Made by a program: the position numbers and the translations under genes. The notes under the pieces were generated by a model. It did no database searches, was not told where the DNA came from, and was given only the letters and a program-made list of their open reading frames with translations. DNA of 46,064 bases, from positions 1 to 46,064 of the forward strand of contig JANLHB010000035.1 in the NCBI GenBank assembly GCA_024654625.1, given 5' to 3'. The DNA comes from Patescibacteria group bacterium. GTDB taxonomy: Bacteria > Patescibacteriota > Minisyncoccia > GCA-002772825. Each line of letters starts with the position of its first letter. Position 1 is the first letter of the stretch. Positions 1 through 46,064 of this stretch are shown here, one piece after another.

Positions 1-90
1 TATGTTGAAAGTGAAATTAACAATCGTCCGAGGAAACGCCTCGACTGGAAGACCCCATTAGAAGTATGGAGTGTTGCACTTCAAGGTTGA
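1..90 (+). mobile_element. IS30-family transposase, C-terminal fragment
   Basis: The frame is open from base 1 to a TGA at 88-90 and gives 29 residues including NNRPRKRLDWKTPLEV. This matches the conserved C-terminal end of IS30-family DDE transposases (N-x-R-P-R-K-x-L-x-W-x-T-P). The rest lies outside the window, so I cannot say whether the element is intact. No terminal inverted repeat can be confirmed, because the other end is absent. The stop is followed within 20 bases by a consensus promoter that drives the next small gene. The call rests on motif memory; a truncated or decayed copy is equally possible. Confidence 0.8.
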
Positions 91-107
91 ATTCAGGAAG
101 TGTGTGA

Positions 108-135
108 TTGACAAAAAAGAATAGATATATATAAT
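108..135 (+). promoter_or_regulatory. Consensus sigma70-type promoter for the 267-404 small gene
   Basis: TTGACA (108-113) and TATAAT (130-135) are both perfect consensus and are separated by 16 bases. The predicted start near 142 gives a 5' leader of about 125 bases before the SD-led ATG at 267. Such a long leader is unlike the very short leaders inferred for most other genes in the window. Confidence 0.75.
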
Positions 136-266
136 AGAGAAAGATAGTTAATTTCCTTGTGATTTCTCTGAATGGAAAAGGGTCATTGTTTCGCAGTGGC
201 TTCTGTTCAGGGGAAAGGCCAATAACGGCCAAAAATAAGGCTCAATGGAGCCAGAAAGGAGGAAAC

Positions 267-404
267 ATGGGAAGAATACCAGGAAAGTCAGTGGGTTTCA
301 AAGTCCAGAAAGCCCCCGTCCCCGATCGCGAGGGCCACAAGATGACCATTGGGAAGACCATCACCGTCGGCGACGCCATGCCCGCGTATATGACGCCCTT
401 CTAA
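267..404 (+). CDS. Small G+C-rich SD-led protein, 45 aa, unknown function
   Basis: The ATG at 267 is preceded by AAAGGAGGAAAC, a near-perfect Shine-Dalgarno with good spacing, so I choose it over the in-frame ATG at 159. The product begins MGRIPGKSVGF and ends DAMPAYMTPF; it is basic and I recognise no domain. By my count 78 of its 138 bases are G or C, well above its A/T-rich neighbours, which suggests transfer. It has its own consensus promoter (108-135) and lies upstream of a terminator (517-549). It sits directly beside an IS30 remnant. The function is unknown. Similar SD-led small genes occur at 17435-17722 (minus), 21089-21235 and 21281-21475. Confidence 0.6.
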   Translation: MGRIPGKSVGFKVQKAPVPDREGHKMTIGKTITVGDAMPAYMTPF

Positions 405-473
405 GGACAATGCCGGGCTGATCGAGCTCTTTTGTGATGAAATTTGAAATTATTTAGAAAGGAGGTCTCAGAG

Positions 474-506
474 ATGGGAAGGAAATTCTCATCAAGGCCA
501 CCCTAA
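474..506 (+). CDS. Possible 10-residue SD-led peptide
   Basis: AAAGGAGG lies 8 bases before an ATG that opens a frame of only 10 residues, MGRKFSSRPP, ending in TAA. The context (AGAAAGGAGG then ATGGGAAG) repeats the initiation region of the 267-404 gene, whose product also begins MGR. It could be a duplicated and truncated copy, a leader peptide for the hairpin at 517-549, or a real micropeptide. Confidence 0.35.
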   Translation: MGRKFSSRPP

Positions 507-516
507 CAGTGAACGT

Positions 517-549
517 AGCCCCCAGTCCACAGGATTGGGGGCTTTTTTT
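517..549 (+). terminator. Rho-independent terminator
   Basis: AGCCCCCAGTCC and GGATTGGGGGCT form a 12-pair stem (one G-T) around an ACA loop, followed by seven T. It closes the small-gene unit at 267-506. It also argues against a start at 535 for the next gene. Confidence 0.9.
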
Positions 550-576
550 ATTGTATTTGTGTTAAAATTAAAGCAA

Positions 577-1752
577 ATGTTTCTGTTTGGCAAAAAGGAA
601 AAAATATTCGCAGTCTTTGATATAGGTAGCGGATCTATCGGCGGTCTTTTAGTTCGCGATAGCCGTAAAAATGGAATTGAAATTTTAGTCAGTGCTAGGT
701 CCGACATCAAGTTTAAAGAAGACATTGACAATCATCTATTTCACCGGGCGATGGAAGAAGCTTTTAGAAAGACAGTTCAATCTTTAAGGAGTAAAACTCG
801 CGAGGCGCCGGATTTTATATTTTGTATTTTAAGTTCTCTTTTGTATGTATCTCAAACGCGAATAATAAAAGTCAGCAGGGAAAAGCCTTTTGAGATTAAT
901 AAAAAATTATTAGACGATTTGATAAGAGAAGAGACGGAAATATTTAAAAAAACATACGTTAAGGAGCTTGGTTCTTCTTCTCTAAGCGGTGAGGTGGATC
1001 CATTTGGGCACAATGTTATGAAATCTGTTTTAAACGGCTATGATACGCTGAATCCTCTTGGCAAGAAAGCGCGGCAGCTTGACCTGTATGTTTATATGAG
1101 TATGGGTAAGGCAAAGGTGAAAGAGAAAATAGAGGATATAGTAAATGAGAGTTTTGCCGGTTCGCCTATAATCTTCAGTACTTTCCCTTTTGTGATATTT
1201 AATATATTGAAAGGTTTGACCGACAATAGAGAAGGTTTTATATTTGTTGATATCGCCGGCGAGGTTACGGATATCTCTTTGGTTAAGAGGGGTGTTCTTC
1301 AAGAGACAGTTTCTTTCCCTTTGGGAAAAAATTTTGTTTTAAGGAAGATAGGCAAGGCGTTGAATACGCTTATTAGAGAGACTGCATCTGTCTTATCTCG
1401 TATTGAGAGAGGACATTCGGAAGAAAGCGCAACAAAGAAAATTTCAAAAGCTATGACTGAGGCAAAAGATGAGTGGTGTGATGTTCTAAAGACGGCGGTA
1501 GAAGAAATAGCCGAAACATCGCCATTGCCTCAGAATTTATTTTTAGTGGGAAACGATAAAATAGTTGAGGAATTTTCATCTTGCATAAAAGACGATTTCT
1601 TTTCCAGGTTTTCAATCCTTGGCAAGCCTTTTAATATTAAAAGAATATCTCACGAATCTTTGGATAAATCTTTCGAGCTTCCTTCGGGACTTAAAGAAGA
1701 AAAAGATATGTTTCTTGTCCTTGAGGCGCTTTTTGCGGAAAGATTTTTATAA
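577..1752 (+). CDS. Actin-like ATPase of the PilM/FtsA type
   Basis: The 391-residue product shows actin-fold nucleotide motifs. There is a phosphate-1 loop near residues 13-23 (FDIGSGSIGG), a phosphate-2 region near 220-235 (FVDIAGEVTDIS) and an adenosine-like motif near 319 (LFLVGNDK). In FtsA and PilM these bind ATP, and the proteins act at the inner face of the membrane. I start it at ATG 577 because the longer frame from 535 overlaps a terminator. A -10-like TAAAAT at 563-568 precedes the ATG by 8 bases. The next gene, 30 bases on, encodes a single-pass membrane protein, an arrangement resembling pilM-pilN. Whether it serves pili, division or another envelope machine is inference. Confidence 0.65.
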   Translation: MFLFGKKEKIFAVFDIGSGSIGGLLVRDSRKNGIEILVSARSDIKFKEDIDNHLFHRAMEEAFRKTVQSLRSKTREAPDFIFCILSSLLYVSQTRIIKVSREKPFEINKKLLDDLIREETEIFKKTYVKELGSSSLSGEVDPFGHNVMKSVLNGYDTLNPLGKKARQLDLYVYMSMGKAKVKEKIEDIVNESFAGSPIIFSTFPFVIFNILKGLTDNREGFIFVDIAGEVTDISLVKRGVLQETVSFPLGKNFVLRKIGKALNTLIRETASVLSRIERGHSEESATKKISKAMTEAKDEWCDVLKTAVEEIAETSPLPQNLFLVGNDKIVEEFSSCIKDDFFSRFSILGKPFNIKRISHESLDKSFELPSGLKEEKDMFLVLEALFAERFL

Positions 1753-1782
1753 TATAATAAAATTAAATAATAATTAAATAAT

Positions 1783-3102
1783 ATGGCAAAAAAAATAATG
1801 CAGGATATGATAGTCAGGAAAAGAAAAAGACAGATTATAGCAGAAGAAAAAAAAGCGCCCGAAATTCGTCCTGAACCTCAAAAACAGTCTTATCTTAAGA
1901 GAGACACGATAAGCGAGACAGCGGCAAATAGGCGATCTTTTATTTCAAAGTTTAAATTATCTTATAAATTTGCAATCGCGCTATTTTTTATATTTGCCTT
2001 TATTTTCATATTGAAAAGTTTTTCATGGGTTACGCTTGCTGTTACTCCAAAACAGGAATTTATAAATTTAGATACCAGTTTAGAGGCATTTATAGGGACA
2101 GCGCAAGGCGCTTCAAGGTCTCAAGGCGGGCAGAATATATATTTTGAGCTTATGGAGATAAGCGAAGAAAGAGAGAAATCTGTTGAATCAACCGGCATTA
2201 AGGAATTAGAAAGAAAAGCGAGCGGGCAGATTATTATCTATAATGCATATAGTTCCGCGCCCCAGACGCTTGTCAGGAGAACTCGTTTTTCTTCATCTGA
2301 CGGGAAAATTTACAGGATAGACAATCAGATTATAGTTCCGGGGGCTAAAATTATAGACGGGAATATAGTCCCTAGTTCTATTGAAGCTGTCGTATATGCC
2401 GATATTCCCGGTGAAGAATATAATATAGGTCTTAGTGATTTTACAATTCCCGGGTTTAAGGGCGATGCCAGGTATGAAAAATTTTATGCAAGATCAAAGA
2501 CAGAAATTTCCGGCGGTTTTATCGGTAAATTAAGAGTTATTTCTGATGATGACATTACTTCTGTGAAAAATACATTAAGAGACGAAATAAAAGATTCTCT
2601 TATTAAAAAAGCGAAAATGAGTATTCCAAACGGATTTTTGTATTATGATGATTTGGTTATGCTGGATTTTAAATTGAAGGATGATAATTTTAAAGCAGGA
2701 GACGAAGCGGAGAATTTTTCTTTTAAAGAAATCGGCTCTCTTAAGGTTTTCTTGCCGAGGGAGACGGATTTGTCTAATGCGCTTATTTCTAAATATATAG
2801 AAAGCGGCGCTCCTCTAAGAGTTTCAAATTTAAAAGATATGTCAGTGTCTCTATCTGAAAGAGATAAAGATAATGAAAGAATAGTCTTTAATATAAAAGG
2901 CATAGGACACTTTGTGTGGAATATAGATGAAGAAAATCTTAAAAAAGACTTTTTAATCAAGAATGGGAATAATATACAATCATTTTTAAAAAATTACCCT
3001 ATAGAAACAGCTGACATAATATTTCATCCTTCTTGGTGGAAATTCGTTCCAAAATATGATTCCAAGGTGAAATATGAAGAAATCCTTAAATCAGAATTAT
3101 AA
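1783..3102 (+). CDS. Single-pass membrane protein with large external domain, possibly baseplate-J-like
   Basis: The 439-residue protein has a Lys/Arg-rich cytoplasmic N-terminus (about residues 1-60), one transmembrane helix (about 62-80) and a large outside domain. The segment near residues 145-190, with IIIYNAYSSAPQTLVRRTRF then a DGKIYR and VPGAK pattern, recalls phage baseplate-J-like repeats seen in some CPR surface proteins; this is from memory. No Cys pairs or enzymatic motif are evident. It follows the actin-like ATPase gene by 30 bases and has no SD. The pair may form an envelope-spanning assembly. Function is not established. Confidence 0.5.
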   Translation: MAKKIMQDMIVRKRKRQIIAEEKKAPEIRPEPQKQSYLKRDTISETAANRRSFISKFKLSYKFAIALFFIFAFIFILKSFSWVTLAVTPKQEFINLDTSLEAFIGTAQGASRSQGGQNIYFELMEISEEREKSVESTGIKELERKASGQIIIYNAYSSAPQTLVRRTRFSSSDGKIYRIDNQIIVPGAKIIDGNIVPSSIEAVVYADIPGEEYNIGLSDFTIPGFKGDARYEKFYARSKTEISGGFIGKLRVISDDDITSVKNTLRDEIKDSLIKKAKMSIPNGFLYYDDLVMLDFKLKDDNFKAGDEAENFSFKEIGSLKVFLPRETDLSNALISKYIESGAPLRVSNLKDMSVSLSERDKDNERIVFNIKGIGHFVWNIDEENLKKDFLIKNGNNIQSFLKNYPIETADIIFHPSWWKFVPKYDSKVKYEEILKSEL

Positions 3103-3129
3103 GTTTAAAATAAGCCATATTTTATCAAT

Positions 3130-3158
3130 AAATTGGCTATTAGAATAGCCAATTTTGA
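3130..3158 (+). terminator. Hairpin terminator after the membrane-protein gene
   Basis: AAATTGGCTATT and AATAGCCAATTT are perfect complements around a very short centre, ending in TTTT. The hairpin lies 28 bases after the 1783-3102 stop and before the ribosomal-operon promoter. Confidence 0.65.
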
Positions 3159-3196
3159 AGATTTTAATCATAAATGAAGAATTATAATACTGTTGC

Positions 3197-3240
3197 TTGA
3201 TAAAAAGCTTGACTAATCTATATAATGTCTGATATATTAT
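3197..3240 (+). promoter_or_regulatory. Promoter region of the infA-ribosomal operon
   Basis: Two overlapping promoter readings are visible. One is TTGATA (3197) with TATAAT (3221-3226) at 18 bases. The other is TTGACT (3209) with TATATT (3233-3238) at 18 bases. The second would start transcription about 12 bases before the infA ATG. Which one is used cannot be told from sequence. Confidence 0.55.
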
Positions 3241-3256
3241 ACTCTATTGTAATTAA

Positions 3257-3478
3257 ATGACAGAAAATAAAGAACAAGATCAATTGGTCCGAGGGACAGC
3301 TATAGAGGCTTTGCCAAACGCTACATTTCGTATCCGTCTTGAGGACGGCAGAGAAATAATAGCTTATCTCTCAGGCAAAATGCGCATACATCGTATTAAG
3401 GTCTTGGTTGGTGATAGCGTCGGAATAGAGATGAATTCACCGACAGACACAAAAGGGAGAATTAAAAAAAGATTTTAA
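3257..3478 (+). CDS. infA: Translation initiation factor IF-1
   Basis: The 73-residue protein has the IF-1 S1/OB-fold signature: ALPNATFRIRLEDG, IIAYLSGKMR, then RIKVLVGDSV and a basic GRIKKRF end. IF-1 binds the 30S A site with IF-2 and IF-3 during initiation. The length is normal for the family. No SD is present; the ATG follows an A/T-rich stretch. It is the first gene of a run ending at rpsI, the conserved alpha-operon order with rplM-rpsI attached. The N-terminal MTENKEQDQL is slightly longer than in many homologues. Confidence 0.95.
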   Translation: MTENKEQDQLVRGTAIEALPNATFRIRLEDGREIIAYLSGKMRIHRIKVLVGDSVGIEMNSPTDTKGRIKKRF

Positions 3479-3518
3479 GAAAAGTTAATATATATCTACA
3501 GATATATTATTTTTTATT

Positions 3519-3635
3519 ATGAAAATCCGCGCCGCAACTAAAAAAATATGTAAAGATTGCAAAATGACCAGACGAAAAGGCAGGGTTTATATTATTTGCA
3601 AGAAAAATCCTAAACATAAACAACGACAAGGATAA
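3519..3635 (+). CDS. rpmJ: Ribosomal protein bL36
   Basis: This 38-residue gene begins [21 protein letters not shown] and has the zinc-ribbon spacing C-x2-C, then C and H ([11 protein letters not shown]), typical of the zinc-binding form of L36. L36 sits in the large subunit near the L7/L12 stalk base. The gene lies 40 bases after infA and 4 bases before rpsM, its usual place. The initiator is an ATG in a run of T and A with no SD. Confidence 0.95.
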
Positions 3636-3639
3636 ATAT

Positions 3640-4020
3640 ATGAGAATAAAGGGTATAAATATTCCGGAGAAAAAACATTTGGAGATAGCGCTTACAGCCA
3701 TCTATGGTATTGGGCGTTTTAGGTCAACAAGAATATTAAAAGAAGCGGGTGTGCCTAAAGACAAGCTTGCCGGCGACCTTACGCCGGAAGAGGAGAAGAA
3801 AGTCAGAACACTTGCTGAGGATTATGTTTCAGAGGGAGATTTGAAGAAAGAAATTGCTGAGAATATTAAAAGACTTAAAGAGATAAAATGCTACAGAGGC
3901 GCAAGGCATATGAAATCGCTGCCTTCAAGAGGCCAAAGGACGAAAACTAATTCAAGGACCAGAAGAGGAAATGTAAGAAAGACAATGGGATCAGGAAGAA
4001 CAAAAGTTGATAAGAAATAA
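3640..4020 (+). CDS. rpsM: Ribosomal protein uS13
   Basis: The 126-residue product carries MRIKGINIPEKKHLEIALTA, YGIGRFRSTRIL and the C-terminal RGQRTKTNSRTRRG basic motif of S13. S13 is a small-subunit head protein that contacts P-site tRNA and forms bridges to the large subunit. Length is typical. It starts 4 bases after rpmJ and is followed by rpsK with a 14-base gap, as in most bacteria. No SD is visible ahead of the ATG. Confidence 0.95.
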   Translation: MRIKGINIPEKKHLEIALTAIYGIGRFRSTRILKEAGVPKDKLAGDLTPEEEKKVRTLAEDYVSEGDLKKEIAENIKRLKEIKCYRGARHMKSLPSRGQRTKTNSRTRRGNVRKTMGSGRTKVDKK

Positions 4021-4034
4021 TCATTATTAATGAT

Positions 4035-4469
4035 ATGGGAAAAAAACGTATAATTAAAAAAAAGGGAGGAGCTGTGGATAGCGGGCTTAAAGCCAGGGCT
4101 ATGGCTAATATTCCTAAAAAGAAGATATCAAAAGGCATAATTAATATTTTATCAACTTATAATAACACCTTAGTATCTGTTTCAGATGACAGCGGCGGAG
4201 TATTGATATGGTCTTCAAGCGGCTCTTTAGGATTTAAGGGAGCGAAGAAGGGTACGCCGTTTGCCGCTTCTAAAGTTGCCGAAGTTGTCGCTGATAAGGC
4301 TTCAATCATTGGATTAAAGGAGGCTGATGTCATAGTGAGAGGAGTGGGCGCCGGCAGAGATTCTGCAATAAGAACTTTTGCATCAAGGGGAATTGAGATA
4401 AATTCTATCTTGGACACAACACCTGTTCCTCATAATGGACCTAAAGCCAAAAAGCCAAGGAGAGTATAA
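4035..4469 (+). CDS. rpsK: Ribosomal protein uS11
   Basis: The 144-residue product contains the S11 core: INILSTYNNTLVSVSDDSG, GFKGAKKGTPFAA and the end TTPVPHNGPKAKKPRRV. S11 lies in the platform of the small subunit near the Shine-Dalgarno helix of 16S rRNA. A lysine-rich N-terminal extension of about 15-20 residues makes it longer than the usual 129. The internal GGGAGGAG near 4064 lies inside the coding region and is not a start signal. Confidence 0.95.
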   Translation: MGKKRIIKKKGGAVDSGLKARAMANIPKKKISKGIINILSTYNNTLVSVSDDSGGVLIWSSSGSLGFKGAKKGTPFAASKVAEVVADKASIIGLKEADVIVRGVGAGRDSAIRTFASRGIEINSILDTTPVPHNGPKAKKPRRV

Positions 4470-4480
4470 TAATTTTATTT

Positions 4481-5110
4481 ATGGAAAATTCACAATGTAA
4501 AACTTGCAGAAGGGCCGGAGCAAAACTTTTTCTTAAAGGAGAAAGGTGTGTTACGCCTAAGTGCGCAATGACAACTAAGCCTTATGCTCCGGGCGCACTT
4601 GGAAAAAGCGGAGGAAAAAGAAAAGGGAGAAGAGGGTCTTCCGAGTATGGCACTCAGTTAAGAGATAAACAAATAGTAAAATTCTCTTATGGATTAAGAG
4701 AGCGCCAATTTGTAAATTACGTGAAGGAAGCGTCAAAGAAAAAAGGTGTCGCATCTCTGGAACTTGTAAAATTGCTTGAGTCTAGACTTGATAATGTTGT
4801 TTATAGGCTTGGTCTTGCTTCAAATAGGGCAAGTTCAAGACAGCTTGTTTCTCATGGGCATATAACTGTTAATGGCAGAAGAAATAATATACCGTCTTAC
4901 AAGGTAAAAATAGGAGATAAAATAGGTATTAGGAGCGGGAGCGCTACAAAAGGTATTTTTGGCAGTTTGAGTGATAGATGGAAAAAATTTGAAGCGCCTT
5001 TATGGTTATCAGTTGATAAAGATAAAAAAGAAGCGACCGTCATCGCTGATGCAGTTTCAGACGATACTAGGTTTAATTTTAATTCTATTATTGAGCTTTA
5101 TTCACGTTAA
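4481..5110 (+). CDS. rpsD: Ribosomal protein uS4, zinc-binding type
   Basis: The 209-residue product starts MENSQCKTCRRAGAKLFLKG, followed by ERCVTPKCAM, giving two Cys pairs (C-x2-C and C-x4-C) of the zinc-binding S4 type. The C-terminal S4 RNA-binding domain (about residues 95-155, LESRLDNVVYRLGLASNRAS and VNGRRNNIPSYKV) is intact. S4 is a primary 16S binder that nucleates 30S assembly. Length is normal and it lies between rpsK and rpoA. No SD is visible. Confidence 0.95.
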   Translation: MENSQCKTCRRAGAKLFLKGERCVTPKCAMTTKPYAPGALGKSGGKRKGRRGSSEYGTQLRDKQIVKFSYGLRERQFVNYVKEASKKKGVASLELVKLLESRLDNVVYRLGLASNRASSRQLVSHGHITVNGRRNNIPSYKVKIGDKIGIRSGSATKGIFGSLSDRWKKFEAPLWLSVDKDKKEATVIADAVSDDTRFNFNSIIELYSR

Positions 5111-5134
5111 TTTTATAAATAATAATTAAACAAT

Positions 5135-6103
5135 ATGGACTATTCAATAATTTTACCATCAAAGCCAAGAGTTGTTTCGGAAGAGGCGACAAAAGGTGTT
5201 TATGAAATAGATGGCCTCTACGCCGGTTATGGGCATACATTGGGAAACTCTCTAAGGAGGGCCATTCTGTCTTCTTTGCCCGGCAGCGCTATTACTACTG
5301 TTAAGATTGAGGGAGCTCCTCATGAATTTTCGGTTTTACCGGGAGTGAAAGAAGATGTGATAATGATACTTTTAAATTTACGACAAGTGAAATTCAAGAT
5401 GCTTACCGATGAACCGCAAAAAATCACTATATCTGTAAACGGAGTGAAAGATGTGACAGATGCCGATATTAAGACATCAGGCCAGATTGAGATTGTAAGC
5501 AAGGGCGTCCATATTGCCACACTTACAGATAAAAATTCCAAGTTTGAAGCAGAGTTGACTATTGAGAAAGGATTGGGTTATATTCCAAGGGAGGTGTTAA
5601 GGAAAGATAAAGTTGAAGTTGGAACAATTGTCCTTGACGCGGCTTTTACGCCTATCAGAAGAGTTAATTATGAAGTGGAAAATATGCGTGTTGGCGATAG
5701 AACTGATTATAATAGATTGCGCTTTATCATAGAATCTGACGGCACCATCTCGCCAAGAGAGGCCCTTGAGAAATCTATAGAAATACTTATTAAACAGCTT
5801 AAAGCAATCGTTGGTTTTGAGGAGGAGCATTTTACTGAAGATATTCTAAAAGAAATGCCAGGTAAAGAAGAACAAGAGGACATTTCCGGTTCTACGGAAG
5901 AAGATTATCTTAAGACAAGGATAGAAGATCTTAACCTGTCTTCAAGAACGTTAAAATCTCTTTCAGAAGCAAGTATTAGGACAGTTGGAGGATTGGCAAG
6001 GAAAAAAGAAGAAGATCTTTTAGCTATTGATAATTTGGGAAAAAAAGGCGTTCAGGAGATTAGGCGCGCTTTGGGAAATTTAGGGCTTACTTTGAAGGAA
6101 TAA
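5135..6103 (+). CDS. rpoA: RNA polymerase alpha subunit
   Basis: The 322-residue protein has both alpha domains. The N-terminal assembly domain (about 1-235) includes YAGYGHTLGNSLRRAILSSL, PGVKEDV and FTPIRRVNYEVE. The C-terminal domain (about 255-322) contains LNLSSRTLKSLSEASIRTVG with the helix-hairpin-helix region IDNLGKKGVQEI. Alpha dimerises to seed polymerase assembly, and its C-terminal domain contacts promoter DNA and activators. The linker is acidic (PGKEEQEDISGSTEED). It sits between rpsD and rplQ in conserved order. Confidence 0.96.
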   Translation: MDYSIILPSKPRVVSEEATKGVYEIDGLYAGYGHTLGNSLRRAILSSLPGSAITTVKIEGAPHEFSVLPGVKEDVIMILLNLRQVKFKMLTDEPQKITISVNGVKDVTDADIKTSGQIEIVSKGVHIATLTDKNSKFEAELTIEKGLGYIPREVLRKDKVEVGTIVLDAAFTPIRRVNYEVENMRVGDRTDYNRLRFIIESDGTISPREALEKSIEILIKQLKAIVGFEEEHFTEDILKEMPGKEEQEDISGSTEEDYLKTRIEDLNLSSRTLKSLSEASIRTVGGLARKKEEDLLAIDNLGKKGVQEIRRALGNLGLTLKE

Positions 6104-6110
6104 TGGAATT

Positions 6111-6458
6111 ATGAATCATTTAAAAAAAGGGAGAAAATTTGGCAGAGTTAGAAATCAGAGGAAAGCGCTCGTGCGTCTTTTGACTAAGAATTTTATTGAG
6201 CATGAGAAGATAAAGACCACAGAGGCTAAAGCCAGAGAATTAAGGCCTATTGTTGAAAAAATGGTTACTAAAGCGAGAACAGGCAGTCTTGCTTCTCGCA
6301 GGATTATTATTGCCGAAATCGGAGAGGAAAATACAAAAAAACTTTTTAATGAAATAGCGCCGAAATATAAAGACAGAAAAGGAGGATATACAAGGATTAT
6401 AAAACTTGGAAGCCGTAATGGCGACGCGAGTCCTATGGCAATAATAGAGTTTGTTTAA
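6111..6458 (+). CDS. rplQ: Ribosomal protein bL17
   Basis: The 115-residue product begins MNHLKKGRKFGRVRNQRKAL and carries LTKNFIEHEKIKTTEAKARELRP and GGYTRIIKLG, the L17 signature. L17 binds 23S rRNA near the exit tunnel. The length is at the compact end of the family. The gap to rpoA is only 7 bases, and rplM follows after 12 bases. Confidence 0.95.
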   Translation: MNHLKKGRKFGRVRNQRKALVRLLTKNFIEHEKIKTTEAKARELRPIVEKMVTKARTGSLASRRIIIAEIGEENTKKLFNEIAPKYKDRKGGYTRIIKLGSRNGDASPMAIIEFV

Positions 6459-6470
6459 TTTTATTTAATT

Positions 6471-6821
6471 ATGGAAAAGGAATATACAATTGATGCAAAG
6501 GGCAGGTCTTTAGGCAGGGTTGCTTCAGAGGCGGCAAAAATACTTAACGGTAAGACGTCGCCTGATTACGAGGCTAATAAAGTTGCTCCCGTAAAACTAA
6601 CGGTGTTAAATGCATCGGCTTTAAATGTGCCGTTAAAAAAACTAAAGCAGAAAAAATATGTAAATTATTCCGGATACCCGGGTTCTCAAAGTTTTGAAAC
6701 TTTAGAAAAGCTTATAGAGCGATTGGGAATGGGTGAAGCTCTAAAAATAGCGGTTAAAAATATGCTTCCTAAAAATAAATTGAATAAATTAATGATGAAA
6801 AATTTAAATATAAAAGATTAA
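6471..6821 (+). CDS. rplM: Ribosomal protein uL13, shortened
   Basis: The 116-residue product starts EYTIDAKGRSLGRVASEAAKIL, the N-terminal L13 signature, and ends with a MLPKNKLNKLMMKNLNI segment matching the GMLPKNKLGR region. L13 is an early-assembling 23S binder. It is about 25 residues shorter than the usual 142; the central part (the GDYVVVINAEKI and HTGYPGG region) is compressed and partly replaced by VKLTVLNASALNVPLKKLKQ. It precedes rpsI by one base, as is standard. Confidence 0.9.
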   Translation: MEKEYTIDAKGRSLGRVASEAAKILNGKTSPDYEANKVAPVKLTVLNASALNVPLKKLKQKKYVNYSGYPGSQSFETLEKLIERLGMGEALKIAVKNMLPKNKLNKLMMKNLNIKD

Positions 6822-6822
6822 T

Positions 6823-7287
6823 ATGCCTACAGATAAAATAATAGAAAAAACAGAGAATATTGTTGATACTAAGACTAAAGATATTCCCAAGGGGTCATAT
6901 TATGAGGCCGTGGGAAGAAGAAAATCAGCTGTTGCTAGAGTGCGTCTTTTTAATAAGGGTAAGGATAAGTCAGATGTTACTATAAATGGCAAAAGCTTGA
7001 AAGATTATTTTCCTACAGATAAATTGCAGAAGACGGCAATAAGTTCTCTTGATATAATGAAAGCAGATGATCGTTTTAAAGTTACGGCAAAGATTACGGG
7101 AGGTGGTATACAAGGCCAAGCTGAAGCTCTAAGGCACGCGCTCGCTAGGGCTTTAGTTGAGTTTAATCTTGAGTTTAGAAAGAGATTAAAGAAAGCTACA
7201 TTTCTAAAGCGTGACCCCAGAGTGAAAGAAAGACGTAAATTTGGGCTTAAAAAGGCAAGAAAGTCGCCTCAATGGAGCAAACGATAA
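6823..7287 (+). CDS. rpsI: Ribosomal protein uS9
   Basis: The 154-residue product has the S9 core YYEAVGRRKSAVARVRLF, a GGGIQGQAEALRHALARAL segment and the C-terminal KKARKSPQWSKR, whose terminal Lys-Arg contacts P-site tRNA. A charged N-terminal extension of about 25 residues precedes the core. It is the last gene of the ribosomal run. Its stop codon lies inside the first of two back-to-back palindromes (7277-7327). Confidence 0.95.
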   Translation: MPTDKIIEKTENIVDTKTKDIPKGSYYEAVGRRKSAVARVRLFNKGKDKSDVTINGKSLKDYFPTDKLQKTAISSLDIMKADDRFKVTAKITGGGIQGQAEALRHALARALVEFNLEFRKRLKKATFLKRDPRVKERRKFGLKKARKSPQWSKR

Positions 7288-7327
7288 TAAAGATTATCGT
7301 TTGCCGATAATAAAGATTATCGTTTGC
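7277..7327 (+). repeat. Two tandem palindromes at the rpsI stop
   Basis: GCAAACGATAAT and ATTATCGTTTGC form a 12-pair stem around AAAG (7277-7304). The unit CGATAAT-AAAG-ATTATCGTTTGC then repeats at once (7305-7327). The first hairpin contains the rpsI stop. There is no clear T run, so this may be an mRNA-end stabiliser or weak terminator rather than a classical terminator. Confidence 0.7.
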
Positions 7328-7403
7328 TAATTTATTGCAAGATTTATTTAAATATCTTATATAAGCTGTTTTTTGCAGGCATTGTTTTCATTTTTACTAT
7401 TGA

Positions 7404-7417
7404 TATAATGATAAAAT
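7404..7417 (+). promoter_or_regulatory. -10-like elements before grpE
   Basis: TATAAT (7404-7409) and TAAAAT (7412-7417) lie 18 and 10 bases before the grpE ATG, with no SD between. No CIRCE inverted repeat (TTAGCACTC-N9-GAGTGCTAA) is visible, so HrcA control is not supported here. Confidence 0.5.
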
Positions 7418-7427
7418 AATAATAAAT

Positions 7428-7988
7428 ATGGAAAAAGATGAAAAAAATAACAATATAGACGATGATATAATCGCTCAAGACGAAAGCTCTTCTTCGTCAG
7501 ATATCGCCAAAGAGCTTAATTTAAAACTGAGTCAATGCGAGAAAGAAAGACAAGAATATCTTGAAGGCTGGCAGAGAGCTAAGGCGGACTTTATCAATTT
7601 TAAAAAGGAAGAAATTGATAATAGAAAAAAAATGGAAGCAATTTTTAAAGAGGCTGTTCTCGTTGATTTTTTGACAGTTACTGATAATTTTGAAATGGCT
7701 TTTGCCAATAAAGACGCTTGGGAAGGATTGCCTAAGGGCTGGCGCCAGGGGATTGAGCACATATATGCCCAATTGATAAGCGTTTTGGAATCTCATGGTT
7801 TGGACATTATAGAGTCAGATGGTAAAAAATTTAATCCGGAAGAACATAGGGCAATCGGGAGTATAGATGTTGACAGTGAAGAAAAAGATCATATTATTTT
7901 AGAGGAGTTACAACGAGGATATAGGCTAGGAGGAAAAGTTGTAAGACCTTCCCAGGTGAAAATAGGGATTTATAAAAAGGTTAATTAA
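7428..7988 (+). CDS. grpE: Nucleotide exchange factor GrpE
   Basis: The 186-residue protein has an acidic, low-complexity N-terminus, a long coiled coil (about residues 25-80, with EYLEGWQRAKADFINFKKE) and a C-terminal beta domain with HGLDIIESDGKKFNPEEHRAIG and VVRPSQVKIG. GrpE releases ADP from DnaK. It is the first gene of grpE-dnaK-dnaJ, and dnaK starts 12 bases after its stop. Length is normal. Confidence 0.95.
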   Translation: MEKDEKNNNIDDDIIAQDESSSSSDIAKELNLKLSQCEKERQEYLEGWQRAKADFINFKKEEIDNRKKMEAIFKEAVLVDFLTVTDNFEMAFANKDAWEGLPKGWRQGIEHIYAQLISVLESHGLDIIESDGKKFNPEEHRAIGSIDVDSEEKDHIILEELQRGYRLGGKVVRPSQVKIGIYKKVN

Positions 7989-8000
7989 ATTAAAATTATT

Positions 8001-9920
8001 ATGACAAAAATTTTAGGTATAGATCTAGGGACAACTAATTCAGCCATGGCTGTAATGGAAGGCGGAGAACCGAGAATTCTTGAGAATAGCGAAGGGAATA
8101 GAACTACGCCATCAATAGTGGCTGTTAGTAAAACAGGCGATCGATTGGTGGGTCTTCTTGCTAAGCGTCAAGCGGTTACTAATCCGGAAAATACGATATT
8201 TGGAGTTAAAAGACTGATAGGGCATAAATTTTCTGATCCGGAGATACAGAAAGACAGAGGTTTGATACCGTATAAAATAGAAGAGTCTTCAGACGGAAGC
8301 ATTAAGATAAAAATGGCTGATAAAACTTCTCGCCCGGAGGAAATATCCGCAATGATTCTGCAGAAGCTGAAGCAGGACGCTCAGACTAAGCTTGGTGAAA
8401 AAATTGAGGAAGTTGTTATTACTGTCCCTGCATATTTTAACGACTCGCAAAGAAAAGCGACTAAGGATGCTGGCGAGATAGCCGGATTTAAAGTAAGGAG
8501 GATTATAAATGAACCTACGGCCGCGGCCTTAGCTTACGGTTTTAACAAAAAGAAAGATGAAAAGATTGCGGTTTTTGATTTTGGCGGAGGTACATTTGAT
8601 ATATCAATATTGGAAGTCGGCGATGATGTGATAGAGGTTAAATCAACTGACGGCGACAGTCATATGGGCGGGGAAGATATTGATTTGAAGATTGTAAATT
8701 GGGTTGCCGAAGAATTTAAAAAAGAGTCAGGGATAGACGTAAGAAACGACGTTCTTGCTCTTCAGCGGTTAAAAGAGGCTTCCGAAAAAGCAAAACATGA
8801 ATTGTCTTCCACTATTGAATCTGAAATAAATATTCCTTTTATAACTTCTGACGCAAGCGGACCTAAGCATTTACTGATAAAACTCAGCAGGTCAAAGCTT
8901 GAAGAATTGGCTTCTGAATATGTAGATAGGGCTATGGTTATAACAAAAAGAGCGATTGATGCTTCCGGTTTTAAGATTGAGGATATAAACGAAGTCGTAT
9001 TGGTTGGTGGTCAGACCAGGATGCCGATTATTATAGAATCAGTTAAAAAGTTATTCGGAAGAGAGCCAAATAGGTCAATCAATCCGGATGAAGTTGTGGC
9101 TGCCGGCGCGGCTATTCAGGCTGGAATACTGCAGGGGGATGTTAAAGATATTCTTTTGCTTGATGTTATACCGCTTTCTTTGGGCATAGAAACTCTTGGC
9201 GGCGTGTCAACGAAACTTATTGAGAAAAATACGACAATTCCGACTTCAAAATCTCAAACTTTTTCAACGGCGGCTGATAATCAGACTTCTGTTGAGATTC
9301 ACATTCTTCAAGGCGACAGGCAGATGGCATCGGATAATAAGTCATTGGGTCGCTTTATATTAGATGGTATCCCGCCTTCTCCTCGCGGGGTTCCACAGGT
9401 TGAAGTTTCTTTTGATATAGACGCAAATGGTATTCTCAATGTTAAGGCTCGCGATAAGGCAAGCGGTAAAGAACAATCTGTCAGGATAGAGGCCTCAGGA
9501 GGCCTCTCTAAAGAAGAGGTAGAAAAGATGAAGAAAGACGCTGAACTTCATCGTGAAGAAGATGAAAAGAAAAAAGAGATGATAGATGTTAATAATAACG
9601 CTAGCGCGCTGGTGTATACTGCGGAGAAGGCGCTCCGCGATGCTGGCGATAAATTGCCGGAAGATGTTAAAAAAGCCGTAGAAGAAAAGATAATCAATCT
9701 TAATAAAGTAAAAGATGGTGACAATGCGGCAGAGATTAAAAAGGCTACAGAGGAATTATCCGCAGAAATTCAAAAGATAGGACAAAGTATGTATAAATCC
9801 GCTGAAGGTGGAAATAGAGAAGGACAAGGAAATAATCCTTCGTCTGGCGATGAGAATATTCGTGATGCGGAAATGGATGATGACAAGCCGGCTCCGGGTG
9901 AAGGTGACAAAAAGGAATAA
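8001..9920 (+). CDS. dnaK: Chaperone DnaK (Hsp70)
   Basis: The 639-residue protein has the full Hsp70 layout. The ATPase domain (about 1-375) carries [39 protein letters not shown] and [18 protein letters not shown]. The interdomain linker is [16 protein letters not shown], followed by the substrate-binding domain and a helical lid. The C-terminus is Gly- and acid-rich ([14 protein letters not shown]). DnaK folds and rescues proteins in the cytoplasm with DnaJ and GrpE, encoded on either side. No SD and no CIRCE are visible. Confidence 0.97.
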
Positions 9921-9963
9921 AATCTATAATATATACAAATAAGGCTAAGACCTTTTATTCAGT

Positions 9964-11043
9964 ATGAAAAATTACTACGACGCCCTTGGAGTACCTAAAA
10001 ACGCTTCTAAAGAAGAAATTAAAAAAGCGTTTAGAAAGCTTGCTCATAAACATCATCCTGACAAAAAGGGCGGTGATGAGGCCGCTTTTAAAGAGATTAA
10101 TGAGGCCTATCATGTGCTGACAGATGATAAAAAGCGTTCCGAGTACGATAGATACGGACGGGTTTTTGACGGCGCCAGTGGGGCAGGCGGAGCAAATGGT
10201 GGATTTGAGGGTTTTGATTTTGGGGGGTTTTCCGCTGATGGCGGCGCAGCCGGTTTTGATTTTGGAGATATTTTTGAAGATATCTTTGGCGGTTTTAATG
10301 CAGGATACGGAAGAGGCGCGCGGCGCGGACGCGACATATCAATTGATCTTGAGCTTTCTTTTGAAGAATCAATTTTTGGAGCAGAAAGGAAAGTGCTTTT
10401 AAATAAACTTGCCACTTGCGATAAGTGCAGTGGAAGCGGAGGAGAGCCCGGTTCAGGCATGAAAGAATGTCCTATTTGTCGCGGGCAAGGCAGGGTAAGA
10501 GAGACTAAGAAATCTATTTTTGGGACTTTCGCAAGCGTAAGAGAATGCGAAGAATGCAATGGTAAAGGTAAAATTCCCGATAAAAAATGTTCTACTTGTC
10601 ATGGTGCGGGAGTATTAAAGAAGAGCGGAGAAATAACCATAACTATCCCTAAGGGGATTCAAAATGGAGAAATGATAAAACTTCCAGGCGCAGGCGAGGC
10701 TGTCTCTCATGGAGCGTCAGGCGATCTTTATGTAAAGATTCATATATTGTCTCATAAAATTTTTAAAAGAGAAGGGAATAATTTATTGATGAATCTTGAT
10801 ATTAAGTTTTCCGAAGCTATTATAGGCGTTAAGAGAGATATAAATACATTAGACGGCCTTATAAAGGTGAATATTCCAAAAGGGATTGATTCCGGTGAAG
10901 TTTTACGAGCGCGCGGGTATGGAGCTTTTTATGATAATAAAAAAAGGGGCGATCTTTTAATCAAGGTTATCGTTAAAACTCCCAAAAATCTTTCTAAAAA
11001 AGCGAAATCTCTTATAGAAGACCTGCAAAAAGAAGGGATATAG
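9964..11043 (+). CDS. dnaJ: Co-chaperone DnaJ (Hsp40, type I)
   Basis: The 359-residue protein has a J domain (about 1-70) with the HPD triad in KHHPDKKGGDE, and a Gly/Phe-rich linker (about 75-115). Four zinc-finger repeats follow (CDKCSGSG, CPICRGQG, CEECNGKG, CSTCHGAG), then C-terminal substrate-binding domains. It stimulates DnaK ATP hydrolysis and delivers clients. The cysteine motifs are complete. The gap from dnaK is 43 bases, and the stop is TAG. Confidence 0.96.
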   Translation: MKNYYDALGVPKNASKEEIKKAFRKLAHKHHPDKKGGDEAAFKEINEAYHVLTDDKKRSEYDRYGRVFDGASGAGGANGGFEGFDFGGFSADGGAAGFDFGDIFEDIFGGFNAGYGRGARRGRDISIDLELSFEESIFGAERKVLLNKLATCDKCSGSGGEPGSGMKECPICRGQGRVRETKKSIFGTFASVRECEECNGKGKIPDKKCSTCHGAGVLKKSGEITITIPKGIQNGEMIKLPGAGEAVSHGASGDLYVKIHILSHKIFKREGNNLLMNLDIKFSEAIIGVKRDINTLDGLIKVNIPKGIDSGEVLRARGYGAFYDNKKRGDLLIKVIVKTPKNLSKKAKSLIEDLQKEGI

Positions 11044-11054
11044 ATAAAATAAAT

Positions 11055-11558
11055 ATGCCGTTACTTGCTCAATTAGATTCCATCTTAACAAATCCTTCTT
11101 GGGAAGTTTTGTTATACTCTTTTCTTTTTGTTTCAATGCTGTTTTACACGATGTATTTTAAAAAAGGGAAAATCATCGCTCTCTTTATGTCTTTATATAT
11201 ATCCATTTTTATCTTTTTAAATTTTCCTTATTTAAAATTTACTGTTTTAGACAGTTTTGATTCAACACAAGCTCTTTTTTACAGATTGGGCATATTCGTC
11301 ATATTTGTAGTTATTTTTTATGTATTGCTGGTAAAAATAGGCATTTCAGAGAGCAGTTTTTCTAAGGCCAAATGGTATGAGGCAATCATATTTACTATTT
11401 TAGGCGTCGGCCTTATAGTGAGCTTTCTTTTACATTTTTTCAAGGCGGATTTTCTCTATGAATTTTCAGATATTTCAAAATATCTTTTTTCTTCAGGCAA
11501 TTTATTTTTCTGGTGGCTCATTGCTCCATTTGCGGCCTTTTTCTTTTTTAAGAGATAA
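11055..11558 (+). CDS. Multi-pass membrane protein, unknown
   Basis: The 167-residue product is very hydrophobic, with about five predicted transmembrane segments (near residues 15-35, 40-60, 77-97, 110-132 and 147-165), Lys-rich short loops and a terminal KR. I recognise no family with confidence; the topology loosely recalls CvpA-like proteins. It starts 11 bases after dnaJ and precedes the MreD-like and PBP2 genes, so a cell-envelope role is a reasonable guess from context only. Confidence 0.6.
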   Translation: MPLLAQLDSILTNPSWEVLLYSFLFVSMLFYTMYFKKGKIIALFMSLYISIFIFLNFPYLKFTVLDSFDSTQALFYRLGIFVIFVVIFYVLLVKIGISESSFSKAKWYEAIIFTILGVGLIVSFLLHFFKADFLYEFSDISKYLFSSGNLFFWWLIAPFAAFFFFKR

Positions 11559-11575
11559 TCTGTTAAAATAAAAAG

Positions 11576-11848
11576 ATGTTGAGGCGAATCATCTTTAATA
11601 TAATTATTCTATCAAGCATATTTTTATCGCCATGGTGGTGGCTGCCGGTCATATTGGTTATTTTTTCCGCTTTTATTTTTCAGCATTTTTGGGAAGCGAT
11701 TATTTTTGGTGTTTTAATAGATTCATTAAGCGGCCCGTCAAATCTTGCTTTTCTTTTTGGTTTAAATAATTGGATTTTTACGATATCTCTTCTGACAATT
11801 TTTCTGATGATAGATAAATTTAAAAAACATTTGTCTTTCTATAAATAA
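11576..11848 (+). CDS. Small membrane protein, MreD-like by context
   Basis: The 90-residue product is mostly membrane helices: a PWWWLPVILVIFSAFIFQHFW stretch, then GVLIDSLSGPSNLAFLFGLN and a last helix ending in a basic tail. A GxxxD-x4-G pattern followed by a gene for PBP2 recalls mreD, but the usual MreD is about twice as long. TAAAAT at 11564-11569 ends 6 bases before the ATG, so it may have its own promoter. The PBP2 gene starts 5 bases after its stop. Function is inferred mostly from position. Confidence 0.5.
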   Translation: MLRRIIFNIIILSSIFLSPWWWLPVILVIFSAFIFQHFWEAIIFGVLIDSLSGPSNLAFLFGLNNWIFTISLLTIFLMIDKFKKHLSFYK

Positions 11849-11853
11849 TTAGT

Positions 11854-13605
11854 ATGCCAGTGAAAAAAAAATATTTAAACAATCATCAAAAGAGCGTCAA
11901 GCCCGGATTGGGAAATTCATTTGTATCAAGGAAAAATTTTGAGATAGATCCTGATGAGATTTTTCTGGATTCAAAAAATATCCCTAGATTTGAGATTGAC
12001 CAGCTTGAGGGCAGGATAGAAAAGCCGATAAATAAAAAAATTTTTTCTTTTTTTATTATTTTCTTTATAGTTGTGGAAATTTTATTTATGATCAGACTTT
12101 GGACTGTTGAAGTTTCCAGAGGCGAGGCTTTCTCAATATTGAGCGAAAATAACAGATTGAGATCAGTCAGACTTTTTTCTAGCAGAGGGGTTATTTATGA
12201 TAAATTCGGGCAGAAACTTGCTTGGAATGACACAGACTCAAGAAAGTATTTTGGCGGCGGTCTTTCTCATGTTGTCGGTTATATAGGTTATCCTAATAAA
12301 GGAGATACTGATGATATAGAGATGCTTTATTCTAAAGAGATGATTGGTAAGGCCGGTATTGAAAAGATTTATAATAATATTTTAAGCGGAAAGGCCGGTT
12401 TGAAATTAATTGAAATTGACGCGCATAATAATGTGAAGTCGGAAAGCGTCCAGAAGATGCCTGTTGACGGAGATAGTATTTATCTTTCAATTGATGCTGA
12501 ATTTCAAAATAATTTATATCAATACATAGAAAGCCTGTCTTTGGACAAGGGTTTTACGGGTGGAGCCGGTATTTTTATGGATATTGGTTCAGGTGAAATA
12601 TTATCTATTGTGAGTTTTCCGGAATACGATTCTGAAATTTTATCCAAGGGCGAACCTAAAGAAAAAATCAATTCTTATTTGGCGGATAAAAGGAATCCTT
12701 TTGTTAATAGGGCTGTTTCAGGCATTTATACTCCAGGCTCTATTATGAAGCTCGTTATGTCAGTAGCCGCCTTAAATGAAGGGATTATAGAGCCTGATAA
12801 AGAAATTTTCAGTTCAGGCTCTATTTCTATTCCTAATCCATTTTTCCCTGAATTAGTATCGGTTTTTCCGGATTGGAAAGCTCACGGTTTTGTGGATATG
12901 AGAAAAGCCTTAGCTGTTTCATCAAACGTTTATTTTTATGAAATTGGAGGCGGTTTTGAGGGGATGAAAGGATTGGGCATTGAAAAGATAGGATATTATT
13001 CAAAAATGTTTGGGTTGGGGAAGGCAGTCGGGATTGATCTTTTAGACGAGAGTATCGGATTAGTACCAAGTCCGGAAGAAAAAATAGCCAAGTCTTCCGA
13101 TAGAGATAATATATGGCGCATCGGAGATACTTACAATGCTTCTATCGGGCAGGGAGATTTTCAGGTGACGGTTGCTCAAATGGTAAAAATGGTTTCTGCT
13201 ATTGCCACTGAGGGTAATCTTTTAAATCCTCATTTGATAAAAAAATGCGAGGGTAATTGCGGCGGTATTTCAACAGATAAATTTAATAATATTGAAAAGC
13301 TTAATATTCCGGAGGAGTATTTTGAAGTGGTAAAAGAGGGGATGAGAATGGCGGTAACAAAGGGTACCGCGCAAGGTTTAAATATTTATGGAGTTAAGAT
13401 TGGGGCAAAAACAGGGACAGCGGAGATAGGATCAAAGTATGTGAATTCATGGGTTGTAGGATTTGCTCCTTATGATAATCCTAAAATCGCATTTTCTCTT
13501 GTGATGGAAAAAGGAGACAGGGATAATACTATCGGCGCGCTTTATGTCGCAAGACAGTCAATAGAGTGGCTGTTAAAAAATAGACCCGAATATCTTACTG
13601 ATTAG
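11854..13605 (+). CDS. mrdA: Penicillin-binding protein 2, class B transpeptidase
   Basis: The 583-residue protein has a cytoplasmic N-terminus, one transmembrane helix (about 62-85) and a short PBP dimer domain (RGVIYDKFGQKLAWN). The transpeptidase domain has all three catalytic motifs: S-x-x-K at about 296-299 (PGSIMK), S-x-N at about 356-358 (SSN) and KTGT at about 519-522. It cross-links peptidoglycan during elongation, normally with the RodA glycosyltransferase, which is not in the window. Two membrane genes lie just upstream. It is slightly shorter than many PBP2 proteins, mainly in the dimer domain. The stop is TAG. Confidence 0.9.
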   Translation: MPVKKKYLNNHQKSVKPGLGNSFVSRKNFEIDPDEIFLDSKNIPRFEIDQLEGRIEKPINKKIFSFFIIFFIVVEILFMIRLWTVEVSRGEAFSILSENNRLRSVRLFSSRGVIYDKFGQKLAWNDTDSRKYFGGGLSHVVGYIGYPNKGDTDDIEMLYSKEMIGKAGIEKIYNNILSGKAGLKLIEIDAHNNVKSESVQKMPVDGDSIYLSIDAEFQNNLYQYIESLSLDKGFTGGAGIFMDIGSGEILSIVSFPEYDSEILSKGEPKEKINSYLADKRNPFVNRAVSGIYTPGSIMKLVMSVAALNEGIIEPDKEIFSSGSISIPNPFFPELVSVFPDWKAHGFVDMRKALAVSSNVYFYEIGGGFEGMKGLGIEKIGYYSKMFGLGKAVGIDLLDESIGLVPSPEEKIAKSSDRDNIWRIGDTYNASIGQGDFQVTVAQMVKMVSAIATEGNLLNPHLIKKCEGNCGGISTDKFNNIEKLNIPEEYFEVVKEGMRMAVTKGTAQGLNIYGVKIGAKTGTAEIGSKYVNSWVVGFAPYDNPKIAFSLVMEKGDRDNTIGALYVARQSIEWLLKNRPEYLTD

Positions 13606-13677
13606 ACTATTTTATAAGAGAAATATGGCACAGCTCCGCGCTTTGTCATATTGATAGATTGTGTTAGAATAATTTTT

Positions 13678-15180
13678 ATGAGTTCATTTGAAGAGATAAG
13701 AAACGAAAGAATTAATAAATTAAATATATTGAAAGATGCCGGTGTAAATCCTTATCCGATAGAAGCAAATAAGGATTATTCAACATCGGAAGCTATTAAT
13801 GATTTTTCCAAGCTGTCCAAAAGGAAAAAATCGTTTTTTATGGCAGGCAGAATTATGACTATCAGGGGCCACGGCGGGTCAACTTTTTTTGATTTTTTGG
13901 ACGATGGAGTAAAAATGCAGGCTTATTTGAAAAAAGATGAAATTGGCGATGATTCCTATGGATTATTTATTGACGCGGTTGATATCGGCGATTTTGTAGA
14001 GTTGAAAGGGACTCTTTTTAAAACAAAGAAAAATGAAAAGACGCTTAAGGTTTCCGAGTGGAAAATGCTTTCTAAGTCAGTGAGGCCTCTTCCTGACAAA
14101 TGGCATGGTTTATCAGACGTAGAGGAGCGGTTTAGAAAAAGATACCTTGATTTACTGATGTCTCTTGATGTTAGAAATCGTTTTATTGTTCGTTTTAAAA
14201 TTATTTCAGAAATTAGAAATTTGTTAAACAAAGAAGGCTATTTAGAGGTGGAAACGCCGATACTTCAACCTTTGGCCGGAGGAGCCACTGCAGAACCTTT
14301 TATAACCCATCATAATGCGCTTGATATTGATCTATACTTAAGAATAGCTCCTGAACTTTATCTTAAGAAATTATTGGTCGGCGGATTCTCAAAAGTTTAT
14401 GAGATAGGAAGAAATTTTAGAAATGAAGGCATATCTCCTACTCATAATCCGGAGTTTACAATGCTTGAATTTTATGAGGCGTATTCCAATGCCGAAGCCC
14501 AACGCGCTTTTATTGAAAAAATGTTTAGGGCTTTGGTGAAAAATATATTTAAAAAATCTTCTATTGGATACGGCGGTAGTACTATAGATTTTTCAAAAAA
14601 ATTCTCAGTAATATCTTATTTTGATTTATTGAAAAAATATACATTAATTGTAAACCCATCTTCTTTAAGCCTGGCCGATGTAGCTCTTAAGGCAAAACAA
14701 TTCGGCATAACGGTAGAAAATCACGAAGCAAAGGAGAAAATTATAGATAATATTTATAAGAAAATATGCCGTCCGAAACTTATCCAGCCTACATTCATAA
14801 TTGATTATCCGGCTGAGTTTTCACCTTTCGCTAAGAGGAAAGATAATGACGCTTCTTTTATAGACAGGTTCCAACTTGTTGTTGGCGGGATTGAGATAGT
14901 AAATGCCTTTTCGGAGCTTAATGACCCGTTTGATCAAAAAGAAAGATTTTTAGAGCAAGATAGAAAAAGAAAAGAAGGAGAGGCGGAAGTTTCTCCGAGC
15001 GATGAAGGTTATCTTGAGGCGATGGAATATGGCATGCCTCCGTCGGGAGGCGTTGGTGTCGGCATAGATAGGCTGGTGATGCTCTTTTCTGATGTTCAAA
15101 ATATAAAAGAAGTTATTTTGTTTCCAACGATGAAGCCAAAAACATCCGAAGTTGGCAAAATCAAAGAAGAAAATCGTTAA
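13678..15180 (+). CDS. lysS: Lysyl-tRNA synthetase, class II
   Basis: The 500-residue enzyme charges tRNA-Lys. An N-terminal OB-fold anticodon domain (about 55-150) is followed by a class II catalytic core with motif 1 (EVETPILQPLAGGATAEPF), motif 2 (FRNEGISPTHNPEFTMLEFYEAY region) and motif 3 (GVGVGIDRLVMLFSD). I start it at ATG 13678; the longer frame from TTG 13651 runs through the -10-like TAGAAT (13665-13670), 7 bases before the ATG. Its 3' end overlaps miaA, encoded on the other strand, by 20 bases. Confidence 0.95.
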   Translation: MSSFEEIRNERINKLNILKDAGVNPYPIEANKDYSTSEAINDFSKLSKRKKSFFMAGRIMTIRGHGGSTFFDFLDDGVKMQAYLKKDEIGDDSYGLFIDAVDIGDFVELKGTLFKTKKNEKTLKVSEWKMLSKSVRPLPDKWHGLSDVEERFRKRYLDLLMSLDVRNRFIVRFKIISEIRNLLNKEGYLEVETPILQPLAGGATAEPFITHHNALDIDLYLRIAPELYLKKLLVGGFSKVYEIGRNFRNEGISPTHNPEFTMLEFYEAYSNAEAQRAFIEKMFRALVKNIFKKSSIGYGGSTIDFSKKFSVISYFDLLKKYTLIVNPSSLSLADVALKAKQFGITVENHEAKEKIIDNIYKKICRPKLIQPTFIIDYPAEFSPFAKRKDNDASFIDRFQLVVGGIEIVNAFSELNDPFDQKERFLEQDRKRKEGEAEVSPSDEGYLEAMEYGMPPSGGVGVGIDRLVMLFSDVQNIKEVILFPTMKPKTSEVGKIKEENR

Positions 15181-16072
15181 TCAATTTTTCAGATTTTCTT
15201 AACCTGCCTTCTTCGGCAGTAAGCCATTTAATTCGCTTGTCTCTTTTAAACCATGTCATTTGTCGTTTGGCATATTTATAGTTTGCTGTCAGCATTTTTT
15301 GGAGCATCTCGTCTTTGCTGATTTTTCCTCTTATAAAGAGGGCCGGATACTTGTATTCAAAGCCCATTTCATAAAGTTTTTTCCAGCTTAGGCCTTTTTG
15401 TCGTACATTTTTTATCTCTTTTAGCAATCCTGCTTTCAGCATTTTCTTGACCCTTTTTTCGATTCTTTGTTTTAATTTTTCGTTGTCTAAATTTAGTCCT
15501 ATTTGCAAAAATTGATAATTAGTATCTGGTGACGATTTAAATTCAGGGACATTGCCGAGCATTTTTGCTATTTCAATAGCCCTGATAAGCCGTCTAGGAT
15601 TATTTTTATCAATCGCTTCGGCTCGGCGCGAATCCATTTTTTTTAATATCCTAAAAAGTTCTTCGTTTGTTTTTGTTTCAAGTTTTTTACGCAGTGTTTT
15701 ATTTGGCGGCACTTCTGGAATGGAGATATTATCAACTATAGATTGTATATATAATCCTGTTCCGCCGACAATTATAGGAATTTTATCTTTATCTAATATA
15801 TTTTGCATTACTTCATCAGCGAGCTTTTTATATTGAACTACGGAAAAAGCTTTTCTCGGACTTATTATACTCATAAGGTGATGTGGAATTCCTTTCATTT
15901 CTTTACTCTTAATTTTACCTGTTCCAATATTAAGCGATGTGTAGATTTGGCGAGAGTCTGCAGATATTATCTCGCCATTTATCTTTCCGGCAATTTTTAC
16001 GGCAAAATCGCTTTTACCTACGGCAGTCGGACCAAGTATGACTATTATTTTATTTCTCCTTTTAGTTTCCAT
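15161..16072 (-). CDS. miaA: tRNA dimethylallyltransferase MiaA
   Basis: The 303-residue enzyme transfers a dimethylallyl group to A37 of tRNAs reading UNN codons. The P-loop GPTAVGKSDFAVKIA (about 13-27), the SADSRQIYTSLNIGTGK segment, and VGGTGLYIQSIVD are all present, with the tRNA-binding insert and a C-terminal YAKRQMTWFKRD motif. Its start overlaps the miaB end by 28 bases, so the two genes are probably translated from one mRNA. They catalyse consecutive steps of ms2i6A37 formation. It ends in TGA, showing that TGA is a stop here. Confidence 0.95.
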   Translation of the reverse strand: METKRRNKIIVILGPTAVGKSDFAVKIAGKINGEIISADSRQIYTSLNIGTGKIKSKEMKGIPHHLMSIISPRKAFSVVQYKKLADEVMQNILDKDKIPIIVGGTGLYIQSIVDNISIPEVPPNKTLRKKLETKTNEELFRILKKMDSRRAEAIDKNNPRRLIRAIEIAKMLGNVPEFKSSPDTNYQFLQIGLNLDNEKLKQRIEKRVKKMLKAGLLKEIKNVRQKGLSWKKLYEMGFEYKYPALFIRGKISKDEMLQKMLTANYKYAKRQMTWFKRDKRIKWLTAEEGRLRKSEKLINDFLL

Positions 16073-17331
16073 GGTCCTATATCTGTGATTATTACATCCC
16101 TAAATTCTCCCACTTTTATTTTTGCTGACGGCTTTATTTCAACAAGTTTGTTTCCTTCAGTTCTTCCCCGAAAACTGCCTTTATCTTTTCTGTCTATAAG
16201 GACACGAACTGTCTTTCCTTTCAGTTTTTTATTGTTTTTAAGAGCGGTTTTTGCAAGAATATTGTTAAGTTTATTTTTCCTATCCTCTTTTTCTTTATGA
16301 GGGACATCGTCTTTCATTATCATTGCCGCAGCAGTGCCAGGTCGTGGCGAATACTCAGAAAGAAAAGCCATGTCAAAGCCGATACTCTTGAAGAGGTTTT
16401 TTGTGTTCTTGAATTGATCTTTTGTTTCCCCGGGGAATCCGACGATAATATCGGTTGATATTGCAATATCAGGGATAGCTTTTCTTATTTTTTTAACCAG
16501 TTTTTTGTAGTGATTGGCAGTATATGGCCTATTCATTTTTTTTAATATTTTATTGTCTCCCGATTGCGCCGGCAGGTTTATATAATGAGCGAATTTTTCG
16601 GATTCTTTCATTGCTTTTATCGTATCGATTGAAAAGTCTTTAGGGTGAGGGGAAGTAAATCGTATCCAGAAGTCGCCCGGAATATTATTTATCATTCGCA
16701 ATAGATCGGGAAACTTTAGACCCTTATCGTTATAAGAATTCACATTTTGCCCCAGAAGCCAGAGCTCTTTGTATTCTTTTCCAATTAATTTTTTTACCTC
16801 GTTTATGATGTCATTAGCCGGTCTTGAATATTCTCGGTCTCTGGAATAGGGAACTATGCAGTATGTGCAAAAATTATTGCAACCGTATGAGATTGGGATA
16901 TTAGCGGAGAATTTAGAAGTATATTTCGGCTCCAGATTCAGATAATCATTCTTAATGTCAGACGTCCGACGTCTGACATTCTTTATGTTTAGGAGTTTGG
17001 GGAGGGTGGAGATATTCTTAATATCTATGAAGATGTCTACAAAAGGGAGGCGTCTTTTGAGGTCTTTGTCGCTGTAGTGCATCATACAGCCGGTTAAGAC
17101 AATTTTCAATTTACGATTTATATTTCTTAATTTTTCTACCTCTTTTTTGTAGCCGAATATCCTGTCCTCGGCTTTTTGACGGACGGAGCAAGTATTAAAG
17201 ACTAGAATATCGGTTTTCTGTTTGTTTTCCGTTTTTATAAGACCGGTATTTTCAAGAACGCTGGCTATTCGTTCAGAATCAGCAAGATTTGATTGACATC
17301 CGAAAGTTGTGATGTGATAAGTCTTAAGCAT
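16045..17331 (-). CDS. miaB: tRNA methylthiotransferase MiaB
   Basis: The 428-residue radical-SAM enzyme adds the 2-methylthio group to i6A37. The N-terminal UPF0004 domain has three cluster cysteines (TFGCQSN, NTCSVRQ, LTGCMMH). The radical-SAM motif C-x3-C-x2-C occurs in GCNNFCTYCIVPYSRDRE, followed by SAM-core segments (LLGQNVNSY, STDIIVGFPGET) and a C-terminal TRAM domain (about 370-428). Between the first domain and the radical-SAM motif, the coding sequence contains a 27-base perfect palindrome (16954-16980) encoding NVRRRTSDIK. It is cotranscribed with miaA. Confidence 0.95.
   Translation of the reverse strand: MLKTYHITTFGCQSNLADSERIASVLENTGLIKTENKQKTDILVFNTCSVRQKAEDRIFGYKKEVEKLRNINRKLKIVLTGCMMHYSDKDLKRRLPFVDIFIDIKNISTLPKLLNIKNVRRRTSDIKNDYLNLEPKYTSKFSANIPISYGCNNFCTYCIVPYSRDREYSRPANDIINEVKKLIGKEYKELWLLGQNVNSYNDKGLKFPDLLRMINNIPGDFWIRFTSPHPKDFSIDTIKAMKESEKFAHYINLPAQSGDNKILKKMNRPYTANHYKKLVKKIRKAIPDIAISTDIIVGFPGETKDQFKNTKNLFKSIGFDMAFLSEYSPRPGTAAAMIMKDDVPHKEKEDRKNKLNNILAKTALKNNKKLKGKTVRVLIDRKDKGSFRGRTEGNKLVEIKPSAKIKVGEFRDVIITDIGPWKLKGEIK
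16954..16980. repeat. 27-base perfect palindrome inside miaB
   Basis: AATGTCAGACGTC and GACGTCTGACATT are perfect reverse complements around one base. The palindrome lies in the variable stretch between the UPF0004 and radical-SAM domains of MiaB and keeps the reading frame. Confidence 0.85.
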
Positions 17332-17378
17332 AATGATAATTTAAGATAACATAATTAGCAATTTTTGTGAAAAGTATA

Positions 17379-17410
17379 TAAAAATGCCCCGGCAAAGAGC
17401 TTGCCGGGGC
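17379..17410 (-). terminator. Terminator of the 17435-17722 small gene
   Basis: On the minus strand GCCCCGGCAA and TTGCCGGGGC form a 10-pair stem with a 5-base loop (17386-17410), followed by ATTTTTAT. It lies 25 bases past the stop of the small SD-led gene and just before miaB. Confidence 0.88.
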
Positions 17411-17434
17411 GTGTGCGTAAGTGATCTTTTGTAT

Positions 17435-17722
17435 TTAACGAAGCAGTGTGTCTTTCGGTTGAAAATTTATTATTTTTTCAACTTTATAATTGATTGGGGG
17501 CTTGGTAAGGATGTGGATAGCGTTAGCTATCTCATCCAAATGGTTCCATGTCGAGTTGATGATTTTTATCGTGGGGGGCTGTCTTTCGCCTTCAATCATT
17601 GAAAATGAAGGTATGCCAAAGATATGCACCTTGCATTTGATCCCTGCTTCTTTTATCAAAGATTCTAGCTCTTCTATGACTCCAGCAGGCGCTTCGTGCC
17701 CGTAGACTTTGATCGTCACCAT
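17435..17722 (-). CDS. Small SD-led protein, 95 aa, unknown
   Basis: The ATG at 17722 is preceded on the minus strand by AAGGAGGAAACA, almost the same SD as at 267. The product starts MVTIKVYGHEAPAGVIEELE and alternates predicted strands and helices, suggesting a small alpha/beta fold (strand, helix, strand, then KIINSTWNHLDEIANAIHIL). No catalytic motif or signal peptide is seen and I recognise no family. It lies 63 bases downstream of tRNA-Leu on the same strand with no clear promoter of its own, so it may share the tRNA transcript. A strong terminator follows. Confidence 0.7.
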   Translation of the reverse strand: MVTIKVYGHEAPAGVIEELESLIKEAGIKCKVHIFGIPSFSMIEGERQPPTIKIINSTWNHLDEIANAIHILTKPPINYKVEKIINFQPKDTLLR

Positions 17723-17785
17723 TGTTTCCTCCTTGTTAGTACAGGTTAATTGATGTGATATTTTTTAAAGAGCTTTATTTGTCTG

Positions 17786-17869
17786 TGCCGGAGGAGGGAC
17801 TTGAACCCTCATGGAAATAAATCCACACGATTTTGAGTCGTGCGCGTATGCCAATTCCGCCACTCCGGC
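17786..17869 (-). tRNA. tRNA-Leu (anticodon CAA)
   Basis: The minus strand folds as a class II tRNA of 84 bases: acceptor stem GCCGGAG/CTCCGGC, D arm with TTGG, anticodon stem CACGA/TCGTG with loop CTCAAAA (anticodon CAA, reads UUG), long variable arm and T arm with GGTTCAAGTCC. The discriminator is A. CCA is not encoded. Its 5' end is 3 bases from the stop of the GIY-YIG gene. Confidence 0.95.
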
Positions 17870-17872
17870 ATG

Positions 17873-18112
17873 TTAATATATTAATGTTTTTAAGTATTCC
17901 TTACCAGCGCCTGATTTTAGATATTTTTCTTTTTGCCTAGCATCTGTTCTGGTTGTGAATTTTTCTATAAATAAAATTCTGAATGGTGCATAAGCACGCG
18001 TAGTCCTCTCTTTTTTATCGTTATGCTGCTTGATTCTTCTATCAAGGTTATTTGTTAACCCCACATAAATATAGTTTCTAACCTCACTTTTTATTGCATA
18101 TGTATAATACAT
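17873..18112 (-). CDS. Small GIY-YIG domain endonuclease
   Basis: The 79-residue product is a single GIY-YIG domain: YYTYAIKSEVRNYIYVGLTN gives the Y and Y-x-G elements, followed by LDRRIKQHN (conserved Arg and His), a basic region, and FIEKFTTRTDARQKEKYLKS with the conserved Glu. These nucleases cut DNA through one GIY-YIG site. I use the start MYYTYAIKS; the longer frame to 18178 only translates a tRNA-Leu fragment plus a palindrome. It lies between that fragment and the intact tRNA-Leu, in the same orientation. A homing-like origin is inference. Confidence 0.85.
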   Translation of the reverse strand: MYYTYAIKSEVRNYIYVGLTNNLDRRIKQHNDKKERTTRAYAPFRILFIEKFTTRTDARQKEKYLKSGAGKEYLKTLIY

Positions 18113-18133
18113 AATTGTTGTTTTATTTGCGCG

Positions 18134-18153
18134 CCTGCCTGCCGGCAGGCAGG
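18134..18153. repeat. 20-base palindrome CCTGCCTGCCGGCAGGCAGG, copy 1
   Basis: A perfect palindrome inserted in a broken tRNA-Leu, between its D arm and the first bases of its anticodon arm. An identical copy lies inside topA at 22220-22239. Confidence 0.95.
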
Positions 18154-18176
18154 TCTGCCAATTTCGCCACAGCGGC
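18154..18176 (-). pseudogene. 5' fragment of a second tRNA-Leu
   Basis: The minus strand reads GCCGCTGTGGCGAAATTGG then CAGA. This aligns with the first 23 bases of the intact tRNA-Leu at 17786-17869 but has a different acceptor stem, so it comes from another Leu tRNA. It is cut by the 20-base palindrome; only CGCGC resembles tRNA beyond that. Anticodon, variable and T arms are missing. Confidence 0.75.
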
Positions 18177-18248
18177 AATTGAAATCTTAGAAAATAATAT
18201 CAAATTTTACCTTAAAAATCAATTTATTTTTTCTGAGAATTTTGTGAG

Positions 18249-18276
18249 TTGAATTTATAATTACTTTTGATATAAT
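18249..18276 (+). promoter_or_regulatory. parB promoter
   Basis: TTGAAT (18249-18254) and TATAAT (18271-18276) are 16 bases apart. The -10 ends 10 bases before the parB ATG, so the mRNA would start within a few bases of the start codon. Confidence 0.7.
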
Positions 18277-18286
18277 TGATTTAATT

Positions 18287-19273
18287 ATGTCTAACCTACA
18301 CAGCAATTCAATATTTTGGATAGAGGTTGATAAGATCAACCCCAACCCGTATCAACCAAGAAGGGAGTTTGATGAAGAGAAGCTTGGCGATCTTGCCGAG
18401 TCTATTCGTCAGTATGGCATCCTACAGCCGTTAGTCGTCACCAGAAAGGAGTTTGAGACGGATACGGGCATTCGAGTAGAATATGAACTTTTAGCCGGTG
18501 AAAGAAGGCTAAGGGCGTCTAAAAAGGCAGGTCTTTTCCAAGTGCCTGTTATTATAAGAAACGATGAAAGCTCAAAGGTTAAATTAGAGATTGCCATAAT
18601 AGAGAATCTCCAAAGAGAGGATTTGAATCCTATTGAAAAGGCGAGAGCTTTTAAAAGACTTGTAGATGAGTTTAAGTTAAAGCACCATGAGGTGGCCGCT
18701 AAAGTCAGCAAGAGCAGGGAATTCGTATCAAATAGTATCAGGATATTAGCCTTGCCGGAGATCATATTGATGGGGTTAAGCGAGGGTAAAATAAATGAAG
18801 GTCATACGCGCCCGCTTCTTATGCTTACCGACAGGCCTGACGATCAGATGACTCTGTTTGAAGAGATAATAGTGAGGAAGATGACTGTCAGAGAAGCGGA
18901 AAGTATTGCCAGAGGGATAGCAAGAGAGCGTGTTAGGAAGCAAGATATCCCGATTGATCCTGAGACTCAGAATATTGAAAACAAGCTCTCTGACGAGCTC
19001 GGGACAAGAGTTCAGCTTGAGAGGATAGGCGAAAAGGGCAAGATAGTTATAAATTTTTTTTCAATGGAAGAGTTTGAAGCGCTACTCCTAAAGCTCGGGA
19101 ATAAAGAGCCATCTAATACTAATACAGATAACTATGGCGCGTTATATTCTGAGTCTAATAATAGAGATAATAATCCTTCCGGCAACTTAAATAATATTGA
19201 AGATTTTCCAACTGCTCTTTCTCAGTCTGTGGATACTGACAATGATAGCGCTTTAGATAACTTTACAATCTAA
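18287..19273 (+). CDS. parB: Chromosome partitioning protein ParB
   Basis: The 328-residue protein has the ParB N-terminal CTPase domain (INPNPYQPRREFDEEKL, GILQPLVV and the GERR motif in LLAGERRLRASKKAGL), box II (AIIENLQREDLNPIEKARAF) and a helix-turn-helix (LKHHEVAAKVSKSREFVSNSI). It binds parS sites and slides as a CTP clamp to load ParA and SMC. The C-terminal tail (about 270-328) is Asn/Asp/Ser-rich and probably disordered. No parA gene is adjacent and I see no clear parS-like GTTTCACGTGAAAC. Its 3' end overlaps the convergent RelA/SpoT gene by 11 bases. Confidence 0.93.
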   Translation: MSNLHSNSIFWIEVDKINPNPYQPRREFDEEKLGDLAESIRQYGILQPLVVTRKEFETDTGIRVEYELLAGERRLRASKKAGLFQVPVIIRNDESSKVKLEIAIIENLQREDLNPIEKARAFKRLVDEFKLKHHEVAAKVSKSREFVSNSIRILALPEIILMGLSEGKINEGHTRPLLMLTDRPDDQMTLFEEIIVRKMTVREAESIARGIARERVRKQDIPIDPETQNIENKLSDELGTRVQLERIGEKGKIVINFFSMEEFEALLLKLGNKEPSNTNTDNYGALYSESNNRDNNPSGNLNNIEDFPTALSQSVDTDNDSALDNFTI

Positions 19274-21008
19274 TTCTGGAAGTAACTTCTCTCACTTTCT
19301 TTATATTTTCAAGTTTTGATTTTATCTTATCAAATTGAATATGATTCTTCGGTGTGAATAGGAGATTTATTATTTTAAATTCACCTTCTTGTCTTGAGTT
19401 TGTGTTTTCTATATTGGCTCTAAATTCCGAGAAGACAGAAGCGACATCTTTTAGAAGGCCTACTCGATTCTCAGCTTTTATTATTATTTCTATTTTTTCA
19501 ATATTTTTAATATTTTTCTCCGGAGTATCGGAAGGTATATAGCCATATTTTTTAAGTGATAATTTTATCTGTTTTTTAGCAAGGGTTGTTTTTGCATTTT
19601 TCAGCCATACTATATTCGGTTTCTTGTCTTTTATAGTTTGTACTTCTACAATATCACCGTTGTTTAAAATAGTATCAAGTGATGAAAATTTTTCATTTAT
19701 TTTGGCGCCGCTTGCTTTATTTCCTATTGCAGAGTGTATAGCGTAAGCAAAATCTATTACAGTGGATCCTTTTGGTAGGTCTATCACATCACCTTTCGGT
19801 GTAAAAGTGAAAACACGATCTTCAAAGAAATCTATCCTCAAGTTTTCTAAAAAGTCTTCAGGATTTGATACGTCTTTTTGCCAATCAAGAAGCTGATTTA
19901 CCCAAGCGAGCTTAGGATTTGAGACCCAGCTCTTCTTAGCCACATTTTCTTTATATGCCCAATGAGCGGCAATACCATATTCAGCTTCTTTATGCATTTT
20001 TGCTGTTCTTATCTGTATTTCCACGATTTTTCCCTTATCGGTAAAAACGGTAGTATGCAGGCTCTGGTAGCCATTTAATTTAGGAAGAGCGATGTAGTCT
20101 TTTATCCTGCCTGGAAGAGGTTTCCATATTTTATGTATAATACCGAGAACCCTATAACAATCTTCAACATTTTCAACGATAATTCTCATCGCTGCCAGGT
20201 CGTAAACACGCTCTATCTGCATCTCGTTATCTTTGAGTTTCTTATACAGGCTCCAGAGGCGTTTTACTCGTTTGTTAATACTTAAGGGTTTGACACTATC
20301 TTTTGCAAGTTCTGTCTCTATTGTGTGCTTAACTTTTAATAAATGTTTTTCACTTTCTTTAATTTTTTCCCGGGAGATTTTTTTTACTATTTTGTATTGT
20401 TCAGGGTGAAGATAAGGGAAGACAAGATCTTCAAGTTCTCCTTTGAAGTAGCCCATACCGAGCCTGTTGGCGAGAGGAACATATATTTCAAATGTGTCCA
20501 GCGCTATTCTTTTTCTTTTTTCTTCCCTGACATATTGCAATGTCCGCATATTATGAAGTCTGTCAGCGAGTTTTATAAGTATTACGCGAATATCTCTTGC
20601 CATGGCAAGAAAGAGTTTTCTCAAGTTTTCTACATGCCGTTCCACTCCATGGTATTTTAATTTACCAAGTTTTGTCGCTCCTTTTATGAGGTTTAATATT
20701 TCTTCACCAAATTCTTTTCTAATATCTTTTTCTGTTACAGCGGTATCCTCTATTATATCGTGGAGAAGCCCTGCGGCAATAGTGGCAGTATCTAGATGCA
20801 GAGAAGCTAAAATCTTTGCTGTTTCAAAAGGATGAGAAAAGTAAGGTTCCCCGGAGAATCTTTCTTGTCCATTATGAACGTTTTTGGCAAAGGTGTAAGC
20901 CTTCTCTATAATCTTAACATCCGCCTCTTTAGGTTCTTTAAGCAAGCTTAATATTTCTTGTAAGTCGCATTCCATAAATTTGGTATTTAGGTTGACTTTT
21001 CTAATCAT
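19263..21008 (-). CDS. rsh: RelA/SpoT (p)ppGpp synthetase/hydrolase
   Basis: The product (up to 581 residues) has an HD hydrolase domain (HPFETAKILAS, LLHDIIEDTAV), a synthetase domain (RVYDLAAMRIIVENVEDCY, RIKDYIALPKLNGYQSLHTT), a TGS domain (VFTFTPKGDVIDLPKG) and a C-terminal ACT domain. Both active sites look intact, so it may make and degrade the stringent-response alarmone. The frame extends to TTG 21020, but that codon abuts a perfect TATAAT (21011-21016 on this strand). ATG 21008 or, allowing for the transcription start, ATG 20972 (MECDLQEI) is more likely. Confidence 0.93.
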   Translation of the reverse strand: MIRKVNLNTKFMECDLQEILSLLKEPKEADVKIIEKAYTFAKNVHNGQERFSGEPYFSHPFETAKILASLHLDTATIAAGLLHDIIEDTAVTEKDIRKEFGEEILNLIKGATKLGKLKYHGVERHVENLRKLFLAMARDIRVILIKLADRLHNMRTLQYVREEKRKRIALDTFEIYVPLANRLGMGYFKGELEDLVFPYLHPEQYKIVKKISREKIKESEKHLLKVKHTIETELAKDSVKPLSINKRVKRLWSLYKKLKDNEMQIERVYDLAAMRIIVENVEDCYRVLGIIHKIWKPLPGRIKDYIALPKLNGYQSLHTTVFTDKGKIVEIQIRTAKMHKEAEYGIAAHWAYKENVAKKSWVSNPKLAWVNQLLDWQKDVSNPEDFLENLRIDFFEDRVFTFTPKGDVIDLPKGSTVIDFAYAIHSAIGNKASGAKINEKFSSLDTILNNGDIVEVQTIKDKKPNIVWLKNAKTTLAKKQIKLSLKKYGYIPSDTPEKNIKNIEKIEIIIKAENRVGLLKDVASVFSEFRANIENTNSRQEGEFKIINLLFTPKNHIQFDKIKSKLENIKKVREVTSRIRL

Positions 21009-21088
21009 TTTATTATACAATAAATAAAGAAAGTTGAAAAGCCAATGAGGTATGAGAAACCCATAATCCTTAAAAAGGAGGTTGTACA

Positions 21089-21235
21089 GTGGGGAATGTT
21101 TTGTTATTTAAAAAAAGAGAAGAACAAGAACAAGAGAAAAGGAAAAGGGAAGATGTTTTGGATGATTTCGATCCGTTGTTCCCTGGGGAAGAGGAGGTTG
21201 ATGGTCGGGTTGTGATTTTCATCGGCAACTGTTAA
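21089..21235 (+). CDS. Small SD-led charged protein, 48 aa, GTG start
   Basis: AAGGAGG (21075-21081) lies 7 bases before a GTG that opens a 48-residue frame. It starts MGNVLLFKKREEQEQEKRKR and continues DDFDPLFPGEEEVDG to VVIFIGNC. It has a basic/acidic helix, an acidic middle and a hydrophobic end with a single Cys. I recognise no family. It is divergent from the RelA/SpoT gene and followed after 45 bases by a second SD-led small gene, so the two form a small operon closed by the terminator at 21458-21497. Confidence 0.6.
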   Translation: MGNVLLFKKREEQEQEKRKREDVLDDFDPLFPGEEEVDGRVVIFIGNC

Positions 21236-21280
21236 TAGATTTTTGTTAGAAAACGGGAGTGAAAAGAGGGGAGGTGAAAA

Positions 21281-21475
21281 ATGGCAGAGCTATTAAAATT
21301 TCATAAAGTCCTCCATGAAAATGGTAATTTTTTTATGGAAGACGAGCCTGAATCCCTTCTTCTTACAGGTAAAGAAAATTTCGGAGGCATTGTAATATTT
21401 AAAGAACATATAGATTGTTATTCTCTGTATGTTCTAGACAAGAAAAGAGTTTTAGAAAAGCCGGCAGTGACATAA
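21281..21475 (+). CDS. Small SD-led protein, 64 aa, unknown
   Basis: GGAGGT lies 5 bases before the ATG. The 64-residue product begins MAELLKFHKVLHENGNFFME, continues LLLTGKENFGGIVIFKEH and ends LDKKRVLEKPAVT. It alternates short strands and could be a small beta-rich fold; no family is recognised. The stop lies inside the terminator hairpin. On the opposite strand, beyond the terminator, a HEPN gene loses its homology, suggesting this unit was inserted or recombined there. Confidence 0.65.
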   Translation: MAELLKFHKVLHENGNFFMEDEPESLLLTGKENFGGIVIFKEHIDCYSLYVLDKKRVLEKPAVT

Positions 21476-21636
21476 CATTGTCCTCCGGCTTTTTTTATTT
21501 TCTTTCTTCTGATAACAGCGTCTTGAGTTTTAATATCGTTAGTAAAGTTGTTTTTGGAAATACTCTTAATGTGATTTCCAATTTCATCAATACTTTGTTC
21601 GATATGTTGAAGAAAAATTTTAGGGTCTTTTCTCAT
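21418..21636 (-). pseudogene. Truncated HEPN-domain (DUF86/HepT-like) toxin gene
   Basis: The first 44 residues (KDPKIFLQHIEQSIDEIGNH and FTNDIKTQDAVIRR) match the start of DUF86/HepT-like HEPN proteins. Homology stops near 21505. The rest of the 72-residue frame (KKIKKAGGQCYVTAG) is the antisense of a neighbouring terminator. The distal helices with the R-x4-6-H RNase motif are missing, so the product cannot be an active HEPN RNase. Its start overlaps the MNT nucleotidyltransferase gene by 17 bases, the usual layout of MntA-HepT pairs. Confidence 0.7.
21458..21497 (+). terminator. Terminator of the 21089-21475 pair
   Basis: AAGCCGG pairs with CCGGCTT, with an inner GACA/TGTC stem, followed by seven T. 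It overlaps the 3' end of the upstream gene. Confidence 0.85.
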
Positions 21637-21919
21637 AAATTATTTTTTCGTCTTTTAATATAATATCTTTGAGAAGAGGATTAATAGATTTATATGTTAA
21701 AAGATCAACTTTTTTATTAAGCTTTTTTTCTAACTCAAATTGTAGACTAACCAAATCTAAAAGACTTTTTCTGCTTCTATCTTTATATTTTATTAAAATA
21801 TCAATATCACTCCTTTTTTTCATTTCCCCTCGCGCGGCAGAGCCGAAAAGCGCCGCCTTGGTGACTCCTTGGCGTTTTAAAATAGGCACTATTTGCTTCT
21901 TGATGTTTGTGATGGTCAT
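21620..21919 (-). CDS. Minimal nucleotidyltransferase (MNT, MntA-like antitoxin)
   Basis: The product is 99 residues from ATG 21919 (MTITNIKKQIVP). It has the MNT active site GSAARGEMKKRSDIDILI, with the G-S-x10-13-D-x-D pattern, and a third acidic residue in KKVDLLTYKS. In MntA-HepT systems the MNT protein adds AMP to the HEPN toxin and silences it. Here the partner HEPN gene is truncated. I choose 21919 because GATAAT (21927-21932, minus) with TTGTCA at 17 bases places transcription near this ATG; the frame extends to 21955. Confidence 0.85.
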   Translation of the reverse strand: MTITNIKKQIVPILKRQGVTKAALFGSAARGEMKKRSDIDILIKYKDRSRKSLLDLVSLQFELEKKLNKKVDLLTYKSINPLLKDIILKDEKIIYEKRP

Positions 21920-21926
21920 TACTTTC

Positions 21927-21955
21927 ATTATCCACAAAAAGCGCAGTATTGACAA
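21927..21955 (-). promoter_or_regulatory. Promoter of the MNT/HEPN pair
   Basis: On the minus strand TTGTCA (21950-21955) and GATAAT (21927-21932) are 17 bases apart. The -10 ends 7 bases before ATG 21919, predicting a leaderless message. Confidence 0.65.
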
Positions 21956-21958
21956 GAA

Positions 21959-21983
21959 CTCCCAAAGGAAATTCCTTTGGGAG
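21959..21983. terminator. Perfect hairpin after topA
   Basis: CTCCCAAAGGAA and TTCCTTTGGGAG are perfect complements around one base. The hairpin lies 11 bases beyond the topA stop on the minus strand, followed by TTCTTGTC rather than a clean T run. It also abuts the -35 of the MNT promoter. Confidence 0.6.
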
Positions 21984-21993
21984 GGGGTTGATT

Positions 21994-24189
21994 TTACTTC
22001 TTCAATTTATCCGGTCTGTGATTCGGGCAGTTTTTATCAGAGCATCGGTCGGGGATGGTCTTGGTCCCTTCCATCATTAGTGATCCGCAGAGTTTACAGA
22101 TATTTCCCGTCGGTCGGGATTTCATAGCGAATTTGCATTTAGGGTAGTTAGAGCAGGAGAAGAACGGGCCAAATCTGCCGCGTCTTTCAACAATTTCGCC
22201 TGCGTCTTTCTCATTCAGGCCTGCCTGCCGGCAGGCAGGGCATTTAACTCCTGTTTTAGCCTTGGCTTCTTCTTCGGGGCTTTTCTTTATAAATTTGCAT
22301 TTAGGATAATTAGCGCAGGAGATGAATTTACCAAATCTTCCTTCTCTCTCTATTAGTTTGCCGCTACAGTCCGGGCACAGTTCACCTGTCTCTTTAGGGC
22401 CTTCCATTTCCGAACCGTCCATTTTTCTGGCCCCTAGGCAGTTCGGGAACTTAGCGCAACTTAGGAATTTTCCTGTTTTTGCAAGCTTGATAACCATTGG
22501 CCCCTTGCAGACAGGGCATTTCACATTTTTATCAGCTTCGCCAAGATTTGTAATTTTCTCCGCAGATTTTCCTTTTGTTTTTACTTCTTTAGAAAAAGGT
22601 TCATAGAAGTCTTTGAGCATTTTTTCATACTGTCTTTTTCCGTCAGCTATTTCGTCCAACTTATTTTCCATTTCTGCGGTGAAAGAGTCACTGATGTACT
22701 CACTGAAATTATTTTCAAGAAATGTGCTGACCACATCGCCAGTGTCAGTCGGATGCAAAGTTTTGCCTTCTTTTGTCACATATCCGCGGTCATTGATAGT
22801 TTTAATGATTGAGGCGTAAGTTGATGGCCTGCCAATTTCGCGTTTTTCCAGCTCTTTTACTAAGCCAGCCTCTGTGTATCTTCCTGGTGGTTCGGTTTGC
22901 TTTGCTTGGCTCTCCATATTAATTAACTTCAAGTTTTCATTTTTGGATATTTTCGGTATTTGAGTTTCTTCGCCTTGCGCCATTGTGTCTGCTGAAAGCC
23001 ACCCCGAGAAAATAGTCACGCTTCCGTTTGCAGAGAAGTTTGGGATAGTGTCACCACTTGCGACATTAGCCGATACTTTTGTCTTCATCATTCTGGCGTC
23101 AGCCATCTGTGAAGACACAGTTCTATCCCATATCAATTTATATAATTTTTTCTGTTCGTCTGTTGCGCCGGCAATTTTTTGGCTGAAATTTGTCGGACGA
23201 ATCGCTTCGTGCGCTTCTTGGGCATTCTTACTCTTAGATTTATATACCCGGGGAGAAAGGTATTCTTTTCCGTATTGTTTTTCTATCTCTTTATAGATTT
23301 GAGGAAGAGCGTCTTTACTGATATTCACGCTATCCGTCCTCATGTATGTGATAAGACCATGTTCGTAGAGTTTCTGCGCGATACCCATAGTGCGCGAGGG
23401 AGAAAATCCCAAACGAGAACTGGCTGATTGTTGCAGAGTGGAAGTGGTAAACGGTGCGCGCGGAGACCTTTTAGCTTCGCTTTGTTTTATTTCTATAACT
23501 TTCCAAGGATTACTGCGCGCTATATTCAGTATGCGGTTCGTTTCTTTTCCATCTTTTGGTTCTTCGTCGCAAGTTAAAGTGAGTTTGTCTTTTCCTTCTG
23601 TTTCAAATTCGCCGGTAATCACCCAATAATTTTCCGGCACAAAGGCGCGAATCTCGCGCTCGCGCTCCATGATTATCCTAAGTGCCGGTGATTGTACACG
23701 TCCGGCCGATAGCCCATAGCGAACCTTTTTCCAAATGAGGCCGGAAAGGTCATAACCGACGAGCCTGTCTAAAACGCGGCGCGCTTCTTGCGCTTTTACC
23801 AAATTAGCGTCAATATCGCGGGGATGTTTCATCGCTTCATTAACAGCATTTTCGGTTATTTCATGGAATACTATACGCTTCGGTTTTTTAAGTCCGCAAG
23901 CTTCTTTGATGTGCCAAGATATAGCCTCGCCTTCGCGGTCGGGGTCGGTGGCAAGTATCACTTCATCGGCTTTTTTTGCCAACTCTTTTATTTCTGCCAC
24001 CACTTTTTCTTTTCCTCTTGATATCTCATAGTGAGGCACAAATCCGGCTGGGATATCAATTGCTTTTTTGTTGCTCTTAGGCAAGTCGCGAATATGCCCC
24101 ACGCTCGCGCGAACGATATAATCGCCTTTTAAATATTTAGATATTGTTTTTGTTTTTGTTGGCGACTCGACGATAATTAATTTTGTCAT
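21994..24189 (-). CDS. topA: DNA topoisomerase I
   Basis: The 731-residue type IA enzyme relaxes negative supercoils. The Toprim domain (about 1-115, KLIIVESPTKTKTISKYL and ATDPDREGEAISWH) and the catalytic Tyr in GLITYMRTDSVNIS are present. Four C-terminal zinc-finger repeats follow (KCPVCKGPM, LCPDCSGKL, KCPACRQAG, ICKLCGSLM). The third finger carries about 10 extra residues between its Cys pairs compared with its neighbours. The 20-base palindrome at 22220-22239 encodes PACRQAG there, including the second zinc Cys. No SD is visible. Confidence 0.95.
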   Translation of the reverse strand: MTKLIIVESPTKTKTISKYLKGDYIVRASVGHIRDLPKSNKKAIDIPAGFVPHYEISRGKEKVVAEIKELAKKADEVILATDPDREGEAISWHIKEACGLKKPKRIVFHEITENAVNEAMKHPRDIDANLVKAQEARRVLDRLVGYDLSGLIWKKVRYGLSAGRVQSPALRIIMEREREIRAFVPENYWVITGEFETEGKDKLTLTCDEEPKDGKETNRILNIARSNPWKVIEIKQSEAKRSPRAPFTTSTLQQSASSRLGFSPSRTMGIAQKLYEHGLITYMRTDSVNISKDALPQIYKEIEKQYGKEYLSPRVYKSKSKNAQEAHEAIRPTNFSQKIAGATDEQKKLYKLIWDRTVSSQMADARMMKTKVSANVASGDTIPNFSANGSVTIFSGWLSADTMAQGEETQIPKISKNENLKLINMESQAKQTEPPGRYTEAGLVKELEKREIGRPSTYASIIKTINDRGYVTKEGKTLHPTDTGDVVSTFLENNFSEYISDSFTAEMENKLDEIADGKRQYEKMLKDFYEPFSKEVKTKGKSAEKITNLGEADKNVKCPVCKGPMVIKLAKTGKFLSCAKFPNCLGARKMDGSEMEGPKETGELCPDCSGKLIEREGRFGKFISCANYPKCKFIKKSPEEEAKAKTGVKCPACRQAGLNEKDAGEIVERRGRFGPFFSCSNYPKCKFAMKSRPTGNICKLCGSLMMEGTKTIPDRCSDKNCPNHRPDKLKK
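22220..22239. repeat. 20-base palindrome CCTGCCTGCCGGCAGGCAGG, copy 2, inside topA
   Basis: Identical to the copy at 18134-18153. It is in frame inside the third zinc finger of topA. Confidence 0.95.
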
Positions 24190-24239
24190 TACCTATAAGT
24201 AGTAATATAAATAATTTTTTTTTGCAAATAACAAACTGT

Positions 24240-25109
24240 TTATATGTTTCTAAAAATTTTTCCACCCGTCTCTTTTATAAGTCCTTTTATTTCCATTGTC
24301 ATAAGAAGAGGATTGAATTCTTTCAATGTTAATTTTGTATTTCTTAGCAACTCATCGCGTTCTATCGGCTCGCTCAGCATATCAAGTATCTGTTTTTCGC
24401 TATCGTTGAAATTTATTTCTTCTTGTTTTGATGTTTGCGGATTTAAGCCTAATCCTTCAATCAATTCAGCGCTTGATGTTATTGGTATTGCGCCTTGTCT
24501 TATGAGTTTGTTTGATCCGGCAGAATTTATAGAGAAGATTGACCCTGGTACTGCATAAACATCTCTGTTGTATTCAAGGGCGAGGCGGGCTGTGATAGAT
24601 GTTCCTGAGCGTTCAGGCGCTTCTATTACGAGTATTGCATGTGAGAGTCCGGCGATAATTCTGTTTCTTATCGGAAATGTATGTATGCCAGCCGGCATTT
24701 CAGGTTCAAATTCTGAGAGGAGCGCTCCTCCTTTTTTTATAATTTCATCGGCTAACCGATGATTGCTTCTCGGGTGAAGGACACTCCTATCTATGCCTGA
24801 GCCTGGTATAGCAATTGTTTTTAGTCCTTGACCCAGCGCAGACCTGTGCGCAATAGCGTCTATACCAATGGCAAGTCCGCTTACTATGACTATATTACAG
24901 CCCTTGAGTCCTTCTATGATTTTTTCGCAGGCTTGTTTACCGTAAGCGGAGAATTTTCTTGTGCCGACTACGCCTAAGAAGATAGAATCCTCGCTTGGAA
25001 ACTCTCCTTCTATATATAATTGTTTGGGAGGGTCGGGAATTTCTTTCAAAAGGGAAGGAAATTCACTGAAGCTCATCTTTCGGCGAGATTTTAGTTTTTC
25101 GTCTGACAT
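24240..25109 (-). CDS. dprA: DNA processing protein DprA
   Basis: The 289-residue protein has the DprA Rossmann core: VVGTRKFSAYGKQACEKII, IVSGLAIGIDAIAHRSAL, TIAIPGSGIDRSVLHPRSN, and the FPIRNRIIAGLSHAILVIEA and SGTSITARLALEYNRDVYAVPG stretches. A C-terminal winged-helix domain (about 225-285) follows. DprA protects incoming single-stranded DNA and loads RecA in transformation. The usual N-terminal SAM-like domain is almost absent, which is common in compact versions. It lies 50 bases upstream of topA on the same strand, so the two may be cotranscribed. Confidence 0.93.
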   Translation of the reverse strand: MSDEKLKSRRKMSFSEFPSLLKEIPDPPKQLYIEGEFPSEDSIFLGVVGTRKFSAYGKQACEKIIEGLKGCNIVIVSGLAIGIDAIAHRSALGQGLKTIAIPGSGIDRSVLHPRSNHRLADEIIKKGGALLSEFEPEMPAGIHTFPIRNRIIAGLSHAILVIEAPERSGTSITARLALEYNRDVYAVPGSIFSINSAGSNKLIRQGAIPITSSAELIEGLGLNPQTSKQEEINFNDSEKQILDMLSEPIERDELLRNTKLTLKEFNPLLMTMEIKGLIKETGGKIFRNI

Positions 25110-25154
25110 GTTGTATATTTTAACATTTTTGATATTATATGGATATAATCTTTA

Positions 25155-25235
25155 ATTTTCAATTACCAATCTTCAATTTTCAAATGACTTTGAGCCTGTC
25201 CGATTATTGGTAATTGAAAATTGGTAATTGAAAAT
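25155..25235. repeat. A/T-rich inverted and direct repeats before serS
   Basis: ATTTTCAATTACCAAT (25155-25170) has two inverted copies, ATTGGTAATTGAAAAT, at 25206-25221 and 25220-25235. The block fills the gap between the divergent dprA and serS genes. Confidence 0.8.
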
Positions 25236-25245
25236 TGCTTAAAAT

Positions 25246-26508
25246 ATGCTGGATATAAAATTCATAAGGGAAAATCCGGACTTGATAAAAGAAGCCGCTC
25301 GTAAAAAGAAGGTTGATTTTAATGTTGGCGAGCTTATAAAAGTTGATGATAAGAGGCGGGATTTGATTTCTATCGTTGAAAAAGCCAGGGCCAAACAGAA
25401 TGAAGTTTCAGACAAAATTTCCAAGCTTGCCGGCGAAGAAAGAGGGATTATCATTTCAGAGATGAAGGAGCTTAAAGAATCTCTCCATAAAGATGAAGAA
25501 GAATTGAAAAAAGTTGAGCTAGCGTGGCAGACTCTTATGCTTCAAGTTCCGAATATTCCGGATATTTCTGTGCCGGAAGGGGGCAGTGATGAAAGTAATC
25601 AGGAGATACGAAAGTGGGGCGAGATACCTAAGTTTGATTTTGAGCCGAAAAGCCAAGTTGAACTTCTTGAGAGCCTTAATCTTGCGGACTTTGTTCGCGG
25701 GGCGAAAGTTTCAGGTTCTAGAAGTTATTTTCTAAAAAATGATGCCGTCCTTTTAACGATGGCTCTTTGGCATTTTGTTATTGATGCTCTAAGGGAAAGC
25801 GGTTTTGAAGATGTGTTTTTTTCTCCATCTCTTGCAAGAGAAGAAAGTTTTATCGGTACCGGTTGGTTGCCTCAGGGCAGAGAAGAAGTATATCAGACTC
25901 AGGATAATCTTCTTCTCACAGGGACAAGCGAGGTTTCAATGATGGCATATCATAAAGATGAGATTTTAGATACATCTGAACTGCCAAAGACTTACGTCGC
26001 TTTTTCTCCTTGTTATAGGAGGGAGGCGGGCAGTTATGGCAAAGACACGAAGGGACTTGTCAGGGTGCATGAATTTTATAAACTGGAACAGATAGTGCTT
26101 TGCGAGGCAAATCACGAAGAGTCTGTACGTTGGCATGAAGAAATTACTAAAAATTCCGAGAAGATAATGCAAGCGCTCGGCATCCCGTATAGAGTGGTTG
26201 TAAATTGCGGAGGAGACCTTGGACTTGGCCAGGTTAAGAAATATGATATAGAAGCTTGGGTTCCAAGCGAAGGCAAATATCGCGAGACGCATTCGGCTTC
26301 TTATTTTCATGATTTTCAGACGCGACGTCTTAATATTCGTTATAGAGATAAAGATGGAAAGGTTCGCTTTGTCCATTCTCTAAACAATACGGCTATCGCC
26401 ACTCCGCGCTTTTTGGTGCCTCTTCTTGAGAATTATCAGCAGGCGGACGGGTCGGTGGCAATCCCCGAAGTTCTGCGAAAATATATGAACAAAGAGATAA
26501 TTTCTTAA
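25246..26508 (+). CDS. serS: Seryl-tRNA synthetase
   Basis: The 420-residue class II enzyme starts MLDIKFIRENPDLIKEAARK, the typical SerRS start. An N-terminal coiled-coil arm (about 30-105) that holds the tRNA-Ser variable arm is followed by the catalytic core: motif 2 (SPCYRREAGSYGKDTKGLVR), VHEFYKLEQ and motif 3 (NNTAIATPRFLVPLLENYQ). Length is normal. The frame starts right after an inverted-repeat block, and no SD is visible. It is followed by a palindrome cluster and rpsP. Confidence 0.96.
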   Translation: MLDIKFIRENPDLIKEAARKKKVDFNVGELIKVDDKRRDLISIVEKARAKQNEVSDKISKLAGEERGIIISEMKELKESLHKDEEELKKVELAWQTLMLQVPNIPDISVPEGGSDESNQEIRKWGEIPKFDFEPKSQVELLESLNLADFVRGAKVSGSRSYFLKNDAVLLTMALWHFVIDALRESGFEDVFFSPSLAREESFIGTGWLPQGREEVYQTQDNLLLTGTSEVSMMAYHKDEILDTSELPKTYVAFSPCYRREAGSYGKDTKGLVRVHEFYKLEQIVLCEANHEESVRWHEEITKNSEKIMQALGIPYRVVVNCGGDLGLGQVKKYDIEAWVPSEGKYRETHSASYFHDFQTRRLNIRYRDKDGKVRFVHSLNNTAIATPRFLVPLLENYQQADGSVAIPEVLRKYMNKEIIS

Positions 26509-26533
26509 GATTGACCAAAATGATTTTTTTTGA

Positions 26534-26573
26534 AATCCGCCGTGGCGGATTGACCAAAAAAGCCTTTTTTGGT
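26534..26573 (+). terminator. Two palindromes between serS and rpsP, second terminator-like
   Basis: AATCCGCC-GT-GGCGGATT (26534-26551) is followed by ACCAAAAAAG-C-CTTTTTTGGT (26553-26573), whose arm supplies a T run. The 12-base GATTGACCAAAA occurs at 26509-26520 and again at 26548-26559. The last base of the block overlaps the -10-like TAAGAT (26573-26578) of rpsP. Confidence 0.6.
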
Positions 26574-26584
26574 AAGATGTTTCA

Positions 26585-26944
26585 ATGCTTAAAATAAGAT
26601 TAAAACGAGTAGGAAGGAAACATGACCCGAGTTTTAGGGTTGTTCTTACTGACTCAAGGAAAGCGGCTAGCAAAGGAGAAAAAGAGCTTTTAGGAACTTA
26701 TGACCCTCGTCGCAATAATTCAAAATTAAATGCCGATAAAATAAAAGAATGGATGTCCAAAGGCGCTCAAGTTTCAGATACAGTTTATAATCTACTTGTT
26801 AATTTAAAGATAGTTGATGGGAAGAAGAGAGATGTTCGTCCAACTATCAAAGTTGCTGAGAAAGAGTCAGTCGTCGTTAAAGAAGCAAAAGAAGAAGGCG
26901 TAGCTACTGAGGTTAAAGAAGAAGAGACTAAAGTTACAGAATAA
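26585..26944 (+). CDS. rpsP: Ribosomal protein bS16 with charged tail
   Basis: The 119-residue product begins MLKIRLKRVGRKHDPSFRVV and has SRKAASKGEKELLGTYDPR and KIKEWMSKGAQVSDTVYNLL, the S16 core (about 1-80). S16 helps 30S assembly. A Lys/Glu/Val-rich tail of about 35 residues extends beyond the core and is probably disordered. TAAGAT ends 6 bases before the ATG. It heads the rpsP-khpA-trmD set; rimM, usually present here, is missing. Confidence 0.95.
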   Translation: MLKIRLKRVGRKHDPSFRVVLTDSRKAASKGEKELLGTYDPRRNNSKLNADKIKEWMSKGAQVSDTVYNLLVNLKIVDGKKRDVRPTIKVAEKESVVVKEAKEEGVATEVKEEETKVTE

Positions 26945-26951
26945 TAAAAAT

Positions 26952-26981
26952 TTGACTTTAAATATAGAGTCCGTGTATTAT
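26952..26981 (+). promoter_or_regulatory. Promoter for khpA
   Basis: TTGACT (26952-26957) and TATTAT (26976-26981) are 18 bases apart. The predicted leader is about 65 bases and contains a small GTAGC/GCTAC stem (26994-27017), so khpA is an exception to the short leaders elsewhere. Confidence 0.55.
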
Positions 26982-27051
26982 GTGTTTAAACAGGTAGCGC
27001 GGTTGGTCGATAGCTACTCATTTATAAGATAAGATAAAGTTTCAGAATAAA

Positions 27052-27360
27052 ATGAAAAATACAGATCAGGAATTTCTTGAATACGTTGTTAAGTCGCTTG
27101 TTGACAATCCAGATGCCGTTAAGGTAGATAGGAAAGTTGACGAGATGGGTGTTCTTATTACACTTAAGACTGACCCTGCCGATATGGGAAAAATAATCGG
27201 TAGAAGCGGAAATACTGCGAAAGCCATCAGGACTCTTCTTAGGGTTGTGGGTATGAAGAACAATGCCCGTGTTAACTTAAAGATTGAAGAGCCGGAGGGA
27301 AGCACGAGGTCAAGCGTTTCAAGAAGTGTTGATGAGGCCATAGACGATTTGAAGATCTAA
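27052..27360 (+). CDS. khpA: KH-domain RNA-binding protein KhpA
   Basis: The 102-residue product starts MKNTDQEFLEYVVKSLVDNP and has the KH core with the GxxG loop IIGRSGNTAKAIRTLLRVVG, followed by NNARVNLKIEEPEGS. KhpA-type proteins bind RNA, often with KhpB/Jag, and sit between rpsP and rimM-trmD in many bacteria, as here minus rimM. The C-terminus is about 20 residues longer than usual (RSSVSRSVDEAIDDLKI). No SD precedes the ATG. Confidence 0.9.
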   Translation: MKNTDQEFLEYVVKSLVDNPDAVKVDRKVDEMGVLITLKTDPADMGKIIGRSGNTAKAIRTLLRVVGMKNNARVNLKIEEPEGSTRSSVSRSVDEAIDDLKI

Positions 27361-27382
27361 TCTTTTAAATTCTATTAAATAC

Positions 27383-27426
27383 AAAAACCGTCCGTCCGCC
27401 AGCTGGCGGACGGACGGTTTTTCTTA
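27383..27426 (+). terminator. 40-base perfect palindrome acting as terminator
   Basis: The arms run from AAAAACCGTCCGTCCGCCAG to its exact complement at 27403-27422, and the T run continues to 27424. It separates khpA from trmD. Its centre (GCCAG-CTGGC) resembles the other G+C-rich palindromes in the window. Confidence 0.85.
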
Positions 27427-27443
27427 TGGTAAAATGATATACA

Positions 27444-28109
27444 ATGACAACCTTTCATATAATTACAATTTTTCCGGATATTTTAGATTCATATCTTAAT
27501 GAGTCCATCTTAAAGCGCGCTCAGAAAAACAAACTGATTAAGATAAAGGTATATGATTTAAGGAAATTCAGTAAAGATAAACATAAGAAAGTAGATGCTA
27601 AGCCTTATGGCGGCGGGCCCGGTATGGTGTTCAAAATTGAACCAATTGTTAGGGCGATTGATTCAATTTTAAAAATCAAAAATCAAAAATCAAAAATAAA
27701 AGATAAAACAAAAATCGTTTTATTTTCACCAGTCGGTAAACAGTTTAATCAAAAGTTGGCCCGAGACTTTTCAAAGAAGTATAAGGATATCATCTTGATC
27801 GCTGGACGATACGAAGGGATTGACGCTCGAGTGAAAAAGATATTTAAAGCGGAAGAAGTTTCTGTCGGCCCTTATGTATTAACAGGCGGGGAGCTTCCAG
27901 CGATGGTGCTTATTGATTCTATATCTCGACAAGTTAAAGGAGTGCTTGGGAGTGATAAGTCTCTTGAGGATGAAAGAGGGCTCGGCATACCGGTTTACAC
28001 TCGACCGGAGATAGTGAAGTTTAAAGATAAGAATTATAAAGTGCCCAAAATCCTTCTATCTGGTAACCATAAAAAGATAGAAGAATGGAGAAAAAAATAT
28101 ACAGTGTAA
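27444..28109 (+). CDS. trmD: tRNA (guanine-N1)-methyltransferase TrmD
   Basis: The 221-residue enzyme methylates G37 of tRNAs. It has FHIITIFPDILDSYLNESIL, the KPYGGGPGMV segment and the trefoil-knot SAM site (LIAGRYEGIDARV, SVGPYVLTGGELPAMVLID). The C-terminal domain ends KKIEEWRKKY and is compact. TAAAAT (27430-27435) ends 8 bases before the ATG, just after the palindromic terminator, so it probably has its own promoter despite the conserved gene order. Confidence 0.96.
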   Translation: MTTFHIITIFPDILDSYLNESILKRAQKNKLIKIKVYDLRKFSKDKHKKVDAKPYGGGPGMVFKIEPIVRAIDSILKIKNQKSKIKDKTKIVLFSPVGKQFNQKLARDFSKKYKDIILIAGRYEGIDARVKKIFKAEEVSVGPYVLTGGELPAMVLIDSISRQVKGVLGSDKSLEDERGLGIPVYTRPEIVKFKDKNYKVPKILLSGNHKKIEEWRKKYTV

Positions 28110-28115
28110 ATATTT

Positions 28116-28181
28116 GGCGGTTCAACCGCCACAACACCTTGTTTTGCTTCGGGCATCACTTGGCGGTTAAACCGCTAAGTG
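28116..28181. repeat. Pair of GGCGGTT hairpins
   Basis: TGGCGGTT-C-AACCGCCA (28116-28132) and CACTTGGCGGTT-A-AACCGCTAAGTG (28157-28181, one G-T) lie between trmD and the surface-protein gene. Neither has a T run. Confidence 0.7.
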
Positions 28182-28237
28182 ACTTATCCCCAATATTTCT
28201 TTTGTTTATATATTATGTAAAGTAAAATAAAAACAAT

Positions 28238-28780
28238 ATGAAAAAAGAAAATATAATCCAATCTTTAAAAATAGTAGCCCTAGGTCTTATGGTTGCCGTC
28301 GGCTTAAGCTACGCTTTCGCCTGGACCGCGCCAACTTCTAATCCGCCAAGTGGTAATGTTGCGGCGCCGATAAACGTGAGCGGAGTGAGTCAGACAAAGA
28401 CAGGTTCTTTATGGTCAGATAATTTTATCGGCTCTTCCGGAGGAGGATATTTTGGTGGAGATTTAGAAGTGGCAAACGGCAAAGGAATCACTCTCGGCGG
28501 TGTTTATATGACCAGTTGGCCAAGTGGTGGTGTTGCAAATTGGAATACCATGATTAATAAACCTGCAGGGTTTGCTGATAATGTGGATAATGAGCAGGTG
28601 AAAAGTTCTAAGATATATCAATGTCCCACATTAGGGGTTAGTAGTTGTCGTAATACTTGTAATGGTCAACTTACAACTGGAGCTTCTTGTTATTATTATT
28701 CTTCTGGTTGTTCTAGGGGAATGGACGGTAATCCTAGAATAAATGCATCATGCACATTTTTAGGCTATTTAGTTCAATAA
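28238..28780 (+). CDS. Secreted or surface protein with signal peptide
   Basis: The 180-residue product has an N-terminal signal (MKKENIIQSLKIVALGLMVA followed by VGLSYAFAW) with probable cleavage near residue 29. A WTAPTSNPPSGNVAAPINVS segment and a Gly-rich stretch (GSSGGGYFGGDLEVANGKGI) follow. The C-terminal 50 residues hold six Cys (CPTLGVSSCRNTC and later), probably disulfide-bonded outside the cell. I recall similar N-termini in Parcubacteria surface or pseudopilin-like proteins, not verified. Function is unknown. It has a terminator at 28835-28860 and no SD. Confidence 0.7.
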   Translation: MKKENIIQSLKIVALGLMVAVGLSYAFAWTAPTSNPPSGNVAAPINVSGVSQTKTGSLWSDNFIGSSGGGYFGGDLEVANGKGITLGGVYMTSWPSGGVANWNTMINKPAGFADNVDNEQVKSSKIYQCPTLGVSSCRNTCNGQLTTGASCYYYSSGCSRGMDGNPRINASCTFLGYLVQ

Positions 28781-28834
28781 TATAGAAATAATAAGAAAGA
28801 AAAAATTATTAAATAATTTTAAATTTAATCTTGC

Positions 28835-28860
28835 AAAACTCGCCCTTATCGGCGGGTTTT
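28835..28860 (+). terminator. Terminator before the isomerase gene
   Basis: AAAACTCGCC and GGCGGGTTTT pair (one G-T) around CTTATC. The hairpin directly abuts the TATAAT (28863-28868) of the next gene. Confidence 0.75.
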
Positions 28861-28874
28861 GGTATAATTTAATA

Positions 28875-29840
28875 ATGGATGAAATAATAAAAAATTTTCC
28901 CAAGCAATTTGAATTTAATCCCGAGATTATAAATATAGATAATTTCAAGCAGAAAGATAGATATATAGTCTGCGGTATGGGTGGCTCTCATCTATCGGCT
29001 GATATATTAAGACAGGCATATCCAACCTTGGATTTGGTAATCCACAATAATTATGGCCTGCCGGAAATGTCTGGCGAGAGAATGAAAGAAAGATTAGTGA
29101 TAGTAACTTCTTACTCAGGTAATACGGAGGAGGCGGTGAGCTCTCTTCTTGGCGCTATAAATAAAAATCTCAGTGTGGCCGTCATCTCAAGTGGCGGTAA
29201 ATTGCTCTCACTTGCTAAAGAAAATAATCTTCCGTACATAGAGTTACCCAAGGAAGATATCCCGCCGAGGATGGCGCTTGGTTATAGTATAATCGCCTTG
29301 TTGAAGCTTATCGGTGACGGCAGTAAGTTAGAAGAGGCGAGGAGCTTGGTCGCTTCTTTAGACATTAAAGGTCTTAGGGAGACAGGGAAGAGCCTGGCCG
29401 AAAGACTTAATGGGAGCATTCCGCTTGTGTATGCCTCTGCCGAAAATAGCGCCATCGCTTATATCTACAAGATTACATTTAATGAAAGTGTGAAGATCCC
29501 TTCTTTCTATAATCTTTTTCCGGAGTTAAATCACAACGAGATGGAAGGCTTCGATGTGAAGACAAACAGCTTGTCGGGTGAGCTCTCAGAAAAATTTCAT
29601 GTTATATTCTTAAAAGACAACAATGATCACCCAAGAGTAGTGAAGAGAATGGAAACTACAGCGAAGCTCCTCGGACATATGAGTATGACGACACTGGAGC
29701 TTGAAAGGGGAATCGCTCTTCATAAAATATTTTCTGCCATTATCGTCGCTTATTGGGCAAGTGTGTATCTGGCCGGAGAATATAAGGTGGTTTCTGGTCA
29801 GGTGCCTTTGATAGAAGAATTTAAAAACATTATTAAATAA
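28875..29840 (+). CDS. Bifunctional phosphoglucose/phosphomannose isomerase
   Basis: The 321-residue SIS-fold protein has IVCGMGGSHLSADILRQ, VTSYSGNTEEAVSS and FPELNHNEMEGF, typical of the bifunctional PGI/PMI family. It interconverts fructose-6-phosphate with glucose- or mannose-6-phosphate, feeding glycolysis, nucleotide-sugar synthesis and, with zwf at 44505, the oxidative pentose phosphate route. TATAAT ends 6 bases before the ATG. Length is typical. Confidence 0.88.
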   Translation: MDEIIKNFPKQFEFNPEIINIDNFKQKDRYIVCGMGGSHLSADILRQAYPTLDLVIHNNYGLPEMSGERMKERLVIVTSYSGNTEEAVSSLLGAINKNLSVAVISSGGKLLSLAKENNLPYIELPKEDIPPRMALGYSIIALLKLIGDGSKLEEARSLVASLDIKGLRETGKSLAERLNGSIPLVYASAENSAIAYIYKITFNESVKIPSFYNLFPELNHNEMEGFDVKTNSLSGELSEKFHVIFLKDNNDHPRVVKRMETTAKLLGHMSMTTLELERGIALHKIFSAIIVAYWASVYLAGEYKVVSGQVPLIEEFKNIIK

Positions 29841-29843
29841 TTT

Positions 29844-29945
29844 ATGAGTATCTTTAATAAAAATTTTTGGAAATTTTCTCTTGGTTTTACCCTCATTATT
29901 ATCGTTGGACTTTTAATTATGGCTACTTTAGGTCAGGCTTATTAA
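29844..29945 (+). CDS. 33-residue single-helix membrane peptide
   Basis: The short frame MSIFNKNFWKFSLGFTLIII continues to VGLLIMATLGQAY with one hydrophobic helix and a positively charged N-terminus. It starts 3 bases after the isomerase stop and ends 1 base before the GtrA-like gene, so it fits tightly in an operon. No family is recognised. Confidence 0.5.
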   Translation: MSIFNKNFWKFSLGFTLIIIVGLLIMATLGQAY

Positions 29946-29946
29946 G

Positions 29947-30543
29947 ATGTTTACAAGGAGAGATTTTACATTAACTATAATCGCCGGCATACTGACCGGC
30001 ATTTTATCTTTGCCAATATTGAAGAACTTAAGAATAGACTTCCGATACATAAGAACATTCTTTATTGTCGGAGTGCCGTTATCTTTTATTATCGGGGTTT
30101 ATATATCTTCATTTTTTGCCAGGAGGTTTGTGTGGATATACCAGTTTTCAAAATACGCCTCAGTCGGCTTCTTGAATACAATGATAGATTTCGGCGTTTT
30201 AAACTTGCTCAGTCTTATGACGGGTATTTATTCGGGTGGTTATATAATAGTGCTTAACTCAGTCGCCGCTATCTTCTCCACGACTAACGGATATTTTTGG
30301 AATAAGTATTGGACTTTCGGATCGGAAGAAAAAGCTCATATGAGAGAGTTTATCTATTTTGCCATTGCCGGCTTCACAGGACTTCTTATAAACACTACTG
30401 TCGTCTATTTTATCACGACCTTCACCCGCCTTCCTGGCGGTGTGGACGGCCCCCTGCTTGAGAACACGGCGAAAGTCTTCGCCACTATTGCTTCTATGGC
30501 TTGGAATTTTTACGCTTTTAAATTTCTAGTGTTTAAGAAGTAA
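29947..30543 (+). CDS. GtrA-like membrane protein
   Basis: The 198-residue product has an N-terminal pair of helices (about 8-55) and then a GtrA-like domain of four helices starting FSKYASVGFLNTMIDFGVLN. That domain includes TNGYFWNKYWTFGSEEK and FAIAGFTGLLINTTVVYFIT. GtrA-like proteins help move lipid-linked sugars across the membrane or sit in polysaccharide and teichoic-acid pathways. The link with the upstream phosphosugar isomerase suggests glycan export. The extra N-terminal helices are not typical of minimal GtrA proteins. Confidence 0.8.
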   Translation: MFTRRDFTLTIIAGILTGILSLPILKNLRIDFRYIRTFFIVGVPLSFIIGVYISSFFARRFVWIYQFSKYASVGFLNTMIDFGVLNLLSLMTGIYSGGYIIVLNSVAAIFSTTNGYFWNKYWTFGSEEKAHMREFIYFAIAGFTGLLINTTVVYFITTFTRLPGGVDGPLLENTAKVFATIASMAWNFYAFKFLVFKK

Positions 30544-30596
30544 TTTCTTCGCGGATTTTTTGAAAATAAGCGGAGTTTAAGTTATACTGTTATTTA

Positions 30597-31631
30597 ATGG
30601 AAAGCGCAGTTTTATATAGGAAATACAGACCTAAGAAGTTTGCTGAAGTCTTGGGTCAAGATCACATTGTAAACATTTTACAAAACGCGGTGAAGCTTAA
30701 GCGCATCTCCCACGCGTATCTTTTTGCCGGGCCGAGAGGCTCGGGAAAGACGAGTGTGGCTCGTATCTTAGCAAGTGAAGCAGGTGCATCATTAAATGAC
30801 GTCATTGAGATAGACGCCGCTTCAAGCAGGGGTATAGATGAAATAAGAGCCTTGAGAGAGGCAGTGCGCCTTTCTCCGCTCGAGTCGCCGTATAAGGTCT
30901 ACATCATAGACGAGGTCCACATGCTCACTAAAGAAGCTTTTAATGCGCTTTTGAAGACACTTGAAGAGCCTCCGGCTCATGCTATCTTTATTCTTGCTAC
31001 TACAGAACTTGATAAAGTGCCAGTGACTATAATATCTCGTTGCCAGAGCTTTCAATTCCGTAAACTGCCGGAAAGCATCATTCAAAAGTCTATTATCAAT
31101 ATCGCCAAGAAAGAAGGGTTCACGATAGATGACGAGTCCGCAGGACTCGTGGCTCTTCTCTCTGACGGTTCTTTCCGCGATGCGCAGTCACTCTTAGATC
31201 AGATTATCTCCGGCATAAACGGCAATGAGATTAAAGGCAATGAAGTGAGAAGATTTCTTGCTGTGCCACAAAAGGAGCTCATAGAGGATTTCATAATAGC
31301 TATTTTAAAGAAAGACACTGAAAAAGGCATAGAGCCGATAAGGAAGATGAAAGAGGCCGGTCTTGATGTAAAAATTTTCTTAAAATTAGTATTGCGTGAT
31401 TTGCAGTTTATCTTACTTATGAAGATAGATAAGACTATAGTTGGAAAACTGGAAGATATGCTAGGGGAGAGCGAGTTTAAATTTTTGGAAAATTATAAAA
31501 ATGATGAAAGTGTATCTATAGAGTCGCTTGCCAGAGCGCTTAATATCCTTCTCGGCTCTTATGATTCACTTGGCAGTAGTTACTTACCGGATCTTCCTCT
31601 GGAACTTGCTCTTGTAAAAATATCCGCTTAA
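30597..31631 (+). CDS. dnaX: DNA polymerase III gamma/tau subunit, short form
   Basis: The 344-residue AAA+ clamp-loader subunit has YRPKKFAEVLGQDHIVNIL, Walker A GPRGSGKTSVARIL, Walker B YIIDEVHML, KTLEEPPAHAIFILATTE and the arginine-finger SRC motif (IISRCQSFQF). The four-Cys zinc module normally between Walker A and IEIDAAS is missing; ARILASEAGASLNDVIEIDA runs straight through. The tau-specific C-terminal domains are also absent. It therefore looks like a minimal gamma-type motor. TATACT ends 8 bases before the ATG. Confidence 0.92.
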   Translation: MESAVLYRKYRPKKFAEVLGQDHIVNILQNAVKLKRISHAYLFAGPRGSGKTSVARILASEAGASLNDVIEIDAASSRGIDEIRALREAVRLSPLESPYKVYIIDEVHMLTKEAFNALLKTLEEPPAHAIFILATTELDKVPVTIISRCQSFQFRKLPESIIQKSIINIAKKEGFTIDDESAGLVALLSDGSFRDAQSLLDQIISGINGNEIKGNEVRRFLAVPQKELIEDFIIAILKKDTEKGIEPIRKMKEAGLDVKIFLKLVLRDLQFILLMKIDKTIVGKLEDMLGESEFKFLENYKNDESVSIESLARALNILLGSYDSLGSSYLPDLPLELALVKISA

Positions 31632-31651
31632 CTTAATCTGTGTTTTATCTC

Positions 31652-31674
31652 ACTTGGAGATGAGGCCTCCAAGT
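31652..31674. terminator. Hairpin between convergent dnaX and VTT-domain genes
   Basis: ACTTGGAG (31652-31659) pairs with CTCCAAGT (31667-31674) around a 7-base loop in the 66-base convergent gap. No strong T run, so it is only a candidate. Confidence 0.4.
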
Positions 31675-31697
31675 AGAGGTTTACTTATTTTGTGCTC

Positions 31698-32348
31698 TTA
31701 CTCTGTAGTTTTTCTTTCTCGCACAATGTGCATTGCCACTAGAAAAACAGCTATTAAAACTGCAATAAGGCTGAAAAATTTTAGGCGTTCACCAGCTAAA
31801 ATAGCCTCACTTGCGTATGTGGTGATAAGGACAAATGGAATTTCAGCTAAGAATGTAATAGCCATATATTTCGCAAAAGGATAACGCATAATGCCAAACG
31901 CGTATCCAAGCTCGGCTGGTAATGCAATGCGAAGTAAGAGTAACATATAAAAGCGAGTATGCTTTTGTATTTCTACAACCCACTTATCAAAACGTTTAAT
32001 GGAAATAATATAACGAAATAATGGTCCGCCGATATGTCTTCCCGCATAATACGCTATGATATCCCCAATAATCCATCCTATAAAAAGAATTATCATAGTG
32101 GGTGCTACCCCCCAGAGAGCCACCGCGACAGGTATAAGCGGTATATTAGTAAGTGGACTTAAAAGCGCTGACAAAATAGCGATCAATAAGAAAATAAAAA
32201 ATCCCAATAATTCGTTTTGCCTGACATATCTTTCAAAAAATATAGCTGTGTCATAGAAGGCTTCTTGCACTGCGCTAAAATACCAAAACAAAATCACGGC
32301 AACAGCGACAATCCCAATTATAATCAGTAATCGTTTATACATAGTCAT
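31698..32348 (-). CDS. VTT (SNARE-associated/DedA-like) membrane protein
   Basis: The 216-residue product has about five or six transmembrane segments. The VTT core includes LSALLSPLTNIPLIPVAVAL, the GWIIGDIIAYYAGRHIGG loop and LLLLRIALPAELGYAFGI. TVP38/TMEM64 and DedA relatives are implicated in lipid flipping and membrane homeostasis. It may start at ATG 32348 or at 32342 (MYKRLL). It lies downstream of the EEP-family gene on the same strand. Confidence 0.8.
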   Translation of the reverse strand: MTMYKRLLIIIGIVAVAVILFWYFSAVQEAFYDTAIFFERYVRQNELLGFFIFLLIAILSALLSPLTNIPLIPVAVALWGVAPTMIILFIGWIIGDIIAYYAGRHIGGPLFRYIISIKRFDKWVVEIQKHTRFYMLLLLRIALPAELGYAFGIMRYPFAKYMAITFLAEIPFVLITTYASEAILAGERLKFFSLIAVLIAVFLVAMHIVRERKTTE

Positions 32349-32421
32349 AGTTTATCACGATGTGGTTACAGCGCGCCATGTTTAGGATCATAATATCAAG
32401 GTGTCACTTTGATAGAGGGCT

Positions 32422-33183
32422 CTAATTAAACTCTAGTAAAAGCGCCGAGTGGTCTGATACCTCTTCCGGTAATACTTTAAATTCCTTCGCGTCTATTCCA
32501 TTAGTTATAAATACATAGTCAGCATACTTTATCGGTTTAGTATAAAAAGATGTTCTTGTAGAGATGATGTTGTGTTCCTTGATCAGATTTCTGAGACCGT
32601 GCTCATCGAACATTCTAAGACTCTTGGTCCCAGGAAGGAGATTGAAATCACCGCAGAGTATAAAGTCGCCCGAGAGACCGCTTACAAATTCTAATATATT
32701 TTTTGATTGATTTATTCTGTCTTCACTATCATCTTTTCCTTGGCCGTTCCATAGCCCGTGGAAGTTTATTATAGTAATCAGTCTGCCATCGGTCTCCAGT
32801 GTTACATACTGGATATTGCGCGCGTGTGTACCAAGGTCTCCTTCGGGGACGTAACCTCTATGTTTATATACGAATATATCTCCATCTTCAATTACTTTTA
32901 AATTTTTCTTTATGAGGATTTGGAGGCCGTAGTTGACGGCAAGGTGAGGATGGAAATAGGATGTATGTCCGGATAAGACCCCTGCTATCTCTTGCACTCC
33001 TTTAGTCATCAGTTGTTCATAAACTAAATCAACGCCACCGGCTTTACGTTGCCCGAAGTTATGAGGACGAAGCCACATTTCCTGTAGGCAAAAAATATCA
33101 ACGTCTTTATATTTTTTAAAGAAGTCTAAAAACTTTTCTTTTCCGGCTTTTCCTCCCCATGTGTTTAATGTAATTAATTTCAT
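32422..33183 (-). CDS. Endonuclease/exonuclease/phosphatase (EEP) family hydrolase
   Basis: The 253-residue product has the EEP metal-site motifs: LITLNTWGGK near the start, FCLQEMWLRPH, INFHGLW, CGDFNLLPGT and the terminal EVSDHSALLLEF (Ser-Asp-His). The family splits phosphodiesters or phosphoesters in DNA, lipids or inositol phosphates; which substrate applies here cannot be told. No signal peptide is evident. It starts 10 bases after the stop of the broken ASCH gene. Confidence 0.85.
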   Translation of the reverse strand: MKLITLNTWGGKAGKEKFLDFFKKYKDVDIFCLQEMWLRPHNFGQRKAGGVDLVYEQLMTKGVQEIAGVLSGHTSYFHPHLAVNYGLQILIKKNLKVIEDGDIFVYKHRGYVPEGDLGTHARNIQYVTLETDGRLITIINFHGLWNGQGKDDSEDRINQSKNILEFVSGLSGDFILCGDFNLLPGTKSLRMFDEHGLRNLIKEHNIISTRTSFYTKPIKYADYVFITNGIDAKEFKVLPEEVSDHSALLLEFN

Positions 33184-33193
33184 TATGAGATTT

Positions 33194-33523
33194 TTACTGA
33201 AGCTTGAAACGGATAATCTTTACAATCGTATCCGGTCCGACCTTGTCTCCGTAGTATGTTCTGTATGTTTGGTACATCTCTTCTTCGCTTGAAAATTTCT
33301 CATGTCCGTCAAAGTCAGCTTCTTCCAGCTCGCTCATTTTCTTTTCCTATACATCGGTAAGTTTTGCATTGCCAAATATTTCTTTAGTATTCCAATTCAT
33401 AAGATCTATGACATCTCCTTTTTGAAAATTCTTATCATCAAAAAGTCGCCAAGTAAGATCTTTTTCACCGGCTAGAATCAGCTTTGCCAAACTATCTCTA
33501 AACTTGATTACTTTGTTTCCCAT
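33194..33523 (-). pseudogene. ASCH-domain protein split by an in-frame TAG
   Basis: One frame from ATG 33523 to TAA 33194 encodes an ASCH-like domain interrupted once by TAG at 33347-33349. The first part (58 residues) has MGNKVIKFRDSLAKLILAGE and LTWRLFDDKN; the second has MSELEEADFDGHEKFSSEEE and YGDKVGPDTIVKIIRFKL. Together they have the right length and order for a small ASCH protein, a family linked to RNA binding or processing. A second ATG (33337) just past the stop could restart translation of the last 47 residues. TAG is a normal stop elsewhere here (dnaJ, mrdA), so a nonsense mutation or a sequencing error is likelier than recoding. Confidence 0.75.
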
Positions 33524-33574
33524 GGTTTTAGATTTATTTTTATTTTATATCCTCATTTATTAAATCCGGACGTC

Positions 33575-33620
33575 ACCTACGGACGTGCACCTACGGACGT
33601 GCGACGTCCGTAGGTTTTTT
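33575..33620. repeat. Tandem 14-base repeat and hairpin with T run
   Basis: ACCTACGGACGTGC occurs twice in tandem (33575-33588, 33589-33602). The second copy starts a hairpin, CCTACGGACGT-GCG-ACGTCCGTAGG, followed by six T (33615-33620). It could terminate plus-strand transcripts, but no plus-strand gene is visible upstream. Confidence 0.7.
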
Positions 33621-33634
33621 ACTACCGTTCCAAA

Positions 33635-33820
33635 CTGCCGGACTTGGATTGATCCCGCTTTTTCTAATTCATTATATTCATAAGAACGCTGGACGCGCCT
33701 CGCGGTTGTTCGCGCGGGTTTTGCGCTCTCAACATCGCTCCGGCGGTTCGAATCCAATGAAAAGCGCGCAGGCGCTTTTCTAGTCCGGCAGCAAAGCACT
33801 TCGCCTTGCTTCGTCCTTTA
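33635..33820 (-). other. Segment bounded by a copy of the tRNA-Gln 3' end
   Basis: CTGCCGGACTTGGATT at 33635-33650 is identical to the tRNA-Gln 3' end at 33821-33836, and the 10-base inverse AGTCCGGCAG occurs at 33782-33791. Between them lie about 170 bases, relatively G+C-rich, with an AAAAGCGC/GCGCTTTT stem near 33757-33780. The minus-strand frame through it has no recognisable domain, so I do not call a gene. Confidence 0.5.
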
Positions 33821-33891
33821 CTGCCGGACTTGGATTCGAACCAAGATACTCGCCTTCAAAGGGCGATGTCCTACCATTAGACGATCCGGCA
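33821..33891 (-). tRNA. tRNA-Gln (anticodon TTG)
   Basis: The minus strand gives a 71-base cloverleaf: acceptor TGCCGGA/TCCGGCA with U1-A72, D arm with TAATGGTA, anticodon stem TCGCC/GGCGA with loop CTTTGAA (anticodon TTG), and T arm with GGTTCGAATCC. The discriminator is G, as usual for tRNA-Gln. CCA is not encoded. Confidence 0.95.
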
Positions 33892-33990
33892 ATTTATCCG
33901 TATCAAACTTAGTTTGATATCAGGATTCTTAATTTATAACATAATTTTAGCAAAAAACAATTTTTAAATCGCTGAATTCATCAATAATGC

Positions 33991-34026
33991 AATAATGTGC
34001 ATCCGCCGCGGCGGATGCACATTATT
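33991..34026. repeat. 36-base perfect palindrome
   Basis: AATAATGTGCATCCGCCG (33991-34008) is followed at once by its exact reverse complement. No T run follows. It lies in the 283-base gap between tRNA-Gln and the Gmad2 gene, where I otherwise see only the 39-base repeat at 34063-34101 and a short ATCAAACT/AGTTTGAT inverted repeat near 33903. Confidence 0.9.
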
Positions 34027-34062
34027 TCTCATTTTTATAGATAAGCAAATAATTAAAATACA

Positions 34063-34101
34063 AATGTATATAAAATGAAGCGGTCGTTGCAAAATGTATA
34101 C
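34063..34101. repeat. 39-base repeat, copy 1
   Basis: Begins AATGTATA, ends AAAATGTATAC, and matches the copy at 37279-37317 at 32 of 39 positions without gaps. An inner AAGCG-GT-CGTT stem is kept in both copies by paired changes. It lies 74 bases before the Gmad2 gene start. Confidence 0.8.
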
Positions 34102-34174
34102 ATCGAGGTGCTGTAGTTTGAGCGGAGAGTATGCTTGTCTTGCGGGGTGGAGTGTAAAGGAGCATAATGTAAGT

Positions 34175-34624
34175 ATGAAGAAGATTATTGTTATAATCTT
34201 AATACTAATCGCCAGTTTGATAGGACTCTATTTCTGGAGCAGTCCTTCGGCTGAAGCTCCGATGGATATGACGAGTATGGCTGAGAAAGAGGGCATCATC
34301 CGCGTCACCACTCCTTTACCGGAACAGGTTATAACAAGCCCGCTTATAGTGGAGGGGGAGGCGAGAGGGTACTGGTTCTTTGAGGCAACTTTCCCTCTTG
34401 TCCTTACTGACTGGGACGGCAGGATTATCGCTCAGAGTTATGCCACAGCTCTTGATGAATGGATGACGGAGGATTTTGTGCCGTTTAGAGGGGTGCTTGA
34501 GTTTGAAGAACCGGAGTTTATCGGCGAGTTTTCTAATAGAGGAGCATTGATATTGAAGAAAGATAACCCTTCCGGACTTCCGGAGCACGACGATGCTCTG
34601 GAGATGACAATTTATTTTAGATAA
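34175..34624 (+). CDS. Membrane-anchored Gmad2 immunoglobulin-like protein
   Basis: I start the 149-residue protein at ATG 34175 (MKKIIVIILILIASLIGLYF), where it opens with a membrane anchor or signal. The longer frame to 34094 begins inside the 39-base repeat region and has no hydrophobic start. Residues about 35-145 form a Gmad2-type Ig-like domain (RVTTPLPEQVITSPLIVEGE, GYWFFEATFPLVL, GVLEF and LEMTIYF). The domain occurs on the outer face of bacterial membranes and its role is poorly known. AAAGGAG lies 12 bases before the ATG, too far to be an optimal SD. Its stop overlaps the next start (TAATG). Confidence 0.75.
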   Translation: MKKIIVIILILIASLIGLYFWSSPSAEAPMDMTSMAEKEGIIRVTTPLPEQVITSPLIVEGEARGYWFFEATFPLVLTDWDGRIIAQSYATALDEWMTEDFVPFRGVLEFEEPEFIGEFSNRGALILKKDNPSGLPEHDDALEMTIYFR

Positions 34625-35448
34625 TGATGAAAAAAATATTTTTAATATTAATATTAGTAGTGGTTATCCTTGGCCTGTTATCACTACTTCAAGGCGAGAA
34701 AGACCGTGGTGTGTCAGGTGATTTGATCTATAAGAAATTTAAAATTGAACTATGGGAAGAGGGTATCGCGAGAGTAGGGCAACCCATTGAAGGCTTTGAT
34801 TCTTTCCTACTCCTAACTGCTTTTCCCAGCCTCACTCAGGCCGACTTTGACGGTGTCGCCTCGCTTGAAGGGATCTATACTTTCGATGGAGAAAATCTTC
34901 ATTATGAGAGGACAAAAGGTCAGCCTTTCACATCAGCAGAAAAGACGGTGTCAGACGACGGTTATAAAACGCTATTGATGAATCTGTCCAAGAGAATGGG
35001 GATTGATGTCATAGACGAGTCGTCGGTTAATGAGATTATAAGACGCATATTCTCAGATGAAGTAGAAAATGATGCCGACACAGACAACAGCAACGAGCTT
35101 ATTGATGATGAGACAGATGAGGTCAACAATATCTTACCGTTTGATTCCGGTGTCGTGGGTAAGGTGCTACTTGGACCTATTTGTCCTGTGGTCCGTGAAG
35201 GAGATGATAGTTGTAATGACAAGCTTTACGCTGTCATCATTAATGTATTTAGCACAGGGAATGACAATTTTTTCTCGTCGATAGAGAGTGATAAGGATGG
35301 CAATTATAAAGTGATGCTCCCTCCGGGAGATTATGTCTTGATACCCAAGAGCGGGAAGATGTTTCCGAGGTGCTCTGAGCAGGCTGTCACTATCAAGCCT
35401 TCCGTCTTGTCGGAAGTTAATCTTTCTTGTGATACGGGTATACGATAA
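34624..35448 (+). CDS. Membrane-anchored extracellular protein, carboxypeptidase-regulatory-like C-terminus
   Basis: The 274-residue protein has an N-terminal anchor (MMKKIFLILILVVVILGLLS), a middle region without recognised motif (about 35-140), an acidic linker (DADTDNSNELIDDETDE) and a C-terminal beta-sandwich. The last part (GKVLLGPICPVVREGDD, DKDGNYKVMLPPGDYVLIPK) resembles carboxypeptidase-regulatory-like domains and has four Cys. The start overlaps the stop of the Gmad2 gene, so the two are translationally coupled and probably act together outside the membrane. A terminator follows. Confidence 0.7.
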   Translation: MMKKIFLILILVVVILGLLSLLQGEKDRGVSGDLIYKKFKIELWEEGIARVGQPIEGFDSFLLLTAFPSLTQADFDGVASLEGIYTFDGENLHYERTKGQPFTSAEKTVSDDGYKTLLMNLSKRMGIDVIDESSVNEIIRRIFSDEVENDADTDNSNELIDDETDEVNNILPFDSGVVGKVLLGPICPVVREGDDSCNDKLYAVIINVFSTGNDNFFSSIESDKDGNYKVMLPPGDYVLIPKSGKMFPRCSEQAVTIKPSVLSEVNLSCDTGIR

Positions 35449-35450
35449 AA

Positions 35451-35483
35451 AAACAATGTCAACGTGGCAGGTTGACATTGTTT
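35451..35483 (+). terminator. Terminator hairpin after the 34624 gene
   Basis: AAACAATGTCAAC and GTTGACATTGTTT are perfect complements around a 7-base loop, with T at the end of the second arm. Confidence 0.8.
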
Positions 35484-35487
35484 ATTT

Positions 35488-35526
35488 CCCCCTGAACGGC
35501 TCAATCCTGTCGAGCCGTTCAGGGGG
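35488..35526. repeat. 15-pair hairpin before the HD gene
   Basis: CCCCCTGAACGGCTC and GAGCCGTTCAGGGGG pair perfectly around a 9-base loop. There is no T run. Its AACGGCTCAAT arm is shared with the palindrome at 37323-37360. Confidence 0.85.
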
Positions 35527-35547
35527 TGCTATGTTATAATAAAAAAC

Positions 35548-36141
35548 ATGAATAATAAGGATCTGGGGAATATAACAAATTTCTTATTTGAAGTTGGTAT
35601 GCTTGCCAAAACGCCTAGAAGCGGTTTTTTCTTTTTAGGTAGTGGAGAGCAGAGTGTGGCAGAGCATATAAATAGGGTGTCTTATATAGGATTCGTTCTT
35701 GCTTCAATGGATAAGAGTATAGATGCTTCTAAGGTGATGAAAATGTGTCTATTTCATGATTTAGCCGAGACAAGAATTTCAGATTTGAATTATGTCCATC
35801 AAAAATACATTGAAAGTAAAGAAGACGAAGCATTAAAAGATTTGACGAAGCCATTGCCATTTGGAGAAGAGATAAAAGAGACAATAAAAGAATATGAAGA
35901 CAGGGAAACAAAAGAGGCGAAATTAGCCAAAGATGCTGATATATTAGAACTCCTTCTTTCTCTAAAAGAACAGGTGGATATAGGCAATGAGAGAGCAAAG
36001 ACATGGATACCTTCACTTATTAAAAGATTTCTTACTGAAGAAGCAAAGATGCTTGCTGAAGTTATAGTTAAAACGGATTCAGATGATTGGTGGTTTGGTG
36101 ACAAGGATGATGGCTGGTGGGTGAACAGGAATAAAAATTAA
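35548..36141 (+). CDS. HD-domain phosphohydrolase, YfbR/HDDC2-like
   Basis: The 197-residue product has the HD metal-site residues: His in GEQSVAEHINRVSYI, the His-Asp pair in MCLFHDLAETRISDLN, and a later Asp in KDADILELL. The order and spacing resemble 5'-deoxynucleotidase YfbR and HDDC2 proteins, which dephosphorylate nucleoside monophosphates; the substrate here is inferred. The Trp/Asp-rich tail (DDWWFGDKDDGWWVNRNKN) is unusual. TATAAT ends 7 bases before the ATG. Confidence 0.8.
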   Translation: MNNKDLGNITNFLFEVGMLAKTPRSGFFFLGSGEQSVAEHINRVSYIGFVLASMDKSIDASKVMKMCLFHDLAETRISDLNYVHQKYIESKEDEALKDLTKPLPFGEEIKETIKEYEDRETKEAKLAKDADILELLLSLKEQVDIGNERAKTWIPSLIKRFLTEEAKMLAEVIVKTDSDDWWFGDKDDGWWVNRNKN

Positions 36142-36148
36142 TTAATTT

Positions 36149-36403
36149 ATGATAGAAACAATAGTAACGTTGATAGATGTGCTTATGTCTGTTGGTTATT
36201 TCCCTCAAGCATATAAGATTTATAAAAATAAATTTGCAGGAGATATTTCTATTCTAACTTATATTATCTTTAGCACTGGGACTTTTATTTGGGTATTATA
36301 CGGTATTTATCTGAAAGATTTGCCTATCGTGTTTAGTTTTGCAATAGGCGTGTTTGGTTCTTGGTCTGTTTTAGCTCTCGCATTATATTATCGGAAACGA
36401 TAA
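36149..36403 (+). CDS. SemiSWEET-type sugar transporter
   Basis: The 84-residue protein has three transmembrane helices and the PQ-loop motif in GYFPQAYKIYKNK near residue 20, matching SemiSWEET (MtN3/saliva) proteins. These dimerise to form a bidirectional sugar transporter. Conserved polar positions such as the ILTYIIFSTGTFIWVLYGI helix are present. It lies 7 bases after the HD gene and 5 bases before the AlkD-like gene. Confidence 0.88.
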   Translation: MIETIVTLIDVLMSVGYFPQAYKIYKNKFAGDISILTYIIFSTGTFIWVLYGIYLKDLPIVFSFAIGVFGSWSVLALALYYRKR

Positions 36404-36408
36404 TCTTT

Positions 36409-37116
36409 ATGCTTAAAAAGCTCAAAAAAGATCTAAGGAATAAAGCCGACTCGGATAAAGCGAAAGTGCTTCAGGGCTTCTTTAAGACCGGAGTGGGGCA
36501 GTATGGAGAAGGGGATGTTTTTCTCGGTGTGACGGTGCCGGAATCAAGGAAGATTGCCGTTAGGTATGAGAAGTTGAGCTTTCCGGAAATAAGTGAGCTT
36601 CTAAAATCAAAAATCCACGAGGAAAGATTCGTGGCGCTTCTTGTCCTCGTTCATAATTTTAAAGAAGGTGATGAAGGCGAGATGAAAAAGATCTTTAACT
36701 TTTATCTGAAGAATACTCGTTTTATAAATAATTGGGATCTGGTTGACTTGTCGGCAGACAAGATAGTCGGGGCATATTTGTCTAACATGAAAGATAGAGA
36801 GGTCCTACATAAGTTAGCTAAGTCAAAGAATCTTTGGGAGAGAAGAATTGCGATTGTCGCGACTTTTAATTTTATAAAAAATGATGAGTTTAGAGATACT
36901 CTTAAGATAGCAGAGATCCTTTTAGAAGATGACCATGACCTCATTCATAAGGCCGTAGGTTGGATGCTCCGAGAGGCGGGGAAGCGTTCACTTGAGAGCG
37001 AAGAAAGTTTCTTGAGAAAACATTATAAAAAGATGCCCCGCACCATGCTTCGCTATGCGATAGAGCGGTTCCCGGAGAAAAAGAGGCAAGCGTATCTAAA
37101 GAAGTCGGCTAGTTAA
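36409..37116 (+). CDS. DNA alkylation repair protein, AlkD-like
   Basis: The 235-residue product is a helical-repeat protein with FFKTGVGQYGEGDVFLGVTV, VPESRKIA, the NNWDLVDLSADKIVG motif, LWERRIAIVATF and HKAVGWMLREAGKR. These match AlkD-like DNA glycosylases that remove N3- and N7-alkylated purines without flipping the base. The Trp and Asp of NNWDLVD correspond to the catalytic cleft. I start at ATG 36409; the longer frame overlaps the SemiSWEET gene. Confidence 0.9.
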   Translation: MLKKLKKDLRNKADSDKAKVLQGFFKTGVGQYGEGDVFLGVTVPESRKIAVRYEKLSFPEISELLKSKIHEERFVALLVLVHNFKEGDEGEMKKIFNFYLKNTRFINNWDLVDLSADKIVGAYLSNMKDREVLHKLAKSKNLWERRIAIVATFNFIKNDEFRDTLKIAEILLEDDHDLIHKAVGWMLREAGKRSLESEESFLRKHYKKMPRTMLRYAIERFPEKKRQAYLKKSAS

Positions 37117-37278
37117 ATCAATCCACAAGATTTTTATCCGTTCTCGTCTTAAATAAATAATATTCGTTATATTCGTGAAAAATTATCCCTTGCTCCGCGA
37201 GGAGCCCAGAATTTTTCTACTCAAGCACTCATTTATTTATAATTAATCCTCAAAAGAATAAAAATTTTGTGGATTATT

Positions 37279-37317
37279 AATGTATACAAAATGATGCGAC
37301 CGCATCAAAATGTATAC
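37279..37317. repeat. 39-base repeat, copy 2
   Basis: Begins AATGTATAC, ends AAAATGTATAC, with an inner GATGCG-AC-CGCATC hairpin. It pairs with copy 1 at 34063-34101 and lies 5 bases before the palindrome at 37323. The rest of the 281-base gap after the AlkD gene shows no gene. Confidence 0.8.
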
Positions 37318-37322
37318 TTGTC

Positions 37323-37360
37323 TAAACGGCTCAATTCGCCGCGGCGAATTGAGCCGTTTA
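37323..37360. repeat. 38-base perfect palindrome
   Basis: TAAACGGCTCAATTCGCCG (37323-37341) is followed by its exact reverse complement (37342-37360). There is no T run beyond the arm. Confidence 0.9.
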
Positions 37361-37397
37361 TATGGCGCAATTTAAGAAATAAGCTATAATATTTACT

Positions 37398-37826
37398 ATG
37401 AATCATTATCCTTTTGTCAGGACAATCTATCTTTATCTTTTTACGCTCCTTGGCTTGGCGCTTCTTGTTGTCGGCGGAGTACGCTTCGTGGACATGGGGC
37501 TTAAGACTTTCATCTTTACTAAAGCGGATCAGGAGCAGAGGATTATGAGCAGGCAGCCATTTTACGCGCCTTACCCCACGGAGCGTCTTGAGAAGTCAGA
37601 AGATGCGGCGGAATTCTCAGAACAAGAAAAAGCAGAGATAAAGCAATGGTTGGTAAACTATAAAAACTGGGAAAAAGAGAGGGCGGAGATTGACCCGGTA
37701 TCTGCCAGGAGGCATAGAGACGCTTCCTTAAACTTGGCTTTGATACTGATAGGTTTGCCTCTATATATTTACCACTGGAGAATTATTAAAAAAGAAACAG
37801 GAAAACAAAATGGCATTTATAGATGA
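37398..37826 (+). CDS. Two-helix membrane protein, unknown
   Basis: The 142-residue product has a transmembrane helix near residues 9-30 (LYLFTLLGLALLVVGGVRFV) and another near 110-128 (LALILIGLPLYIYHW), with a charged loop of about 75 residues between them. I recognise no family. TATAAT ends 7 bases before the ATG. Its end overlaps the obgE start by 17 bases, so obgE is probably translated from the same message. Confidence 0.65.
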   Translation: MNHYPFVRTIYLYLFTLLGLALLVVGGVRFVDMGLKTFIFTKADQEQRIMSRQPFYAPYPTERLEKSEDAAEFSEQEKAEIKQWLVNYKNWEKERAEIDPVSARRHRDASLNLALILIGLPLYIYHWRIIKKETGKQNGIYR

Positions 37827-38793
37827 GATGAAAATCCACATGGAGGCTGGGCGTGGCGGTGACGGTGTTGTCCGGTGGAGGCATGAGAAGGGAAAAGAGT
37901 TTGCTGGTCCTGCCGGTGGAAACGGCGGAAGAGGCGGTTCCGTGTATGCGGTAGCTATTCGTGACGTGCATATACTCTCTCGCTATAGAGCTAAGAAAGA
38001 GTTTAAAGCCGAGCGCGGACAAGATGGTGGAAGTGATAGTCTCTTTGGTGTGGCCGGTAAAGACTTGGAGATACTTCTCCCTGTCGGCTCTATAATTACG
38101 AATTTGAAGACTGGTAAAAAGATATCCCTACAAGAGGAGGGTGAGAAGGTTCTCCTGCTTAAGGGCGGTAATGGTGGCAAGGGCAATGAAGTTTACAAAA
38201 GTTCCGTAAACCGCAGTCCTAAGAATTGGACACCGGGTAAACAGGGCGAAGAAGCTGATTTTTTCATAGAGATTGAACTTATTGCCGATATCGGGCTTAT
38301 AGGCTTGCCGAACGCGGGCAAAACAAGCCTTTTAAATTCTTTAACATCTGCCAAGGGGAAGATTGGGGATTATCCATTTACTACGCTTGAGCCAAATCTC
38401 GGCGAGTGTTTCGGTTATATTATTTCAGATATCCCCGGTCTTATTGAGGGAGCTTCTTTAGGCAAGGGGCTTGGGCATAAATTCTTGCGGCATATTAAGC
38501 GCACAAAAATGCTAGTTCATTTGATTTCGCTTGAGAATGATAATCCTGTGAAAACATATCAAACAGTCAGAAAAGAACTTAAGGAGTATGACCCTGAACT
38601 TATGACTAAAAAAGAAGTAGTAGTTCTTACAAAAACAGACATTATAAACGACTCGGTTTATATTAAAAAAATTATCGCAAAAATGAAGAAAATCAATCCG
38701 AAAGTTTTTACCGTTTCTTTATACGATGATGATAAAGTTAAAGAATTAAAGGAGACTCTTCTTAAAGAAGTTTCAGAAAAAGAAAACTCGTAA
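37810..38793 (+). CDS. obgE: GTPase Obg
   Basis: The 327-residue protein has the Gly-rich Obg fold (about 1-155, EAGRGGDGVVRWRHEKGKEF, GPAGGNGGRGGSVY) and a G domain with G1 GLPNAGKTS, G2 region FTTLEPNLG, G3 DIPGLIEGASLGKGLGH and G4 TKTD. Obg acts in large-subunit assembly and stress signalling and binds ppGpp. The C-terminal OCT domain is absent, as in short Obg proteins. Its start overlaps the upstream gene. Confidence 0.95.
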   Translation: MAFIDEMKIHMEAGRGGDGVVRWRHEKGKEFAGPAGGNGGRGGSVYAVAIRDVHILSRYRAKKEFKAERGQDGGSDSLFGVAGKDLEILLPVGSIITNLKTGKKISLQEEGEKVLLLKGGNGGKGNEVYKSSVNRSPKNWTPGKQGEEADFFIEIELIADIGLIGLPNAGKTSLLNSLTSAKGKIGDYPFTTLEPNLGECFGYIISDIPGLIEGASLGKGLGHKFLRHIKRTKMLVHLISLENDNPVKTYQTVRKELKEYDPELMTKKEVVVLTKTDIINDSVYIKKIIAKMKKINPKVFTVSLYDDDKVKELKETLLKEVSEKENS

Positions 38794-38869
38794 TACGTAA
38801 ATTAGGAATATCCACTTGTCATTTTTAACAATGCGTGTTATTATATGGCATTAACTAATATAAAAAACA

Positions 38870-40321
38870 ATGGCAAAAAATGAAGTTATAATTAGATTTG
38901 ATGATGTGTCCTTTGAATACGGGCATAATAACCCCATCTTAGATGAGGTGAGCTTTCCTATTAGAAGAGGGTCAAAGATTACACTAATGGGGCAAAATGG
39001 AGCTGGTAAGAGTACAATCTTCCGGCTTGTTGAAGGCGAACTTAAGCCTGAGTCGGGTTCTATTCATATTGCGCCAAGAGTTAGTATCGCTTCTTCTAAG
39101 CAAGTTATCCCGCGCGAAGAGATGGATTTGACGATAAGAGAATTTTTTGAAAAACGCTTCCAAGAGAAAGTGTATGACATCGACCCGAGGATTGACGCTG
39201 TTCTCGATGTGGTTAATTTAAACATTCCGCATAAGCGTATTGTTAAGTCTTTTTCCGGCGGACAACAGGCTCGCCTTCTTATGGCGGGGGCTTTGATCCA
39301 AAACCCGGACATACTTCTCTTAGACGAACCTACTAATAATTTAGATAAAGAAGGGATTGCCCACTTAACAAAATTTTTGATTGATTATAAGAAGACCTGT
39401 ATCGTCATCTCCCATGACGCCGACTTCTTAAATGCTTTCACCCATGGAGTTTTGTACCTAGATGTTTTCACTCGCAAGGTTGAACAGTATGTTGGAAATT
39501 ATTTTGATTTAGTGGCAGAGATATCCGCAAAAATTGAAAAAGAGAATAAGAAGAACGCGCAACTGGCAAAAGAGATACAAGAGAATAAAGATAAGGCGAA
39601 TTTCTTCGCTAATAAAGGCGGACAGATGAGATTGGTTGCTAAAAAGATGAGAGAGAAGGCCGAAGAAATGGAAGAGGCTAAGGTGGATGTAAGAAAAGAA
39701 GATAGGACTATTCGTTCATTTGCGATTCCTTGTCAGCCTGATATTGTAGGAGAGATTTTAAATATATCGTCGTATAATGTCATAAAGAATCATAAACCCG
39801 CAGAACACAAAGCCAAGATTTCTCTAAAAAAGAATCAGCATCTATTATTGACGGGGCCTAATGGCATAGGCAAGAGTACTTTGCTTGAAGTTATCGCTTC
39901 ATGGAAAGCGAAAGGCGCTAAGATTATGCAAGGTGTAAAAGTCGGCTATTATAGACAGGATTTTTCCACCCTCAACTTTGAGGATACCGTATATGAGGCG
40001 CTCGCAAGCGTGATGGAAAAAGTGGTTGAAGAAAATCTGCGCGCGGTTGCCTCCGGTTTCCTTATTGGAGATGATATTATAAATGTGAAGATTGGCAGGT
40101 TATCTGAGGGACAGAAAGGATTAGTCGCTTTCGCTCAGCTTGTCTTACAAAAACCCGGTCTTCTTATCCTTGATGAGCCTACTAACCACATTAACTTTAG
40201 GCATATACCTGTTATTGCGAATGCATTAAACAGGTATGAAGGAGCGATGGTGTTGGTAAGTCACGTACCCGAGTTTGTGAGTCAGATTAGGATTGACGAG
40301 ACATTAGACTTAAGTAAATAA
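38870..40321 (+). CDS. ABC-F ATPase (translation factor type)
   Basis: The 483-residue protein has two ABC domains and no membrane region. Domain 1 has GQNGAGKST, SFSGGQQARL and LLLDEPTNNLD; domain 2 has GPNGIGKST, RLSEGQKGLV and LILDEPTNHIN. A charged, probably helical linker (about 215-275) lies between them. ABC-F proteins such as EttA and Uup bind the ribosomal E site and affect stalled or initiating ribosomes. The signature of domain 2 is SEGQ rather than SGGQ. Which ABC-F subgroup applies is unclear. Confidence 0.9.
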   Translation: MAKNEVIIRFDDVSFEYGHNNPILDEVSFPIRRGSKITLMGQNGAGKSTIFRLVEGELKPESGSIHIAPRVSIASSKQVIPREEMDLTIREFFEKRFQEKVYDIDPRIDAVLDVVNLNIPHKRIVKSFSGGQQARLLMAGALIQNPDILLLDEPTNNLDKEGIAHLTKFLIDYKKTCIVISHDADFLNAFTHGVLYLDVFTRKVEQYVGNYFDLVAEISAKIEKENKKNAQLAKEIQENKDKANFFANKGGQMRLVAKKMREKAEEMEEAKVDVRKEDRTIRSFAIPCQPDIVGEILNISSYNVIKNHKPAEHKAKISLKKNQHLLLTGPNGIGKSTLLEVIASWKAKGAKIMQGVKVGYYRQDFSTLNFEDTVYEALASVMEKVVEENLRAVASGFLIGDDIINVKIGRLSEGQKGLVAFAQLVLQKPGLLILDEPTNHINFRHIPVIANALNRYEGAMVLVSHVPEFVSQIRIDETLDLSK

Positions 40322-40324
40322 TTT

Positions 40325-40654
40325 ATGGCGACTTACGAAGATTTTAAAAAAATAGATATTAAGATAGGGAAAATTTTATCTGCGGAGAAAATCCCTGACA
40401 CAGATAAACTTTTGAAGTTGTCAGTTGATTTTGGAGAAGAAGAGTCGAGGACAATTGTTTCGGGTATTGCTTTGCATCACCCGAACGAGCAGGTGCTAGT
40501 TGGTAAAAAATGCGCTTTTGTCACTAACCTTGAGCCTAGAGTCATCCGCGGGGTGGAAAGTAATGGCATGGTACTGGCAGTCATCTCGGGGGATAACAAC
40601 TTTTCTTTACTTGAGACTCAAGATAATATACTTGAGGGTTCAAAAGTAGGGTAA
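40325..40654 (+). CDS. tRNA-binding domain protein (MetRS C-terminal/CsaA-like)
   Basis: The 109-residue product is a stand-alone OB-fold tRNA-binding domain: FKKIDIKIGKILSAEKIPDT, DKLLKLSVDFGEE, VSGIALHH, FVTNLEPRVIRGVESNGMVL. It resembles the C-terminal dimerisation domain of methionyl-tRNA synthetase and CsaA or Trbp111. It starts 3 bases after the ABC-F stop, so the two are cotranscribed. It may aid MetRS or act as a tRNA chaperone. Confidence 0.85.
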   Translation: MATYEDFKKIDIKIGKILSAEKIPDTDKLLKLSVDFGEEESRTIVSGIALHHPNEQVLVGKKCAFVTNLEPRVIRGVESNGMVLAVISGDNNFSLLETQDNILEGSKVG

Positions 40655-40728
40655 TCTTGTAAACTAGGTGAAGTTTTCAGTATTTCTAACTTATACACAT
40701 TTTTATTTTGCATATATTTTAATTATTG

Positions 40729-40734
40729 TATAAT
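40729..40734 (+). promoter_or_regulatory. -10 box of the nirK-like gene
   Basis: TATAAT ends 9 bases before ATG 40744. A frame extension from TTG 40726 reads directly through this box, so that start is wrong. Confidence 0.6.
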
Positions 40735-40743
40735 AAAAATATT

Positions 40744-41970
40744 ATGTGGGAAATATTGACTCTTATAAGATTTGTAATCATTCAAGGTTTCGGCCTTTTT
40801 ATTGTGATCCTCGTTGCGGGGATATTTTTATTTTTAGTTTTAAGAAAGCTCCATTCGCTTAGGGATGCGATACTTCTTTTTATAATATTTTTCGGGGCAT
40901 TTATTTTTCTTTATGTGCCGCAAGGGCTTCCCAACTCTATACAATATCCATTTTCTCTTACTTCATTTGGTCCGGCAGACGGGCCCGTGTTGCCGCTTGG
41001 CAATGTAATAAAATTCTTCAAAGAGATTGATAATATGGAGCATGTTTCAGATATCGCTCGCGACCCGAATGATATTCCCCCTCCGATAATTCGGACAGAG
41101 CCGGAGGCAGTAAAAATCAATTTGGAGACAAAGGAGGTTATTGCCGAGATGGCTCCCGGTATTGTTATGAATTACTGGACTTTTGATGGTAAAATACCAG
41201 GTCCCTTTCTTCGCGTAAAACAAGGAGATACAGTGGAGTTGACTCTTAAGAATAATTTATCAAGTCTTCACCATCATAATATAGACCTTCATGCTGTCAC
41301 TGGTCCAGGCGGGGGAGCTACTCTTACAGATGTCGCTCCGGGAGAATCAAAAACAATGGTTTTTAAAGCCTTAAATCCCGGGTTATATGTGTATCATTGC
41401 GCTACGGCTAATGTGCCAAGTCATATGACTCATGGAATGTACGGACTAATCTTGGTAGAGCCGGAGGAGGGACTGCCTTTAGTTGATAAAGAGTTTTATG
41501 TAATGCAAGGGGAGTTTTATACAAGTGGCGCTCTTGGCAAGAGGGGTTTGCAGATTTTTGACGGCAAGGCGATGATAGATAGCCGTCCTCAGTATATTGT
41601 TTTCAATGGTAAGACTAAATCGCTGATTGATAATATGAATGCCGAGGTAGGAGATACTGTAAGATTATTTGTCGGTAATGGCGGGGTTAATCTCACTTCA
41701 TCGTTTCATGTCATCGGTGAAATATTTGACCGTGTCTATCCTGAAGGGGCAATAGGATCTCTGCCTCATAATAATATTCAGACAACTCTTGTGCCGGCAG
41801 GTGGCGCAGTTATTACAGAATTTGATTTACAGGTTCCCGGCAAATTTATTCTTGTAGATCATGCTTTGTCTCGCTTAGACCGAGGGCTATGGGGCTTCTT
41901 AAATGTCTCCGGAGAAAATAATCCTGAGATATTTAACGGGGATTATGATGATACTCAGCGTGGACATTAA
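40744..41970 (+). CDS. nirK: Membrane-anchored copper nitrite reductase (NirK-like)
   Basis: The 408-residue protein begins with two transmembrane helices (about 5-33 and 43-62), followed by two cupredoxin domains. All NirK ligands align by motif. Type 1 copper: H178, C219, H227, M232. Type 2 copper: H183, H218, H373. Catalytic Asp181 (HHHNIDLHAVTG) and His322 (FHVIG) are also present. NirK reduces nitrite to nitric oxide. The loop after C219 is one residue shorter than in classical NirK. The N-terminal two-helix anchor replaces the usual secretion signal. An FAD-linked dehydrogenase gene follows within 26 bases. A different multicopper activity cannot be excluded. Confidence 0.85.
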   Translation: MWEILTLIRFVIIQGFGLFIVILVAGIFLFLVLRKLHSLRDAILLFIIFFGAFIFLYVPQGLPNSIQYPFSLTSFGPADGPVLPLGNVIKFFKEIDNMEHVSDIARDPNDIPPPIIRTEPEAVKINLETKEVIAEMAPGIVMNYWTFDGKIPGPFLRVKQGDTVELTLKNNLSSLHHHNIDLHAVTGPGGGATLTDVAPGESKTMVFKALNPGLYVYHCATANVPSHMTHGMYGLILVEPEEGLPLVDKEFYVMQGEFYTSGALGKRGLQIFDGKAMIDSRPQYIVFNGKTKSLIDNMNAEVGDTVRLFVGNGGVNLTSSFHVIGEIFDRVYPEGAIGSLPHNNIQTTLVPAGGAVITEFDLQVPGKFILVDHALSRLDRGLWGFLNVSGENNPEIFNGDYDDTQRGH

Positions 41971-41996
41971 CATCTTCGTCTCAAACATCAATTAAA

Positions 41997-43649
41997 ATGG
42001 ATTATAAAGAGTGTTTAAAACAAATAAAAAAATTTGTTCGCGGTGATGTCTGTGCCAGTGAAGAAGTGCTTAATGAATATAGCCGTGATACAAGCTTATT
42101 TAAAATACGTCCTGAGTTTGTAATCTTTCCTAAAGATATGAAAGATATAAAAAATCTGGTAAATTTTGCCGTAGAAGAAAGAAAAAAAGGTCATAATATC
42201 TCTCTTACTGCTCGTTCAGCTGGCACAGATATGACAGGAGGTCCGCTTTCTGATTCTATTGTTTTGGGTTTTACTAAATATTTTAACCATATAAAAAAGA
42301 TTGGAAGAGATTACGCCATTACAGAACCCGGCGTTTTTTATCGTGAGTTTGAGAAAAAGACTTTAAAACATAATTTACTTTTACCTTGTTATACTGCTTC
42401 GCGTGAACTTTGCGCTATTGGTGGAATGATTGCAAACAACTCCGGAGGAGAAAAGACCCTGGCTTATGGAAAGATGGAAAATTATGTGGAAGAATTGAAA
42501 GTTATTTTGTCAGACGGTAATGAATATAGTTTCTCGGCTTTAACTTTGTCTAAGCTAAAAGAAAAAAAGAAACTTAAAACATTTGAAGGAGGACTATATA
42601 AGAAAGTGTTTAAACTTATTGATAACAATTATGATTTACTCCAAAGGGCTAAGCCTCAGGTTGCGAAAAATTCCGCAGGATATTATCTGTGGAATGTATA
42701 TGATAAGGAAAAAGGGATTTTTGATCTTACTAAATTGATAGTCGGCTCTCAAGGGACTTTAGGGATAGTGACTGAGGCAAAATTAAAACTTATAAAGCCC
42801 AGGAAATCATCTCGTCTTCTTGTTATAATGCTTAAAGATATGGCTCCTTTGGCGCAAGTGATAAATAAAGTGCTTGAATATAAGCCGGATAGTTTTGAGT
42901 CTTATGACGACCATACTTTTAAAGTGGCGATAAAACTTTTTCCGTTTATTTTAAAGCGTCTTAGCGGGAATATGTTTCGCCTTGCTTTTGACCTCTTGCC
43001 TGAATTTCTTATGTTTCTCACTGGCGGAGTGCCTAAGATGGTGCTAATCGCGGAGTTTTCCGCTGATACTGACAAGGAGGCTTTGGCTAAGGCGGCAGAA
43101 GCGCAGGAAAGTTTAGAAAATTTTGGCTTAAAAACTAAAGTTACAAAGACGGAAAGAGAAGCAAAAAAATTTTGGACATTTAGAAGAGAGAGTTTCAACT
43201 TGCTACGGCAACATATGAAGAAGCTGCGCACAGCGCCTTTTATTGAAGATATTTCTGTAAAACCGGAAGTATTGCCGGAATTTTTGCCTAAATTAAATAA
43301 TCTTTTAAGCCGTTACGATATAATCTATACGGTTGCAGGGCATGTGGGAGACGGCAATTTCCATATTATACCGCTTATGGATTTCTCTAACCCGGAGTCG
43401 GTAAATATAATAAAGAATCTTTCAAAAGAAGTTTATAAATTGGTGATTAAGTATAAGGGCTCTATAACTGGCGAGCATAATGACGGACTAATCCGCACCC
43501 CATATCTTAAAATGATGTACGGAAAAGAGGTGTGTAATATATTTGAAGAGATAAAGGATATTTTCGACCCTAACGGCATTTTTAATCCGAAGAAGAAAGT
43601 AAGAGGCAGTCTTGATTATGCTATGGATCATATAGATAAAAAGCGTTAA
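41997..43649 (+). CDS. FAD-linked oxidase, GlcD/D-lactate dehydrogenase type
   Basis: The 550-residue flavoprotein has a PCMH FAD-binding domain (LTARSAGTDMTGGPLSDSIV, ITEPGVFYREFE, AIGGMIANNSGGEKTLAYGK, GSQGTLGIVTEAKLKL). A C-terminal FAD-oxidase domain follows (GHVGDGNFHIIPLMD, ITGEHNDGLIRTPYLKMMYG, FDPNGIFNPKKK). The family oxidises D-lactate, glycolate or other 2-hydroxy acids and passes electrons to quinones or cytochromes. No Fe-S cluster domain is fused. It is 26 bases downstream of the NirK-like gene and is followed by a bidirectional terminator. Substrate and acceptor are unknown. Confidence 0.85.
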   Translation: MDYKECLKQIKKFVRGDVCASEEVLNEYSRDTSLFKIRPEFVIFPKDMKDIKNLVNFAVEERKKGHNISLTARSAGTDMTGGPLSDSIVLGFTKYFNHIKKIGRDYAITEPGVFYREFEKKTLKHNLLLPCYTASRELCAIGGMIANNSGGEKTLAYGKMENYVEELKVILSDGNEYSFSALTLSKLKEKKKLKTFEGGLYKKVFKLIDNNYDLLQRAKPQVAKNSAGYYLWNVYDKEKGIFDLTKLIVGSQGTLGIVTEAKLKLIKPRKSSRLLVIMLKDMAPLAQVINKVLEYKPDSFESYDDHTFKVAIKLFPFILKRLSGNMFRLAFDLLPEFLMFLTGGVPKMVLIAEFSADTDKEALAKAAEAQESLENFGLKTKVTKTEREAKKFWTFRRESFNLLRQHMKKLRTAPFIEDISVKPEVLPEFLPKLNNLLSRYDIIYTVAGHVGDGNFHIIPLMDFSNPESVNIIKNLSKEVYKLVIKYKGSITGEHNDGLIRTPYLKMMYGKEVCNIFEEIKDIFDPNGIFNPKKKVRGSLDYAMDHIDKKR

Positions 43650-43652
43650 ACT

Positions 43653-43686
43653 AAAAAAATAATCGGCGGTTACCGATTATTTTTTT
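43653..43686. terminator. Bidirectional terminator
   Basis: A run of seven A, TAATCGG, a six-base loop, then CCGATTA and a T run form a symmetrical A-hairpin-T structure. It lies between the convergent FAD-oxidase and LOG-family genes and can serve both strands. Confidence 0.9.
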
Positions 43687-43701
43687 AGTTTTAGTTTTAG
43701 T

Positions 43702-44412
43702 TTACTCGTCTCTCATCGGGGCCCTTTTTATAATTTTTAGAATTTCTTTCTCGTCATCAATGATCTTATAGAGAGAGAAATCCCTTTTATCAATAGTCTT
43801 ATATTTTTCAAAGAGATGTTCGCGGATAAATTTATCAAGCGGTTTCCAGAATTCGCTTCCTACAAGCACAATCGGCACTTTCGGTATTTTATTTGTTTGG
43901 ACAAGCGTTAATATTTCAAAAAATTCATCCATCGTGCCATATCCTCCCGGGAAGTAAAGATATGCCTCAGCAGAAAATGAAAGAGCCACTTTCCTGCTGA
44001 AGAAATAATAAAAGCTTTGTGATTTGGTGACATAAGGATTAAGTACCTGCTCATAAGGAAGCTGGATATTGAAGCCGAGTGACGGTCCTCCTATGTTGTA
44101 GGCGCCATGGTTTGCCGCTTCCATTATCCCCGGACCTCCGCCGGTTACAACAGTATATCCCAGTTTTGATATCTCTTCGGCAAGGTGTATCGCTTTTTGA
44201 TGATATTTATTGTCTTTATTTAATCTTGTTGAGCCGAAGAAAGTCACGGATTTCGGGTAGTGGTTTATAAATTCAAAACCGGCGGTAAACTCTTTACCTA
44301 TGCGAGAGATTCTTTCTTTTGAAGCTTCTAACAATTCTTTTCTTGTATGAGGCAGTCTAGACAGTTTTGCGTCCGGTAGATTTACAAATTTATTTTCTTT
44401 TTCATTTTCCAT
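43702..44412 (-). CDS. LOG-family protein (lysine-decarboxylase-like Rossmann fold)
   Basis: The 236-residue product has the LOG signature motifs GGGPGIMEAANHGAYNIGG and PGGYGTMDEFFEILTLVQ with SVTFFGSTRLN near residue 55. LOG enzymes cleave cytokinin-type nucleotides to release the free base and ribose-5-phosphate; bacterial relatives often act on nucleotide monophosphates. The exact substrate is unknown. No signal peptide is seen. It is convergent with the FAD oxidase and divergent from zwf. Confidence 0.88.
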   Translation of the reverse strand: MENEKENKFVNLPDAKLSRLPHTRKELLEASKERISRIGKEFTAGFEFINHYPKSVTFFGSTRLNKDNKYHQKAIHLAEEISKLGYTVVTGGGPGIMEAANHGAYNIGGPSLGFNIQLPYEQVLNPYVTKSQSFYYFFSRKVALSFSAEAYLYFPGGYGTMDEFFEILTLVQTNKIPKVPIVLVGSEFWKPLDKFIREHLFEKYKTIDKRDFSLYKIIDDEKEILKIIKRAPMRDE

Positions 44413-44504
44413 ATGGATAATATAATAACATATAATTTATAAAGTGAAAAATCCTGCTGTTTGGTGGCGTTTTTCATTTTGTAGTGTATTATATTGTTAT
44501 AATT

Positions 44505-45965
44505 ATGAAAATAGATGAAACTAAAAATATTCCCACAGTGTTTGTAATATTTGGAGCGACTGGCGATCTTATGAAGAAGAAAATAGCCCCCGCTCTTTTT
44601 AACTTATATAGGAAAGATCGTTTGCCTAAGCTTTTTAAAGTCGTAGGCGTTTCGCGGGCTGTTCTTTCTGATGATGATTTTAGAAATCGCGTCGGTGAGA
44701 TATTAAGAAGTCATGGTGTCAAAGAGGATTATATATATCATTCTTTTCTCAGCGTCTTTTCATTTAAGACGGGGCAGTTTAACGATGAAGATAATTATAA
44801 AAATATTGCAAAATATCTTTTAGATATAGATATATCGTGGGGGATATGTTCAAATAAGCTTTTTTATCTTTCGGTTCCGCCGGTAAATTATGAAATGATA
44901 TTAAAGAATCTGGCATCGTCCGGGCTAACTTTACCTTGTTCTCCGGCGGAAGGGTGGACTAGGGTTTTGGTGGAGAAACCTTTTGGCAAAGATTCGGAAA
45001 CGGCAAAGGATTTGGATAATCTTTTAGGAAGGCTTTTTCGTGAAGAGCAGATTTATAGAATAGACCATTATCTTGCCAAGGAGATGCTTCAGAATATTTT
45101 AACTTTCCGATTTTCTAACAATCTTTTTGAAGACAGCTGGCATAAAGATTTTATAGAGAAGATTGAGATTCGCTTGCTGGAAAAAGTCGGCGCAGAAGAG
45201 AGAGGTGAATTTTATGATGGAATAGGAGCTCTTCGTGACGTAGGTCAAAATCATTTACTTCAAATGCTGGCATTGGTGACGATGGACAGCCCTTTAAATT
45301 TTGACTCTAGTTCAATAAGATTAAAACGTTTTGATGTTCTTAAAACATTAAAAATTTTATCAACAGAGGATATAAAAAATTATTCTTACAAGGCTCAGTA
45401 TGAAGGTTATAGGGACATAAAAGGAGTAAAGCCTGATTCCGAAACAGAAACTTATTTCAAGATTCTTTTTTATCTTGATAGTTCTCGTTTCGGCGGAGTG
45501 CCTGTCATAATGGAGAGCGGAAAGCGTATGAAAGAGCAGATAAAAGAGATTATTGTAACTTTTAAACATAAAACTCCTTGTTTATGTCCGCCGGGAATAC
45601 ATTTTAAAAACAGGATAATTTTTGCAGTTGAACCGGAAGAGAAGATATCTATAGAATTTTGGTCAAAGAAACCGGGGCTTGATATGGAAATGGAAAAAAG
45701 AACTTTGGATTTTATTTATAGGAGAAACGGTGAGAGGGCTCAATATGTGGAGGAGTACGAGAAGTTGCTTTTAGATTGCATACTTGGAGATCAGACATTA
45801 TTTGTAAGCACAGACGAAGTTCAATCTATGTGGCGTTTTACTGACGTTATTTTAGATGCGTGGCATAGTAATATTGTTCCCCTTAAGTTTTACAGTCCAG
45901 ATACTGAGGAAGCCAGAGAAGATTCAGACTATATAGATAAAATGATTTCTGTTGATAATCTATAG
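44505..45965 (+). CDS. zwf: Glucose-6-phosphate 1-dehydrogenase
   Basis: The 486-residue enzyme oxidises glucose-6-phosphate to 6-phosphogluconolactone. It has the NAD(P)-binding FGATGDLMKKK near the start, VLVEKPFGKDSETAKDLD and the catalytic RIDHYLAKEM. Length is typical. I start at ATG 44505; the longer GTG frame from 44484 runs through a -10-like TATTAT (44487-44492) that ends 12 bases before the ATG. It links to the PGI/PMI isomerase at 28875 through glucose-6-phosphate. Confidence 0.93.
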   Translation: MKIDETKNIPTVFVIFGATGDLMKKKIAPALFNLYRKDRLPKLFKVVGVSRAVLSDDDFRNRVGEILRSHGVKEDYIYHSFLSVFSFKTGQFNDEDNYKNIAKYLLDIDISWGICSNKLFYLSVPPVNYEMILKNLASSGLTLPCSPAEGWTRVLVEKPFGKDSETAKDLDNLLGRLFREEQIYRIDHYLAKEMLQNILTFRFSNNLFEDSWHKDFIEKIEIRLLEKVGAEERGEFYDGIGALRDVGQNHLLQMLALVTMDSPLNFDSSSIRLKRFDVLKTLKILSTEDIKNYSYKAQYEGYRDIKGVKPDSETETYFKILFYLDSSRFGGVPVIMESGKRMKEQIKEIIVTFKHKTPCLCPPGIHFKNRIIFAVEPEEKISIEFWSKKPGLDMEMEKRTLDFIYRRNGERAQYVEEYEKLLLDCILGDQTLFVSTDEVQSMWRFTDVILDAWHSNIVPLKFYSPDTEEAREDSDYIDKMISVDNL

Positions 45966-46011
45966 TATGAATAAGTTCAGATACATATGAGACTTTAATT
46001 AAGTCTTTAAT

Positions 46012-46064
46012 ATGCGTCAATTTAATATCTTTCGCGGAACAAAAGGATTCATAACAATGTGGGA
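46012..46064 (+). CDS. Possible start of a gene cut by the window end
   Basis: An ATG at 46012 opens a frame MRQFNIFRGTKGFITMW that runs off the window. An AGACTT/AAGTCT stem (45990-46006) lies between it and the zwf stop. Too short to identify. Confidence 0.25.
   Translation, partial: MRQFNIFRGTKGFITMW

Follow-up and report, generated by a model that had tools for sequence, protein, structure and literature searches.

A stretch of 46,064 nucleotides from a Patescibacteria group bacterium (hereafter, the window) carries an ASCH-domain gene that is interrupted by one in-frame TAG codon. A single domain runs across this stop, relatives carry intact copies of the gene, and the region that follows the stop is conserved. 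We favor, with moderate confidence, a recent nonsense mutation: a chromosomal ASCH gene of a Patescibacteria-like bacterium would have gained one nonsense codon, and the TAG would be read as a stop, so that translation would yield mainly a fragment of 58 residues that lacks the conserved second half. The gene would then probably be inactive. The fragment itself should be inactive, because the conserved His74-Glu75 pair and Tyr91 follow the stop. This reading takes the TAG to be a real base in the population, as we infer it to be. The finding is ordinary, as it concerns one nonsense codon in a draft genome, in a gene that is dispensable, and it does not point to an unusual genetic code.

The ASCH gene and its in-frame TAG

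Read on the minus strand (33523-33194), the gene consists of an ATG, 57 further codons, the TAG, 50 codons and a TAA. The first 58 codons (33350..33523) bear the counterparts, by numbering, of YqfB Lys21, Thr24 and Arg26; the TAG is codon 59 (33347..33349) and falls in a variable column of the family; codons 60-109 (33197..33346) are still conserved and include the His-Glu pair at 74-75 and Tyr91; and the TAA (33196-33194) comes directly after codon 109. On the plus strand, this interval contains several stops. The initial annotation had described two halves in one frame with only a TAG between them, giving no strand, and this holds on the minus strand. It had also placed an ATG three codons past the TAG; codons 60-62 do intervene, so that the ATG itself is codon 63, the fourth codon after the stop. 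Downstream, and likewise on the minus strand, follows an intact member of the endonuclease/exonuclease/phosphatase family (PF03372, 32422..33183), separated from the ASCH TAA by 10 bases. Since the nearby genes are dnaX-like, obg-like, HD-domain and DNA-alkylation-repair genes, the locus belongs to an ordinary chromosome. The host genome (G000) is a draft of 831,245 bases in 47 contigs with 2.5% contamination, and the ASCH locus is on contig C35.

The arrangement is more than coincidence. When the 109 codons were searched with the stop written as X, the ASCH family PF04266 matched across the TAG with 45.2 bits (curated cut-off, 21.2), and the match covered profile positions 1-101 of 103. Hence, the gene matches the family over its full length and differs from it by the in-frame TAG that interrupts the domain midway. 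Searched on their own, the first 58 codons scored 23.7 bits, and codons 60-109 matched nothing in Pfam or NCBIfam. Since the distal codons have no match of their own, it is the full-length match, together with the homologues, that establishes continuity across the TAG and bears out the earlier view that the distal part is protein-like. We scanned the codon bias around 303 stop codons, each preceded by 50 or more open codons and followed by 40 or more; at 13 of them, the ASCH TAG included, the composition was coding-like on both sides. Six of these 13 sites were translated, and the ASCH TAG was the only one that splits one known domain; the other five look like a gene followed in frame by a second gene or by an unplaced frame.

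The intact protein would be either a YqfB-like amidohydrolase or another ASCH protein, and we classify it as an ASCH protein that resembles YqfB in motif only. According to PMC6972931, Escherichia coli YqfB is an ASCH amidohydrolase for N4-acetylcytidine in which Lys21, Thr24, Arg26 and Glu74 are important. The size is similar to that of the YqfB-type N4-acetylcytidine amidohydrolases covered in PMC6972931 and PMC9599836, and Lys21, Thr24 and Arg26 occur here at identical numbers, but Leu27 takes the place of the Asp that is invariant among YqfB-like proteins. The Lys21/Thr24/Arg26/Asp27 set of the YqfB type is thus broken, by numbering, at position 27, and the YqfB equivalog model of NCBIfam (PRK04980) gave 27.6 bits, well below its cut-off of 93. 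Among 32 relatives, Lys21 and Arg26 are present in all, Thr24 in 26 and Leu27 in 31. The second half also has a conserved His-Glu pair, with His74 in 29 of the 32 relatives and Glu75 in 31 (numbering of this protein), a possible counterpart of His70 and Glu74 of YqfB. Among solved structures the search returned no useful relative (best E value, 0.34).

Stop-free relatives and conservation past the TAG

In a search of the class (E ≤1e-8), 30 of 383 genomes matched, the window's genome included. No internal stop was listed for the other 29, 28 of which extend to the TAG site, and the remaining one stops short of it, cut by a contig end. The best relative is G355, which shares 79% identity over residues 1-109 and is stop-free. 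A smaller search matched 7 of 93 genomes, a tally that includes the window's genome; a TAA was found inside L009, a separate weak match to a 30-residue fragment in G076 that is short of the TAG site. The same-genus genome gave no ASCH match in either search. Of the six loci from a scan of assembled contigs, five are real relatives, and the remaining one, a partial match of 33% identity, was discounted. The named relatives are Patescibacteria, e.g., Kaiserbacteria and Pacebacteria. In an alignment of 32 relatives, from which L007 (which ends before the site) and the weak or partial L008, L009, L015 and L070 were omitted, the TAG column holds 13 different residues and zero stops. Intact copies therefore exist, and the TAG site itself is unconserved. 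The gene is dispensable in the class, to judge from most sampled genomes and the same-genus genome, which are without a match.

Comparison with the 79% relative gave pN 0.077 and pS 0.84 for the second half, versus pN 0.111 and pS 0.59 for the first half. The part past the stop has thus retained its protein sequence while its synonymous sites have diverged strongly. At sites where the outgroups L010 and L011 agree, the window lineage has two unique amino-acid changes before the stop and none after it; by the same rule, the 79% relative has four before and five after. A looser rule, with agreement required of two of three relatives, gave differences in the window at 7 of 46 sites ahead of the stop and at 4 of 44 past it; all four of the latter are common to one relative. 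In a simulation of neutral drift, which is bounded by its 44 sites and simple substitution model, 12.8% of the trials kept the second half unchanged at 0.02 substitutions per site, and at 0.03 this fell to 4.5%. The stop, if real, is therefore recent; the unchanged half is also compatible with a wrong base or with a product that is still expressed. The initial annotation had named independent decay elsewhere in the gene in relatives as evidence that would refute its reading: the gene showed none, and the relatives that cover the site are stop-free.

TAG usage and the missing RF1

In the window's genome TAG is an ordinary terminator. We counted the terminal codons of 207 mechanically called ORFs of at least 150 amino acids, in 13 stretches plus the window (about 301 kb of the 831 kb), and obtained 149 TAA, 39 TAG and 19 TGA, so that TAG closes long ORFs twice as often as TGA. 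Coding-like sequence flanked 3 of 47 TAG, 9 of 139 TAA and 1 of 117 TGA codons, and TAG is therefore not enriched among coding-flanked stops relative to TAA. The search for a suppressor tRNA that had been suggested earlier was carried out, and none of the 36 typed tRNA genes of the assembly has a CTA anticodon. The tRNA-Asn was likewise absent among these 36 genes, from which we conclude that the assembly is incomplete. A literature search for Patescibacteria with amber and stop codon found nothing.

The terminator counts, the coding-flanked stops and the tRNA set all argue against a reassignment of TAG to an amino acid in this genome, aided by loss of RF1, which we regard as extremely improbable. 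The idea was prompted by the missing RF1: searches with TIGR00019 and PF00472 did not find prfA in the assembly, the sole release-factor gene being prfB-like (350.1 bits with the prfB model versus 213.5 bits with prfA), and prfA is present in the same-genus genome. On its face, a missing RF1 would weaken termination at TAG, but the genes that are missing along with it explain its absence better. In relatives, rpmE lies directly before prfA (G001, G003 and G010), rplY lies beyond a peptidase-like gene (the same three genomes), and in G003 and G056 the block consists of rpsB and tsf in the opposite direction, and then rpmE, prfA and the peptidase-like gene. Here the names rpsB, tsf and rplY are our own reading of the sequences, and rpmE is a listed frame in G056 and comes from a PF01197 search in G003. 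Three of these neighbors were not found in the window's genome, namely rpmE (PF01197, which matched in 5 of 9 genomes as a control), rplY (queried with the G001 copy, a search without a positive control of its own) and rpsB (matched in 14 of 14 control genomes). Because the universal ribosomal protein encoded by rpsB cannot be lacking in a living cell, a piece of the genome must be absent from the assembly, and because an absent contig explains the missing block, the absence of RF1 is silent on the genetic code. The peptidase-like neighbor of prfA has a weak match in the window's genome (29% identity over residues 5-240, E value 8.5e-11), which counts somewhat against a missing block and which we take for a paralogue. 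We thus rejected a code reassignment on terminal TAG use, the tRNA set and the missing neighbor block. The case carries a warning, as an internal TAG combined with a missing RF1 mimics code reassignment until the missing neighbors, a universal ribosomal protein among them, reveal the absent contig.

At 300 aa, the prfB-like gene (L046:1480-2382) is short, and its main match begins at position 111 of the prfB model, so that the N-terminal domain is reduced. The window's genome is rated 100% complete, yet prfA, rpmE, rpsB and tRNA-Asn were not found in it. In three other genomes (G016, G047 and G049) the sole release-factor match looks RF2-like, and there is no rpmE match either. Another five class members (G005, G012, G025, G027 and G031) gave one release-factor match each, with an RF1-like score (338 to 386 bits), and none that is RF2-like, a pattern for which missing contigs or a changed TGA are possible explanations.

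Origin of the stop and surroundings of the gene

A recent nonsense mutation has to be weighed against the alternative that the TAG is a consensus error, or the base of a minority strain, in a metagenome-derived assembly, and that the gene is intact. This alternative is rather unlikely in our estimation, although the fragmented and partly contaminated draft speaks for it, as do the intact homologues and the gene itself, in which nothing else is broken and the second half is without decay. Single-base substitution errors are rare in a consensus of good depth, which counts against it, and no other such broken gene occurred among the six translated coding-like stop sites. A wrong consensus base nevertheless fits the data as well as a recent mutation does. 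When the locus was compared with an ordinary nonsense mutation or an error in a draft consensus, the same features were present, i.e., one stop, an otherwise intact conserved gene and stop-free relatives, and no difference was found. Among the three readings offered by the initial annotation, a recent mutation and a wrong base fit all the evidence, and genome-wide readthrough is disfavored, with TAG ending 39 of the 207 ORFs and no CTA anticodon among the 36 tRNAs.

A further alternative is that both halves are made, either by low readthrough of the TAG or by a stop followed by a restart at the ATG of codon 63 (33335..33337, minus strand; TAGGAAAAGAAAATG), which would give a two-piece ASCH protein. 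In this stretch an AGGA precedes the in-frame ATG, a possible restart on the basis of the sequence, and the zero unique amino-acid changes after the stop agree with such a scheme, since a second half that still gives a product should likewise be fully conserved. However, a recent mutation accounts for the same conservation, and Met occupies codon 63 in just 2 of the 32 relatives, which are stop-free, so that this ATG is not a conserved start. The lack of a CTA anticodon among the 36 tRNA genes also argues against readthrough, and the RNA downstream of the stop has an ordinary fold (z -1.20); with Rfam returning tRNA only, an RNA recoding signal was discarded. Synthesis of both halves is accordingly doubtful, whether by weak restart at codon 63 or by low readthrough of the TAG. 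It is more doubtful still, and in our opinion very improbable, that restart at TAGGAAAAGAAAATG yields the ASCH domain in two peptides that function together, so that the second half remains under selection. We therefore retain the recent nonsense mutation as the preferred reading.

A phage or virus origin of the gene was rejected: the only phage match was Natrialba phage PhiCh1, with 34% identity (4 records), and viral contigs gave no relative, with 13 candidate stretches and none confirmed. A tRNA-Gln gene (TTG; 33820..33892, minus strand) lies upstream of the ASCH gene, and the same order is seen in L010 (tRNA-Gln at 2615-2687) and L011 (1392-1464), two of the nearest relatives. The DNA available for 29 other relatives contains no tRNA, and neither does that of L047 and L090, so that a conserved linkage between ASCH and tRNA-Gln is not general and was discarded beyond the window, L010 and L011. 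An exact direct repeat of 17 nt (33634-33650 and 33820-33836, 186 apart) is a copy of the 3′ end of the tRNA-Gln gene, and a 13-nt inverted copy of another part is found at 33745-33757; these repeats could be the scar of an integration at the tRNA. In addition, a perfect 36-nt palindrome (33991-34026) is terminator-like on the plus strand, as is the segment 33574-33615, in which a 14-nt tandem duplication lies beside a 12-pair hairpin with a T run.
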